A stretch of 64,000 nt of DNA from Bolinopsis microptera (Eukaryota; Ctenophora; Tentaculata; Lobata; Bolinopsidae): positions 11,563,578-11,627,577 of the forward strand of contig NC_087073.1 of assembly GCF_026151205.1 (NCBI RefSeq), read 5' to 3'. Every line of letters begins with the position of its first letter. Position 1 is the stretch's first letter. Shown here in pieces: positions 1 to 64,000 of the stretch. Under the pieces are notes generated by a model that was not told the origin of the DNA, did not search any database, and saw only the letters and a list, made by a program, of their open reading frames with translations. A program made the translations under genes and the position numbers.

Positions 1-43
1 CTCCAGTTATATGATCAAGTCTGAAGTCATCAGCAGAACGCAG
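1..43 (+). other. possible 3' end of an exon at the window edge
   Basis: One frame is open from base 2 through ...SEVISRTQ and ends at CAG followed by GTATGA, a reasonable splice donor. The other two frames contain stops. Its phase (0) does not fit the next exon-like block at 5462, which needs a 1-nt carry-over. This could be the tail of a gene lying to the left, or chance. Confidence 0.2.
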
Positions 44-3000
44 GTATGACACTTTGATATATTATATATCCACTAAACCATAAAATAACCAATTATTTAA
101 ATATATCAGGGGCAATTTCGCGTACAATTACAAACCCTGATATCATATTCAGGAGATATATTAGACTGAAGACATGGAGCAGTTTTCAAGAGACAAGAAA
201 CCTAACCAATCCGTTGTCAACGAAGTCCACTGCTGTTTAGGTTAGTAACTAGATTAGTCCTATAACAGATGCATCTTCTTAAAAATTATGTGATCTAGAT
301 CATTAATGGATAATATGTATTGTTTCGTGAAGGCGGTGTGCGTTAAAGCGCCACCTAGCTCTATTAACCTTGTATTCCCTGCGTTCTTTGTATTCCTTCT
401 ATTCCTAATGGTTTTCTTTGTATTCCTTGTTTTCCTTGAAAACCATGTTGAATATCGGTCGTTAAATACTAGTAAATCATTAATGAACCCCCAATGTATT
501 TAATTATAATGAAGTTGTTTAACTTATTGATATTCAAGAAGGATTTCTCGTAGTGTTGGGGATCTTTATATCGATGTTTGGTCGAAGGTAGATGGCTGAT
601 GGACAGCTAGGACTTTGCTCCTTGTGGGTTACTCAAGCATTCTGTCCTTCTACAATCTACATTCTACAAAGTGAATTGATGTAGGATACAACGAGAGATA
701 AAGTCTTGGGTTAGAAAGAGGTCGGTAGATAAGGTCGAGCATATTATGAAGGATGCTAACTCGGGGGTAACTATAATTTAGGCATTATGTCTCAGTCTGA
801 TGAACTTAAGTTTCCTCGTCCTCAGGGAGTGGAGGCCTTCAGAAGATTAATGGCTGAAGTTGCTAGACCAATCGGGAAGATCAAAGCTTTGTGAGATTTG
901 GGTATGATTGGAATTCTCTGCTTTTTGTTCATTGTTAATAGGAGTACTGTAGATGGTTTAAGTTCCATTTAAATGTTCGTGTATAGTAGTCGCTGTGGTA
1001 ATTTTACATAAGCCCACTTATAACTGTATAAGTTCTAATAATTCTCCCAACCTCTCTTTGGGCGGTGCTCTCATGAAGTCCCTACTCCCTATTTTCATCG
1101 TCGGAGGTGTCTTGAGCCTAGATACCGGGCCTCCATATCGGTCCGTTTAAGATTTATATCTATCTCAGAAGTGATTATGATAATGCTCATCTTCTTTTTA
1201 TCGTTCCAATTTTAATGCAAACGCTACCGAATTAGTACGAGTGTATTTGTTAGTAAATGATTCGTTATCTTCAAGTAAAATAGTATACGAAACAAAGACA
1301 TAAACCCTTCTGGCGCCTACTGAAACAATATATTAACTTAATCTATTGTTTCAGTAGTCGTATAATATTAAGCAATACATTATGAAGCAATATGTCGAGA
1401 AATATTTTATAGTTATTACTTAGTTATTTTTTATTGCTGCGATGCCAGATTTACACAAATTTAGTGATTATTGATGTTTAGGTACATGTTTTCTTATAGT
1501 TTGCCCCGTGCGTTCATACAGAGTGAGTCACCCTGGGTGACTCAGAAATCTGTACCCACACGCACCCCCAATTTCAGTTAATCACAATGGCTGTGAACAT
1601 ACTCACTGTATTATCGTTTGTTTTAAAGAGATTCTTCCACGGAAAAAGTTGAACTCTGAAATCTAACTTACCGTTTGCAACCAAGTGTTTGACTATTGTT
1701 ATGAATGGACATATTTGGAAATTACAGTTACAAGGGAAAAACAAATCGATGAGTTTTTAAATTATTAAACTCGATAATAATAGAAGCTTTAAAATGTTAA
1801 CGAAGTCATAAATTCAATAGGACATTCAATAAACCAATAAATAAACATGCGAAGAGTTAAACCTTGAACCATGATATCAATAGAAACATTTAGTCACAAG
1901 ATTCCTAGGTTGTTACAAATTACGTTTAGAAATTGATACTTCCGTTGCACTGTGCATAGTAAAATTCCTTAATATGTTCATATGAAGTTCCAGATGTGAT
2001 AACAGGAAAATCAGTAAAAACAGTAACTCCCTCCTGCAACCAAGGCGCTGTATTAATTGTACAACAGACAAGCTTGATGCTGAGTGGTGTGTATGCTTTT
2101 ATGTTGAATGTTTGGGCGATCGTTTATTAGCCACACAGAATATGTTGAATGGTTATAATTCAGTACCAAACATCTAAATCATCTTAACCTTGTCTCTCCA
2201 TCCTCCTACTCATTTCACTCCCTCTTCCTACCCTTACCTTCCACACTCGGTAACGAGAAGCATAAAATAAGATCGAAGTGTTTTGAAAGTAGAAAGAAAC
2301 TCATTACCCAACAACAGAGTCTAATCTCATTTAGAAACCATCCTACTGTGAAGTTTCCTAATTGAATATGACGGCTTCTTTTGAATTTGACGGGTTCTTT
2401 TGAATTTGAAGTTGTGTTTGGTCATTTTCCTAATTCCAGCGCAATTTCAATGGTTGCAACAAAGATATTGTAAAATTCAATTTGAAGAAATCTCGCCGGT
2501 AAAGAGTTTTGGCGGGTTCTTTAAGCATGTGCAAATTGAAAAGTGCCCAACATAATCTCATGTTACCTTTATGGAATCAGCCTTGGTTGTACATCGATAA
2601 TTGTGGTGTCATCATTAAAATTTCTCATTTAATATAGCAATGAACTTTTTGTTTTGTTTCCATGTTAGCTTTGACTCCGGTATTTGACAAATTCCGCTGA
2701 TATCACATATACAGCTGATATATTAACCAGATTAAAGTTAGAATTTCTTCGTTTGGCCACCAAGAACAGTCGAATGTTTCTATTTGTGATTATTGGCTGA
2801 TTATGATTGATGATTAACGTTCAAAGAGATGCTGTAATTTAACATTTTTTTCGTTCTCTATTCGTTGAAAATACCGGATTCATGTTTAAATGTCCGATTG
2901 CTTTACGGAAAAGTTACTAGATTTCCTCATATTTAGTTCAGGCATTCATTCAATGACTATAAGTATAACTTTTCTGGCCATCTTGCAATTCAACTAGGGT

Positions 3001-3960
3001 TTTTATTCTTGCCAATATTTGCTTTGCATTTCATTGCCTCGTCAACTAAGTACTATAGTCAGTAACTTTTATAAATAATAATTGTATAATATTAATACTG
3101 CCCGCAGAAACCAATTTAAACAGTAGTATGCATGTCCAAAGTCCATTGAGCTGGATTGAGAAGCAATCCCAGCCGTGAGGAGTGACAGAAATCTTATCAA
3201 TGGCAATTTCAATTTAATAATATTACACACGAGATCTGTTGAGGACTTGATAAATTTGATATAGCGATCAAGTAAAATGTTGAAAGCAGGGAGCTCGTTT
3301 TTTAAATATCTCAGATTGCATGCATGCATGGAGCTTCTTACCGCCATGACGCATCGGTTCATTACTATCTGTCTTTTTCATTGAACGTCAATTAATCTTG
3401 GTCGGATGATGCCGTTACTATTAAAGCTTGTTAATGTTCGATTGTCTACTTTTCACTTTTAACTCGGATTACATCTGTAGTGAATTTGATGGTTTTAATT
3501 CTCGTTTCCGATTAACTGTGCTTGATACGGTCGCTACGATTTTAGCTGATGATGAGGAAACAACAGTACCTACCTGTACTTGGTGAGTGAGTGAGTGTGA
3601 CCATATCTTGTAGCTATCAGCGATTATTGATATTTTTGTTCACGATCTTTCAACCAATTATTATTAATCTGTTCAACAATTTTTGAATTTTTGGTATTAT
3701 GCTTATTGCTTATGTTAGATATAATACCACATCAGCAATAACTAATACAACTAAGACGTACTATGATTGTCAGTATTACTACTGTAAATTTTTCAATGCG
3801 TTTTGACGGGAAAGTATTACATTATCACGAAGTCACTGCAACCATTTATTTAGTTGTCAGATAGTTGATGGAAGGGTCACAGCCAGCTTTTAAGCCACGA
3901 AAAGCAGTGACAGGTTGTTATCTTGCTTTAGATACCCGGGCCGGCTCATTTACAATATTA
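44..3960. other. no recognisable gene
   Basis: AT-rich sequence without a convincing splice-bounded coding block. The only peptide that looks compositionally protein-like is a 35-codon reading frame at 787-894 (MSQSDELKFPRPQGVEAF...), bounded by stops on both sides. It may be a decayed transposon fragment. ORFs at 306-503 and 3069-3362 are low-complexity or hydrophobic and lack support. Confidence 0.5.
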
Positions 3961-3965
3961 CTATA

Positions 3966-4512
3966 TATAAAGCGATACGCTATATATATATACTTACTTG
4001 TGCTTGAAAAGGTCTCCTCCTATTCGTTGGAGTGGCCTGTACCACATACATAGTAACTCCTTTCTCCGGTGTATTAGACCTCTCCAATGTACCCTGTTTG
4101 TTGCTTGTTGTTCTGCATCTTCTATCGTGATGTTATCGACACCTGTGAAGATTGCTGCATCCTCCCGGAAACATGACAACCAGTTTTTCCGAGGTCTACC
4201 TCTTGACCTTTTACCATGCTTTGGGATCCAGTGCAGAAGATAGTTGGGTATTCTTTCTTCTGACATCCTCACCACATGGCCAAACCATCGGAGTCTAGCT
4301 GCTCGTACGAAAGTATCAACAGGGGCGATGTTAGCCCGATTAAGTACGTCAGCATTAGATACGTGATAAAACCATTTGATTTTCAGGATTCTTCTCAGAC
4401 ATCTATGATGGAACACCTCGAATCTTTTCATCTGCGTTTGTGTGGTATTCCATACCTCACTTCCATAAAGCAGTATAGTGAGGATGTATATATATCTGTT
4501 TATACCATTTTA
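3966..4512 (-). mobile_element. 3' end of an RTE-like non-LTR retrotransposon, 5'-truncated
   Basis: The minus strand encodes the C-terminal end of a LINE reverse transcriptase. It starts with LLYGSEVWNTT, continues through KRFEVFHHRCLRRILKIKW and RWFGHVVRMSEERIPNYLL, and ends near codon 3994. These are hallmarks of the connection/post-RT region of RTE-type and related LINEs. The element stops abruptly upstream near 4510, so catalytic RT motifs are absent. Its 3' end runs into a TATATA/AAGTA short tandem repeat at about 3966-3995, as is usual for RTE-like tails. Clade assignment is by motif memory only. The fragment is a dead copy. Confidence 0.8.
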
Positions 4513-5461
4513 CTGACACCATGACTTCAACTTTAACAAGACTTTCCGCGAACACCGTGAGAGATATACTTTTGAAATTATTTTGGTTGGGTCGAATGCT
4601 TTTTTGGCCTTTTGATCAGTATAAAGAAAGAAAAAATTGGCCAAGGAATAAACAATTTAGGTTCCGAAAAATGAACCCCCAGGTGGTGTCAAAATCACAA
4701 ATTATGTAAAAGTACACCTTGCAGTTTGCACATGCTTCGATCTTGCTACAATAACAACATTTCCTATTTCGAATCAAGTCATATAAGCATCATTAGAGTA
4801 GTATGAATCTGCTTCAATCGCTGCATTACACAGTTGCTTTCTTCGTATAGTCCATATTGGATTAGTTGACATAATGAAAGCTATAATAAATGTTTCATGT
4901 TGCTATAATGCTTACCTGTCACGTATGATGTACGAACCGTACGATGAACGAACGTATGATGTACGAACCGAAGTCTTCGAGAAAAGTACTATTTTAAGAT
5001 GTCGGTGGAGCATTAGCTGAGATTGGCCACCGTTGCAAGTTACTTGCAGATGCTACGATTTAAAACCAAATCAGCCGTTGCATCGTTTTATCGAACATTT
5101 TTTCACATGGAGCCGATTAAAGCATGTTTGCAGAATTTATGACTACTTGGATTGGATATTCAATTGTCAAAAATATTAGATATCCAGTGAAATATTGCAA
5201 TACATGTCCAGTTAGATAGTCAATTAAAAACTTTACTACAAATTTAAGCTTGTTACATGATCATGATGATGAGCTTGCAGTTCTAGAAGCATATCAAGAC
5301 AAAACGTTAAGAGCGTTTCAATCTTTAAAATGTTGTCGAGCGTGATACTAGAGTGATATAGAAATAAATCGAGTAATAAATAGTGAAATAGCGATTTCCA
5401 CATTTCATTTGCAGAAGTTGTTGTGATGCTGCTGCACATATCTTCACCTCTTGATCTGCAG
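4513..5461. other. intergenic, no feature recognised
   Basis: Contains a short direct duplication around 4925-4975 (two copies of an ACGTATGATGTACGAACCG-like phrase) and otherwise nothing that could be supported as coding or RNA. Confidence 0.4.
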
Positions 5462-5607
5462 GGAGAGTGATAGAGGATGACAAGAAGCGACATAGAGGTC
5501 TGGGAGGAGGAGATGGGCCTCCCAGACTCAGGACAGTGGTTGAGACGGTTAAGAACCTGCTCAATATCTCCAGGGATGTCAAGGACTGGCAGGCATCTAT
5601 GAAACAG
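5462..5607 (+). CDS. isolated exon-like coding block, gene unknown
   Basis: A 146-nt block lies between a polypyrimidine/CTGCAG acceptor and a CAG|GTACTT donor. With a 1-nt carry-over it reads 48 codons without a stop: RVIEDDKKRHRG, then GGGDGPPRLRTVVETV, then KNLLNISRDVKDWQASMKQ. Base composition is clearly richer in G+C than the flanks, as for other exons in this window. It leaves phase 0. The next gene (9476) has its own start codon, so this block probably belongs to a different transcript, or to an alternative 5' end. No family recognised. Confidence 0.4.
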
Positions 5608-5705
5608 GTACTTGCTACTCATTACATACCACTATCATTTCACAATTCCTTATATTTACGAGGCTAGGTAGATTTGCTCCTCAACACTCAATCAAATCAC
5701 CATTA

Positions 5706-7094
5706 TCAACTTAATAACACCAGAATGTGTGTGTGTCTGTGTGTTCGTGTGTTCGTGTGTAATTTCCGGTCGGTTATACAAAAAAAAACGGTAAGAGTTA
5801 CGGGACTGGTTTTTTCGGTATAGTGCCGACAAAACTCTGATGAAGCCCATAAGCAAATTGTTTTTAAATCGGCCGGTGGTAAGTGGTTTAATTGACGGTT
5901 TTGTACCACAAATGTTGCATAAACTGGCTTGAGCAGAACGGCAAGAGTTACGGGGCTTGCTCTCTATATCTCATTACTGTATAATATGTAGCTGCATTTA
6001 AGTAGCGTCATAATTGCGTTAGCCCGGGAAGATTCGCTGTAATGTTATACCATAAGCTTATTAGGGGAGGGGGACTGTTAGTGTTTGGGGTCTGTTTGGA
6101 CTGCAGAGAGAGAGAGAGAGAGAGTTCATACGACAATGTTATGCGTGTTTTCAAATATAATAGGCGGGTGTGGTGCGGAGTTGACAAGGGTTAATTTCTA
6201 TAACGATTTAAATAAAAATAGAAAGCGGTTCAAGACGGGAGTGATGAGGTGTAATACTCGGTGTTCAGACCTTATGATCATGGAATGTGGTGCCTCATGG
6301 CTAATAATGACTTAATTATCCACAAGAACTAACTGATTAACTTACTCGGGATTATTACGTCGGGTTTATTAACGACCGGTTAAAATATGGTTCGGGAAAA
6401 ATATGGCGAAATTGCTCAAAACCCACCACATTTTCCCGGTCGCCATTTTACCGGTGTCCAACCTTTCAATTTTAGATTCAAAAATTTTGTCTCAGATGTA
6501 AATTTCCTTATTAGAGATAAGCAAGTTTAGAAATTTTCGCAATTATGAATAAATGACTGATGAAACTGAGTCATGTTATTGACAGTTTTAATTAATTCAA
6601 GTTTTAATTTAACTGTTACTTTTACTTTAAGTCCTATTTCATTATGTAGAGATAGTCAATACCTAAGAAATTAAAAATTGGCCTATTTAAATCAACTTTG
6701 ACAATAAGGATATATGACAAGAATTGGGCAAAAAGGTGAATTTTTTGCAATTTTAGCCAAATGAAGTCGAAAAACCTACAACAAGTGTCCCAATAGTCTT
6801 CTTTAGTGAATATAAGACAACGATTAAAATATGAGCACCCATACCCCTTGGGAACCCTAAAAGCTGAGACGGTGGGTTTATTAACGACCGGTGAAAATGT
6901 GGTTCGGGAAAAATATGGCGAAATTACCCTAAACCCGCCACTTTATCCCGGTCATAATTATCCCGAGTAAGATATGAGATTATTGTTTAAGAAACTATTG
7001 GGTCACCTAATGCGGGTTTTGACTCAGCGGGTAATTACTCCTACCCTTTTTAACTGCAGCAGTGAAATCCCGGCCGAAGGCCGGGTTACACTAG
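5706..7094 (+). mobile_element. Helitron-like element (non-autonomous), with a nested insertion
   Basis: The 5' end TCAACTTAATAA.. follows an A. The 3' end is a GC hairpin (CCCGGCC-GAA-GGCCGGG at about 7071-7087), then TTACACTAG followed by T. A TC start, a subterminal hairpin, a CTAG end and insertion between A and T are the diagnostic Helitron features. The first ~230 bp (the GTGTGTAATTTCC and GGTAAGAGTTACGGGACTGG region, and the block with GCCGGTGGTAAGTGG) are shared with copies at 43689-44013 and 57150-57584. No Rep/helicase ORF is visible. The middle is occupied by an inverted-repeat element (6341-6971). Confidence 0.7.
6341..6971. mobile_element. inverted-repeat element nested in the Helitron-like copy
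   Basis: Ends are CTTACTCGGGAT.. on the left and ..ATCCCGAGTAAG on the right. Just inside both ends the phrase GGGTTTATTAACGACCGG, then AAAATATGGTTCGGG, occurs in the same orientation (6355-6415 and 6870-6930), giving a direct subterminal repeat. No coding capacity. Target-site duplication not clear. Confidence 0.55.
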
Positions 7095-9475
7095 TAACCC
7101 TACAATCCAAGATGCTCGTTGAATAATCATTATCTGATAATTATCTGATCATTATCTGATCGTGTTACTGTGTTAGCGGCATGACACCTAGCATGGATCT
7201 GGATTGCATTCTAATAGTCTAATATCATGTATAATATGGCGCTATCAGTGCTGGCCACAGTATTAATAGCGTGCACGTTGTTGCCACTTAGTAGTGGTGC
7301 AGAAAAACACAATATGCCGACAAGCACTGTTTAGACGTCACACTGTCAGAAAACACTGCCAGGAGAGACGCTGTGGGAGCTGTATTTCAAGTTGTGCACT
7401 TTGGTTGTGCACTTTAGCACTCAGTTGCACTTTAGTTGCACTCATGTATTGTCCCTTACTGTTATTCAGGTGTTCGCGAGCCTACTTCATGCCATTTTCA
7501 TCCATTCTCAGTCTTATGAAGTGTTGTTATTTTTGCTCGTGCAGCAATTAATCATTCAACTGCTGACTTATAACGTCAACCGTTTCTGCTGCTTTCAGTA
7601 GTGTGCAGCTTTGCACCTATATATACTATACTATACTACCCTGAATATAGAATACAACGGTATTTGCACCTACCCTGAATATAGAATACACCGGTATTTG
7701 ACAACATTATTAGTAAAAGTTATAAAAGTAGATTGTGGAATTTCCGATCAATCTCACACACACGTTGTTTTTCACGTTGTATCTTGGCATGTGCATTCTG
7801 TTCGTATATAGCTGTTGAATAATGGAAAGATGCTGATCAGCTCAGTTTTGGTCGCTTCTTATCTATTCTGAGCCCAGCTTGGATCTTCAGTGGTTTCACA
7901 TGCTCATTTTCCTCTTTTAGTGTAAGAATTAAGGAATATTCACCCAATAAAGTTACAAAACAAAAATCATTCGGGATAAAATTCTCGAGTGTGTGCACAT
8001 GGGTATGCCGAGCAAATTGCACTGTTTCTTGATATATAATGCATAACATACAATATATAATGCATAATATATGACGCATTATGTCACCGGTTGGGGAAGT
8101 CTATTTAAATCGATCGGTTCAATTTATCAGAACTCTAACTAGGAAAGCTAATGACTGCTCACGGGCTCACCTTGACAAATTCTATTTGACATGTTTCTTC
8201 TAACAAATTGTAAATTGAATCCGGTTATAATTAGAAGTAAATTCAACATAACTCTTCACTCATTAAAGTGGCCGTAAAGACATTAGGGAAGAGATGGTAA
8301 CAATATTTCGTTGCCATGGCAGCAAATGAGCCAGAGTAAAATGGCCACATGTCATTACTCTAGGTGGTATACAATATGTACACTACTACTACTAGCTATC
8401 CTCATTATCGATTTTCTTCAGAAACGTCTGGACTCCGCCTTTTGTTTTTAAAGTTTTTCAGTGCTTTACCATTATGCTGCAATGTTTGGTTGCTAGGTTG
8501 TTGTTACGCAGCCTCTAGTGATTTGGATATTTGTATCCTGATAATGTAACCTCGTAATTTGAGACCGCAGTATATCCGGTTCTGTCTGATTCGATACGAG
8601 TTTAACATTGCTAGATATCATTTTCTCACTTGCTTACTTGTACCACCAACAATTCACAGAATATGCATTCGAAATCATAATTCATCAGTCATCGACAATC
8701 AAGCAAATATCGTGTACTACACGAGCAACAATTTTAGATCTTGTGCTTACTTCATTTGTATTCTCTATACTAAAGCTCTGTGCTACCTGCATTTTTGGTT
8801 TAGACTCTTTCTGCGGTTCAGTTTTATTGGTTTCTTGTCACTTTGAATGAGGTGAACTAAAGGTGGGATTAAAGCATCGGCTCCGGCTTGATTTTTAAAA
8901 TTGTTTAAATATTAAATATTATTATTTTAAATATTTAATATTGTTTCACGTTCTATGCACGAATTGGGTTCCCTTTATCGGTTATCGGTAGGGATTTATC
9001 ACTGATAACCGGTAGTGAAAAGTTGCCTTATAATCAGTGATGATTTTATCGCCGCAAATATTAGTTGCAAACCGGCCTATAAAGCAATGAAAGGCATTAG
9101 TTTGGTCAAATCAAACGGAACATATGCTATCAGACTTTCAACTGACTAAGGCAGGGTTAAAACAGTTTCGACGCTAGCAACGATCCCCTTTTACATAGTT
9201 CCACTAAAATGATAATTTAAGATTAAATATGTATAGTGATAGGTAAATAAAGTCAAAAATATTATAAAACGGTAGGGATAAAGTATACTGAAACTAAGTA
9301 AACGTAGTCGACACGTCATAAAACGAACTGACCCAAATTAAACTGAAAGATCTCCCGCGTAATTTCCCGCGCAATTTTAAAACTCCGTGTACGAGTAGAT
9401 GTCGATGATAGCCGTTCATATAATTAACCCCACGTTTATATAACGACCCCTCAGGCTAAAGTAAAAGCAGAGAAA
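7095..9475. other. intergenic, upstream of the WD-repeat gene
   Basis: No coding block supported. A ~34-bp direct duplication sits at about 7636-7703 (TACCCTGAATATAGAATACA repeated). The 9300-9475 stretch precedes the start codon of the WD-repeat gene and probably holds its promoter and 5' UTR; no TATA box or initiator could be assigned with confidence. Confidence 0.4.
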
Positions 9476-12400
9476 ATGAAGGGGGCTAATCCTCAGAGAA
9501 GGCCTAGTGTCCACGAGCCTATTATACAAAGGTAGGGACAATATTTCAGGATAGGGACCGAAGGAGAAGGCTCGATTCTAACTTCTGCTATTTCTGTTCA
9601 TAAGTTAGTGAGACATAATTGAAAAGCACTGATGTCAGTAATATTAACGGCTCACTACTATGCAGCTTCGACACAAAAGATAACATCCAGCTGGCAGAAC
9701 ATGTGACAATAAAAGACCTGAAGGAGCTGATGAACCACTTCTCTCGGGGGGACAATGGTTCACCCTCCTCGGACATTAGGCTTGATAAGGGCCAGTTTAT
9801 GGGGGCCATTACAGAGCTGCTGGCTAACTCAAAGTGGGAGTATCTGCTGGGAAGTCCTGATTGGGAGAAACAGCTTGACATGCTCTTCAACAAGGTTAGA
9901 GACAAAACAAGGTGTTACATAAAAGGTTAGAGACAAAACACGGTGTTACATAAAAGGTTAGAGACAAAACACGGTGTTACATCGCTGTTGGAGAAAACCT
10001 CCTTATTTGCTCCAGAACCACATTATTGAACAAACCAGAACCTTAAATTATTAAAACCTCTGACGTTTTATTGCAGGTTGATGCTTCCTGCGACGGTATG
10101 GTGGATTGGAATGAGTTCTGTACCTACATGTTACTCCAATATCAGGAAAAAGACGCCGTCCATAATCGTAACGCTCCCTTCAGGTTACTAAATTTTAGTT
10201 GGTTACCAGATATGTTTAGGCTACTCAAAAATATCTTTAGTAACTCAACGAAACCTTAACTAAGATCACTAAAAAGTACTAACCGTAACTGCAGAACAGG
10301 TTGACAACTGTAACAATGTCTTCAGGAGGGAGGAAAAGTACGTTAAAGACAGTGCCAGTAAAGAGACAATAACCCGCGTGTGTTACGCTAGCAACCCCAG
10401 CAGATACCTCAGTGTTACCAGGGTAACTACACATTTGTACTATTAGATAACTCAATGTTACCAGGGTAACTACACATTTGTACTATTAGATACCTCAGTG
10501 TTACCAGGGTAACTACACATTTGTACTATTAGATACCTCAGTGTTACCAGGGTAACTACACATTTAACTCAGTGTTACCAGGGTAACTACACATTTGTAC
10601 TATTAGATAACTCAATGTTACCAGGGTAACTACACATTTGTACTATTAGATACCTCAGTGTTACCAGGGTAACTACACATGTGTACTATTAGATACCTCA
10701 GTGTTACCAGGGTAACTACACATTTGTACTATTATATACCTCAGTGTTACCAGGGTAACTACACATTTGTACTATTAGATAACTCAGTGTTACCAGGGTA
10801 ACTACACATTTGTACTATTAGATACCTCAGTGTCACCAGGGTAACTACACATTTGTACTATTAGATACCTCAGTGTTACCAGGGTAACTACACATTTGTA
10901 CTATCTGTCAATGAACACTGGATAACAGTCTCAAAAGACTTGTAATATTTTATCCGGAATAACCTAGATCCCAGCACAATAAGACTTGTGTTGCAGGATG
11001 GTAACTTATCACTGTGGTCTATGAACATGGAGCTGCAGAAATCAGTACAAGTATGCGACACTCAACCCACCTCCTCAGTGCAAACCTTCAGGCTGGTGCT
11101 ACTCCCAGAAAACAAAGGTGCCATCTTAATTAAAGACCTCTATTATACTTCTATAATTCACTGAATGGAATAACATGTTTATTGTTTAATCTGATATGCT
11201 ATATCTGACACAACTTTGAAATGTACACTAGCGCTCCCATTGTCCAGGTTATGGATAACCGACATGTGTGTGATGGAGAACGTAAACAAGCTAGTGATAA
11301 CAACCACCTCCCGGGAAATGTTCTTCTACGATATGAGCACTAAAACTTACTCCGTCCAGTTCCTTCTCTTTGGTAACAATCACAGATCATAGTTTTTTTA
11401 AATGTCTCCTCAAAAGATGTAACCTGCCAAAATAAACGGTGCCGGTCAGAACATCATAGTTCCTGAAGTTTATTTTCTGGCCATTGCCCATGTTGTCCAT
11501 GCATGTTGCATATATATCTTATCTAATTAGTCAATGATGTTAGTTACTAATGTATTCCCTCATCACCTACAGAGTTAGAGTACGTGCCATTGTGTATGAC
11601 ATATTGGTACAATAAGTCGGACCCAGGAGGCAGGAGCTTCCTTATATTCGGGGATGATAGCGGGTGTCTCCACATCTTCAACTTCCTGCAGCCCATGAAG
11701 GGCCTCTTTGAGTCCCCCACTAAGAAACAAGAGGGATATCTCAAAATCAACATGAAGGTTAGACTCTCTGTAATATTTCATGTCCTGATTTCTTACATTC
11801 TGTTCACAAATAATCCATACGCATCTTACATCTAGTTATTCTAGTTCCGAACATGCTACGAAATCAATAATAAGCTCAATTTTGCTGTATTGTTTGATCG
11901 TTTATTGATTATAAATTTTAAAGATTTCGATTACAAACTTTCTTCCATTTCTGTTTACTTTTGGTTCTTTGCTACTCGGTTTTCTTCTGCTCCAATGTGA
12001 GGCATGTAATCAAATATTTTAGCCCCACTGCCAGAAGATTGCTTCAAACACGAGAAAAATAACGTTCTCATCGTCTGGGGCAAATGATGACAGGAAACTT
12101 GATACACAAACAAGAATATCGAAACAGTTTAGCATGACAAAAAGATGTGTAGTTGAGGTGTCTGAATTCCTTGCTAAGGTGTTTGATTTTCCTTGGCTTC
12201 TGAAAGAGCATAAGGAAAGGAAGTTTCCAGTGACCCCCAAAATTAATCTTACTGAAATGTAGTGTCACCGTGTCCATAATCATAAATTCATACCCAAGCT
12301 GAAAATATGATGGTTAGTTTATCCTTGTTTGATCGAAAGTATTCGTTTGATCGAAAGTCTTCGTTTGATCGAAAGTATTCGTTTGATTTTCACTGCACTA

Positions 12401-15400
12401 CTATTGCATACTATGTGATTAGCTTCTGCACACGAACTTTAGAAGACAATCAGAGACAATAAATGATGTATTTTGTTTTACAGTGAGTGGAGACTCTCAT
12501 TTCATCCCAAGTAATCTATCAATCAACTGATCTTACTAATGAGATCTGTACAGATGATGATAATATTGGCTAGTACTATTAGCATTGGAGTACTGTTAGA
12601 ATCGCCATACAGCTGATCTCTAATTCATAATCTGGTGGATTTTTATTAACATCTTAATAAATGAATATACAAATGAAATAATCAAAATCAGAAACAGATC
12701 TTCGGCGCAGATGGTTCGGCGCAGATGGTTTGGCGCTAGTCAATAGTCAATAATCATAAATCTACATATAGTTTAATATGAAGTATATCATTTCAATATT
12801 TTAATATTTTACTACTATTTACTGAGAACATGCTACAGTTTACTTATAGTCGATTATGCAAATATGTGTCCTAATAATATCAACTAGCTTTATGAACTAA
12901 TTCGATGTCTACCACGCATTAAATAACGACTTGTAGACGGAAACATTTAACATCGCAAATCTACTGATCCTAAAGATGGCATGTGCAAAATACTATATCT
13001 GTAATCTGTTGCCGCACAACTATCTTAAAAGTCGTATTTCCAAACATATGCTGTTTGGTTACAATAATATATCAGTGTTATTGAGAAGCAATCTACTGCT
13101 CCAGTGAACAACATACCACATCAATAAAATATATTTCATTGATGTGGGATATTTTGTGGAATAATATTAAATCTAAAATCAGCAACAGCCTGATGAATGC
13201 ACGTCAAATTTGCAAGACAGTCAGCAGATCTAACGAGCGAATTGTATAGATTGGATAGAAATAACTACTGGGAGTAGTCCAAACTAAAGGGCACCTGGTC
13301 TTCGATATTTCGAAAGCTGGAGGATTTTTCTTTGTGTACTGTGATAGTTTGAAATGAGAGAGGCACAGATTTGTAATTGTATATAATATTCCTGTCACAC
13401 AAGTCCTAACTGATCAAACCCCCGTGCTCCAGGATCTGTCAGATCACAGTCTAAAAGTACACCACGCCCTGTGCATGGGAGGACCTGTGCACTCTGACTG
13501 GGTCAGAAAGGTGGTATACATTCCGGAAACAGACTACATCCTCTCCTGCTCGAGCAGCTCCGAAGAGAGTATGGTACTCCAGGACAGACTCAAAAAGAAG
13601 AAAAACTATATCTACAAAGTCCGCAAGGTTTAGGTTTGATAAGAGTTATTTTCTGATTGTTGACTGATCAGAAAAGTATTCGTACTCTGGAAGCTGGTAA
13701 CATGATATTAAAATAATGACAAAAAAACGATATTTGTTGAGTATAATTGGAAGTGTGTTTCTAAATTAGGCCCTCTTATATTACAGGGGATTAACTGCTT
13801 CGACTTCAACAAGACCCTGAATATAATAGCGACTGGCAGCACTGACCACACTGTACGGCTATGGAACCCTTATGTAGAAAGTAAACCTACTGCTCTGCTG
13901 AAGGGACACCAGACTTCTATCCTGGACGTGGCCATTCACGAGAGTGCTGGACAAGTCTTCAGTTATAGTATGGACGTGGTGAGTGATTAGTGTTTTACAA
14001 GAAGAATATCCTGCGGGTGGTGCTTGAAAACTTTCGGGATGAAAACAGGTTACTTGTCGGCAGATTATCATTGCTCACTCAGTTTAACATGACTATCTTT
14101 TACCATCTTATATCTTAACGACTGTATATAGTTTACATCTTTACTTTTGGATGTTTTAGCGATATCTAATTTAATATTTCCGTCAGGTCCTAAAAGTGTA
14201 CGATATAAAGGAGCACACTTGTCTCCAAACAGTAATCCTCAAATTCCCCCGAGGCAGCAGAGTGCCCGATCATGGCCCCTTCGTGTTACATATTCAGGTA
14301 ACACGTCTCTTAATTTGACAACTTCGTGCACTCTCTTATTCGTCTTTGTTCTCAATTCTTGATACTGGTATGGAAAGGGCACATTTCTCTTCGAAACATT
14401 AACATAATCTAAACATGAGCATGATAAAAAGATAAAACAGAAACATGAACATAATAAACATGAGCAACATTTTTTCATCTGTTCAGAAGAAAGTAACGAG
14501 CGCGCTGATAGTGTGCAGTAATGACTGCATGGCAGAGTTCAGGATGGGGAACAGAACTAACAACAGCCAAGTAAAAGCAGTTCAGAGCCACGCCAAACCA
14601 ATCAGCTGCTGTGCTTACAGTCCTCAAACACATCAGGTGATGGGCGAGAGAGCTTAGAGTAAAAAAAGAGGGTTCTTATAAGTCCATGTTAACAGAGCCA
14701 TCAGTATTTCTCACTAAATCCTCTTTCCCTGACAGATAATGACAGGCTGTGAGGGATCAGTGGTAACTGTGTGGGATATCAATACAGGTGCGAAGATGCT
14801 CAAGTTGAGCAACACTCACGGTAAACAAGAGATAACCTGTATGAGCATTGACACTGGCGGGAAACGACTTTTAACTGGGGCAAGAAATGGAAATGTTAAG
14901 GTGTGTTAAATCTCACTCTCGTTTTATGTTATATTTCATTGAGATATGATGTGATGGTATTTAATTTCCTGCCTGGAAGTAAATTTAAGTAAGAATTCTA
15001 CTGTAGCTAATATTTTGATGTCAGGTGTGGAACTTTAACAACGGTCACTGCTTGAAGAAGTTGGAAGGTTTAGTTGAAGCAGAAGTGACTGGAATCCTTG
15101 CCTTCTCAGAGAAAAGTGTGATATATACAGCCGGATGGAACAAATGTATCAATGTCTACAGAGATGATAAGGATGTATGAGATTTATTTATACCTGGTAT
15201 TTGTCCAACTTTATTGTCTATCTGTGCAACCCTTTTTAAACCCTTTACACCTTTAGTTCCTTCACCATCACCCCACAATCTCTAGGCGTTTTATCTGCGA
15301 CCTCAGCCAGAGTGGCGAGGAGGGAACGTGCACAAAGACGACATTCTAACCACCGCCTACTGCCCTCCTAACCTCCTGGCTACAGCTAGTTTTGATGGGG

Positions 15401-18400
15401 AGATCATCGTGTGGAGCACAGAAACTCAGAAGATATTCAGAAGGTTCCGATCAGGAAGTAAACCCGTGAGACACAGAGGAGGAAACAAACGTCCCTCTAG
15501 CAGAGCTTACCAGGAGCGACCTGCTAATACTAACGGGTCAGACATAAGTTAGATTAGAGAATGTATCTAGCAACTCTTTTATCCATGTGATAATAATTCA
15601 TATTAAACGATCTTGCGTAAAGTCGCGCAACCACGTCGTGACGTCACATCATATAACAGAGCGTCACCAGTGACGTCACATCATATAACAAAGCGTCACC
15701 AGTGACGTCACATCATATAACAAAGCGTCACCAGTGACGTCACATCATTTAGAGAGCGTCACCAGTGACGTAATATCATATTACAGAGCGTCACCAGTGG
15801 ATAAAGTGGTATTCCTGGAGGAGAGAGTTAAGGAGAGACGTAACGAGGATTGCATGCTTGTGAGCAGCGAGAGCGGGTACGCTTTCTTCTGGAACATATA
15901 CGGGGTAGCTCAGTGTGGGGGTAAGTTGATCGTTCCTCTGGAAAATGAACTTGATGATTTTAATGTTTTATAATACTGCTAGTTTATTCAACTTCTTTAT
16001 CACAGTATTTAGTTTATAATAACGGTGTTTGCTCGTGCAGGTTCGTTCCAGACAGCGTGTCGTGATGGAGAAAGTGTGTTGGCAATGTGTACGGACTCTC
16101 AGAACAAACGGCTAGTTTGTGGGGACACAGCTGGTTACATCGCCGTCTACGACATCAGGAACTACTGCACCGTCAACAACAAGGTCTGTGTTTGCTTCAC
16201 CACGCATCTTAACTTTTTGATTTCGAGGAACGTTTTGCGATGTTATTCTAATTTTAACGTGATGCTTTTTCACATGAGTAACGTATCCTGATTCCCCAGA
16301 AAAACACGACTCCTAAAAGGTTGACGGCGTGGCACGGTCACTGTGCAGCAGTGACAGCACTCGACCACATAGAACACGAACATGGCCTGTTCCTGGTGAG
16401 CTGCAGTACAGACAGCACCGTCAGAATGTGGACTGTGCACGGACACTTCATCGGCACTTTCGGGCAGGATATTCCCTGGAGTTTAGGTTATTTTCTACTT
16501 TCTTCTTTAGTCTTAGAGTGAGATATTGAGTCCAAACATATTGTGCAATTAGGGGCTAAGCTTTTGCGGACTTAAGGTATTGTCAATATTACGACTTCAG
16601 TATTGAATAATCAAACTGGAACGAATTTGACGAGCGACTTTGATTACATATTTGTACTAATCACTGAAAACTGGAGCGTTGGGAGAATAATTTAGGAATA
16701 AATTAGAAAAATGGGCATCATTTTCATAATTTTCGGACAAAAAATAAATAATTACATATATATATACATAAATATATACATATGTAAAATCCGGATTGGA
16801 GTATTGTTTATGAGTCGCATGGTTGCAATGTATAGTTCTTGTGTAAATTTGTATTAATCCCGTTTGATGCGACAAGGAAAAATGCTCTTATCAGGAAAGG
16901 AATTACTCAATTCCTTTCCTGATAAGAGCATTTTTCCTTGTCGCATCAAACGGGATTATAATACAAATTTACACAAGAATACATATATACATTTCACATA
17001 TGTACATTATTTATAATTATACAGGTGCATTACAATAAGAACAGTATTAACCGGTAACCACCCTTGCAGCGGACAGAAACACGTTCAAGTATCCTCAGTC
17101 TCCGTTTGAAGCTGAGGGAATCACGCCGCCAACCTACATTCCCAGTATAGATGGAGCGGCTAGCAGGTAATTTTATATCATAATAATCTCTACTATAATT
17201 CAAAGAATTGTTTTTGTTTGTCTGTCGGTACGACCGCCCGCGTGCAAATCAGATGAGAAATAGGAAGTTGCATAGTAACCAATAACCATGGTAACGGTGT
17301 TCAAAAGCGTACGTGCACGTGCAAGGATTTGAGAGGGGCATTTTGATCGGTCTTGTAGTTGTGGTAATTATGTTGTGTTCAGTGCGAGCTACATTGTAAG
17401 ATTGTAATCGGCTGTATCTTCGGTTACGCGGTGACGGATATTTTTTGATGTGATAAAAACTGACTTCCAAAGAATACTATTACTATTAGCTTCCTCCCGT
17501 GACCACGGGCTTTCTATCTTACTTATAATTCAGAGAATTATTTCTGTACACTGTACACTGTACACTGTACGACCGCCCACGTGCAAATAAGGTAAAAAGC
17601 AAAAGGTTGCGTAGTTACCATGGTAACGAGGATTGTTACACGCATGTGCACGTGCAATGATTATTTTAACGTCATTTTGATCGGTTTTGTTGATATTACG
17701 CTGTGTTTAGTACGAGCAACATTTTAATTGGCTGTATCTTCAGTGGGGATGAATACTTTTTGACACGATTAAAACTGACTGCCAAAGAATACTATTAGCT
17801 ACCTCCCTGTGACCACGGGTTTTCTAGTCTATATTATAATTCAAAGAATTATCTTTGTACATTGTACAATGTACATTGTACGACCGCCCACGTGCGAATT
17901 AGGTAAAAAGCAAAAGGTTGCAAAGTAACCATGGTAACGAGTGTTGTTACACGCCCGTGCACGTGCAAAGATTGTTAGCTAGAACAGCATTTTTATCGGT
18001 TTTGTTGATATTATGTTGTATTTAGTCATAGTGCGAGCAACATTTTAATCGGCTGTATCTTCGGTTGCGTAGGATATTTTTTGACGCGATTTAACTACTT
18101 ACTAACAAAAAGTACTATTAGTATTAGCTACCTCTCTGTGACCACGGGTTTTCTAGTCTCTTACTTATAATTCAGAGAATTATCTTTGTACATTGTATGA
18201 CCGCCCACGTGCAAATTAGATGAGAAATAGGAATTTGCATAGTAACCATGGTAACGAGGGTTGTTACACGCACGTGCAAAGATTTTTAGTACGGCATTTT
18301 TATCGGTTTTGTGGTCATTACGTTGTGCTTAGTGCGAGCTACATTTTAATCGGCTGTATTTTCGGTTGTGACGGATATTTGTTGATGCTATAAAAACTTG

Positions 18401-21400
18401 CTAACAAAAAATACTATTAGCTTCCTCCCTGTGACCACGGGTTTTCTATCCATATTATAATTCAAAGAATTATTTCTGTATAATAATGTACGACCGCCCA
18501 CGTGCAAATCAAACAAAAAATATGAATTTGCGTAGTAACCATGGTAACGAGGGTTATTACACGCACGTGCAAAGATTGCCAAGCGACATTTTGATCGATT
18601 TTGTGGTAATTACGTTGTGTTCAGTGCGAGCTACATTTTAATCGGCTGTATCTTCGGTTGTGACGGATATTTTTTGATGCGATAAAAACTGACTACCAAA
18701 GAATACTATTAGCTTCCTCCCTGTGACAACGGGCTTTCTAGTAATATGTATATATAATTATATTGTATAGAAAATATATATAATATAGCCAATAGTGTAA
18801 AATACATATTGTTTAATAATTAACAGTTAATATCTTATATTTTACATTAAATTATATTATATATAGTGCTCGGCTAGTTGACATGGCAACGGACGTAAGG
18901 AACACGAAATATTCAGACCTGCCTACCACGATCTCCAAAATCCACTTTTTTCTGCAAAAAATTACCATTCGTAACCTTTCACTTAACATTTTTTCAAAAT
19001 TGTGAAATGAAAAAAAACCGGAAACGATCGTTCTTTTGAGAAACAGTAATGGTTTCACTTCTTCAGAAGGTCGTCATTCCATTTATGGTCATGAAAGTAA
19101 AAAAGTCATTAAAAAAGACAAAAAAGCAAAGTAGGACTAGGAAGAACAAAGGACCTGGTAAAACAATTTTTTGGGAACAACAAGGGACCGTTTTCATTTT
19201 CAGAAGTCTCCTCTGCAGCGGGCAGCCACTTTACTGTTACACATGGGCTATTGCGTAGAAATTATTTTAGCGTAAGCTTTTTTCTCCCACTAGGCTGGCG
19301 TACATAATATGTAATATGTGAACGATTCCTGCTAGATCTCAATGAAGTATTCTTGTATCCAAATTTGACGCTCTAATGCATCATAGTCGACTATTCAAAT
19401 TCCAATACAGTGTCGATAATAACGCTTCAAGTATTTTCCAACACATAGAACTTGAACATGGTCTCTCCCTCAATCACGGCCTGCATCGTCAAATTGCGGA
19501 CGCTGTGGAATGTGGATGCGGATTGTAGATGGGGCAACTATACCGTAGATTACAGGATATATAGCTGCTAATGCCCCGTGCATTATATATATATAATGCA
19601 CGGGGCATTAGCAGCTACTAACGAACAATAAATTTAAGATAATAGCGTATACCTTATCAAATATGAATATGGATAAGGTCAAATAAGGTCAAATCGTTAA
19701 TAATCCTTCTTCACTTCAAGTTCAAGTTTTTTTAAATTTTTTTACTGTAGTTTGATAATTTTAGTCAAAATATCATGACTTTAAATGGCCGTTGAGCTTT
19801 CATAAAGAAACTTGATAGTTTGATCTACGTTTTATACCTCTTTTCGCGCGCGAAAATATTTTCATCCAGTGCAGCTTTTTTGGATGAGGAAGAACAGCGA
19901 GCGTGCTGCCGTGCTAAAAGTAAATCACTTTACAGTTACACCCCCCCCCCTGACAGTTGAAAGCACTTTAAATCGATGTATTTTTGAAAATGAATGCTGA
20001 TTCCAAATCACCCCACATGACATAGGGTAAATCTGCACTGAGATAATACTACAGACTTTTACAGTTATTGCATCACTTACAAGTACAACTGGTATTAGTA
20101 TTACATCTGATTTAATTACTATTCAAAAATACATCGATTTAAAGTGCTTTCAACTGTCAGGGGGGGGGTGTAGAGTGATTTACTTTTAGCAAGGGAGCAT
20201 TATAATATAATGCTCCCTTGGCGAGATATCGTCGTCGAAAAACCGTCTCAATCACGTTATATGTCCATAACTGTAAGGAAGTTGGACTAATTTCTCGTTA
20301 GGGTTAGGGATTTAGCGTATGCTTCAGCTTTAGGGATCGGGTGAGGGTTAGGGTTGGGGTCAGTGTAGAGAGGGTTAGGGTTTTGAATAGTCATGATCAT
20401 TCAGGGCCACCGAGAGAACGTGTTAAAAAGTCACGTGTCAGTCCAGTGCAGAGTGATTAATCATCATCCGAAGAAAATACTGATTCAAGCCATTAGCAAA
20501 CAATTAATCTTTTTTGGTCCTTTGTGTTTGATTTGAATCAGATAATCTCTAGAGTCTAGATTTTGATAAATCTGAAAGCTTTGTTCTCTTTTTCAAAATT
20601 TGATGGTTGCCGGTTGGTAAGAGTCTCAAATAAGGGGCCATCTACTTAGGATCCAGGCTGTTAAATTCGCCAAATTTTTGTAAAAAAGTACGGCGTATTT
20701 AGAGTTCTCAAAAAGTACGCGAATAATTCGCCAATTTAAAACTTCAATTTTTAGTTTTTAGGGCTGTTAAATTCGCCAAAAAATGCGCGGAAAATTCGGT
20801 AAAAATACGGCTGTGGGAACACGCAGCATTCTCGAGTCTATAATTTTATAATCTAGAATTGGATATGTGAATTTTGACGTTATACTTCAAATCTCAAACT
20901 TACAAATCTCGACAAGTAGACTAGACAGAGACTGTGGAGGAAATTAAGTGATCTCAAGTTTATTAAAATAAGTTAGTTTACTCCATAACGTCTTCGGGTA
21001 TGAGCTAAATTAAACCCCTTGCGATCTTGGTCAGTACCCACGCTAGTCACTAACCAGTAACCACGCACGTGTTGCAGGAAGCACATGTTTTGGCAATATT
21101 CCACCATACAAAGCCAACTATCGTGAACATTTTGATGCGGGCACGTGATTCCTGTTCCCGTATTTGGTATATTTTTTTAAATGCGGTAATTTTCAGAGAA
21201 CAATTCGTAGCGTATGCAAATTTAATTCGAATAGTTATAATACGTTTAGTGCGAATTTAACAGCATTGCAGTTAGGATGTCCGGCAAATAGGGAGGGGGT
21301 GGTTTTGGAATTTCGCACAAATCCGGACAAGGAGAGGGGGGGGGGTGGTTTCTGAAAATCCGGACGTCCGGAAATTTTGGCAGAATTAACGAAAAAGTCC

Positions 21401-24400
21401 CATTTATTTTAACTCTTTGAAATTTCAACTCTTTGAATTTTATTAACAATGAATTTGAGTTGGTTTTATTTGTACTCTTAAAAGTAGCTGGAAATCCGGA
21501 CGTTCGGGGGAGGGGCCGGGGGTGGTTTTGAAAATTCGGACACACCCGGACAGGGGTGGTCTGAAAATCTGCGATTTTGGCGTACATCCTAAATAGATGA
21601 CCCCTAATCGATTTGGAGCAAAGCCATTTAAAAGCTAGCATTTATCTTTTGTTCACTATCTTTACAGAGTTCTCTTAGTAGTCTTCACAAAACCTATATT
21701 TCATAAAAAGAAAGATATATGCACCAATATATTCTCCAAAACAATGAGAGCCGAACTTTGCAAATGTCTCCCAAATGATGAAGCCTGTAGCGTTTAATTG
21801 GTTTTACAGGCCAACGTCGCGACTTCGCGGTGTTCCTCAACATTTAGAAGATGCCAGACTCACTTATTCTTAACGTTTCGAAACCAAAGGTCCGCACTAT
21901 ATGGTGTTACCAGACGTTATTGTTAAGTACAAAGAGGTTAAATGCTACTGCAACGCATTTTATATACGACTATTTACTACGACTATTTAAAGCTCAAATT
22001 GTTTGAAATGATATATTCATATTTTGCAATCTTCCTCTATGACTAAGGGAGTGCTAGGAGAGATGATACGAGTGTTACGACTGTGTTTCCTCCTACAACT
22101 CCTCCTTGACAGGGGTACCACTTGTGCGACTGAGGTAATAGAGTTCTACAACTTCCTGCAGCTGGCATGTAAAAACACTTCCTCCTTGGTGATGAAATGC
22201 CCGTTCTCCAGCGAGACATACTTCCTCAGGACCACGTACCTGGGACGATTGAGGCAGGTGATAGTTAATGGAACCTGCTCCAATGACCCCATCTCCTACC
22301 AGGCTTGTGGACTGAGGGGATACTCTGATTTCCTTAACTTCCGGAAAGCCACTGACTCGTTCTATCAGGAAGAACGCAGGACTTTCTGCGGGTTCGTGTG
22401 TGAAACAATGAAGCAGGGCATGCTGGCGCCTGGTAACATCTGGTACATCCCCAATTCAGGAAAGTTTGGCATGAACTCAGACACAATGAATATTAAAGCG
22501 ACCTGGTTAGAATTCTGCGATGGGACGGAGGACTGCAAAAACACTGAAATAGACGAGGAAGGCTGTTTTGACGACATGTATACTATGAGGACGGGCGGAG
22601 AGCTTGAGGCGAGTAAGATCTGTGACGGCGATTGTGAAAGAGTCACGTTCTTTGATAACAGTGACTACTGTGAAGATGAGGCTTATTGTAACGGATTCAC
22701 GTACGGGATTTATTGTGATGCCGATACCAGGTATATTTCACCCATGGACATGAGATGTAATCAGTTGTCCTGTGATGAAGAGAGTACTGGGGTGAGTCTG
22801 TGTGATCAAGAGAACGTTACAGCCTGTACTAGGGGAGGTTTGGTGGTTCCCCTTCTCAACTCAACTCGCTGCTTTACCTTCTCAGACACACCAATGTGTG
22901 ATAATGGGCTGGATCAGACCAACTGTTCAGACCCCTCCAGAGTAGTCCTCAGTTGTGAAATTAACGGCTACATTTCCACAGTATCCAGAACTGCGGTGTG
23001 TACCAAACAGAGCAGGTTTCTCCCTCAACTCTGTGATAATGGACTAGACAAGCTATGTGTGGAGACGAGTATATTCTGTTTGGTACACAAACACCAGCTG
23101 TGTGACGGAAGAGTGGACTGTCCTGATAAAACTGATGAATTGGGAGCTCCTTGTCTAAAGAGAACCGTCTACACCTGCACCAGACCCTTCAGTTTGGATA
23201 CTAGTTCAATAAATGTAGTGAACTTTCCTCTGGTGTGGGTTAATGATGGCGTGGAAGACTGTCAGGGTAGTGAGGACGAGAATGAACAGTGGCCTACTTG
23301 TGGAACCGGCATCACCATGAGGTACAGGGGGATAGAAGAGATGTGCAGTGAAGTGTATCTCTGTGCTTCAGGCTCATTTGTAGAGTTACCAAGTTTGTGC
23401 GACAAAGTGGAGACGTGTGGTAACGAGATCAGGGTGTGTCAGATCTCCAGTAACACGGTTAGCACTTCTAACAGAGTGGTCGCAATTGAAGGATCCATCA
23501 CCACTCCTAAAGTTGTTATCTTCCCAAGTTGCCTGGATGGTCTCATGGAAATCGAAAGGTTCCAAAACTCACTTTGTAGAAGAGTACCATTCAAGCTTAA
23601 GAACTATGAGTTCTTGGGTAAAACTAGTTCAACAGAAGTAGCAGCTCCCGGGAGAAGGCTCAGCTGCGACTATATGTTTGGTGAAGCATATGTTTATCTG
23701 AGCTGTACTGGTCAGTGTATCAACTCTAGCTGTCCTCTTACTAAACCAGTGCAGCACAGCTCCTGTGCCAACCAGTTCCCCGGTAGGATCTACTCTCTCA
23801 GGAATAACGCTGACATCACCTTCGCAGTTAGATCCAGAGACCATCTCTATCACAACGACTTCTTTGTGTGTGATAACAGCAACTGCGTTCCTTTTGAACA
23901 TGTATGTAACCTGGTCGACAATTGCGGAGATGGTTCGGATGAGAGACAATGTACCAACAATTTCCTCTGCGTCTCTCAGGACTATCTTGCTCTGTCCCAG
24001 AAATGTGACGGTAGTATCGACTGTCCGGACACGTCTGACGAGTGTAATGATGAGTGTGGGAGACAGATCATCAACACGATTTATTTAAAGATCACTGCAG
24101 CGGTGATCGGAATACTAGCCATGGCTCTAAACTTTGTTGCTATGTCACAGTCACTGTTTGGAAAATGGGAGAGTAAACATGTAAATTCGGTGACAAACAA
24201 GGTTTTTATTGTGCTGATAGGATTGGGAGACCTCCTGACAGGGGTGTACTTGGTTATTTTGTCTGGACTTGACATTTATTACGGGGAGACGTTCTGCATA
24301 TTTCAGATAGAGTGGTTGACCAGCAAAGTCTGCAGCCTGATAGGGGTGGGCAACACTATAGGTTCCCAGATTTCACTTTTTTCCATGACAGCATTGAGTA

Positions 24401-26939
24401 TTATCCGCTACCGCTCTATTAACTCTTTTACAGCTCCTAGAAATGTGAGTTGTAGATTCTGGGTTAAGATTTCTCTGATCTGCACGTTGATATTTTTGGC
24501 ATCAGTAACCATAGCGGTCCTGCCTCTTCTCCCAGTCATGGAGGATTTCTTTGTGAATGGACTGGTGTATGACCAACACATCCGACTTTTTGTTGGAAGT
24601 AAAAGTAAAATCGCCCATTTCAGTATCTTCCAGGAATACTTTGGTCGAATGAACAAGAAGGTATTGAAGTGGTCGGTGATAAACGAACTAGTGGACGCAA
24701 TGTTCTCACGAGATCATGGTGGGATAAGGAGACATCCCCTTAGATTCTACGGAAATGACCCAGTATGTCTGTTCAAATATTTCGTAACTAACGAGGACCC
24801 TCAGCGAGTCTTTGTCTGGTCAGTCTTACTACTGAACTTTATTTGCATCTTCACAATAACCTGCTCTTATGTCCTGATAAACTTAATAACTGTATCCTCT
24901 TCGAACCTAGTTGCCGATGATAGGTCTAAGAAGTGTCTCCGCAAACAACACCGGAAAATGCAGAGGAAGATTGCGAAATTAATAACGACTGATCTTGTGT
25001 GCTGGTGTCCTTTCTTAGCTATTTGCATTCTACACTCCTTTGAAGTTCTAGATGCCACTCCAATGTACTCTTATTTTTCAATACTTGTTTTGCCCATAAA
25101 CTCTGCCATCAATCCGGTGCTTTACAATGAGATTGTAAATTCGTCGATTCACGAAGCGGTTAAAAAAATAAAAAAAAACTTTTAATAAAACCTTAAATTC
25201 TGTAAGCGTACTTGTACGAAGGGGAAGGCAGGGTCAGGATGCTACTGTGGAAACTATAGAAATGGATGTTATGAGTTCAAGTAAGGTAAATAAACCAATG
25301 CTTAATCTCTTTAAGTCATTATATTTCATAAAATCACCTAATCACTCACTAATTTCGTTACGATAGGTTATAATGAACACTACTAACGTTTAATACTAAC
25401 CAGCTTAGAAATCGAACCTGACCTTACTTTCACTTAAGTACAACTGTATAACAACTTCACCCCCTCAGGTCAGAACTAGCAAAGAGTGCGATGGACCGTC
25501 TGCAGTCTCCTGAGCACGACAGTAACGACGTCTCCCCCGACCTGCCCTCATTGTCAGTACATAAATTTATAACTACCGCCGGGATTTTAGTTATCCCAGC
25601 TTCTTCTTCTTATTTGATACAAGAGAAACGAGGCTACTCTAGGACACGAAGAGGATTAGCACTCTTCGAACTAGATTAAGTACACTCCTACCGTTAAACT
25701 GCATTTATATCTTTAAGAGAAAAGGAAATTGTTTTTTTGTCCGGGCTTAACCCAAAAAAGCCCGGTTTTTAGGACTAGGTCTCTCGATTATTCATCATTA
25801 TTTGACTTTATGGTTTGTAACGGAGAATGTATGTTTACAGTGCTTTGGGTTTTTTGGACAGTATTCAAGAAGCGCGACACGATAGTGACATTACCTCATC
25901 GTGTCGGTATTTTTGGTACTGTAATTTTATTTGCTTCATGTTATTGTTGGTCCAATCGACACCATTTACAGGACCCCAGACTATTTGGGACCTGACAGAG
26001 CAGAAAAAGAAGTTCAGCAAAGGTGAAATAATATCTTATAATCATATAGTAAGGCCGAGTTTTAGCATTGTAGTGGTTTAATAGTTAGTAGGGAGCATTA
26101 CGGCAGACAAAGTCTGTCGAGAGCCGTATATGATGCTCCCTTCTAACCACTACAAAATAATATCTAGAAGAGTTTTTAAACTTGAAGTTTTACAGAGACA
26201 CGGTTTTAACCAATTTCCCCTCAGCGGTGTCCTGAGTCCGGTTGCTGTTCCCAGAATAATTGACAGATCGGAGCCCTGGGACACGAAAGACCTGGAGAGT
26301 TGGCTGAATACGACCACAGGAAGCACCATTCTAGGAGAATCGTGGGATAGGGTCTACAGAAAACGAATGATCACCAGACAGGTATAAGATTGGGATGATC
26401 AACACTTTATCGTATTGAAATGGTTACGTGAAAGTTAACATCTCCACTTTCTGTTATCTCCCCCGTCAACTATAAGCTACTACACTGATCTCTTTTGCAA
26501 CTCAGGAGAGACGGCATGCTGTAGGAACTACAGACACGAAACTAGCTCTCAGATTTGGACACCACTGCTCACCTTTTGCTGCACTGGCAACACCGGTATT
26601 GTGATAACGTTTCGAGCGTGCTCAATCAAACAATTATCTGACCATTTGTGGTGTTTTAGGATCGAAAATACTTACAAACGATTATGTAAGAATTATACTT
26701 ATAGCAGTTCAGAATCTAAGCGAACTCTCTCCCAGGTCATGACAGATGTTGCAATACCAAAAGATCTGCCAAAGACTCCCCGAATGTTGACCAACAACTA
26801 CGGATTTGAACCAGCTTCTGACAATCCCAAAAAGCTGACTATCCGCTTCACTCCTGATCCGATTGTTCAAGCGGTAGCGAAGAAGTCCATGACCCACAAT
26901 CAGTCGCGACCTAATTCGACAGTGGGACTGTTAAAATAG
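9476..26939 (+). CDS. EF-hand/WD-repeat protein, WDR64/CFAP337-like, 23 exons
   Basis: Spliced exons: 9476-9531, 9666-9894, 10077-10183, 10326-10422, 10997-11117, 11232-11372, 11573-11757, 13433-13627, 13787-13978, 14187-14297, 14487-14636, 14736-14900, 15025-15174, 15286-15547, 15798-15920, 16041-16183, 16300-16486, 17070-17166, 25469-25552, 25972-26022, 26225-26381, 26506-26595, 26736-26939. They sum to 3297 nt, or 1098 aa plus stop, and phases agree at every junction. Start MKGANPQRRP. Residues ~97-108 form a canonical EF-hand loop (D-A-S-C-D-G-M-V-D-W-N-E). WD repeats follow, with family-typical phrases: GSTDHTVRLWNPYV, LKGHQTSILDV, CPPNLLATASFDGEIIVW, IGTFGQDIPWSL. Length and order match the WDR49/WDR64/CFAP337 family; its known members are axonemal, so a ciliary role is inferred. 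Least certain are the acceptor of exon 6 (11232, chosen by phase) and the C-terminal exons 19-23, which rest on splice signals and phase. Intron 18 holds a nested gene. Confidence 0.88.
9895..9982 (+). repeat. 31-bp tandem repeat starting at a splice donor
   Basis: About 2.8 copies of a 31-bp unit (GTTAGAGACAAAACA.., ..ACATAAAAG). The first base is the first base of intron 2 of the WD gene, and each unit junction recreates an AAG|GTTAGAG donor-like string matching the true donor AAG|GTTAGAG. Confidence 0.9.
10403..10904 (+). repeat. 43-bp minisatellite spanning an exon/intron boundary
   Basis: Twelve copies (one truncated) of a 43-bp unit. Its first 20 bases are the last 20 coding bases of exon 4 (GATACCTCAGTGTTACCAGG), followed by the donor GTAACTAC and intron sequence. 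Each copy therefore carries a potential splice donor. Copies differ by only a few bases (AACTCAATG versus ACCTCAGTG). Confidence 0.95.
11758..13432 (+). other. intron 7 of the WD gene
   Basis: 1.7 kb AT-rich intron. It contains a ~19-bp tandem run (TTTGATCGAAAGTATTCG, about 12330-12390) and a small inverted repeat at 13110-13147 (CCACATCAAT..ATTGATGTGG). No other feature seen. Confidence 0.6.
15639..15797 (+). repeat. 32-bp tandem repeat ending at a splice acceptor, with CRE-type palindromes
   Basis: Five units of 31-32 bp (TGACGTCACATCATATAACA.. ending ..GCGTCACCAG) run to the 3' end of intron 14. Each unit ends in CACCAG, the same bases that form the true acceptor before exon 15 (CACCAG|TGGATAAAG). 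Four units begin with the palindrome TGACGTCA, a CREB/ATF consensus; the fifth has TGACGTAA. Confidence 0.9.
16837..16978. repeat. 142-bp near-perfect palindrome in intron 17
   Basis: Two ~68-bp arms meet at about 16907. The left arm begins TTCTTGTGTAAATTTG and the right arm ends with its complement. The arms differ by small indels (TATTAATCCC versus GGGATTATAATA). It would extrude as a long hairpin. MITE-like, but no target duplication identified. Confidence 0.8.
17187..18741 (+). mobile_element. tandem array of five Helitron-like elements
   Basis: Five head-to-tail copies of ~290-330 bp, starting near 17187, 17517, 17828, 18157 and 18449. Each starts TCT..TATAATTCARAGAATT and carries GACCGCCCACGTGCAAAT, CCATGGTAACGAGG and CGGCTGTATCTTCGG. 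Each ends with a hairpin (CCCGTG-AC-CACGGG, best preserved in copy 1) and TTTCTAG. The array is flanked by A on the left and T on the right. No protein coding. It lies in intron 18 of the WD gene. Head-to-tail arrays are expected from rolling-circle transposition that reads through the terminator. Confidence 0.75.
19562..19617. repeat. 56-bp perfect palindrome
   Basis: Arms TAGCTGCTAATGCCCCGTGC and its complement flank an ATTATATATATATAAT centre. No mismatch seen across 28 bp per arm. Likely a very short inverted-repeat element or cruciform-forming site. Confidence 0.9.
19911..20222. mobile_element. MITE-like inverted-repeat element
   Basis: Left arm 19911-19995 (GCTAAAAGTAAATCACT, C-run, TGACAGTTGAAAGCACTT, AAATCGATGTATTTTTGAA) is repeated inverted at 20125-20191. 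The C-run/G-run lies at the same place in both arms. Immediately outside is a second palindrome (AAGGGAGCATTATA / complement, 20193-20222), whose GGGAGCAT tip recurs in the 26070 hairpin. Confidence 0.75.
22039..25185 (+). CDS. LDLa-ectodomain rhodopsin-like GPCR, single exon
   Basis: 1048 aa from the ATG at 22039. A second in-frame ATG at 22063 gives a cleaner signal peptide (MIRVLRLCFLLQLLL). The ~680-aa cysteine-rich ectodomain contains LDL-receptor class A modules (CDGRVDCPDKTDE, CGDGSDERQC, CDGSIDCPDTSDEC) and many N-glycosylation sites. Seven helices follow: TM1 near residue 685, TM2 with GLGDLLTG, TM3 ending in SIIRYR in place of DRY, TM6 with CWCPF, and TM7 with NPVLYNE. The cytoplasmic tail is only ~18 residues and basic. 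There are no leucine-rich repeats, unlike RXFP or snail GRL101 receptors. Ligand unknown; a plasma-membrane receptor is inferred. The gene is intronless and lies whole within intron 18 of the WD gene, same strand, suggesting retroposition or long-standing nesting. Confidence 0.9.
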   Translation: MTKGVLGEMIRVLRLCFLLQLLLDRGTTCATEVIEFYNFLQLACKNTSSLVMKCPFSSETYFLRTTYLGRLRQVIVNGTCSNDPISYQACGLRGYSDFLNFRKATDSFYQEERRTFCGFVCETMKQGMLAPGNIWYIPNSGKFGMNSDTMNIKATWLEFCDGTEDCKNTEIDEEGCFDDMYTMRTGGELEASKICDGDCERVTFFDNSDYCEDEAYCNGFTYGIYCDADTRYISPMDMRCNQLSCDEESTGVSLCDQENVTACTRGGLVVPLLNSTRCFTFSDTPMCDNGLDQTNCSDPSRVVLSCEINGYISTVSRTAVCTKQSRFLPQLCDNGLDKLCVETSIFCLVHKHQLCDGRVDCPDKTDELGAPCLKRTVYTCTRPFSLDTSSINVVNFPLVWVNDGVEDCQGSEDENEQWPTCGTGITMRYRGIEEMCSEVYLCASGSFVELPSLCDKVETCGNEIRVCQISSNTVSTSNRVVAIEGSITTPKVVIFPSCLDGLMEIERFQNSLCRRVPFKLKNYEFLGKTSSTEVAAPGRRLSCDYMFGEAYVYLSCTGQCINSSCPLTKPVQHSSCANQFPGRIYSLRNNADITFAVRSRDHLYHNDFFVCDNSNCVPFEHVCNLVDNCGDGSDERQCTNNFLCVSQDYLALSQKCDGSIDCPDTSDECNDECGRQIINTIYLKITAAVIGILAMALNFVAMSQSLFGKWESKHVNSVTNKVFIVLIGLGDLLTGVYLVILSGLDIYYGETFCIFQIEWLTSKVCSLIGVGNTIGSQISLFSMTALSIIRYRSINSFTAPRNVSCRFWVKISLICTLIFLASVTIAVLPLLPVMEDFFVNGLVYDQHIRLFVGSKSKIAHFSIFQEYFGRMNKKVLKWSVINELVDAMFSRDHGGIRRHPLRFYGNDPVCLFKYFVTNEDPQRVFVWSVLLLNFICIFTITCSYVLINLITVSSSNLVADDRSKKCLRKQHRKMQRKIAKLITTDLVCWCPFLAICILHSFEVLDATPMYSYFSILVLPINSAINPVLYNEIVNSSIHEAVKKIKKNF
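25184..25189 (+). terminator. AATAAA poly(A) signal overlapping the stop codon
   Basis: The stop TAA (25183-25185) shares two bases with AATAAA. If this signal is used, the mRNA has a 3' UTR of only some tens of bases, compatible with polyadenylation inside the host intron. Confidence 0.5.
26070..26153. mobile_element. 84-bp hairpin element (MITE-like)
   Basis: Arms GTAGTGGTT..TAGGGAGCATTACGGC and the complement end at 26153, around an AGACAAAGTCTGTC core that is itself palindromic. It lies in intron 20 of the WD gene. The left arm has a ~6-bp insertion relative to the right. Confidence 0.75.
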
Positions 26940-27722
26940 TTCTTATTAAACTAAAAACATCCGTCCGAAGATGAAATTAAGTGAACAGGAGAAAGCATGT
27001 TCGCGCTAAAATACCTTCCAGCTCAGAGACCTTGACTGATTTAAGAAATAATACTCTTTGCAGTTTTTTGCTTTACATAAAACCAGTTTTTTAGATTATG
27101 GTACTTTCACTGTACTTTGCTGTTGAAAAGATTTGTATGCAGTTGCCTTGTAATTTAAATTTTATATATCTGTACAGAATTCAAGAACACATTTTTCGTT
27201 ATTGTTAAACAAAAAAGCTAAAGTACAGATATTTGATTGTAGGGATAAAAGAGAAAATGACATAAAATACACATCAAACAATCATAAAAAATAGTGTTTA
27301 AATGCCACACATTTCCTTGCTCTTTATTTACAAACGTGATCAAAATAACAATTCTGTTAAAACAAGTTGATAATGGTATCTACTCTCTTATAATCGTGAT
27401 CTGATTTTAGTGACGTTATTAACAGGATTCTGAGACCATGAGAATGCAGCCCCTAGAAACTTGAATCTATATTTATTTGTAGATAGATAATGGACTAAAT
27501 ATTTTAGAGAGTGCTTACATAAAATCAAATGATAATAATAAGGGGACATACTTTTCATCAAACACATCTTCTATAAAAAATCAATTAAAGACCCGTATCA
27601 GTCACCCTTTTAAAAATACTGCATTGAATCGAAATATTATGTATACAAATTCACGAATAAACACAGACGTCCAACGAATCTACCGATTCAAAATGTGAAA
27701 AAGTCCATGTCATTACAGTTTT
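26940..27722. other. tail-to-tail spacer between the WD gene and cortactin
   Basis: 783 bp between two convergent stop codons, so it holds both 3' UTRs. On the minus strand AATAAA-type signals occur near 27475 and 27322 and could end the cortactin mRNA. The WD gene has only an ATTAAA variant close to its stop (~26945). No coding block. Confidence 0.5.
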
Positions 27723-30700
27723 TTAATCAAGTTGGACGTATGAGGAGGGGAACATCCCTTTGTTCCCATCGCTAATCCCAATCCACCAGCCCTCGTCAAT
27801 AATCTCGATATTTGTCACTCTTCCACTTTCTGTCAAGCTTGTTTCGTCTTCAGCAGCTGCGGTAAGAGAGATTATCAAATATCACTGGACACTCAACACT
27901 GTTATTTGTACTCATGTTTACATTTCGAATTAATTTAACCACGCGGCAAAACATTCTCTTGATTAGCAAAAAAACAAATCTAGCGTTATAAAATTTGATA
28001 CGTACGTGTCACAGATACTCATAAACACTCTCATTGTATTCGGCGTCTGCGCGTGCCGTCTATGTATCAAGGAAGCAGAATACGATATAGTTGTACTTTC
28101 ATTTGCATGATGTACAAGCGACAAACTGAAGGAAGAGTCGCAATTCAATATCGGTAGCGCATGGCATTTGAGTACAACATACCTGCTTCATAGTCATATA
28201 TTGCAGTGCCGCATTTTCCTAGGTCTTCCTGTACATCACTTAGTTGAACATATGCTTTAGGAAATATTCCTCTCTTTCCTCGACAAATTCCTATCCACCA
28301 TCCCGGATCTGGCATCTCAATATTGGTAATCTCCTCTCCTTCCGCAAACGAGATCTCGTCGGAATCCGCTGATGAAATAAGCAATCAAAATATTAGTCAT
28401 CAACATGTTTAAATAAAAAGATCAAGCAAGACGCAAGATCGAAAATACACAAGATCGAAAATACACAAGATCGCGATCCGTTAACTGTAACTCGATCTGA
28501 GTGATCATAACTAAAACAACACTAAAAGACTAAAGAAAAATGCATATATGAGTAAGATGAAAAATAAAACACAAACCTGCATCGTAATCGTAGACAGCAG
28601 TCCCACTCAGCCCCTTATCTAGGGGCGCAAGAGAAGGTTCCGGTTGTGGTTGTGGTGTAGGTTGTGATTGGGAAATGGTGCGAGTAGGTTTACTTGGGGA
28701 CACGTCCTCTACCATCTCTACATAGCCAATAGGGAACATTCCAGATTTGCTGTTAAGTGAGCCAGTTGCCCAGCCATCATCAATCATCTCTATCTGCGTG
28801 ATAAGATCTCCCATTGAGAAGGACACTTCATCATCATCTCCTGCAAAATTGGGTCCTTTTGTGATTGGGTGTATTATCTAGCAGAAAAATATGTATTCGT
28901 ATGAGTACAAGACTTCATTGCAATTAAGTACATAAGCGACATAAAATCAGAAGATACTGTCTGCCATACTCATTACTCATAGAGTTGGGCGAACTCTATT
29001 CACAGGTTAGTCAGGCAGTGGCTCACACTCTGATGATATCTCAACTTTACTTAGTTGAGTGTGTCCCACAACTAAGCACTTTGCCTAGAAGGCCGGCTTT
29101 ATGTATTATAATGATCCTGGACCTAAGTGGCGAGTAGCTCTAAGTCAAGAAAAAAAAAACATAAGCGGCACCATTAATTTAACTTACATGATTCAGGAAT
29201 TTTAGTGAAGTTATTGACATAAAAACCTGCTACATAATCGTAGATAGCTTTAGCCTGCTTTCCCCCACTTTTAGGGCTAACTTGTTGTTGTTGTTGTTGT
29301 TGTGCAGCTAGTTCTGCTGCTATTCTGTTTTCTTCCGCAACTCTTCTCTCTTCTGCTATTCTGTTTTCTTCCGCAACTCTTCTCTCTTCTGATATTCTCT
29401 TCTCTTGTGCAATTCTTCTCTCTTCTGATATTCTCTTCTCTTCTGCAATTCTTCTTTCCTCATCTCTCCTTCTTTCTTCAGCGATTCTGTCTTCCTCTAC
29501 CCTCCTTCTCTCTTCGTCCCCCCTATTTCTTTCGTCTTCTCGTAGTTGTTCCTCAGCTCTTCGTTTCTCTTCTTCCCGACCACGCTGTATCTCTAATCTT
29601 CTTTCTTCTTCCTCACGACGTTTTTGTTCGAAAGCTTGTTCTTCTCGAGACCTATTTTCGTCCTCGATTCTCCTCTGCTCCTCTGCTGCTGATCGTTGCT
29701 CTTCAAGTTTTTGTTGCTCTCTTTCTGCGCCTAGTCGGTTAGCTTCAGCCTCCCTTCTCTCCTCTTCCCCTCTTCTTCTTTCTTCACCTTCTCTTCTCGC
29801 TTCTTCTTCCTTTGCTCTCTGTGCTTCTGCTGCAGCCTCCTGCTTTTTCGATGCCTCAACTCCCCGTTTAAACTCAGCATCTCTCTTCCTTTTCTCTTCC
29901 TCGACTTTCCGTTTATTTTCCTCCTCTGCAGCTGCCCCGAAGTTTTCGAATCTTGAACGGAAGTTTTTAACATCTCCCTCTGAAAAATTATTGTCAAATT
30001 ATACAAACCACATGATTTTTTGCAGACATGAACTAACTTGCAAAGGTATTATCGTGGTATTTCTGGAAACAAAGAGGTAAATGTTTTCTTGAATAAATTT
30101 CTATTGATCCCGTTGTAGAACGTTGTAACAACAAAATACTAATTTTCAAACAATGAGTTCGTTACTTACTGACATCAACTTTTGTTTGGTACTGAGCAGA
30201 AGTGTCGGTTCTCTCTCCAAAGCTATGTGCGGACTGAAACAATGCAAAAGATAAGACAAAGAACAAGACGTGAGGTATTCGTTTGAGAATTTACAAAGTC
30301 ACGTTATTTTGTAAACAGTTTGCAATTTCTTTCACTGTACCTTATCTACTCTGTCTTTCTGTACTCCGAACTTTCCCCCGAATCCTTTAGCAGCGTCAGT
30401 TTGTGAGCCGTGTTTACTTAACTCGGTCTGGTGCTCGTAACCTACTGAACTCTGAAATACAAAGATTCGGTTGATTTATGAACAGATTTTAAGTTGGTAG
30501 ACCTACTAAGGAATGGGACCAAAAGCAACTGATAGATATCACTCCCCTCTATTAGGGAAAAAAACCTCCATTTTGAGAAAATGTTCACGAAGACCTCGAC
30601 CCCCCCCCCCCCCCCCCTTAATAAAGGAGTCACTTGTTAAATAAATGTATTGACTAGAGTCATAGTTTGTAACCAAGACCACAGACAAAGCCATCCACCA

Positions 30701-33700
30701 GAATATAGTACGTAGTAAGAACAAGTAGTGCAGACGAAATGTTACTTACGTAGGTAATAGGTAAGCACATGAGATTGTGTGTCACATATTCCTCATCAGA
30801 TCACTTCAATATTATAATCAGAGACATTAATCTCTACTTGAACCAACTTATCACGTAAACGATAATATTGCAAAGTGTATCTGGGTAGACATAATAACTT
30901 AACGTCTCCCTCCCACGTCTAACATTTCATGCGGCTTGCTGGACGTTGCTCTTATTGCTCTAGTTCAACTATAACTTACACTCGATACAACTTGTTGTTT
31001 ACACTTTCATTTGCACTAGAGTTTGTACTAGGCAGGTTGTCACTCGTGTATATATTAAGAGTACATGTCATCACCTCAAGTACTAATTACTAATTATACG
31101 TGTACACATTATTATCATTTCAAGACTAACGAGATTTGATAATTTGCAACAAGAGCTGATCTTCAACAAATGAGTGGGGAATTACAATAATATTTATCTA
31201 GATTAGTTTTACCCCATTTATGAGATCCTGCACCTGAACGTTATATAATGAGAATAATCTCATGTATAATCCTATGTATTTATATTATAAAATTCTATTC
31301 ATTGTTGTAAATACTCACCTTGTCGACCCTGTCTTTCTGTACTCCGAACTTTCCTCCAAATCCTTTAGAAGAGTCAGTAACAGAGGAGTGCTTACTTATC
31401 TCTGATTGGTGGTCGTAACCTACTGAACTCTGAAAACACCAGGCATAAGAGACCATCAAATTAGCCAGGGAACTTCTCATCGCCGTGATTTAAATAAATG
31501 CGCAAATCTTCTTGCTTTTGAGGTTGAATCATTACCTAATTAAAAAACAAAGCACGAAATTAGGCAGTCCGCTTCGGTTAAGATAATTATGGTAAACTCA
31601 AATAGTATCCTCATCTATGTTGGGATTTAATTGCAGGAACGTTTAAATGAGTCCATAAAATGCAAATCTGAGATATTATATAATGAGTTATTCATGTTAA
31701 ATTAGATAGTCTATCTACCAACCAAGCACAGTGACACAAGCATAGTGGTTACATTTAGTTCATTATTAAACATTGCTTTATTTGTTATAGTATGGGCACA
31801 ATTTGAACAATATTGACCACTTGTCTTGCGGATACAAAGAAGCCAAGTACCTATCATTCTATCAAGTACCATAAATTTGTCGTGGTTTATAATGATCACG
31901 TGACGTGACGTCAGGTTCCAATTCTCAGAACAAGTCGCCATATTAAAAGAATATACCTAGCACTAGATCCTACTAGTGCTACTTGTGCTCCGTAGCGAGC
32001 AGTGGTACCTCAGTACTAGATCCTAGTAGTGCTACTTGTGCTCCGTAGCGAGCAGTGGTACCTCAGTACTAGATCCTAGTAGTGCTACTTGTGCTCGTAG
32101 CGAGCAGTGGTACCTCAGTACTAGATCCTAGTAGTGCTACTTGTGCTCGTAGCGAGCAGTGGTACCTCAGTACTAGATCCTAGTAGTGCTACTTGTGCTC
32201 CGTAGCGAGCAGTGGTACCTCAGTACTAGATCCTAGTAGTGCTACTTGTGCTTCGTAGCGAGCAGTGGTACCTCAGTACTAGATCCTAGTAGTGCTACTT
32301 GTGCTCCGTAGCGAGCAGTGGTACCTCAATACTAGATCCTAGTAGTGCTACTTGTGCTCCGTAGCGAGCAGTGGTACCTCAGTACACTAGATTAATCTCA
32401 TGTATTGAAATACATACAGTGTAGTTGTGTACTGTCAGCACTGATATGTTCTACCAATATGGGCCAAGTTTCTGTGAATTGTCATGCTCATTTGTTTTTA
32501 GTAAGCAAGTTTTCAAGATGTTTCCATTTGAAAATGATATTTACAGAGGTAAGGTAAACAAATGTTCTGAGACAAATTTTACTGAAAAAAGGCCTGAAGT
32601 TGCGGGGGAGTTTTCTACAAACAATATTTTAGATATTTCTCATTTGACTGATGTTTTTTGTTTCATCATATTGATTCTATAATATTGTTGGTTTAAACCA
32701 TCAAGCGCAGAACACTTCCGGCTCACGTATATTATATAGGCCCCGATTAACAAAGAAACAAGTCTATTTCTTTATTCCTCCTACTCCTCTCTAAAAGACT
32801 AGTTTATTGTTGTGAAGACTCACCTTGTCTTGCCTGTCTTTCTGTACTCCGAACTTTCCCCCGAATCCTTTAGCAGCGTCACTTTGTGAGCCGTGTTTAC
32901 TTAGCTCGGCCTGGTGCTCGTAACCAACTGAACTCTGAAACGAAGAGATAAGCACTCTATTGGGCAATAAAAATAAGAAAACGGCGCTTTTTCTCTTTTT
33001 AACTGAATACTTTGACCAAGAATTTAACCGTTTATTTTTATATTTTATTTTTAACACTATCTTTCATTATAATTGGGGAAAAAACAATAATTTGATAACC
33101 ATAAATCAGGGAAGAGTTGTAGGGCATGCTGGCAGTTATTTGAACTGCTCATTTATTAGACTGGTAGTGAGAGCTGTAAGGTATCGGGAACTTTGTATTT
33201 TCGCGAACTAGTGGAGAGTTTACTGAGCACCAGGACAGGCTCTTACAGCCAGTTTCCCAGCGCGGTAGTGTCAGAGTTATCATCACCAATATTGAAACGG
33301 CTTTCAGGAATCAGTTTAGACACAAATCTAGTCGGTCAGGTTTCAGAGCACAGCTTCGAAACTCTAACTTTGGTGGTAAAATACCCTTGTTTTGTAAAGG
33401 TCTATTCTTTATCTCACCTTTAGAAACCTTTCAAGGTTGACTTACAATTAATTTCTTTCGTTTATGTTGGTTTTATTTAAAAATGAGAACCCCTCCCGAT
33501 TTCGAGCAGATTTAACCTTTGTCTTTGAACATTCAGTTTTCCCGCAAATCGCCGTTTGCTAAATTATAGTTCAATTATAACGAGATTTCGACATTGACCC
33601 ACCAATCACCATGTCTCATTTAAATCACTAAATCGCAGTTTAACACTTAACTCTCCTTGTAAATAAAGCGTTTGTTATCAGTTATTTATATATTATCCGC

Positions 33701-36700
33701 TTATATTGATGATAAAACAGTTTGGACCTCCCGATGCAAAGTCTAGCCGATTTAACCTTTGCTCATAGTGTTTGTCTTTGAACATTTCCCGCAAATCGCC
33801 GTTTATTCTATTATATCTAAATTATAACGAGAGCATTGCCACACTATGTGATATGTCTCAACTCTCATAAGCGGGTTAACTTTTTGTAAATAAAGAATTT
33901 ATCTATTTATTTTCATATTACCTTGTCGACCCTGTCTTTCTGTACTCCGAACTTTCCTCCAAATCCTTTAGAAGAGTCAGTAACAGAGGAGTGCTTACTT
34001 ATCTCTGATTGGTGGTCGTAACCTACTGAACTCTGAGGAAATATTTTACTTAATATTAAGTAATATTAACTGTGTTTTAGTCGAAAATATGATTACATTA
34101 TGAATCATTTTGACGAACGTTGTCACACTGTTGATTATGCTAGGGAATATACAAGGTTCGACCGTATAAGTACATCGTCTCGCTTTATATAATATAGTAA
34201 GATACGATATCCGAGCCTCGACTTGAAAAATCGCAATCGAAAATTTGCTATCCTTTTTGCCGTAATTATTGTCTTTGAAAATCATGTCTTTGGCCACAAA
34301 AGTACCATTGCCGAAGCATAGAGCTGGGGATAATTTTCCAAGAAACGTTCTTGGATGAAAATTGTTCCCAATTTTCGACTAACCATTACTTTTAGATTTT
34401 TTGAAAAATAGATTATCATGATCGTAAGTTATATGAAGAAGCCACTATTATAGTATTACGAAAATTACTGAGACATTACTGTACAGTGTACAAGTTCGGC
34501 TCTTTGTGGGTGACAAATAGTAACGTTACGCTACAAGCACTCGTAGATAACAACGTCTTGGTTGATGCGGCTAGTGACCATTATTCAACATTTGCTAGAT
34601 GTGACCACTGACCACGTGCCATACCTTCGTCTCAGACAATTAATAAAACAATTATTTTAAATATGAAAGGTTATTTTCATCTATAAAACAGACCTATGAA
34701 TGCAATTGACCACTCAAATCATGAAGTTTTTCACTTGAATAGTTTCCACTTTGGTTTTATTTCAATATTTCTTAATAATTATCTTGAAAGCTTTGTTCGA
34801 GGAAATTTTAAAAATCAGTGAAGTTTTAATTTCTCTTCATCTAGCTCCGAATATATTTGAAGGACCCCTGGTTACTTTTTAATTTAACCATACTTCAATA
34901 TTCCGTGATGTAAAAGAAAACTTTCGAATATCTCATAAACGGAAATATCTTGCCAGACCTTTGCTTGCATGCGAACATGGAACAAATATTTTGCAATTCT
35001 CACCTTGTCTTGCCTGTCTTTCTGTACTCCGAACTTTCCCCCGAATCCTTTAGCAGCGTCAGTTTGTGAGCCGTGTTTACTTAGCTCGGCCTGGTGCTCG
35101 TAACCTACCGCACTCTACATAAGAAAGAAGATTTATTGAACTTGTTGTTACGACCGAATATTTTTCAAAACTTAGGAAGGAGCGAATTAAGTTTGTTTTG
35201 GATTGCTTAACTTTTACAAGGACTACTGAATAACAATTATATTTTGACCGATAATTGATCACAAAATGAGCACAGAAATCGAAACGTACAATAGTTTATT
35301 AATCATTGAAATTCTATAGATAGTGTTCTTCGTTACAAATTGATCACTGACTCTTTAGTCTTTACGGTGCAAGACCATGCATATGCAATATGCATAGTTA
35401 TACTAAGACTTTCTTTCTTCAAATTAATTTACAAGACTTAATCGAAATATCAAATAACATACAATATGTTAACAATAATCATTGTGTTTTGGAATATTAT
35501 AACAAATCATAATGGTGTACGGGTAAACCGCCCCTAAAATGTCACCCACCCCTAAAACGCCACTCTTGATTAATTGGATCCCATCTTCTTAGAAGGTATC
35601 TTACCTAATCATTTGTAACTCCTAAACATAAAAAAATATCATTCAGACCCTGCCTCATCCTGAAATTGAATCTAAATGATGCCATAAGGGCATTTTTTTC
35701 ACTTTGTACGAATTTTTTACTTTTGAAAAAAAGCGCACAATTTTATAACTCTGGAATTCATTAATATTAACTCGGTTTTGGTCTAGGATAGTGATATTTA
35801 CTTATTTTAGCAACTTTGTACATATGACTGGAGATATGGAAAGTTATACATTACTCAATATTACTACCCTCCCCTAAAATGTCAGCTGGCCGCCCCCTAA
35901 AATGTCATTTTATCAGATTCTGGCTTTGAGACTACAATTCAAGCACCATAAAATGGAGGTACCAGCCTATTAAACATCATATTTAGCATCTAATGGTAAT
36001 ATTGGAAAGCTTTGGCAGCTCAAGGAATTAGTTTTATTTTATTAATTGCAATAAACATCCCCTAAAATGTCTAATTATCCCCCCTAAAATGTCATTTTAA
36101 CCTGATCAAATTACTCAGGCTTTTCCTAAGATGCAATGCATACTCACATTTCGTTAATAGTTGATGTTATTAATTAACAAGTGCCAAAACAAGAGCTACT
36201 ATCGCACACCATGCGAACAAAATACAAATTTGACATTTTAGGGGAGAAAAAAATGACATTTTAGGGGGCATATCATAGGTTTACCATAAACTAGTAAGTA
36301 CCAAAAACCGTAGTTTTTGACATTCAATTTTGCTAAAAGCAGTCAAATCTAGTCTATAGAGAAGGTCAGATCGATTACTGGGTTGGCTTAGTTAACTACA
36401 GGTCACTAAAATTGCCAAAATGCAGGATGATGTTAAAAATCCCAAAAAATGCATTTAAAACATGCAATTTGCACAAGGTTAAAATCACATTGAATCCATT
36501 TCTTTTGTGCCAATTGTTAGTTTATAACTAGATAATCTAACTACAGGTGTAAATTTTGTTGACTGAGTTACTGTTTTGCCGTAAATTCTGGGTATTCAAA
36601 AAAAAGTCCCCAAAATGTCGCAAAAAGTAAATTGACTAAATTCCACCATTTTTTTTCAACAGAGAGAGAAATTCTGGTCGACACCTCTCAGAAATAGGTT

Positions 36701-39700
36701 ATATTTGTCCCAGAAGTGGTTAAAATTAATAATTGAGCACTATTCTGAGTGCTACACAACCTGTTTTAGCTGACGTTTTAGGGGTGGTGCACGTGACATT
36801 TTAGGGGGTGATTACGGTTTTGAGGTACTTCCTTTAGTGAGTGAATGTTTTCAAGTAGCTTAATATTTTTATAAGACAAAACAAATAATACTAGTGACAA
36901 AAGATAAATCAGGCCTCCTGTACATTCTGTAATTATCACACATATAGAGTTGACATTTTAGGGGTGGTGTTTTAAAAGTGACTCCATTTCAACGTCAAAA
37001 AAATTGTACCTGATTTTATTTTCAAATTTCCAAATCTTCATGGCAGGCTAGAAAAAGGTTTAAATATTATTCCTAGACACTTCAGAACCCTGTAAATTTA
37101 GCCCTTACTCGGCAATCTGGGCCAAAAAAACAGGTGACGTTTTAGGGGCGGTTTACCCGTACATTAAGATGTTGGTTTTCATTTGAACGAGCATGAGATA
37201 ATGATTAATAAAAGTTTAATTATAATAATACCATTATTCGACATAAGCAGTTACATAAAAATTAGGAAGTTAGAAACACTAAGACTTTACACAGTAGACC
37301 TACAGAATCCTTATTGTCCTTCAAAACACCGTACTTTCCACCGAATCCTTTAGAAGAGTCAGTGACAGAGGAATGTTCCTTCAGTTCCTCGACATGTGAG
37401 TAGGCAACAGCACTCTAGTGTACAAATACATTTCATATACATTTAATATACATTTAAATACATTGAGACATTGTACCACTATTACTACTACATTGTACAC
37501 CTATCATACTAGTGTTTATGACACGTCGATCGTCATGTGTTGTTGCAATGTGGACAGGGAGGTGTGGTTTAATATATCGTGAAAAAAGTAGTTACATCAT
37601 AATAATGTATTGTAAAACATATTTAGCTGTACTGCAAGGAGTAAACAAGAGATTATAAGATTATAAGATAAGGTTCAACTAGGATATTATAACAGTTTCT
37701 AATGTTGCTCTCTAATTAATCTCATCTCTATTATCTCCGTAATTTATCTGATTACAAAAGATATAATTAGCAGTTAAAGTTTTTCCCTGGTTAAGTTTTT
37801 GTTGTTTAGTGAACTGTGAAGCGTCGTTTTTACTTGCTTATAACTTTTATTTAATGATGTCTAATAATTAAACGAATAGAAATGGAGCCCTAAAGGTCTC
37901 TTTCTAGGGGCTGTAGCAACGTATACTGAGTAATTTATGTACTTAAAAATAAACAAACATAGGTTAAGAAAGACAGTTATAAGTTTATAATAATAACAAT
38001 AAGTTACCTTGTCCATTCGCTCTTTGTGTACTCCAAACTTTCCTCCGTATCCATCTGAACCTTTGGGTCTATAATTCAGTTAAGGAAATCAGCTTTACTT
38101 TTATCGGGGTCAATGATTCACTGTTGGAACAGTAATTGTTGAATGATTAAACTCTAATGAGAGAGGAAATACCAACTTTCAGCACTCGTAAGTAATCTGA
38201 TGGTCAGTTTTGTTCATAAAGAACAATTGATCGTACAAATTGTTATTGAAGCTTAGCTGGACGTTGTATACTATTGTATAGATTCAATATCAACAATTAT
38301 CTTAGAACAAAGGCTGGTTTACACTCCTAGTTTATTATAAGTTGTTCATTACAAGAACTTCTTTTGTTCATGCAGCTAACCAGTGTCCTCTCTGTGTTAT
38401 TGACAATTTAACCATATAAACCATGAACTAATAAAGGTTACCCACGTTTACAATTAATTTGCGGATGTTCAGATTAAAATTAGGACACAATTACGCATTA
38501 GTACACCTCTTATTTACATTGTTTTGCATTGTGGCACCAGTTACCGCTGTTTTTAATAACTGGACAGAAATTCGGCGATTTGGTAGATCATTGTGTCACA
38601 AACTGGTCTGCATTATAGTTAATAGTTTAACCAATGCTCTTACTTATTAACCATCACTTCGCAGCTGCCACTCGGTTCCTATAAATTATTTTCGATTATA
38701 ATCGCATTAGTCGTTTGCCGCTTTAGCTATATTATACAGAGATCAGTATGCAGATATACAAATCTTAATATGATCATCCTGTCAGTGTCATTTGCTTTGC
38801 CCTGTTTTGCATGCTCTTGATACTCTCCCTTTCTCAGATTATAAGATTGCTGCTAAAACTGAAGTGTGCCGGAACTTTCTCAGAAGACTTATTTTAATCT
38901 AAGTAAATTAATTACTGTCATTGTTCTGTTTATTGTTTAATAATAGCATAATAATATTATAATTACATCAGCCATAATTTTATGCAATGGATATTATAAT
39001 TTCTTAATTGTTATAATGCTCTATTGAGGTTTGTCTTGTTTTTATACAGACAGTTGTAGTAATTACTACGCTTCAATGGAGCTTCCTGGCTTAAATTAAT
39101 GCCGGAAACTATCGATTATAAAATAAAGATAAGAGAGAAAGATGTTTAGAATAAAATTTTACTTGCGTTGAATTAAGAGCGTCTGTCACGATCATCTCCA
39201 TACAACCTTCATCTTTACCAAGCAAATTAGTTTGCCAAAATAACCTTGTGAAAAATGTAAGACTTGATGATGTGCAAGTCGGTGCCCCAAATTTTCAGAC
39301 GATAAACCTCATTGCTATCTTAGGAATCAGCAAGGATATTTTCTTCAATGCCGTACAATGTACAAGATCACTCCTGTTTTGGAGAAAATGTAACTGAAAC
39401 CTGTGACTTCAGACATGTCAATGTGAGTAGAGTTCATTACGTTTGACATTTTAGAGCACTTTATTACTTTATAGTACATAAATTTGTTGCAAGTGTATAA
39501 TCGATCTGTCTTCTTTAAGAATACTTACAAGACCTTATATTGAATATTGGTTTTAGTTAACTTGACATTCCAACTGAACAGGGCGGAGTATTGACTGGAA
39601 TTAGTGTAATAGGTTTTGTTCTAAATGCTGCAGAGATATACGTCTTGAGCTACATGGTGGCTCTGTCCCAAACTCAGGTAATATTTGAAAATACCGTATT

Positions 39701-42066
39701 CATTATAAACACAATCACTTATTGGCAATCAAAACCATTAACCTTTTATTACAAAATTTCTATTCCGAACAAATTTCAAATATTTCTTCTATACATATAC
39801 ATGTATACTGATATAGGAATGCAGCTAAATCTTGGATATTTCTCAGAAAATATTTCTCCTCAATGTGGCTGTAAATGATCTACTCATGTCGCTTGTTGGC
39901 ATGTTCAGAGGTCTCGGCATTATAAGTTCTATCTTCCTGGACAATTCGGAGGACGAGGTGAACGCTTTCTGTCCTACTTATGCAATCTTCATGAATTCAG
40001 TGACGTGAGTTAAACTGTAAGGCACACATTTCTGAGTGAAGATATTTACTTAACTTTCATAAAATATAATATTTTTTGCATGACAGATGACAGTATTCAG
40101 ACACTCCGCTTTCGATGTACCAGGTCTCGAATATTGTATAGTTCAAATATTGTATAAAAGTATAAAGTGATGGCTTCATGAAACTATTTAAGATATTTCC
40201 TTCCTGCAGATCTGCGTGTATGCTTGTTCTCCTACCACTAACAATTGATCGCTTCCTGGCAATAGTGTTCCCCCTGCATCACAGATACCTAATCACTAAC
40301 GAGAGAAGCAAAGCCCTTGTCATGGCGACATGGGTGCTTCCCATGTTCTTACTAATTTTTGACACTGTCACTTTTCTGATAGGACAGAAAAAGGTAACCG
40401 TCTATTTTAATTCAGTAATTCAACGATATTTTCATCTAGCCCAACTAGCAGAAGTTGTTCTGCTAACAAAATATGAAATTTTAGCAAATTAAGGTTATAA
40501 AATTAACAATTAAAATATTTTTCCATTTCAGATTGTCTTCAACCCAAAATATCACCGCTGTGTGAGCAAAGACAAGGTGGAATCTGCCATAGTACAGATT
40601 CTAGCAATTATCATCCCACTTGCTGTCATTCCCTGTATGTACACCATAATGCTGGGGACCATTTGTCATCACAAAGTTAAGTGCAAGAGGTTCTTCTTAA
40701 CTTCCACTGCTATTATAGTGACTGGACTTATTGCCTACCTACCCTCAGCACTTGCCAGCATGTTCGATATTCCAATGAGCTACGAGTTTTCGCAGGTGGC
40801 AACAGTTACACTATACTATTCCAACTCCATAATCAATCCGATAATTTACTTCTGTTTTCATCCAAGAACTAAGGCTGCTATTATTGCAAAAGCAAAAGGG
40901 CTTGAAGTACCATCTAGACTCTCTGCAGGAAGCAGGGTCAGCACAGCTCCTAGTCCAGTAATGGGAAGATCAGTAAGACTTCAAAGATTATCACATAGGG
41001 AGGCAATATCAGACTAATACTTTGTACTGTAAGAGTTGCACAATTCCCAAACAAAGTGAGGGACTAATGAACAGAGTGAGGGAATTTGTATGGCTTATCT
41101 GTTATAATGTCTCAATTCTCAAAAGGAATTATAAAGTTGATGGAGCCTATCAGATAAACAATTTGTAACAGAGAAAATACAAACTTGCTACTTGTCTAGC
41201 CTCATCTTGAGGAATATATTTAATACATCATTTGCCAGGTCAAAAGGATACCCTTTCAAATACTGCGCTGAAAATGAATTTATGTTACGTTGTTTAGACA
41301 GTCCATAAAAAATCATGATATTATATATCTTTGAGCAGTTTCCAATTATAATTTGAAATTTGAATTGGTATGTCATGTTTGAATTGGTATGTTATGTTTA
41401 TATTATAACATAAATATAATAATGAAATAAGTAAATACCTTTAACGCTTTGCTCATGCTTGTCAACCACATCTTGTCTAATAGCTCCGACACTGAATGAT
41501 AATATAATGCATTGAATTAATGAATTATACATTCCTACATAAAATCTTTAAATTGTATATTTTAAAATTAAAATTTTAAGGCACCTTAATAGTATCAAGA
41601 ATTCATTGAATAACATTATAAAATTCAACTTACTCTACTGTTCTATCAGTATTTAAAGAGTTTTCTATTGTTTTTGATCCCCAGCGCTGATCTTTTTCGG
41701 AAATATCATTCTGAAGACAATATTATTTCAAACTGAATACTTAAAATTTTAATGTTTCATAATTCAGTGATTTATTCATAATACAATATTTTAAAACTAT
41801 TTCCACAACTAAAATTAAATACATTTATTGAGAATTATGTATTGGGATGGAACTGGTTTAACCAGGTGTAGACTGTTATAGCCAGTACACACCCTGGCTC
41901 CATAATATGAAGGATTTGTTTTAATTCCAAATAAAAAGCTTGAATACTAATTTTTTGGCATTGAATCACTCACCACAAAATCTGCATCAGTATCCCAGTC
42001 ATCGTCGTCATCATCTTGAATAACAATATTTTTCGTATCAGCAACTTGACCTTTCCACAATGACAT
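27723..42066 (-). CDS. cortactin with three SH3 domains, 15 exons
   Basis: Exons in coding order: 42066-41974, 41710-41634, 41491-41439, 38054-38008, 37414-37304, 35114-35004, 34032-33922, 32934-32824, 31429-31319, 30451-30341, 30233-30171, 29977-29227, 28840-28577, 28368-28183, 27856-27723. Total 2334 nt, 777 aa, in phase throughout. The start MSLWKGQV leads to an acidic run ending DDW (residues 22-24), the Arp2/3-binding motif, then [12 protein letters not shown] as in cortactin/HS1. A partial and six full 37-aa F-actin-binding repeats ([12 protein letters not shown]) fill residues ~76-312. Next come a 21-aa exon, a long Glu/Arg-rich coiled coil with polyGln (~334-570), and three SH3 domains (~572-630, 665-725, 727-777). 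Cortactin links Arp2/3, F-actin and SH3 ligands at the cell cortex. Vertebrate and fly cortactin have one SH3. The exon 4 acceptor was chosen by phase; 38070 is an alternative. Confidence 0.93.
31961..32384. repeat. 52/53-bp minisatellite in cortactin intron 8
   Basis: Eight copies of a 53-bp unit (TACTAGATCCTAGTAGTGCT, ACTTGTGCTCCGTAGCGAGC, AGTGGTACCTCAG). Two copies lack one C. Units are almost identical, so the array is young or homogenised. Each unit carries small palindromes (CTAGATCCTAG, GCTACTTG..CGTAGC). Confidence 0.95.
33465..33910. repeat. diverged ~200-bp direct duplication upstream of cortactin exon 7
   Basis: 33470-33680 and 33720-33905 share ordered phrases: CCTCCCGAT, GATTTAACCTTTG, GTCTTTGAACATT, CCCGCAAATCGCCGTTT, AATTATAACGAGA, TTGTAAATAAAG. 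Intronic. It is a local duplication distinct from the exon duplications. Confidence 0.65.
35516..37163. mobile_element. 1.65-kb inverted-repeat element with 12 internal motif copies
   Basis: Ends are ~30-bp inverted repeats (TGTACGGGTAAACCGCCCCT.. and complement, one mismatch). The left half has six CCCCTAAAATGTCA-type motifs (35531, 35549, 35871, 35894, 36059, 36081) and the right half has six in the opposite orientation (36231, 36254, 36771, 36794, 36951, 37135). Most are paired at 18-23 bp spacing. No transposase ORF. It lies in cortactin intron 5. Target duplication not evident. Confidence 0.85.
39348..41017 (+). CDS. rhodopsin-like (class A) GPCR, five exons, nested in cortactin intron 3
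   Basis: Exons 39348-39422, 39582-39677, 39847-40004, 40210-40393 and 40532-41017 give 999 nt (332 aa plus stop), in phase. The start [10 protein letters not shown] is followed by a short extracellular N-terminus with an NVT glycosylation site. TM1 carries [12 protein letters not shown] and TM2 [13 protein letters not shown] Cys near the start of TM3 (FCPTYA) can pair with a Cys in loop 2 (YHRCVSK). TM3 ends [14 protein letters not shown], a DRF variant of DRY. TM5 is [15 protein letters not shown]6 [13 protein letters not shown] without CWxP, and TM7 [10 protein letters not shown]. The ~45-aa tail is Ser/Arg-rich. Ligand and subfamily not recognised. Transcribed opposite to its host gene. 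Confidence 0.87.
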
Positions 42067-42316
42067 ACTTTCTGAAAGTGCAATGGAATTATTTTTGTTC
42101 AGCTTTTCTTATTACACCAACATCCAATAATTCTAGCACCTTCGATAGAAACATCTGTGCCCAAAACATTGACAGCAAGATGTCAAGAAAGCACTATAAT
42201 TTAGCTTTATAGTTTGCTATGTTATTGAAGTGTTACTGAAAATTTAAGTGAACATAAGATAAGTCTAACACCATGATAAGTGATGCAATGATTGCCTCTA
42301 TTATCACTGCAATGAT

Positions 42317-44651
42317 ATTGATACAAAGGCCATAATCTTTCGCCAGCTCCACCTTGAAGCTGCATTTTATATCCTCAAACTACACAATATGAACTTAAGC
42401 ATATTATAGTGTAGACTTTTTGTCACAACAAAACTGCAACCCATAGTAACAACTATGAACAAAACCCCTAATGTCTGCTAACGATTTTCTTCTGATCCTA
42501 ATATGAGCCTTGTCTCTAAAAACTCAACTGAACTAGCGTTTCGGTGCATGCAAAAGCTTTCAGGCACGCACATTCCTTGCCCCGTTGCGTTAGTTACCTG
42601 TCCTTTCAAAATCAAACCAGCAGTTAAGGACAAAAAGTCATACACCAAATGGGCATTATATTTTTACGAATTGTTTTACATCTTTTTATTCTATAAAAAT
42701 AAAATGGGGGCGAAAATCAATGCATGACTGCCGACTGGTCGTATCGAAATTAGGTCCATTTCACTACCACTGAATGTCAGTTGAATCAAATATGGGTACT
42801 ATTACCATCGTGTGGAGATGAAAACAAGCCAAGGTTTAACAAATGAGATCTATTAATCAGCTTATACTACACTACCATGATGTGTGAATGTCCCACAGCC
42901 AGAAACGGGAAACCATAGCAGACTAGCAGATAATCTGCAAGGAAATTTCTGATTTCGGAGGAAATTTTTGGTGCCAAAGAGGAAATTTTCAAAACATAAT
43001 CCAAAATTGTTGACAAATGAAAGAGGAAAAAACCAACAGTTCTTTAAATTGTTTTTGAAACTGTAGCTGTGTTTGAAAATGATCTCTATTGCTAAATTGC
43101 TTCTAGGCCTTCTGTCTGAGAATTTTTGCCTGCGGCAAACATATCTTCAAATCCTTGCCATGTTTACTAGTGGGTTGTAGGAGAAAGCCATTTTGTAACA
43201 CACTATTTTGAAGGGCTTCAGATATTTTGTTATTGTAGATTTTAATGTGGACAAGCAAAAACGAAAAAAATTTTCTGGGGCCTAGCTTCAAATGCTTAAG
43301 AACTGTTCTGCCTCACTCACCGACATTGCGCAAGTGGAAAATTCGCGAGCGAAGCGAGCGGCCACAGAAAACAGAAAATTTGTATCTGCGAGGAAATTTT
43401 TAACTTTCTGGATGTGGGGTGAATGTGCCTTAGTGTGGAAGATTAGAAAGTGAATTGTTAGGAGTATGCTTTGCTGCTTTAAGTGATGTTGTTTTATTCG
43501 ATAGACTTTTATGGTGCATTCTAGCTCGATATCTGAAATTGTGAACACTTGGTTGATTGGGGACCAGCTTTGCTTACTGGCCAAAGTTTACTTCAAGTAT
43601 ATATTATTATAGATACACAATTGATGCAAAAAAGTAGCACAGACTACTTAAAATGACTCCTAACCTCTGTATGACTATAATATTATGATCTACACTAATA
43701 AACCCAAATAATCTGTGGGTGTGTACGTGTGTAATTTCCTAATGGTTTAATCAAGAAAACAGTAAAAGTGATGGGACTGGTTTTTTTATATATTTTATAT
43801 AAATTTATTATTGACAAAACTCTGAAAAAGCCAATTTAAGCAATTTTTCTAAATCAGCCGGTGGGAGGTGGCTTAATTGATGGTTTTGTACCCCAAAAGT
43901 GTCTCACTTTTACTCCCCATCTCTCACACTCTCTCTCTCACACTCTCTCTCTCACCATTTACAGCTCCCTAATTACAGCTTTTGGTCCCGGTCGTAGGCA
44001 CGGGTTACACTAGTAAATGATAAATGTGATTATTAATCAGGCAAAATATAATTTATTATAAACACTGTCACAGAGATGAATGCCAACTAGATGTGCAAGT
44101 TAGAAATTAACTATGCTGAATAGGCTCTCGAGAACTGTTTCATGTTTAGTCCTGTATGATCAAAAAATACTTTTAAAAAAGCAAAAAACTGTGCGTTAAA
44201 ACATGTTTCAAACACTCAAGCTAACAACAATGAAACAAGAAATTTCAATGAAACAAGAAATTTAATTTTAGCACATTTTTACAGAATAAAAAGATGTAAA
44301 ACAATTCATAAAATATAATGCCCATTTGGTGTATGACTTTTTGTCCTGACTGCTAGTTTGGTTTATGAAGGACAGGTAACTAACGGGGCAAGGAATGCGC
44401 GTGCCTGGAAGCTTTTGCACACACCGAAACGCTAGTTCAGTTAAGTTTTTAGAGACAAGGCTCAGATTAGGACTAGAAGAAAAATTGTTAGCAGACATTA
44501 GAGGTTCTGTTTATAATTGTTACTATAGGTTGCAGTCTTGTTGTGACAAAAAGTCTACACTAAAACATGATTTAGTTTATATTTAGGATATAAAATGCAG
44601 CTTCAAGGTGGATATTGGAGAGCTGGTGAAAGATTATGGCCTTTGTATCAA
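42317..44651. repeat. 2.3-kb inverted duplication, ~380-bp arms
   Basis: Left arm 42317-42700 (ATTGATACAAAGGCCATAAT .. CATCTTTTTATTCT) recurs inverted at 44276-44651. Shared landmarks include CTTGTCTCTAAAAACT, GAACTAGCGTTTCGGTG, CCTTGCCCCGTT and CAAATGGGCATTATAT. Scattered substitutions separate the arms. The 1.57-kb spacer contains a Helitron-like element. It lies just upstream of the cortactin start codon (42066, minus). The ORFs inside are short and mirror each other in both arms, so no gene is called. Confidence 0.8.
43689..44013 (+). mobile_element. 325-bp Helitron-like element
   Basis: Starts TCTACACTAATAAACC after an A and ends with a hairpin remnant (CCCGGTCGTAGGCACGGG), then TTACACTAG followed by T. 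Internal sequence matches the 5706 and 57150 copies (ATGGGACTGGTTTTTT, ACAAAACTCTG, AGCCGGTGGGAGGTGG, a CTCTCTCACACTCT run, TTTACAGCTCCC). Confidence 0.75.
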
Positions 44652-44949
44652 TTGTTATAATAAGCTATAAATATCTTAAACTATACAGTGCTAATTAAAA
44701 ATTTCTTTAACCTTCATTCTCAAATTAGATTTTTAAAATTCAAAAATAAATATACAATGATTTTATTAAAAATTTCTCACACATACTTTACTCACAGGAC
44801 AAGACTTGGAAAACAGTGGCCTAGCGTAATTTTAATTGAGATGTGTGTGACCAGCCAGTTATGTTTGGACAATAACATTTGTGCAGTCAAAATCTTTGAC
44901 GGTCCAATCAAGCAGGGCATGATTATGTTGATTAGCTAATAGCGCACGT

Positions 44950-45113
44950 TTTAACTTACCTCGCAAGCACATTACACTAGTAGTAAAGTCAGTCATTCTG
45001 AACTTTGGGGTTAAAATGTTAAAAATTTTGGTTGATCTAGTGTTGTGATTGTCAGGTGGGTCTGCCTGACAGATTAGAAGACAGGGTTTCCTTGAGGAAC
45101 ATGTGTAACCCTC
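44950..45113 (-). mobile_element. 3' part of an antisense CR1/L2-type LINE (left of the insertion)
   Basis: The minus strand reads a typical C-terminal LINE phrase, DNHNTRSTKIFNILTPKF then FTTSVMCLRG, like the HxHxTR segment near the end of CR1/L2/Rex ORF2 proteins. It continues in frame with the fragment at 48645-49510 once the intervening element and one 13-bp duplicate are disregarded. Confidence 0.75.
45101..45113. repeat. target-site duplication, left copy
   Basis: ATGTGTAACCCTC, repeated exactly at 48632-48644 straight after the poly(A) tract. Confidence 0.93.
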
Positions 45114-45270
45114 CACCCTTTGGGGGAACAAGACATGCAATACGAGGGGAGAGGAGCTACTTGACTTTCTCTCCTCCCTAGGGCTGTCATGTGCCAACAA
45201 AGGATCATCCCCAACCTTCCTCAACTCTCGAGGCCACAATTCAATTATCGATCTTACAATAACAAACCAG

Positions 45271-48200
45271 TTGGGAGGAGACCTCATTAGCAATTGGCAT
45301 GTTAGTGACCTCTACTCCAACTCTGACCATCGCTATATTATGTTCGACATAACTACAGGGCCAAAGAAGGAACCCAAACAGATCCGACTAGTCAAAAACA
45401 CTGACTGGGACAGATTTGATGAGATCCTATCGATTAACCCCAACCTTAACAACACACAAATCAACACTACGACCGAAATTGATCACAATATAGACATCAT
45501 CAATACTGCACTTAAGGAAGCCTTCGAGGAGGCATGCCCCATTACTTACATCTCAAGTTCCGTCCGCAAACCCCCCTGGCTAACTCGAGAAGTAGAGGAA
45601 GCACAGAGGGGAATAAGACAAAAACTGATTACAGCCCGAAAAAAGAAAACTGATGCCCTGTGGCTCGCTCTTAGAGAGAGCAACAAACAATACAACAGAC
45701 TTATATCCAACTCCCAGCGTAATGCCTGGAGAACTTTTTGTCAGGAAACAGAGTCTGTTAAGGAATCCGGAAGGATGAACAAGATTCTGAAATCCTGCAA
45801 CGACAACAAGCACACACTAGAAGCCGTTTACAAACCAAACGGAGACATCACCAAAAATGCAGAGGAGACACTGGAGGTCATGACACAAACCCACTTCAAG
45901 GATAGTGTCACTGACCCGCCAGTGCCTCCACCTGGACCTCTCCCAATCACCACCACCTTACTCAATACCATCTACAGCCCAGACAGAATCGAGGAGGCTC
46001 TTAAATCCTTTGATCCGTTAAAAGCTGCTGGACCCGACACCCTCAAACCTATCATCATACAGAAAGCTTGGACACACATCAAAGACATCACCAGAACCAT
46101 TATGACAAAAAATCATGAAACCCAACACATTCCAACTTTGTGGAAAGAATCCCTTGGAATCTTTCTCCCAAAGCCTGGAAAAACTGACTACAACCAACCA
46201 AAATCATTTCGCACTATCACCCTTTCTCCTGTGATGTTAAAACTACAGGAGAAGGTGATACTGTGGCATATGCAACACGACCTTAATATCGCTAAAGACA
46301 TCAACAAACGACAATTTGGCTTTAAGAAGGGATGTTCAACCGAAGCAGCCCTTCATAAAGTTACTCACACCATCGAGCGCAGGATAGCTAAGAAGGGATA
46401 TGTCTTAGGAGTCTTTCTAGATATAGAGGGAGCTTTTGATAATGTCTCTTTCAAGGCTATTTCTGACGCTATCAAGACCACGAAAGTGGACCCGGCCACA
46501 GCACAATGGATTATCAACATGGTAACTAACAGATTCATCACATTAAATCATAAGGATAAGTCGAAAAGGGTTCGGATCCGGAGAGGGTGCCCCCAAGGTG
46601 GCATCCTTTCCCCTTTCCTTTGGAACCTGGTAGTCGATGATCTCCTGGCCTACACCGCAAGAGACATACCGGGTTATCTGCAAGCTTTTGCAGATGATCT
46701 GCTTTCTCTAGCGGAGGGGAATGATTTAGACATCATCTGGAACAGAACACGCAAAACCATCAACACAATAGAAAAATGGTGCCAAACCAAAGATCTATCC
46801 ATAAGCGCACTCAAAACACAAATAGTCATGTTTACCTGGAATAAGAAATGGACCCTTAGACCTGTGGTGGTGGGTAACACCACTATAGGACTATCCAAAT
46901 CTGCCAAATTCCTAGGAGTGACCCTCGACAGCAAGCTCAATTTCAATGAACATATCACCAATACCACCAAAAAAGCTACGGCATCCCTCATGCAATGCAG
47001 AAGAGCTGTCGGCCCCACTTGGGGTATGAGCCCTAAAACATGCAAATGGATGTACACCGCTGTCATCAGACCTATTCTATCATACTGCTGTAGTATATGG
47101 ATTAGGGCAACCCAAACTGACACCAACGCGAGGAAGTTCAAACGAGTTCAGGCATTGGCATTGAGAATGATGTCTGGTGCCATGCCTAGTACTCCCTTCA
47201 TCGCACTGAACCACCTCACTAACACTCCAGATATCATACTTTTCCTGAGAGGTGAAGCAGCAAAGGGCACAGCCAGGCTTCAAGCATATGGAAGCCTAAC
47301 CCTCGAAACTATCGCCCCCAGAAAAGGTACCATCACAACTCACACCACTATCAACAAACAATTCATGGTAGACCTCAACATACCACCCAAAGCAGAGAGA
47401 GACCTATCTATACCAACCATGATGCTTGAACGACGCTTCACGGTCACCACTCCTGGAGCTGACAACATTGGATATAGAGGCTCACTCCAAAACACCATCG
47501 ACAACATCCCCAGTGAAACCATCACCTGCTACACAGACGGGTCACGCACAGACTCAGGTAGCGGGGCTGGTTATATTATCACCACAGACAACAACAACAC
47601 TACACTAGATGAAAGATCATTCAAGCTTCCCGATTATTGCACCGTTTATCAAACAGAACTCACTGCCATCATCGAAGCTTGTAAATATCTATCAACTTAT
47701 ACAAACACACACATCATCATATGGTCAGACAGTCTCTCCTCTATTCAAGCCATATCCTCACCTTCAACGAGGAGTAGGACTACTAGAGACTGTTACGACA
47801 CCCTCAATACACTCGGATCCACTAACACCTTAGAGATCAGATGGATAGCTGCACACATTGGATTGTGGGGTAATGAAAAAGCAGACGAGCTGGCCAAAAA
47901 TGGTACAACCAGTGAATCCACTTTGAATTGCCCAATTCCACAATCTTACATCAAACGCCTGATCAACGACAAAGTCACAAAACTTAATCAAGAATCATGG
48001 ATTACTGATGGTCCCAGACACACTAAACTAACACTTGGACATAAAAACATCAACATCATCAAAAATCTCAACACTACACTCAGTAACAACAGACAAAATT
48101 ATAGAACTGCAGTGCACCTCATCACGGGACATTGTGGCCTCAACAAACACCTACACACCATTCGCAAATCAGACACAAGTGCTTGTCCTAAATGCGGCGA

Positions 48201-48396
48201 CGAAGAGGAGACTGTCTCACACTTTCTCGGACAGTGCCCGGCTATTGCCCAAATAAGAGGTCAATATTTCCGGGACTACTACCTCTCTGTCAATGACATA
48301 TTCGACAACCAACACATCTCCACCATTGTCAACTTTACAAACCACACTAAACGCTTAGTGGTGCCAGAGGAGTTGGACCAGACAGGTGTAACATAG
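45271..48396 (+). CDS. LINE ORF2: endonuclease remnant, reverse transcriptase, RNase H, zinc knuckle
   Basis: 1041 aa from the first ATG, though the frame is open from 45109 because the element is truncated. The end of the endonuclease is seen in SDHRYIMFDI. RT motifs follow: LGVFLDIEGAFDNV (residue ~375), RRGCPQGGILSPFLWN (~437), catalytic FADD (~472) and KFLGVTLDSKLNFNEHI. RNase H starts near residue 750 with CYTDGSRTDSGSGAGYI, then ELTAIIEA, WSDSLSSIQAI and HIGLWGNEKADELAK, so the D-E-D-D set is present. A CPKCGDEEETVSHFLGQC zinc-knuckle-like motif lies near 970. RT followed by RNase H is typical of I/Loa/Ingi-group LINEs; the clade is not resolved. It cannot retrotranspose by itself for want of a complete endonuclease and ORF1. 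Confidence 0.92.
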   Translation: MGGDLISNWHVSDLYSNSDHRYIMFDITTGPKKEPKQIRLVKNTDWDRFDEILSINPNLNNTQINTTTEIDHNIDIINTALKEAFEEACPITYISSSVRKPPWLTREVEEAQRGIRQKLITARKKKTDALWLALRESNKQYNRLISNSQRNAWRTFCQETESVKESGRMNKILKSCNDNKHTLEAVYKPNGDITKNAEETLEVMTQTHFKDSVTDPPVPPPGPLPITTTLLNTIYSPDRIEEALKSFDPLKAAGPDTLKPIIIQKAWTHIKDITRTIMTKNHETQHIPTLWKESLGIFLPKPGKTDYNQPKSFRTITLSPVMLKLQEKVILWHMQHDLNIAKDINKRQFGFKKGCSTEAALHKVTHTIERRIAKKGYVLGVFLDIEGAFDNVSFKAISDAIKTTKVDPATAQWIINMVTNRFITLNHKDKSKRVRIRRGCPQGGILSPFLWNLVVDDLLAYTARDIPGYLQAFADDLLSLAEGNDLDIIWNRTRKTINTIEKWCQTKDLSISALKTQIVMFTWNKKWTLRPVVVGNTTIGLSKSAKFLGVTLDSKLNFNEHITNTTKKATASLMQCRRAVGPTWGMSPKTCKWMYTAVIRPILSYCCSIWIRATQTDTNARKFKRVQALALRMMSGAMPSTPFIALNHLTNTPDIILFLRGEAAKGTARLQAYGSLTLETIAPRKGTITTHTTINKQFMVDLNIPPKAERDLSIPTMMLERRFTVTTPGADNIGYRGSLQNTIDNIPSETITCYTDGSRTDSGSGAGYIITTDNNNTTLDERSFKLPDYCTVYQTELTAIIEACKYLSTYTNTHIIIWSDSLSSIQAISSPSTRSRTTRDCYDTLNTLGSTNTLEIRWIAAHIGLWGNEKADELAKNGTTSESTLNCPIPQSYIKRLINDKVTKLNQESWITDGPRHTKLTLGHKNINIIKNLNTTLSNNRQNYRTAVHLITGHCGLNKHLHTIRKSDTSACPKCGDEEETVSHFLGQCPAIAQIRGQYFRDYYLSVNDIFDNQHISTIVNFTNHTKRLVVPEELDQTGVT

Positions 48397-48609
48397 CGAC
48401 TACTTTAACGCCGTCTTATTTCGCCTCTCTCTTCCACACTCAACCACCACTTAAGCGTTTATCTATGACACACCCCACAACACTTACCATCATCCTTGAT
48501 TACACATCTTGATTCCACTGGCATCCTCCCACAGGACTGCCATACCCCAGAGGTAGGCAAAGCATTCATATGCTATCCTCTCGTGGGCCAACCAGGCCCA
48601 GCCTCTCTT

Positions 48610-48631
48610 AAAAAAAAAAAAAAAAAAAAAA
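48610..48631 (+). other. poly(A) tract of the inserted LINE
   Basis: About 22 consecutive A ending immediately before the right target duplicate. Confidence 0.9.
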
Positions 48632-48644
48632 ATGTGTAACCCTC
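48632..48644. repeat. target-site duplication, right copy
   Basis: ATGTGTAACCCTC, identical to 45101-45113. Confidence 0.93.
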
Positions 48645-49510
48645 ATGTAGGGATATTGGAGCACGGAATTTCATTATCTTGTAGAGCTCGAGGTAACTGT
48701 GGTATGTATAGAGATTTTGTATAGATAGAATATTATTATGCTTAAATATCGGTTTGGTGTGCTCTTTTATGAAAAATTTTTGGTCAAGTTTCTGGTGTCC
48801 TATGGGCCTAGTACGTGCACAAGTCTTGAACTTATCAAGGTACGCCAGCCTGTCACCAAATAGTACTCTGAGACAGTACTTCTGAGCAGTAAATAATGAG
48901 CTTATACGTTGTTTCGCTGCCCCACCCCATACAGATATACAGTAGGAAAGATGTGATTCGAACAGGGTATAATATAATTGTTGGTGTAGAAATTCTGGAA
49001 GGGAGCAGCGAAGTCTACATAAAGTGGATGTGGAATGATTTAGAGTTCGCTTAAGTGCTTTGATGTGATCTTCCCATGATAGGTTCTCGTCAATTATAAC
49101 ACCCAGAAATTTTGCGGATGAAACCTTTTTGATTGGAAAGTTGTCTATAGTTAATGCAACTTCAGGGTGTGATAAAGTCTCTGACTTAAGTAAGTAAGTA
49201 AGTAAGTAAGTAAAATTTATGACATCACATCATCACACATGTCTACAAACTATCATCGCACTGTGTGAAAAAATATATAATAAATATTTCCCCACCAACA
49301 TTAATTAATTATCAAATACAATATTTAAAAACAATTTCATCAAAAACTTAGAACCTGCCATGGTGGGTTTGAAGTGTATGTAGCAGCACTTGGACATGTT
49401 TATATGTAACTTATTCGCTCTCATATAAGACTTCAATGATGACAAAAGCTCATTTCCTCGTTCATATGCCTCACGTTTTGTTTTGCCGACAACAACGTCA
49501 ACTCAAACCA
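48645..49510 (-). mobile_element. RT-thumb region of an antisense CR1/L2-type LINE (right of the insertion)
   Basis: Minus-strand reading gives SLKSYMRANKLHINMSKC (about 49410-49350), then KFLGVIIDENLSWEDHI, LPEFLHQQLYYTLFESHLSY, and ISVWGGAA. These are standard post-catalytic LINE RT motifs. The ORF is broken by an (AAGT)n run at 49186-49213 and nearby decay. This is the older LINE that served as target for the 45114-48631 element. Confidence 0.75.
49186..49213. repeat. (AAGT)n microsatellite
   Basis: About six to seven copies of AAGT, inside the decayed LINE fragment. Confidence 0.9.
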
Positions 49511-49660
49511 ATTAATTCGCCACAAAATATATTTGGCCCTATAACTCAACAACTAGTTAGGGTGTAATTCAAGGAACAGTTTAATTCGATGTTGTACTGC
49601 TTTACTCAACAAAATTTTACGGACGAAATGATTAATTGTTGTGAGGTGTCTCAGCTACAT

Positions 49661-49736
49661 TTACTGGGCCGCGCTCAGCCTGTCATTCCGCCTAATCTCT
49701 ATGTTTGTAAACATGATAGCCTGAGGACCCAGGTAA
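49661..49736. mobile_element. 76-bp hAT-like MITE, copy A
   Basis: Termini TTACTGGGCC..CCCAGGTAA form short inverted repeats. It is flanked by a perfect 8-bp duplication AGCTACAT (49653-49660 and 49737-49744). The body contains CGCTCAGCCTGTCATTCCG and CTAATCTCTATG. Confidence 0.9.
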
Positions 49737-50164
49737 AGCTACATGGGTTGGGGTCCCCCCTTTTTAAAAAACAAAACAAACAGACCACTTTCAACCTATT
49801 TTAATACATATTGTAAATTGATGGCATTGAATGTGACCGAATAGAAGGAGAATCCTGATACCTATAACCAAAATTTGAAAATTCAATTATATGATCAGTC
49901 GACGTCTCTTGAGATAGTGCTTGAACTCGTCGTTGTAGACATGGATTATAATACTATTGGCCTCATGAATCATGATTCAACAAAGCATTCGATGTGTCGT
50001 AAATCCTTTTTTTTTAAATGTGAAACGTATGACATAGTTAAAATAACAAAATTATTAAATATTTTTAAATGTAATACCCAAAGCTCCATAGCTTTTTTTT
50101 TTAAAGGTCAAGTGTAATTTTTAAAAGCAAATAAAATATATAATTGATACAATCCTGGATCCTG

Positions 50165-51002
50165 TTGTCATACGTTGTATGACCCTTCGCGCACGAGTGC
50201 GCAGCTCCCCCTGTACACTGTAGCGAAGAAACTCTACACTATAGTGAAAAGACCGTGGGGTCACGACGTGATACAAGGATCTTGCAATTCAAAATACCTA
50301 GCTAGTTAACATACTAAAATAAACATTTATCTTAGAGAAAATTATTTTAATGTAATCCTGGGTTGTTTTACCTGGGGACCTCAGGCTATTATGTTCATAA
50401 ACATAGAGATTAGGCGGAATGACAGGCTGAGCGCGGCCCAGTAAGGGTTGTTTTACAATGCAACAGACAATCAATGTCGCAATCCTTTTTGCAGCTTTTA
50501 GCTTAGCTTTGGCAAACGATATTAACGCGATAACGCGGGTGATACTATACTCTTAAAATATTTGTTTTAAGTCAGCTTACAGTATGCGCTATTGTTAATT
50601 TACTTATTCATGTGCTTTCGCGCCACTGCTGACTGCGGGCGTGCTCTACCATAATAAGCGTACGGCGCGAGAACATATCCTCGTCCAAAGTCTGACAGCC
50701 AACAACGCAACATGCGTAGGATTCCCTCAAGGGGGAAGATCGTAATCGCCACCTGTCATTTGTATCACGTCGTGACCCCCGTCCCCCATCGTTGACGGAT
50801 GTTACTTGTCTAAATTTCTTCGAAGTTGCGCGCGCCGCTTTCTTCTCGATGGCAAGTGCTACGAAGTAGCGCGCGCCGGGCCAGACCACTAACAATGGTC
50901 AACCCCCATTGCCATCGTCATTTCACTATAGTCAATAGTAGAGTTTCTACGATACAGGGGAGCCGCGCACTCGTGCGCGGCGGGTCATACGACGTATGAC
51001 AA
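50165..51002. mobile_element. inverted-repeat DNA element with palindromic ends
   Basis: TIRs of ~115 bp: TTGTCATACGTTGTATGACC, GCGCACGAGTGCGC and GAAACTCTAC..ACTATAGTGAAA at 50165-50255, and the inverse at 50918-51002. A further inverted block (ATCACGTCGTGACCCC) lies at ~50762 versus ~50256-50275. TIR tips are themselves palindromic. MITE copy B is inserted inside. A partial relative occurs at 53750-53812. No transposase ORF. Confidence 0.75.
50368..50444. mobile_element. 77-bp hAT-like MITE, copy B
   Basis: Inverse orientation to copy A: TTACCTGGGG..GGCCCAGTAA with an 8-bp duplication GGGTTGTT on both sides (50360-50367, 50445-50452). It is nested in the 50165-51002 element and therefore younger than it. 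Confidence 0.9.
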
Positions 51003-51361
51003 GGCACGCTACTGTATAAGCGTTCACATAGCCATGTGTCTACGCGTACTGCGTGACGCGCTTGTTTCACGGCGGTCGCGCGCTACTGCAAGCGAGAGGG
51101 CTCTGGTTAGAGCAAGTATAGGCGCAAGGGCTCTGGATATAGAGCTGAGCAACATTGTTAATGTTCTTGATGCCCCGCGCGAAGTTTTGTAAGTTTATAC
51201 CGCGTTTTAATTGTCAGGATCGATTAAACGCCACGTGTTAATTTATTAACATCGGTTTGTTAATTATTATTTTCCCGTCGCAATTAATTAATGTGTTTCA
51301 GTTTTTTAAATACTAGAATTTTAAATTTTTGTGCAAAATTGCAATATAGTCACAATAATAT

Positions 51362-51443
51362 TTACCTCTGGGGACCTCAGGCTATTATGTTCATAAACCG
51401 AATAGAGATTAGGCGGAATGACAGGCTGAGCGCGGCCCAGTAA
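51362..51443. mobile_element. 82-bp hAT-like MITE, copy C
   Basis: TTACCTCTGGGG..GGCCCAGTAA with an 8-bp duplication AATAATAT on both sides (51354-51361, 51444-51451). Differs from copy B by small insertions (CT after TTACC, CCGA near the middle). Confidence 0.9.
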
Positions 51444-51605
51444 AATAATATAATTAAACAAAATTTAAATTTTGCTTTTCTTAAATTTTGTTTTTCTTAT
51501 CTTTTTTTGAAATTCATCCTATTAATCGAACTTGAACAGCTTTTTGTAGGCTAAACTTTATTTTTTTAATAAAAACAAAAAATATTCAAACAATAGCTAT
51601 ATATA

Positions 51606-53450
51606 TTGTAGGTTTACAACCTACCAGGACGCGCGCCGAGTTGGACTCGTCGACGGTCCTGTATATGGAACAGATATTTTACGAGTATCACCCGTTAATA
51701 TAAATATAATTTCAATAAATACAACCCTCAATTAATATAACATACAATTAAGTTTCCTATCATTCGGTTAACGGGTGATACCCCTCATTGACTCATTAAG
51801 AGCACTAATTTCGACCACTTTCCCGGTCGAGCCATACCAAATCAAACTAATTGACCCACGTGTATAGCCAATGTCCTGGCGGTGCTGAGCCGATGTAAAA
51901 CTCTTCTGTAAACTCTTTTGTCTCTTGTAACTTGTTTATATTTTATATTTTAGTTATACTGTGTACTGTGTACAATAGTTATAGCGTATAGTGTGTGTAG
52001 TGTGTAGTGGTTATTTTGTTGTGACGTGTCACTTTATACTTTGCTACCAACGTCAGCCTTGACTTACCATTTATTGTAATTGGTACAGCATATATCAAAA
52101 CTAAAACACTGTTTTCGATCTGACGGGTGATGGGCTCTCTCTGATGGGACACAGTTCTAGGGGGTACCCGGGGTACGAGTTAACGAATAGTGTTCGTGTC
52201 CTTCCACAATCCCCTCTCATTGTGTTTTTGACGGAGGAGAAGCCTAGTTCATCCGTCTGCATCGCTTAATCGAGTTGAAAATTTAGCCAATAACAAACTA
52301 AATTACATGTTAGACTGATAGCAGGTGTAGAGTTTATAACATACAAATTCTAAATTTTTGACGGCTGACGATGGTAAGTCGCTACGTTTAATTCGGGACT
52401 TTTATAGTCTTAAGTCTTGGAGCTCAAAATGTCTCGTGCTGTGGGCCGTATAAACGGCGCACACCACCGCCCCGCCTTACTTCACGGTTGCGGAGCGGAG
52501 CTGGTGCCGTTTGTCTCGGCCTCAAGTGGCGAGTGCTTGCCCATCGAATACACGATTGAAACACTAATTATTTATTGGAATTCTACAGTTTCCAAAACGA
52601 AGTACGAAGATATATTAACTTTGAGCTTTGTTTTGGCGACTGCTTCATCTATGGGCGAGTAGGTATTTGTTGTTTAGCAGTGTTGAATATTGGAGCAATT
52701 ATATAATGTATATCTCCATCATAATATAGGCTAGTGTAAAGATATATAATCAAGAATACAAACAAACGCGAACGGTATTAGTAACTCGCTAGATTATAGA
52801 TGTTATTTAAACACATATGTTTACGTCAATTATTACTAAAATTAATATTCTTTTTGCTTTAATATAATTACATTGTACATGTCACATGGATTAATGGATT
52901 AGTTGAATGAAACGTGTGCTACAAATGTCTACGCCTCACGCAGAACTGCGTACCGCTCAGTACTAATTCATGCTTGAGCGGTACTGCTGTTCACAGTGGC
53001 GCGCACTTAATTTAATCACAATAAATAACGAGCGCGCGGTTTTTTGGAATCTCTCCATTATTATATTAATTAGATCGCAGTGCTCACGGCCTGTACTGCG
53101 TGAACGACAGAAATATCTTTTAAATTATTTTGCTTCTGAAATTTTGGCTCTAGTAATTAAGAAATGTGACATGTAATTGTAAGTTAACAATTAAATAGAT
53201 CCTGTGCGCGGCGCCTACAGCTGACCTACGAATTTCTGAACAATTTTAAATTGTGGCTGTGTGCGCGGCGTACTGTATATGTGTTTGAAATTGAAATTTG
53301 AATTTATTTATGAATATAACATTATGTATTGATTATTTGTGGTAAATAAAAATTTTTCTTTCCTAAAATTTTTCTTTCCTAATATTTGTTCCATATATTC
53401 CGTCGACGAGTCCAACTCGGCGCGCGTCCTGGTAGGTTGTAAACCTACAA
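51606..53450. mobile_element. 1.85-kb inverted-repeat DNA element
   Basis: TIRs of ~65 bp: TTGTAGGTTTACAACCTACC, AGGACGCGCGCCGAGTTGGA, CTCGTCGACGG on the left (51606-51670) and the inverse at 53385-53450. The tip GTAGGTTTACAACCTAC folds on itself. Interior ORFs such as 52417-52662 (81 aa) show no transposase motif. Target duplication not evident. Confidence 0.8.
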
Positions 53451-53516
53451 TCATTCGGCTGAGTCGACCGAGGAGATCGCATAGATCCATTGGATCCTTA
53501 TCTACTTCCTAGACTA

Positions 53517-53580
53517 GGTGACACTGGGATTCGAACCCCGAACCTTCTGTGCAGAAGGCGGATGCTCTGTATATCATTAG
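53517..53580 (-). tRNA. tRNA-like 3' portion (pseudogene or SINE-derived)
   Basis: The minus strand has a good B-box/T-arm (GGGTTCGAATCCC), a preceding anticodon-stem-like hairpin (CCTTC..GAAGG around TGCACA) and an acceptor-like TGTCACC end. The matching 5' acceptor strand and a good A-box are not visible and the anticodon loop is irregular, so a functional tRNA is unlikely. Confidence 0.4.
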
Positions 53581-56500
53581 TGGTATTGTAATACTAGCCT
53601 GTTGTCATTTACTACCATGGTGGGTTAGATTCTGGAGGCAGTGAAATACTGTATTATCTATAATCTACAATAAATAAAGTGGATGCTTCATGAATCGCTT
53701 ATTTTGAGTTTGTAAGGATGTAATTCTATTTTCAGAGTTCAGTCGTATTTGTATCACGTCGTGACCCCCACTGTCATTTCACCCAGGGGCGAAAGCCATG
53801 ATACAGCAGCACACTCGTGCCTTGGCAACCTATGTGGTCAACAGTTTCCATCCCACGCTAATGATGATGGCAATTATCGAAGGAAATAAGTAAAACAAAA
53901 TTTTAAGTAAAACAAAATTTAAATTTTATTGCCATTACAATGAATAATAATATCATAATAAATATAAGTAGACATCCGATAATAAACTTGTTACATCCCG
54001 TACAACCCAAGATGTCAGCCGACGCGACTTACAAAAATAAAGAAAGCTAGCATGTTCATTGTTGATAGTTTTTCTAACGAGCATACTGAGGCTGTACGGA
54101 AATAGCTTTAATGTTTAATTCTACGTCATATTAAAAACATTACATCATTTTTGCTAGATACAAAAATAAATTTTAAAATAAATAACTCTTTTGCTGCTAA
54201 GGCGCGGCACCGCGCTGGGTCCACATGTTATACAGCGTGTAGCAACACAGCGCTGAAAATATAAGATGATTGAGCTATAACGTATAAGCGGTGCGCCGCG
54301 CCTAAACCTAAAACCATAAACTTTAAATTGTAAATATTGTTAAGATATTTAAACGAGTTTTGCGAAATAATATGACATGCTGACTTCGTAGGATATTACA
54401 ATTATACCCGTGCCAGTTCCAAATGTGAGTCAGCGCTTAAACCAAAAGCAGTTGGCAAAAGGAGCCAGTTGCCTGCAAGAGCTTTACTAGCACCCGATTT
54501 ACCACTTTTGGAGCACAAACTCAAACCTAAAACCGGCCAAGCACAAAAGTATGTTATCGCCACGATTGGGTGGATTGATTCCCAAAATATTTATCAGCAC
54601 GCGGCACTAATAATATGAAGTTCATTATCGAATTTTAGATATGCCATGGATCGTTTAACACATATATAAAAGGTTATTAAAGAATAATTAATGTTTGGTT
54701 GTTGGTATAAATCGATATTAATCAATTATTTAAAATAGTATTTGTGTTTGTTATTATTAACTATTGAGTTACGTTTGATTTAAATATTAAAACACTACTA
54801 CAATACATTTCACAAAACAAAACGACAAGTAAAGAGCTAAAAATATTATGCAAGATACATTATAATCAGGGGTCTAATTGTATAATGAAGGATGTAGTGC
54901 GCTGTGTGAGCTCTACCCCAAGTCGTTTAATTACTGGCCGATACGTGTTGGGGTCTCAGAATTAAATTGACTTTAATGCGGCCGGTTTGGACTTTTGCAA
55001 TTCAACTGTGATAATGAAGTCCCGGCCGTAGGCACAGGTTACACTAGTATACGCACAATATCACAATTCACAATGACCCTAGATATAAAATGAAACCTTC
55101 AAACTTTATTCATCGTGTTCATGCTGTTTCTATTTACAACATCTTTATACGAATCTTGTACGAATTTGCCTGCATAATGGTCAATTTAATTTATATATTT
55201 TTGTAAATAGTTAATTTGACGAAGGGAATACGTCTATTTTACCCTGAGTTATGTTTTAGTTCAATCTTGACACAATTTTAAAATTATAATTTAATTATTT
55301 TATATATATGTATTGTCCATAACTAGGGTGGCCTGCTAACAGAACCATGATCTGCCTTGATTCATCCTTCAGCACAGAGAAAAGCTCCTTTTTTTATACA
55401 TTATGATTACAGAGGATCTGATATTTAGATATATATTGCTGTGCTGTAAAAATTGACTTTATTTATTTATTTATTTATTTATTTTCCTGATGAGAAAGAG
55501 AAAAAAGGTAAGTTCATATGCAACTTGAGGATAGGTTCTGTCAATCCGGTTTTCCTATTACTGATCCATTCAAGGGTTGCTGAAACTTTTTTGGTAGCTC
55601 TGCACGGCAAGAGATAGCCTGTCAATTCTTCAGTCGGAGGTCAAGATTTACAGTTTATACTGTAGATCAGATTGATATTTTGCTTGGTTTTGGCATCTAA
55701 GTTTTAAAAGCTGCACCATTCTCCACTGTACCTCATGGATAAGCATGCTACCGGAAAATTGATTTCTGTATTAAAGTCTAGCACTTGTGGCAGATGACTT
55801 TGAAAGCTTGGCTAACAACCCTACCTTTTAACGATATTTTTATTCCCTGTACTCAATACTCATAGCCAAAATTCCTACCAACTTGATTCAGCAAATCCCG
55901 AATTTTTCAATCCTGCTTGAGCTGCAGATCCCAAATTTTCCTCAAAAATTTGATTCCTCAAAAATTTTCTGGTAAATCAACAACAACAAAAATCTTGTTC
56001 CCTGGCGCACTAGCATATCATTTTTGAAAGGTTAGCTAACAACTGTCTTCAATGACAAACTTACCACAATTCTCTGCATTTAATTAACTACCTATATTCG
56101 ACATAATTCTGGTGATCTAAATGATTTGGGATCGGAAATATGGGATTTTTTCCGAAAACCACTGCATTTCGTACCCCAAATTAAATCATGGTATTTGAGG
56201 ATTTTTTCATTTCTTTATTTTACATTATAAATGAAACAGTCAATTTCTTCTTGATCTTCTTGATATTCTGGTTTTCGATGTTTATAGAATTTATTTATTC
56301 TATGTTAATTTATAAAATCAACTAGTGTTCATTTGTTAGATAAATAATATTTATAACTTAATACATTGGTAGTAAATCGACAAAGTCATAATTAAAGAAA
56401 ATATGTGAAAAATAATTTGGGGAAAATAATGATGGTGGCCTACATTTTGGTAGTCCGACTTTCGAACCTGGCCTTTTAAATATGTCTTGTAAGGTACATC

Positions 56501-56672
56501 ACATCTTTTGTTCGAGCAACAGTGAAATAAATCGTCACATTTTGAAAATATTATTTACCTAATATATAATCTGTTATTTACTTAATCTCTTCTAGTCATA
56601 CAGGAATGACAATGCTTGGAAGGAAACACATCTAATGCATTTTCGCTAAAAAGAACTGTCAGTCCCATTGCT
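53581..56672. other. intergenic, repeat-derived sequence
   Basis: Contains a partial copy of the 50165 element TIR (53750-53812), a Helitron-like 3' fragment (54900-55047), a (TTTA)n run at ~55458-55482 and AT-rich sequence. No exon supported. Confidence 0.5.
54900..55047 (+). mobile_element. 3' fragment of a Helitron-like element
   Basis: Shares GATACGTGTTGGG, AAATTGACTTTAATGCGGCC, TTTTGCAATTCAACTG and the CCCGGCCGTAGGCACAGGTT / ACACTAG|T end with the 57150-57584 copy. The terminal hairpin is degraded. Confidence 0.65.
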
Positions 56673-59600
56673 ATGATTTCGGTGAGTACATATATCAGTT
56701 AACTTTTATTCTTTCAGTGACTGTGTTCTCCTCAACATTCGCTATTTGAAACTTAATTTTATCAAAATTCAGATTACAACTGAAGTTATTTTGTTTTAAA
56801 GTTTTTTCTTTTTGGGAATAGAATTTTAAGTACCTCAATCGTGTCTTGTGCCATCCTCAGTGACCTTGTGAGATGGTCATTCAAGAAAAATTCAGTCAAA
56901 ACAGTGAAATTTGGGTCGCGGAAAGCTGAAATTCGAATATGTCCTACCGGTAGGACATATTCAACATTTTCATTGCATCAAAGTTTTCTCTAGGTATACT
57001 GCTTCCAGTACCTTGATAGCGACTTGTGTCACTCTCACCGACCACACTGAATGTCACTGGTCAAAATTTCAATAAAACCCGCTTAATTTCGGTCAATAGG
57101 ACAGAAGAATCAGATATCAGCTTTCCGCCACCCAAATTTCATTGTTTTGATTGAAACGGTAAGAGTTATGGGACTGGTTTTTTCGGTATAGTTTAGACAA
57201 AACTTTGACGAAGCCAATAAGCAAAGCTTTTCTAAATCAGCCGGTGGTAAGTGGTTTAATTGATGGTTTTGTACCCCAAATGTGGCACTAAAATGTCTCA
57301 CTTTTTCTCACACTCTCTCTCTCTCACACACCATCTTTCCCCATTTACAGCTCCCCTAATTACAGCTCTGGTATGTAATTGGGCAGTAGAGCCAGGAGCC
57401 GCAAGATTGCATATTAAGTATCACTATCTGATACGTGTTGGGCGTAAATTGACTATAATACTGCCGGTAAATTGATTTTAATGCGGCCGGTTTCGACTGG
57501 GCGAGTTCATGCTTTTGCACCGTTTATACTTTTGCAATTCAACTGCGATAGTGAAGTCCCGGCCGAAGTCACAGGTTACACTAGTTCAGAATAATAGTAG
57601 TTTCACAGCGTGTATTTACTCTGCACGACAGTTTATTGTTGTTTGCCAGTTGTGCAAGTTGCCTGGGTGGTAAGTTACCATGTAACTAACATTCACAATA
57701 CAGCAATATATTCATAATTATGTCTTATATGGAACATGGTAGCTGATGTTTTGTATAAAATATGTCAACAAGGATCTACAAAGTGTAGTGTCACACTAAG
57801 CTATGTAAAGTGATCACCAATTCTCACGACACTATTCTAAAGTACTTGACAGATAACATCATTTCAGCCGGATCAACTACGTGGTCTCAATGAAGCAGAG
57901 TATGTGGAGATCATCAGGTACATTATTGCAGAGTACGACGAGCAGAACGCCTCCTTCAACAAACTCTCATCCGATCATCAGAACCTTCATTCACTCTACG
58001 AGGTTCATTTTTATTATAACTTTTTAGTCTTTACTATTGTGAGTTTGTGGTTACTCCTCCCTGCGAAACTAAGCAGATTGATAAATAATCTACACTTTAT
58101 TTTGGCTGCCATGTTTTAATCTACTGAAATACAATTCTTTTATTTAGGCGAAGTCTAGAAATTGTGTTATTGGCTTAAAATTTGAACGGATTTTGTTAAG
58201 CGGGAAAATTTGATACATATTATGATTCAATTGAATGATATGATTAACAAATTATTTCTAGGATCAGATGAGCGCAATTAAAGAAACCCTGTCCCAGAAG
58301 TTAAACGCGCCCCACAACATTTCTAGCAGCAGTAAGTCTGGGAGTTCCTTTGTTTTGTTGTAAGCTAATTACCACTCTGTCACTTGTACGTAACGTGCCT
58401 CCTGATAACAATTAGTTGCCATGGTTACCATCAGCCTCTCGTGTCCCTGGGGTTTTAAAAGATAAAACAAATATCTAAGAGAATTACTGGGAGCTCTAAT
58501 ATCCGATACAATATAGTTCTCATGGGTCCGTCACTTCTATATATAAGAGCTTATATAATCCGAACTTTGGCTGCATGTTTATTGGTACTTATATTTACTG
58601 ATTAGTCCTCGTGCTACGTTACTTGTTGAACTCTCTACTATTTTCTTTCATCCTGGAAAAGGTTTATTTTGTCTGATCTTGACAAGGAGCTTCTGACAGA
58701 ATACAAGCAATAACTTTGACGGTTTTTGATGACGCAAGCAGAATCTGATGGCTCATTGATTAACTTTTTCAGTAAGTTTTGTCGGTAAATAATATGTTCC
58801 ATTGTTTGATTCCGATCTAAAGTACTTTATTGGTCTCATATTACTTTGAGTTTGGTTGGCAGGGTAGTCGCGGAGTTTTATAACTCCATTAGTAACAACT
58901 TTAAATCGTTACTTGGGTTCCCCACTACAAAACCGTTACTTTATTTAGGGGTCATTTCCTTTGTTGCTCGCATTGTTATGTCCTCTAGAATTCCTGTTCT
59001 AAATAGAAGGTTTCACAAGTCTAGCAGATGTACGGGAGATCAAGGTTTGTTGCACGTGTTCCTTTTTTGGACTTGTCATGTTTACAAAAGACACCTGAGC
59101 CAAAAACTTAAATTTCACTTTTTCTGACATTAACATGCTGGAAATTAGGTTGATATTTTGTCAGGACTGTAAGTTTTAACTTTTATCGATGTCTTCTCAA
59201 AAGATAAAATTGCACCAGATTTAGTGCTGTTTTACAGCAGACTAAGTGTTTATACTTCACACTTTCTCACACTTTTCTCACACTTTTGCCTCGATTTATT
59301 ATGTGGATGAAGACCTTTGCAAGGACAATATTATGCTTGTTGGGCCAAATAGGACATTATTTGTATTATTGGCTAAAAATTATATACTTATAATGTTTAT
59401 TTTTCTTACGCTATGCTTGAAATGCTTGTTTAAGGATCATGCTTTATGTGAAAAATTTAAATAAGATAAATTATTTGAAAAATAAAAAATAAGTTCAAAT
59501 TGATCAGATGGCAAAATCTGGCCTGGAATCTTGGGTAACACGACATCTGTCCGACAGCGACTCTTGTCCGACTCATGTTACCAGAAAAAAACAACATCTG

Positions 59601-62600
59601 TCCGAAATTGTGATCTAATTTCAATACGAAACATTTCCAATTAGAGACATGATCTGAGCTGAACTCTACCATTTTATTTTCATTTGATGTCGATAAATTG
59701 GACAATAGTTTAAATGTTATATAAATTAGTTCAGGACAGGGTCCTCCGAGCCTTGCTTGCGTCGAGGGGTAAACTGAAGATTGGTTGCCATTGTGGTCTG
59801 TGGATCTCAATGGATCAAATCAGCATTAGGACAGTGGGAGCAACGTCACAAGATTACCCGTGAGCCTGTGAAATACGAATGTGATCCGAAATTACAAATG
59901 TGATCTCCGATATTCGGACAGATGTCGCCAAAAACGACACCTGTCCGACAGCGAATCCTGTCCGAAACCGCTAATTCGTCTGCCGGACAGATATAGCCCA
60001 ATCGGAATCTAGTTGTTTGGAATTCACTAAGTGGAAAAAAATGTAAACTATTTCTCGTATGTAGTTTTGAGCCTGACATAATTATGTTACTTGGTATTCC
60101 TCTGGGTAATGCCATAATGGGTATACTTGTTAAATAAACAGTCCCTACAGAAAAAATTTTATGTTTTTTTGTTATCTCTTTCAATTAATGTACCATTTGT
60201 CCTATTTCTCGATTTCCTCAAATTTTCGAGTCCAAGTCAATGACATTTTAATTCGAATCGTTTTGACCTATTAGAAGTTATTGTTGATGTTTGTTTTAAT
60301 GAATTTAAACGATGGATTGGAAACAGGAGAGTTTTACTATAACCAAACTAATCCTTAAGAACTCTCCTGTAAGAATCAGTTCAATATAATGTGCATAATG
60401 AAAACTGTGTCCCCTTCCCCCTTACAGATGACACTGAAAATCAACCTGTATTATTTGTCTGGAGGGGATTATTTAAAACATATAAGTGATACGAAAAGTT
60501 TATTTTAGCAGGAGCTTTCAAAATACATGTGTACGTCTTCAGATTATTATTTGTTAATGTTTTAATGGATGACACTGAAAATCAACCTGTATTATTTGTT
60601 AATGTTTTAATAACACAGTTATTAGCTTAATTAGATTCCCTTACGCTGGGAGAAAAATAGAATATAAATATAATGCTCACAGTTCATTAGTTTAAACTGT
60701 CATTTGCCTACGCCATCTGTTTGTATTTACTTATTGAACCTATTGAATGTAGTAAACACGCAGTATTGACCAGGTGTTGGAGCATTCGAAGTTGTGGAGG
60801 AGGCTGTCAGAGAGCTTAGTTTGCAGCATGAAGAGGAAATCAAGTCCTTAATGAAGGTAATCTTGTTTGCTTAAAATGTTTATCACACGGCAAGATTTCT
60901 TGTCTTTCTTGCCGTGGCTAATGTTTGTAAATTTCATTCCCCCGGCCCACCCCCCCCCCCCCCCCCCCCCCCCATATTTTTAGTTGTGTTTTAGCGCGTA
61001 CTTCAGTTTTGTATCATATCAGTTTTGTATCATATCAGTTTTGTATCATATCTTTATTGTTGTGTGTATGTCGAGTGTTTATTTATATCTGAATTCTGAT
61101 GAAATCCGATACTATGTTATAATCGATAGTTTTGTTGTTGGTAACTTCTCTCTTTTTCAGGCCAAAGATGATGAAATTGAATCGATTACAAGTTCGCTCG
61201 TCTCCCATGACAACCGATATTTTATGGGTGCGTCTAGAGTTGTTTTGATTATGTTCAAATTTATGTAACGCGCGGTGATAGAATTTGTTGTTAAATAATC
61301 ACTGCCAATCCTGAAAAACGCGCATATGCGCGCTCTTAGGCATTTGCCGCTTGATTTTCCCAATTTATATTTCCCGCAAAATATACTAATTATGCCTAAT
61401 TTGTTGATCAAAACTTTTGAATTGATCAGTGGTTTTATTTGTGTTATTGTTTGCATAATTCCGCTATGATTAAACCCTCTATTGCAGAACAGATAAAAGA
61501 ACTACAGAGTTGTATCACAGAGCTCACCGTCTACATGACACGTGACACACAGTTCATCCCTCCTGCGTCCACCTCTGAACTGTGTTCTGCCGCTAAACAG
61601 TTCATTGTTTCAAACCACGCCGTATCGATGGCTGAGATGGAGTCTAAACACATGTTGGAGATCAACCAGTTAAAGGTACGGAATACGAAATATCTATTTT
61701 AAGTTTGTAAAGACCTATAAATAACATGGGGGGCGCCCCTCCAGTAGTGAGTACGCCCGGGACTACAAGTTATCTAAAAATCGCATGTAGCAGAAACATG
61801 TAAAATATGAACTTGAAATGGTAAGTAAGAAACTCCTCACACTGCAGGTGGAACTGGAAGAGAAGATGAGAGATCTAGAAATGAGTCACGCTTATAGTAG
61901 AGGTGATCTTGAAGCAAAGTACGACCAGATCCTCCTAGACAAAGAGGACGGGTACCATGAGAAGATGAGGTGTCTGGACGAGCAGGTTTACTGTCTGGAG
62001 AGTGAGTTAACCATGTTGAAGGGAGACATGAGTAAAGCTGAGCTGAGTGCTGAACGAGAGGGGATCGAGAGTGAACTGAAGTCCTCTTCTAATGAGTTCT
62101 TTGTTCACGTCACAGAACACGCCTCTCCACCTCCTACTTTTACTGGTAGATTTTTAGCTTAATTCTTAGATTTTGTTTCCAAACTTCTTTTTTTTTCTGC
62201 GGTAAGTTTTGTGCATCAGTAAAGACCTTTCCATTATTTAACTTCCCACACGTATTCTCAATCTGCAACCTAATACTTAATCACCAACCTAATACTTAAT
62301 CACCGTGTCTTTACCTCATGTCTCCACTCACCATTCCCTCTTCATTTTCACTAAATGCATCACAATTTTCTGACTAAGTTCTTTTCCACAGATTCCAACA
62401 GATATAGGGAAGAAAAACAAGAGGTTCTCACAACTCCTAAGAAAAACATCCCTAAGCGTACTGGTTTGTAAAATTAGTAATGGAATGCCAGTTGCACGGT
62501 CTGAATCTTGTACAGTCTTTTGAAACGAAGAAAAAAACAACATTTATTTCTCAATTAAGTTGGTCCATAACTAAGGTGCAATGACTTGAGCTTCTTAAAG

Positions 62601-63295
62601 TAGCTCTTGTCTTGCCTTTCCTGTCTTGTGATACAGTGATCTTTGCTCAGCAAGCTCGGGAGTACAAAGATCGCAGAGTATGAAGCAACCTAAAAAGTCG
62701 CAATCTTCTCCGGCTTCTAATCGCAGGAGTAGTTTCTCTACTTCTGGTACTTTTAGATTGTCTACTTAGACTACTTACTAGCACAGCATGACTTCCGCAT
62801 CATTTATGCATGACTGAAAACTCTCTTCAAAAAAACCTCTCTACAAATCTTTTATTTCTCTCTACAAATCTTTTATTTCAACGGCAATAAGTTTCAAACC
62901 AGCCGGGAAAAAATTAAATACAATTTTCGAAGCTTCTACAATAATTTTTATGGTCAATATATTATATAACGTTTTGTTGCATATTCTCTAAATTCTAGAA
63001 AATATCTTGGTTAATTTTGAAGCAAAATTCAATCCCAGGTATTAGGCCACCCAAACAGCGAGCCGTTAAAAACAAACAAGCTGCTGAGAAGGAAAACCAA
63101 AATGAGATGAAACCGACCAAACTTAATCCGGTCAAAGAAAAGCTCGTTAACCAAGAAAAAGAGGGCAAGACACTGAAAGTTAAATCTGTTTGTGCTTGGA
63201 GTCAGACACTCGGTGTCCCTATGTTAAGTTCTACTTCGCAGACTGTGATTCGTAACTCAACGGATAACTGCTCCCAAACGGATGACATCACCGAG
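56673..63295 (+). CDS. coiled-coil protein, unrecognised, partial gene model
   Basis: In-phase exons: 56673-56681 (a three-codon start exon, weak), 57868-58002, 58262-58331, 60774-60856, 61161-61227, 61488-61675, 61848-62145, 62392-62463, 62651-62746, 63039-63295. These give 425 codons, open at the 3' end. Residues from ~30 to ~150 and again ~180-285 are heptad-like and charged (EEAVRELSLQHEEEIKSL; VELEEKMRDLEMSHAY; EQVYCLESELTMLKGD). The C-terminal third is basic and Ser/Pro/Lys-rich (KQPKKSQSSPASNRRSS, GIRPPKQRAVKNKQAAEKE), as in disordered, cytoskeleton-associated regions. No catalytic motif and no family recognised. The donor at 63295 (GAG|GTGAGG) implies further exons; a block at 63668-63716 reads AEESLVTMVNKL but its phase does not fit. 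Confidence 0.7.
57150..57584 (+). mobile_element. Helitron-like element, 5' end eroded
   Basis: Begins in homology at ACGGTAAGAGTTATGGGACT and runs through the AGCCGGTGGTAAGTGG and CTCTCACACTCTCTCT blocks to GCGGCCGGTTTCGACTGG and the 3' end TTACACTAG followed by T. The terminal hairpin has decayed (CCCGGCCGAAGTCACAGG). It lies in intron 1 of the coiled-coil gene as modelled. Confidence 0.7.
58332..60773 (+). other. large intron of the coiled-coil gene
   Basis: 2.4 kb without a supported exon. A CTGTCCGACAGCGA-type phrase recurs at 59540-59610 and 59905-59990, and a 33-bp direct repeat (GATGACACTGAAAATCAACC..) occurs at 60427 and 60567. Otherwise AT-rich. Confidence 0.5.
60942..60973. repeat. 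poly(C) tract
   Basis: CCCACCCC followed by a run of more than 20 C in an intron. A shorter C-run is at 30600-30617 (cortactin intron 10). Lengths of such homopolymers are error-prone in assemblies. Confidence 0.85.
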
Positions 63296-63792
63296 GTGAG
63301 GGAAAATGACAGGCAAATATTTGTAATTGGCAGATTCTGCGCTGTTCAGCAGAGCTCTGGACTCTGGATTATCAACCCTCCCAGGGTCAAACAGTCAGTT
63401 TAAACATTTAGCATGATCCGTGTACGTGAATTTTTTGATCCGATCCCTGTTGATTGTCTTTCTGTGATTTGAAGATCTATCTAAAATCAAAGTGTTTAAT
63501 TATTGAATCGTCTAAATGTGCTAGTAACCTAAACCGTTGATACGGGAAGAAGCACAGTGATCTTCGTAGCCTGTGTTCACTAATCGAATTTGTACCAAAA
63601 TTACCGCCTGCATATATCATAACATTAGGTTCAAGTCTTGGGTGAGATCCAAATCTGTTACTCATTGAGGATGATTAATTGCAGAAGCCGAGGAATCCCT
63701 GGTTACCATGGTGAATAAATTAACTCCTGATAAGAGGTTGGCGGGTTCATGATCCCCATTCTTTGTATGTATGTTTTACCTTTCGGTTGATA

Positions 63793-64000
63793 ATGCCGCT
63801 TTGGAGTAAGTTGTTTGAAGGACACGATAAAAACGAGCCATTCAAATCCAAACAATCTGAGTCAGTTTCCAGTGATCGAGTTTCCGAGAGCAGTAAATCA
63901 GATAGTGGCCGAAATCCTCCGTCACCCTCCACTTCAAGACGCAGCAGAGACCTACCTCCGCTGAAAACCCCACCCACTGTCAAACGAAATGCTCACTCTA
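63793..64000 (+). CDS. possible first exon of another gene, truncated by the window end
   Basis: Open from ATG at 63793 to the last base: MPLWSKLFEGHDKNEPFKSK, then a Ser-rich stretch (SESVSSDRVSESSKSDSGR), then PPSPSTSRRSRDLPPLKTPP and TVKRNAHS. No splice acceptor lies just upstream, so a start exon is more likely than a continuation of the preceding gene. The MPL-x(n)-KTPP-x-x-K arrangement faintly recalls the N-terminus of chibby-family proteins; this is a weak resemblance only. Confidence 0.4.
   Translation, partial: MPLWSKLFEGHDKNEPFKSKQSESVSSDRVSESSKSDSGRNPPSPSTSRRSRDLPPLKTPPTVKRNAHS

What the first reader, a model, noticed from the sequence alone, without database searches (positions are those of the whole stretch)
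10403..10904. Minisatellite that has amplified an exon end plus its splice donor twelve times
The 43-bp unit consists of the last 20 coding bases of exon 4 of the WD gene, the GT donor and 21 bases of intron. All twelve copies keep GG|GTAACTAC. The spliceosome thus faces twelve nearly identical donors. If a downstream donor is used, the exon lengthens by multiples of 43 nt (mostly frame-shifting), so donor choice could act as a length-polymorphic switch.
Basis: partly seen in the sequence, partly recalled or inferred. Interest (0 to 1): 0.75.

Follow-up and report, generated by a model that had tools for sequence, protein, structure and literature searches.

The report
Minisatellite across a splice donor
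A 43-base piece of DNA spanning the end of an exon is present in twelve tandem copies in a cilia-type gene, probably of a comb jelly; the extra splice signals cannot make new protein versions, and the core of the repeat recurs at the heart of other short tandem repeats in this genome.

Summary
Twelve copies of GG|GTAACTAC lie at 10421-10891, spaced 43 bp with one 31-bp step, and copy 1 is the end of a coding exon. The gene is of the EF-hand/WD40 WDR49/WDR64 axonemal family, in a 264.65-Mb genome (probably a lobate ctenophore; inferred).

The switch interpretation is mostly wrong. An in-frame TAG lies 22-24 nt after donor 1, upstream of donor 2. All 11 downstream donors therefore give the same truncated protein (VTTHLYY*), whatever the frame or copy number. 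Only a productive/non-productive ratio could vary.

Unexpectedly, the unit's core, GTTACCAGGGTAAC, recurs. GTTACCNNGGTAAC has 1221 sites genome-wide (10 for the reversed word, 26 for a permuted palindrome), many of them as the core of tandem arrays with periods of 15 to 55 bp. It fits the RFX X-box consensus, but tests of RFX as the cause were inconclusive or negative.

Best reading: a recent minisatellite that happened to span a real donor. Copy 1 is used; the other donors are at most decoys leading to decay. It is a new member of a known kind (human IFI6). The recurrent GTTACC core is the more interesting lead.

The parts
10402..10904 (+). Minisatellite, 12 copies of a 43-bp unit (one step of 31 bp)
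   Evidence: TRF; copy table
10326..10422 (+). Coding exon whose last 21 bases are copy 1 of the unit (...NPSRYLSVTR)
   Evidence: Open frame, AG/GT borders and continuation into the next exon
10423..10996 (+). Intron holding the array, donor AGG|GTAACT, acceptor TTGCAG|GATGG
   Evidence: Only donor 1 joined to 10997 stays open (RDGNLSLWS); inferred, no RNA data
10444..10446 (+). In-frame TAG met by every transcript that uses donors 2-12
10414..10427 (+). GTTACCAGGGTAAC, palindromic core of copy 1 overlapping the donor; fits the X-box consensus GTNRCC N0-3 RGYAAC; also at 10457, 10500, 10543, 10574, 10617, 10660, 10703, 10746, 10789, 10875, and as GTCACC... at 10832
   Evidence: consensus from PMC10530576 passages
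10997..11117 (+). Next coding exon, starts DGNLSLWS
9667..17166 (+). Stretch holding the modelled exons of the EF-hand/WD40 (WDR49/WDR64-family) gene; both ends of the gene uncertain
   Evidence: Pfam; PDB WDR64 chain 9fqr_No E=1.2e-48; exon borders
9892..9982 (+). 31-bp x 2.9 repeat starting at the donor of the first modelled intron (AACAAG|GTTAGAG)
   Evidence: sequence
15638..15799 (+). 32-bp x 5 repeat ending at an acceptor (CACCAG|TGGATAAAG); five CACCAG|TG copies
8310..8323 (+). Single X-box-like site, one mismatch (GTTGCCATGGCAGC), about 1.35 kb upstream of the first modelled exon
17359..18742 (+). 292-bp x 4.5 satellite downstream of the last modelled exon (intron or flank), with GTWACCATGGTAAC at 4 places

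Best explanation
This is a young minisatellite that arose by tandem duplication of a 43-bp segment straddling a genuine exon-intron border, and it then spread within the intron. Shown: the array, the reading frame, the stop codon, and the recurrence of the core elsewhere in the genome. Inferred: the exon borders themselves (from GT/AG, frame and homology); that donor 1 is the productive donor; that donors 2-12 are tolerated because the spliceosome mostly ignores them, or because transcripts that use them carry one common early stop and are degraded. The perfect keeping of GG|GTAACTAC reflects recent origin and a core word (GTTACC NN GGTAAC) that is prone to tandem amplification in this genome, not selection for twelve donors.
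For: 12/12 identical donors, with few differences in the core and the 16 flanking positions (1 and 7; copies). Only donor 1 gives an open join. Of 6 arrays simulated in the gene's introns, 3 touch a splice site; random placement allowing 25 nt into exons gives 3 or more in 9.2% of trials, so contact with splice sites is not clearly more than chance. GTTACCNNGGTAAC: 1221 sites against 10 reversed and 26 for a permuted palindrome; sites inside arrays are not independent. 369 pairs within 30 bp against 0 reversed; of the 50 pairs listed, 9 are this array and 5 look like one dispersed repeat. Fetched arrays with periods 15, 19, 20, 21, 22, 29, 32, 33 and 55 bp share the core; by eye most have different flanks, but L007/L009 share a unit and so do L030/L031.
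Against: No RNA evidence that donor 1 is used. Why GTTACC dyads amplify is unexplained. Nothing here dates the array. The arrays were picked for carrying the core and their units were found by similarity to it, so the lower variability of the core than of the flanks is partly built in.
Confidence: 0.62

Rival explanations
1. Copy-number dial: more copies recruit more U1 snRNP to non-productive donors, so array length sets the share of transcripts that hit the common TAG and decay.
For: 12 equal donors. The donor matches a U1 consensus (CAG|GTAAGT, recalled) at 6 of 9 positions; the 15 donors listed for this gene score 3-7, two of those entries being set one base off. In human IFI6, downstream repeat units are used as donors (PMC4526556 introduction passage).
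Against: No expression or polymorphism data. The protein outcome does not depend on copy number.
Confidence: 0.14
2. Intronic RFX element: the array is a battery of twelve X-box dyads that helps drive a ciliary gene; the overlap with the donor is incidental.
For: 12/12 cores fit GTNRCC N2 RGYAAC (consensus in PMC10530576 passages). RFX DNA-binding domain matches in the genome (3). The gene belongs to an axonemal family (PMC11779644 passages). Of 5 single X-box-like sites outside arrays in the window (up to 1 mismatch), 4 lie at 7.0-18.9 kb around this gene (post hoc binomial P 0.006). Canonical GTTGCCNNGGCAAC has 164 sites against 0 reversed. In GTTACCNNGGVAAC (679 + 546 matches), about 62 of the 100 listed have the X-box base C, by hand count.
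Against: The canonical dyad is hardly arrayed: 4 close pairs, all in one array, against 369 for GTTACC. In 13 arrays, changes allowed by the X-box code are not significantly commoner than disallowed ones once transitions and transversions are split (P 0.53 and 0.17). Of 11 other array loci (20 open frames), 2 gave a Pfam match over cut-off, acetate kinase and WD40, neither specifically ciliary; one had a sub-cut-off match to a ciliary inner protein family, CMI2B-like, E 0.0035 (the 8 control loci were not scanned).
Confidence: 0.13
3. Intron birth by tandem duplication: the intron itself was created when an exonic segment with AG/GT was duplicated, and the array is the fossil.
For: A paralogue (L051) reads through this position in one open frame, GRFVTVDISGTMGLWNTDMQLQKSV. 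The acceptor region GTGTTGCAG|GATGGTAACTTATCAC resembles the unit (score 22). Fission yeast has an intron across four 24-bp duplicates (PMC4974935 passage).
Against: Score 22 is reached by 92 and 102 of 2000 shuffles, by one of the gene's 15 other acceptor windows and by 83 of 4226 windows of the locus. The acceptor lies 92 nt beyond the array. The paralogue seems also to differ at the preceding two intron positions (my reading).
Confidence: 0.08

Closest known systems
IFI6 (6-16, G1P3) minisatellite, human (Turri et al. 1995; original paper not held; known through a citing passage and reference titles)
   Same: A minisatellite that supplies multiple splice donor sites in series
   Different: For IFI6 the citing passage reports downstream repeat units used as donors, giving three mRNA species and different isoforms; here use is unknown and every downstream donor leads to the same early stop
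[quoted passage not shown] vertebrate ATP2A1; fission yeast 24-bp repeats; potato RdRp), PMC4974935 passages
   Same: Tandem copies of a segment that carries a splice site, next to an intron
   Different: Here the repeat supplies only the donor side; the acceptor is outside the array and not a demonstrable copy
RFX X-box (GTNRCC N0-3 RGYAAC), PMC10530576 passages
   Same: Each unit holds a full match
   Different: Arrayed GTTACC form, not the canonical GTTGCC form; no binding shown
Human VNTRs that affect splicing (ABCA7, MIR137), starts of abstracts
   Same: Minisatellite with a splicing effect
   Different: From what the listing shows I cannot say whether their unit carries an exon end with its donor

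Membership tests
Minisatellite | Head-to-tail array of 10-100 bp units with high identity | tested here: met
   43 bp x 12.0, 91% matches
Minisatellite providing multiple splice donors (IFI6 kind) | Unit carries a donor, first copy continuous with an exon | tested here: met
   border inferred without RNA
Minisatellite providing multiple splice donors (IFI6 kind) | More than one repeat donor used in mRNA | not testable with these tools
   No transcript data
Minisatellite providing multiple splice donors (IFI6 kind) | Downstream donors give different full isoforms (seen in IFI6; not strictly defining) | tested here: not met
   All 11 downstream donors meet TAG at 10444-10446
Intron gained by tandem duplication | Both splice sites come from copies of the duplicated exonic segment | tested here: inconclusive
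   Acceptor similarity score 22, P about 0.05 by shuffles, equalled by another acceptor
Intron gained by tandem duplication | Intron absent in relatives | tested here: inconclusive
   Absent in one diverged paralogue, whose neighbouring introns seem to differ too
RFX X-box array | Sequence match to GTNRCC N0-3 RGYAAC | tested here: met
   12 of 12 copies
RFX X-box array | Variation between units respects the X-box code | tested here: inconclusive
   13 arrays, 291 units
RFX X-box array | The canonical RFX dyad is arrayed as well | tested here: not met
   4 pairs, one locus against 369 for GTTACC
RFX X-box array | Occupied by RFX, acts as enhancer | not testable with these tools
   No ChIP or reporter data
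WDR49/WDR64 axonemal family | EF-hand region followed by WD repeats, best match WDR64 | tested here: met
   WD40; WDR64 (best of 455 PDB sequences); EF-hand part matches calmodulin, E 8.5e-5. WDR49 itself was not compared

The most novel reading that the evidence does not exclude
In this genome a palindromic 14-bp word, GTTACC NN GGTAAC (an RFX-type dyad), is itself a seed of minisatellite birth. Wherever it arises, including by chance at a codon/splice-donor junction as here, the surrounding 15-55 bp tends to be tandemly amplified. Some arrays may then be co-opted as banks of transcription-factor sites or decoy donors.
Probability: 0.3. Interest if true: 0.7.

Novelty: new member of a known kind. 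Interest (0 to 1): 0.42.

Why it matters
As a splicing curiosity it is a natural test of donor choice: twelve equal donors with a built-in stop, so any use of donors 2-12 can be read as loss of full-length protein. The wider point is the recurrent core. Minisatellites with different periods share one palindromic word about 47 to 122 times commoner than the two control words used here (sites within arrays are not independent). That would let one ask directly what seeds minisatellites (hairpin, bound protein or recombination) in what is probably a deep-branching animal.

Tried and rejected
Donor-dependent frame switch: rejected by the common TAG. An earlier version of that script used wrong exon borders and its translations are not used.

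RNA structure as a cause: the array does not fold significantly better than shuffles (141 nt, z -0.51, 53 of 200 shuffles at least as good; 502 nt, z -1.03, 14 of 100).

Splice-site targeting of minisatellites: three arrays in this gene touch splice sites, but random placement in short introns does this in 9.2% of trials. The simulation used 6 arrays that I chose, with approximate borders for the intron at 15548-15797, and left out the 292-bp satellite and a 7-bp repeat at 17544.

RFX as cause of the arrays: see rivals. I first read the abundant GTTACCNNGGTTAC sites (2928 + 3797 matches for the pattern GTTACCNNGGTBAC; of the 100 listed all but one are GGTTAC) as violating the X-box, but their reverse complement GTAACCNNGGTAAC fits GTNRCC, so that test does not discriminate. 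GTTACCNNGHTAAC gave 163 + 205, many of the 100 listed seeming to lie in one cluster (C2:497646-508345) or in dispersed repeats.

Ctenophore loop-anchor motif (PMC12221973, passages): the paper describes a GC-rich motif with two CpGs bound by CTEP1 and CTEP2; the core here contains no CpG, so not pursued.

Literature: no paper in the library holds X-box, RFX and minisatellite together; RFX, X-box, tandem repeats and intron together gave two unrelated papers in the listing; ctenophore, tandem repeats, genome and Bolinopsis together gave none. These are searches of one open-access library only; I make no wider claim that the core is not in print.

Full report
Identity and setting. The window is C2:11563578-11627577 of a 264.65-Mb assembly in 232 contigs. 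The twelve contigs whose lengths I saw, C1-C12, are 15-26 Mb; the length of C13 was not seen. Thirteen chromosome-scale scaffolds are reported for Bolinopsis microptera, with an estimated 1n size of about 254 Mb (PMC10232365, passages), and 13 chromosomes and 247.97 Mb for Mnemiopsis leidyi (PMC11797021, start of abstract). From size and contig number I infer a lobate ctenophore; no sequence comparison to a named ctenophore was made.

The gene. Modelled exons from 9667 to about 17166 on the + strand encode WD repeats, and the best solved relative is WDR64 of the sperm axoneme (9fqr_No, E 1.2e-48). The N-terminal part resembles EF-hands. PMC11779644 (passages) places WDR64 on the CCDC96/113 coiled coil and proposes it as a sperm-specific paralogue of WDR49. 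The borders are GT/AG inferences supported by reading frame; several borders other than the one discussed are uncertain (in one search a few entries are a base or more off).

The array. TRF gives 10402-10904, period 43, 12.0 copies. GG|GTAACTAC is kept in 12 of 12 copies, with spacing 43 except one 31. Copy 1 is exon sequence...NPSRYLSVTR joined to DGNLSLWS at 10997 restores a WD-repeat-like reading, and of the 12 donors only the first gives a join that stays open through the next exon. From donor 1 onward the frame reads VTTHLYY then TAG at 10444-10446. Hence donors 2-12, whose extensions are 43 to 461 nt (3 of 11 divisible by 3), all give the same truncated product.

The core. The donor lies inside GTTACCAGGGTAAC. 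This 14-mer occurs 70 + 54 times in the genome, against 0 for the reversed word (100 places were listed, 11 of them this array). GTTACCNNGGTAAC has 1221 sites against 10 reversed; a permuted palindrome GTCATCNNGATGAC has 26 against 14 reversed. 369 pairs lie within 30 bp, with 0 for the reversed control. I fetched 10 loci picked as clusters and 10 picked as isolated sites (one of the latter, L016, proved to be a 9-bp array), then 8 more clusters. The clusters include tandem arrays with periods of 15, 19, 20, 21, 22, 29, 32, 33 and 55 bp; by eye most have different flanks, while L007/L009 and L030/L031 share theirs. Four of the 10 loci picked as isolated share one dispersed-repeat layout. In the background of the window plus eight 9.9-kb control loci (143.2 kb), 79 arrays of period 9 or more were found, and only the two in the window hold an X-box match. 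On C1, 35 of the 50 listed sites lie in the first 1.1 Mb, as minisatellites near chromosome ends would.

Is it an RFX element? For: the consensus fits in all copies, RFX domains exist in the genome, the gene family is axonemal, 4 of 5 single X-box-like sites in the window lie around this gene (post hoc), and dispersed X-box words are enriched in the genome. Against: canonical GTTGCC dyads are hardly arrayed; unit-to-unit changes do not clearly follow the RFX code; other array loci show no clear ciliary bias in the 20 open frames scanned from 11 loci, apart from one sub-cut-off match, and no control scan was made. I leave it at 0.13.

Is it an intron being born? The paralogue at C8:1537392 has no intron at this place, and the acceptor region looks somewhat like the unit, but that resemblance is borderline by shuffling and is equalled by another acceptor, and the neighbouring introns seem to differ between the paralogues too. 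I leave it at 0.08.

Conclusion. The likeliest account is a recent minisatellite that spans a real donor, with copy 1 in use. The unexpected and more general result is the shared palindromic core of minisatellites with different periods, whose cause is open.

Noticed in passing
15638-15799: Second junction repeat in the same gene: a 32-bp x 5 array with TGACGTCA ends at an acceptor (2 nt into the exon); of the 4 upstream CACCAG|TG acceptors, one (15734) would keep the frame and add 21 residues.
   Followed up: partly
9892-9982: 31-bp x 2.9 repeat begins at the donor AACAAG|GTTAGAG of the first modelled intron (3 nt inside the exon by TRF).
   Followed up: partly
31954-32385: 53-bp x 8.2 minisatellite with its own palindrome (ACTAGATCCTAGT) and the shared word TACCTCAGT; host gene not determined.
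   Followed up: no
L030 (C2:1584700-1586100) and L031 (C2:1686300-1687900): The same 32-bp array in inverted orientation at two places; it begins right after a coding-looking stretch ...EDGTVLYYLKWR with a donor-like GTACGT. Not searched against families (one search failed).
   Followed up: no
L012, L014, L017, L020: Dispersed repeat with two X-box-like dyads 18 bp apart and a third about 330-400 bp away, same layout in 4 of the 10 loci picked as isolated.
   Followed up: no
G000:C1:1079909-1082908: Dense 9-bp repeats GTTACCAAG/GTTACCCAG near the chromosome end, a direct-repeat form of the same word.
   Followed up: no
L027 (C1:3425500-3426900): A four-copy GTTACCTTGGTAAC array sits between two copies of the same flanking sequence (GCATTAAGATTGAAGTGGCTCCTGAACAAGGTTGGTGGT), as if part of a larger duplication.
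   Followed up: no
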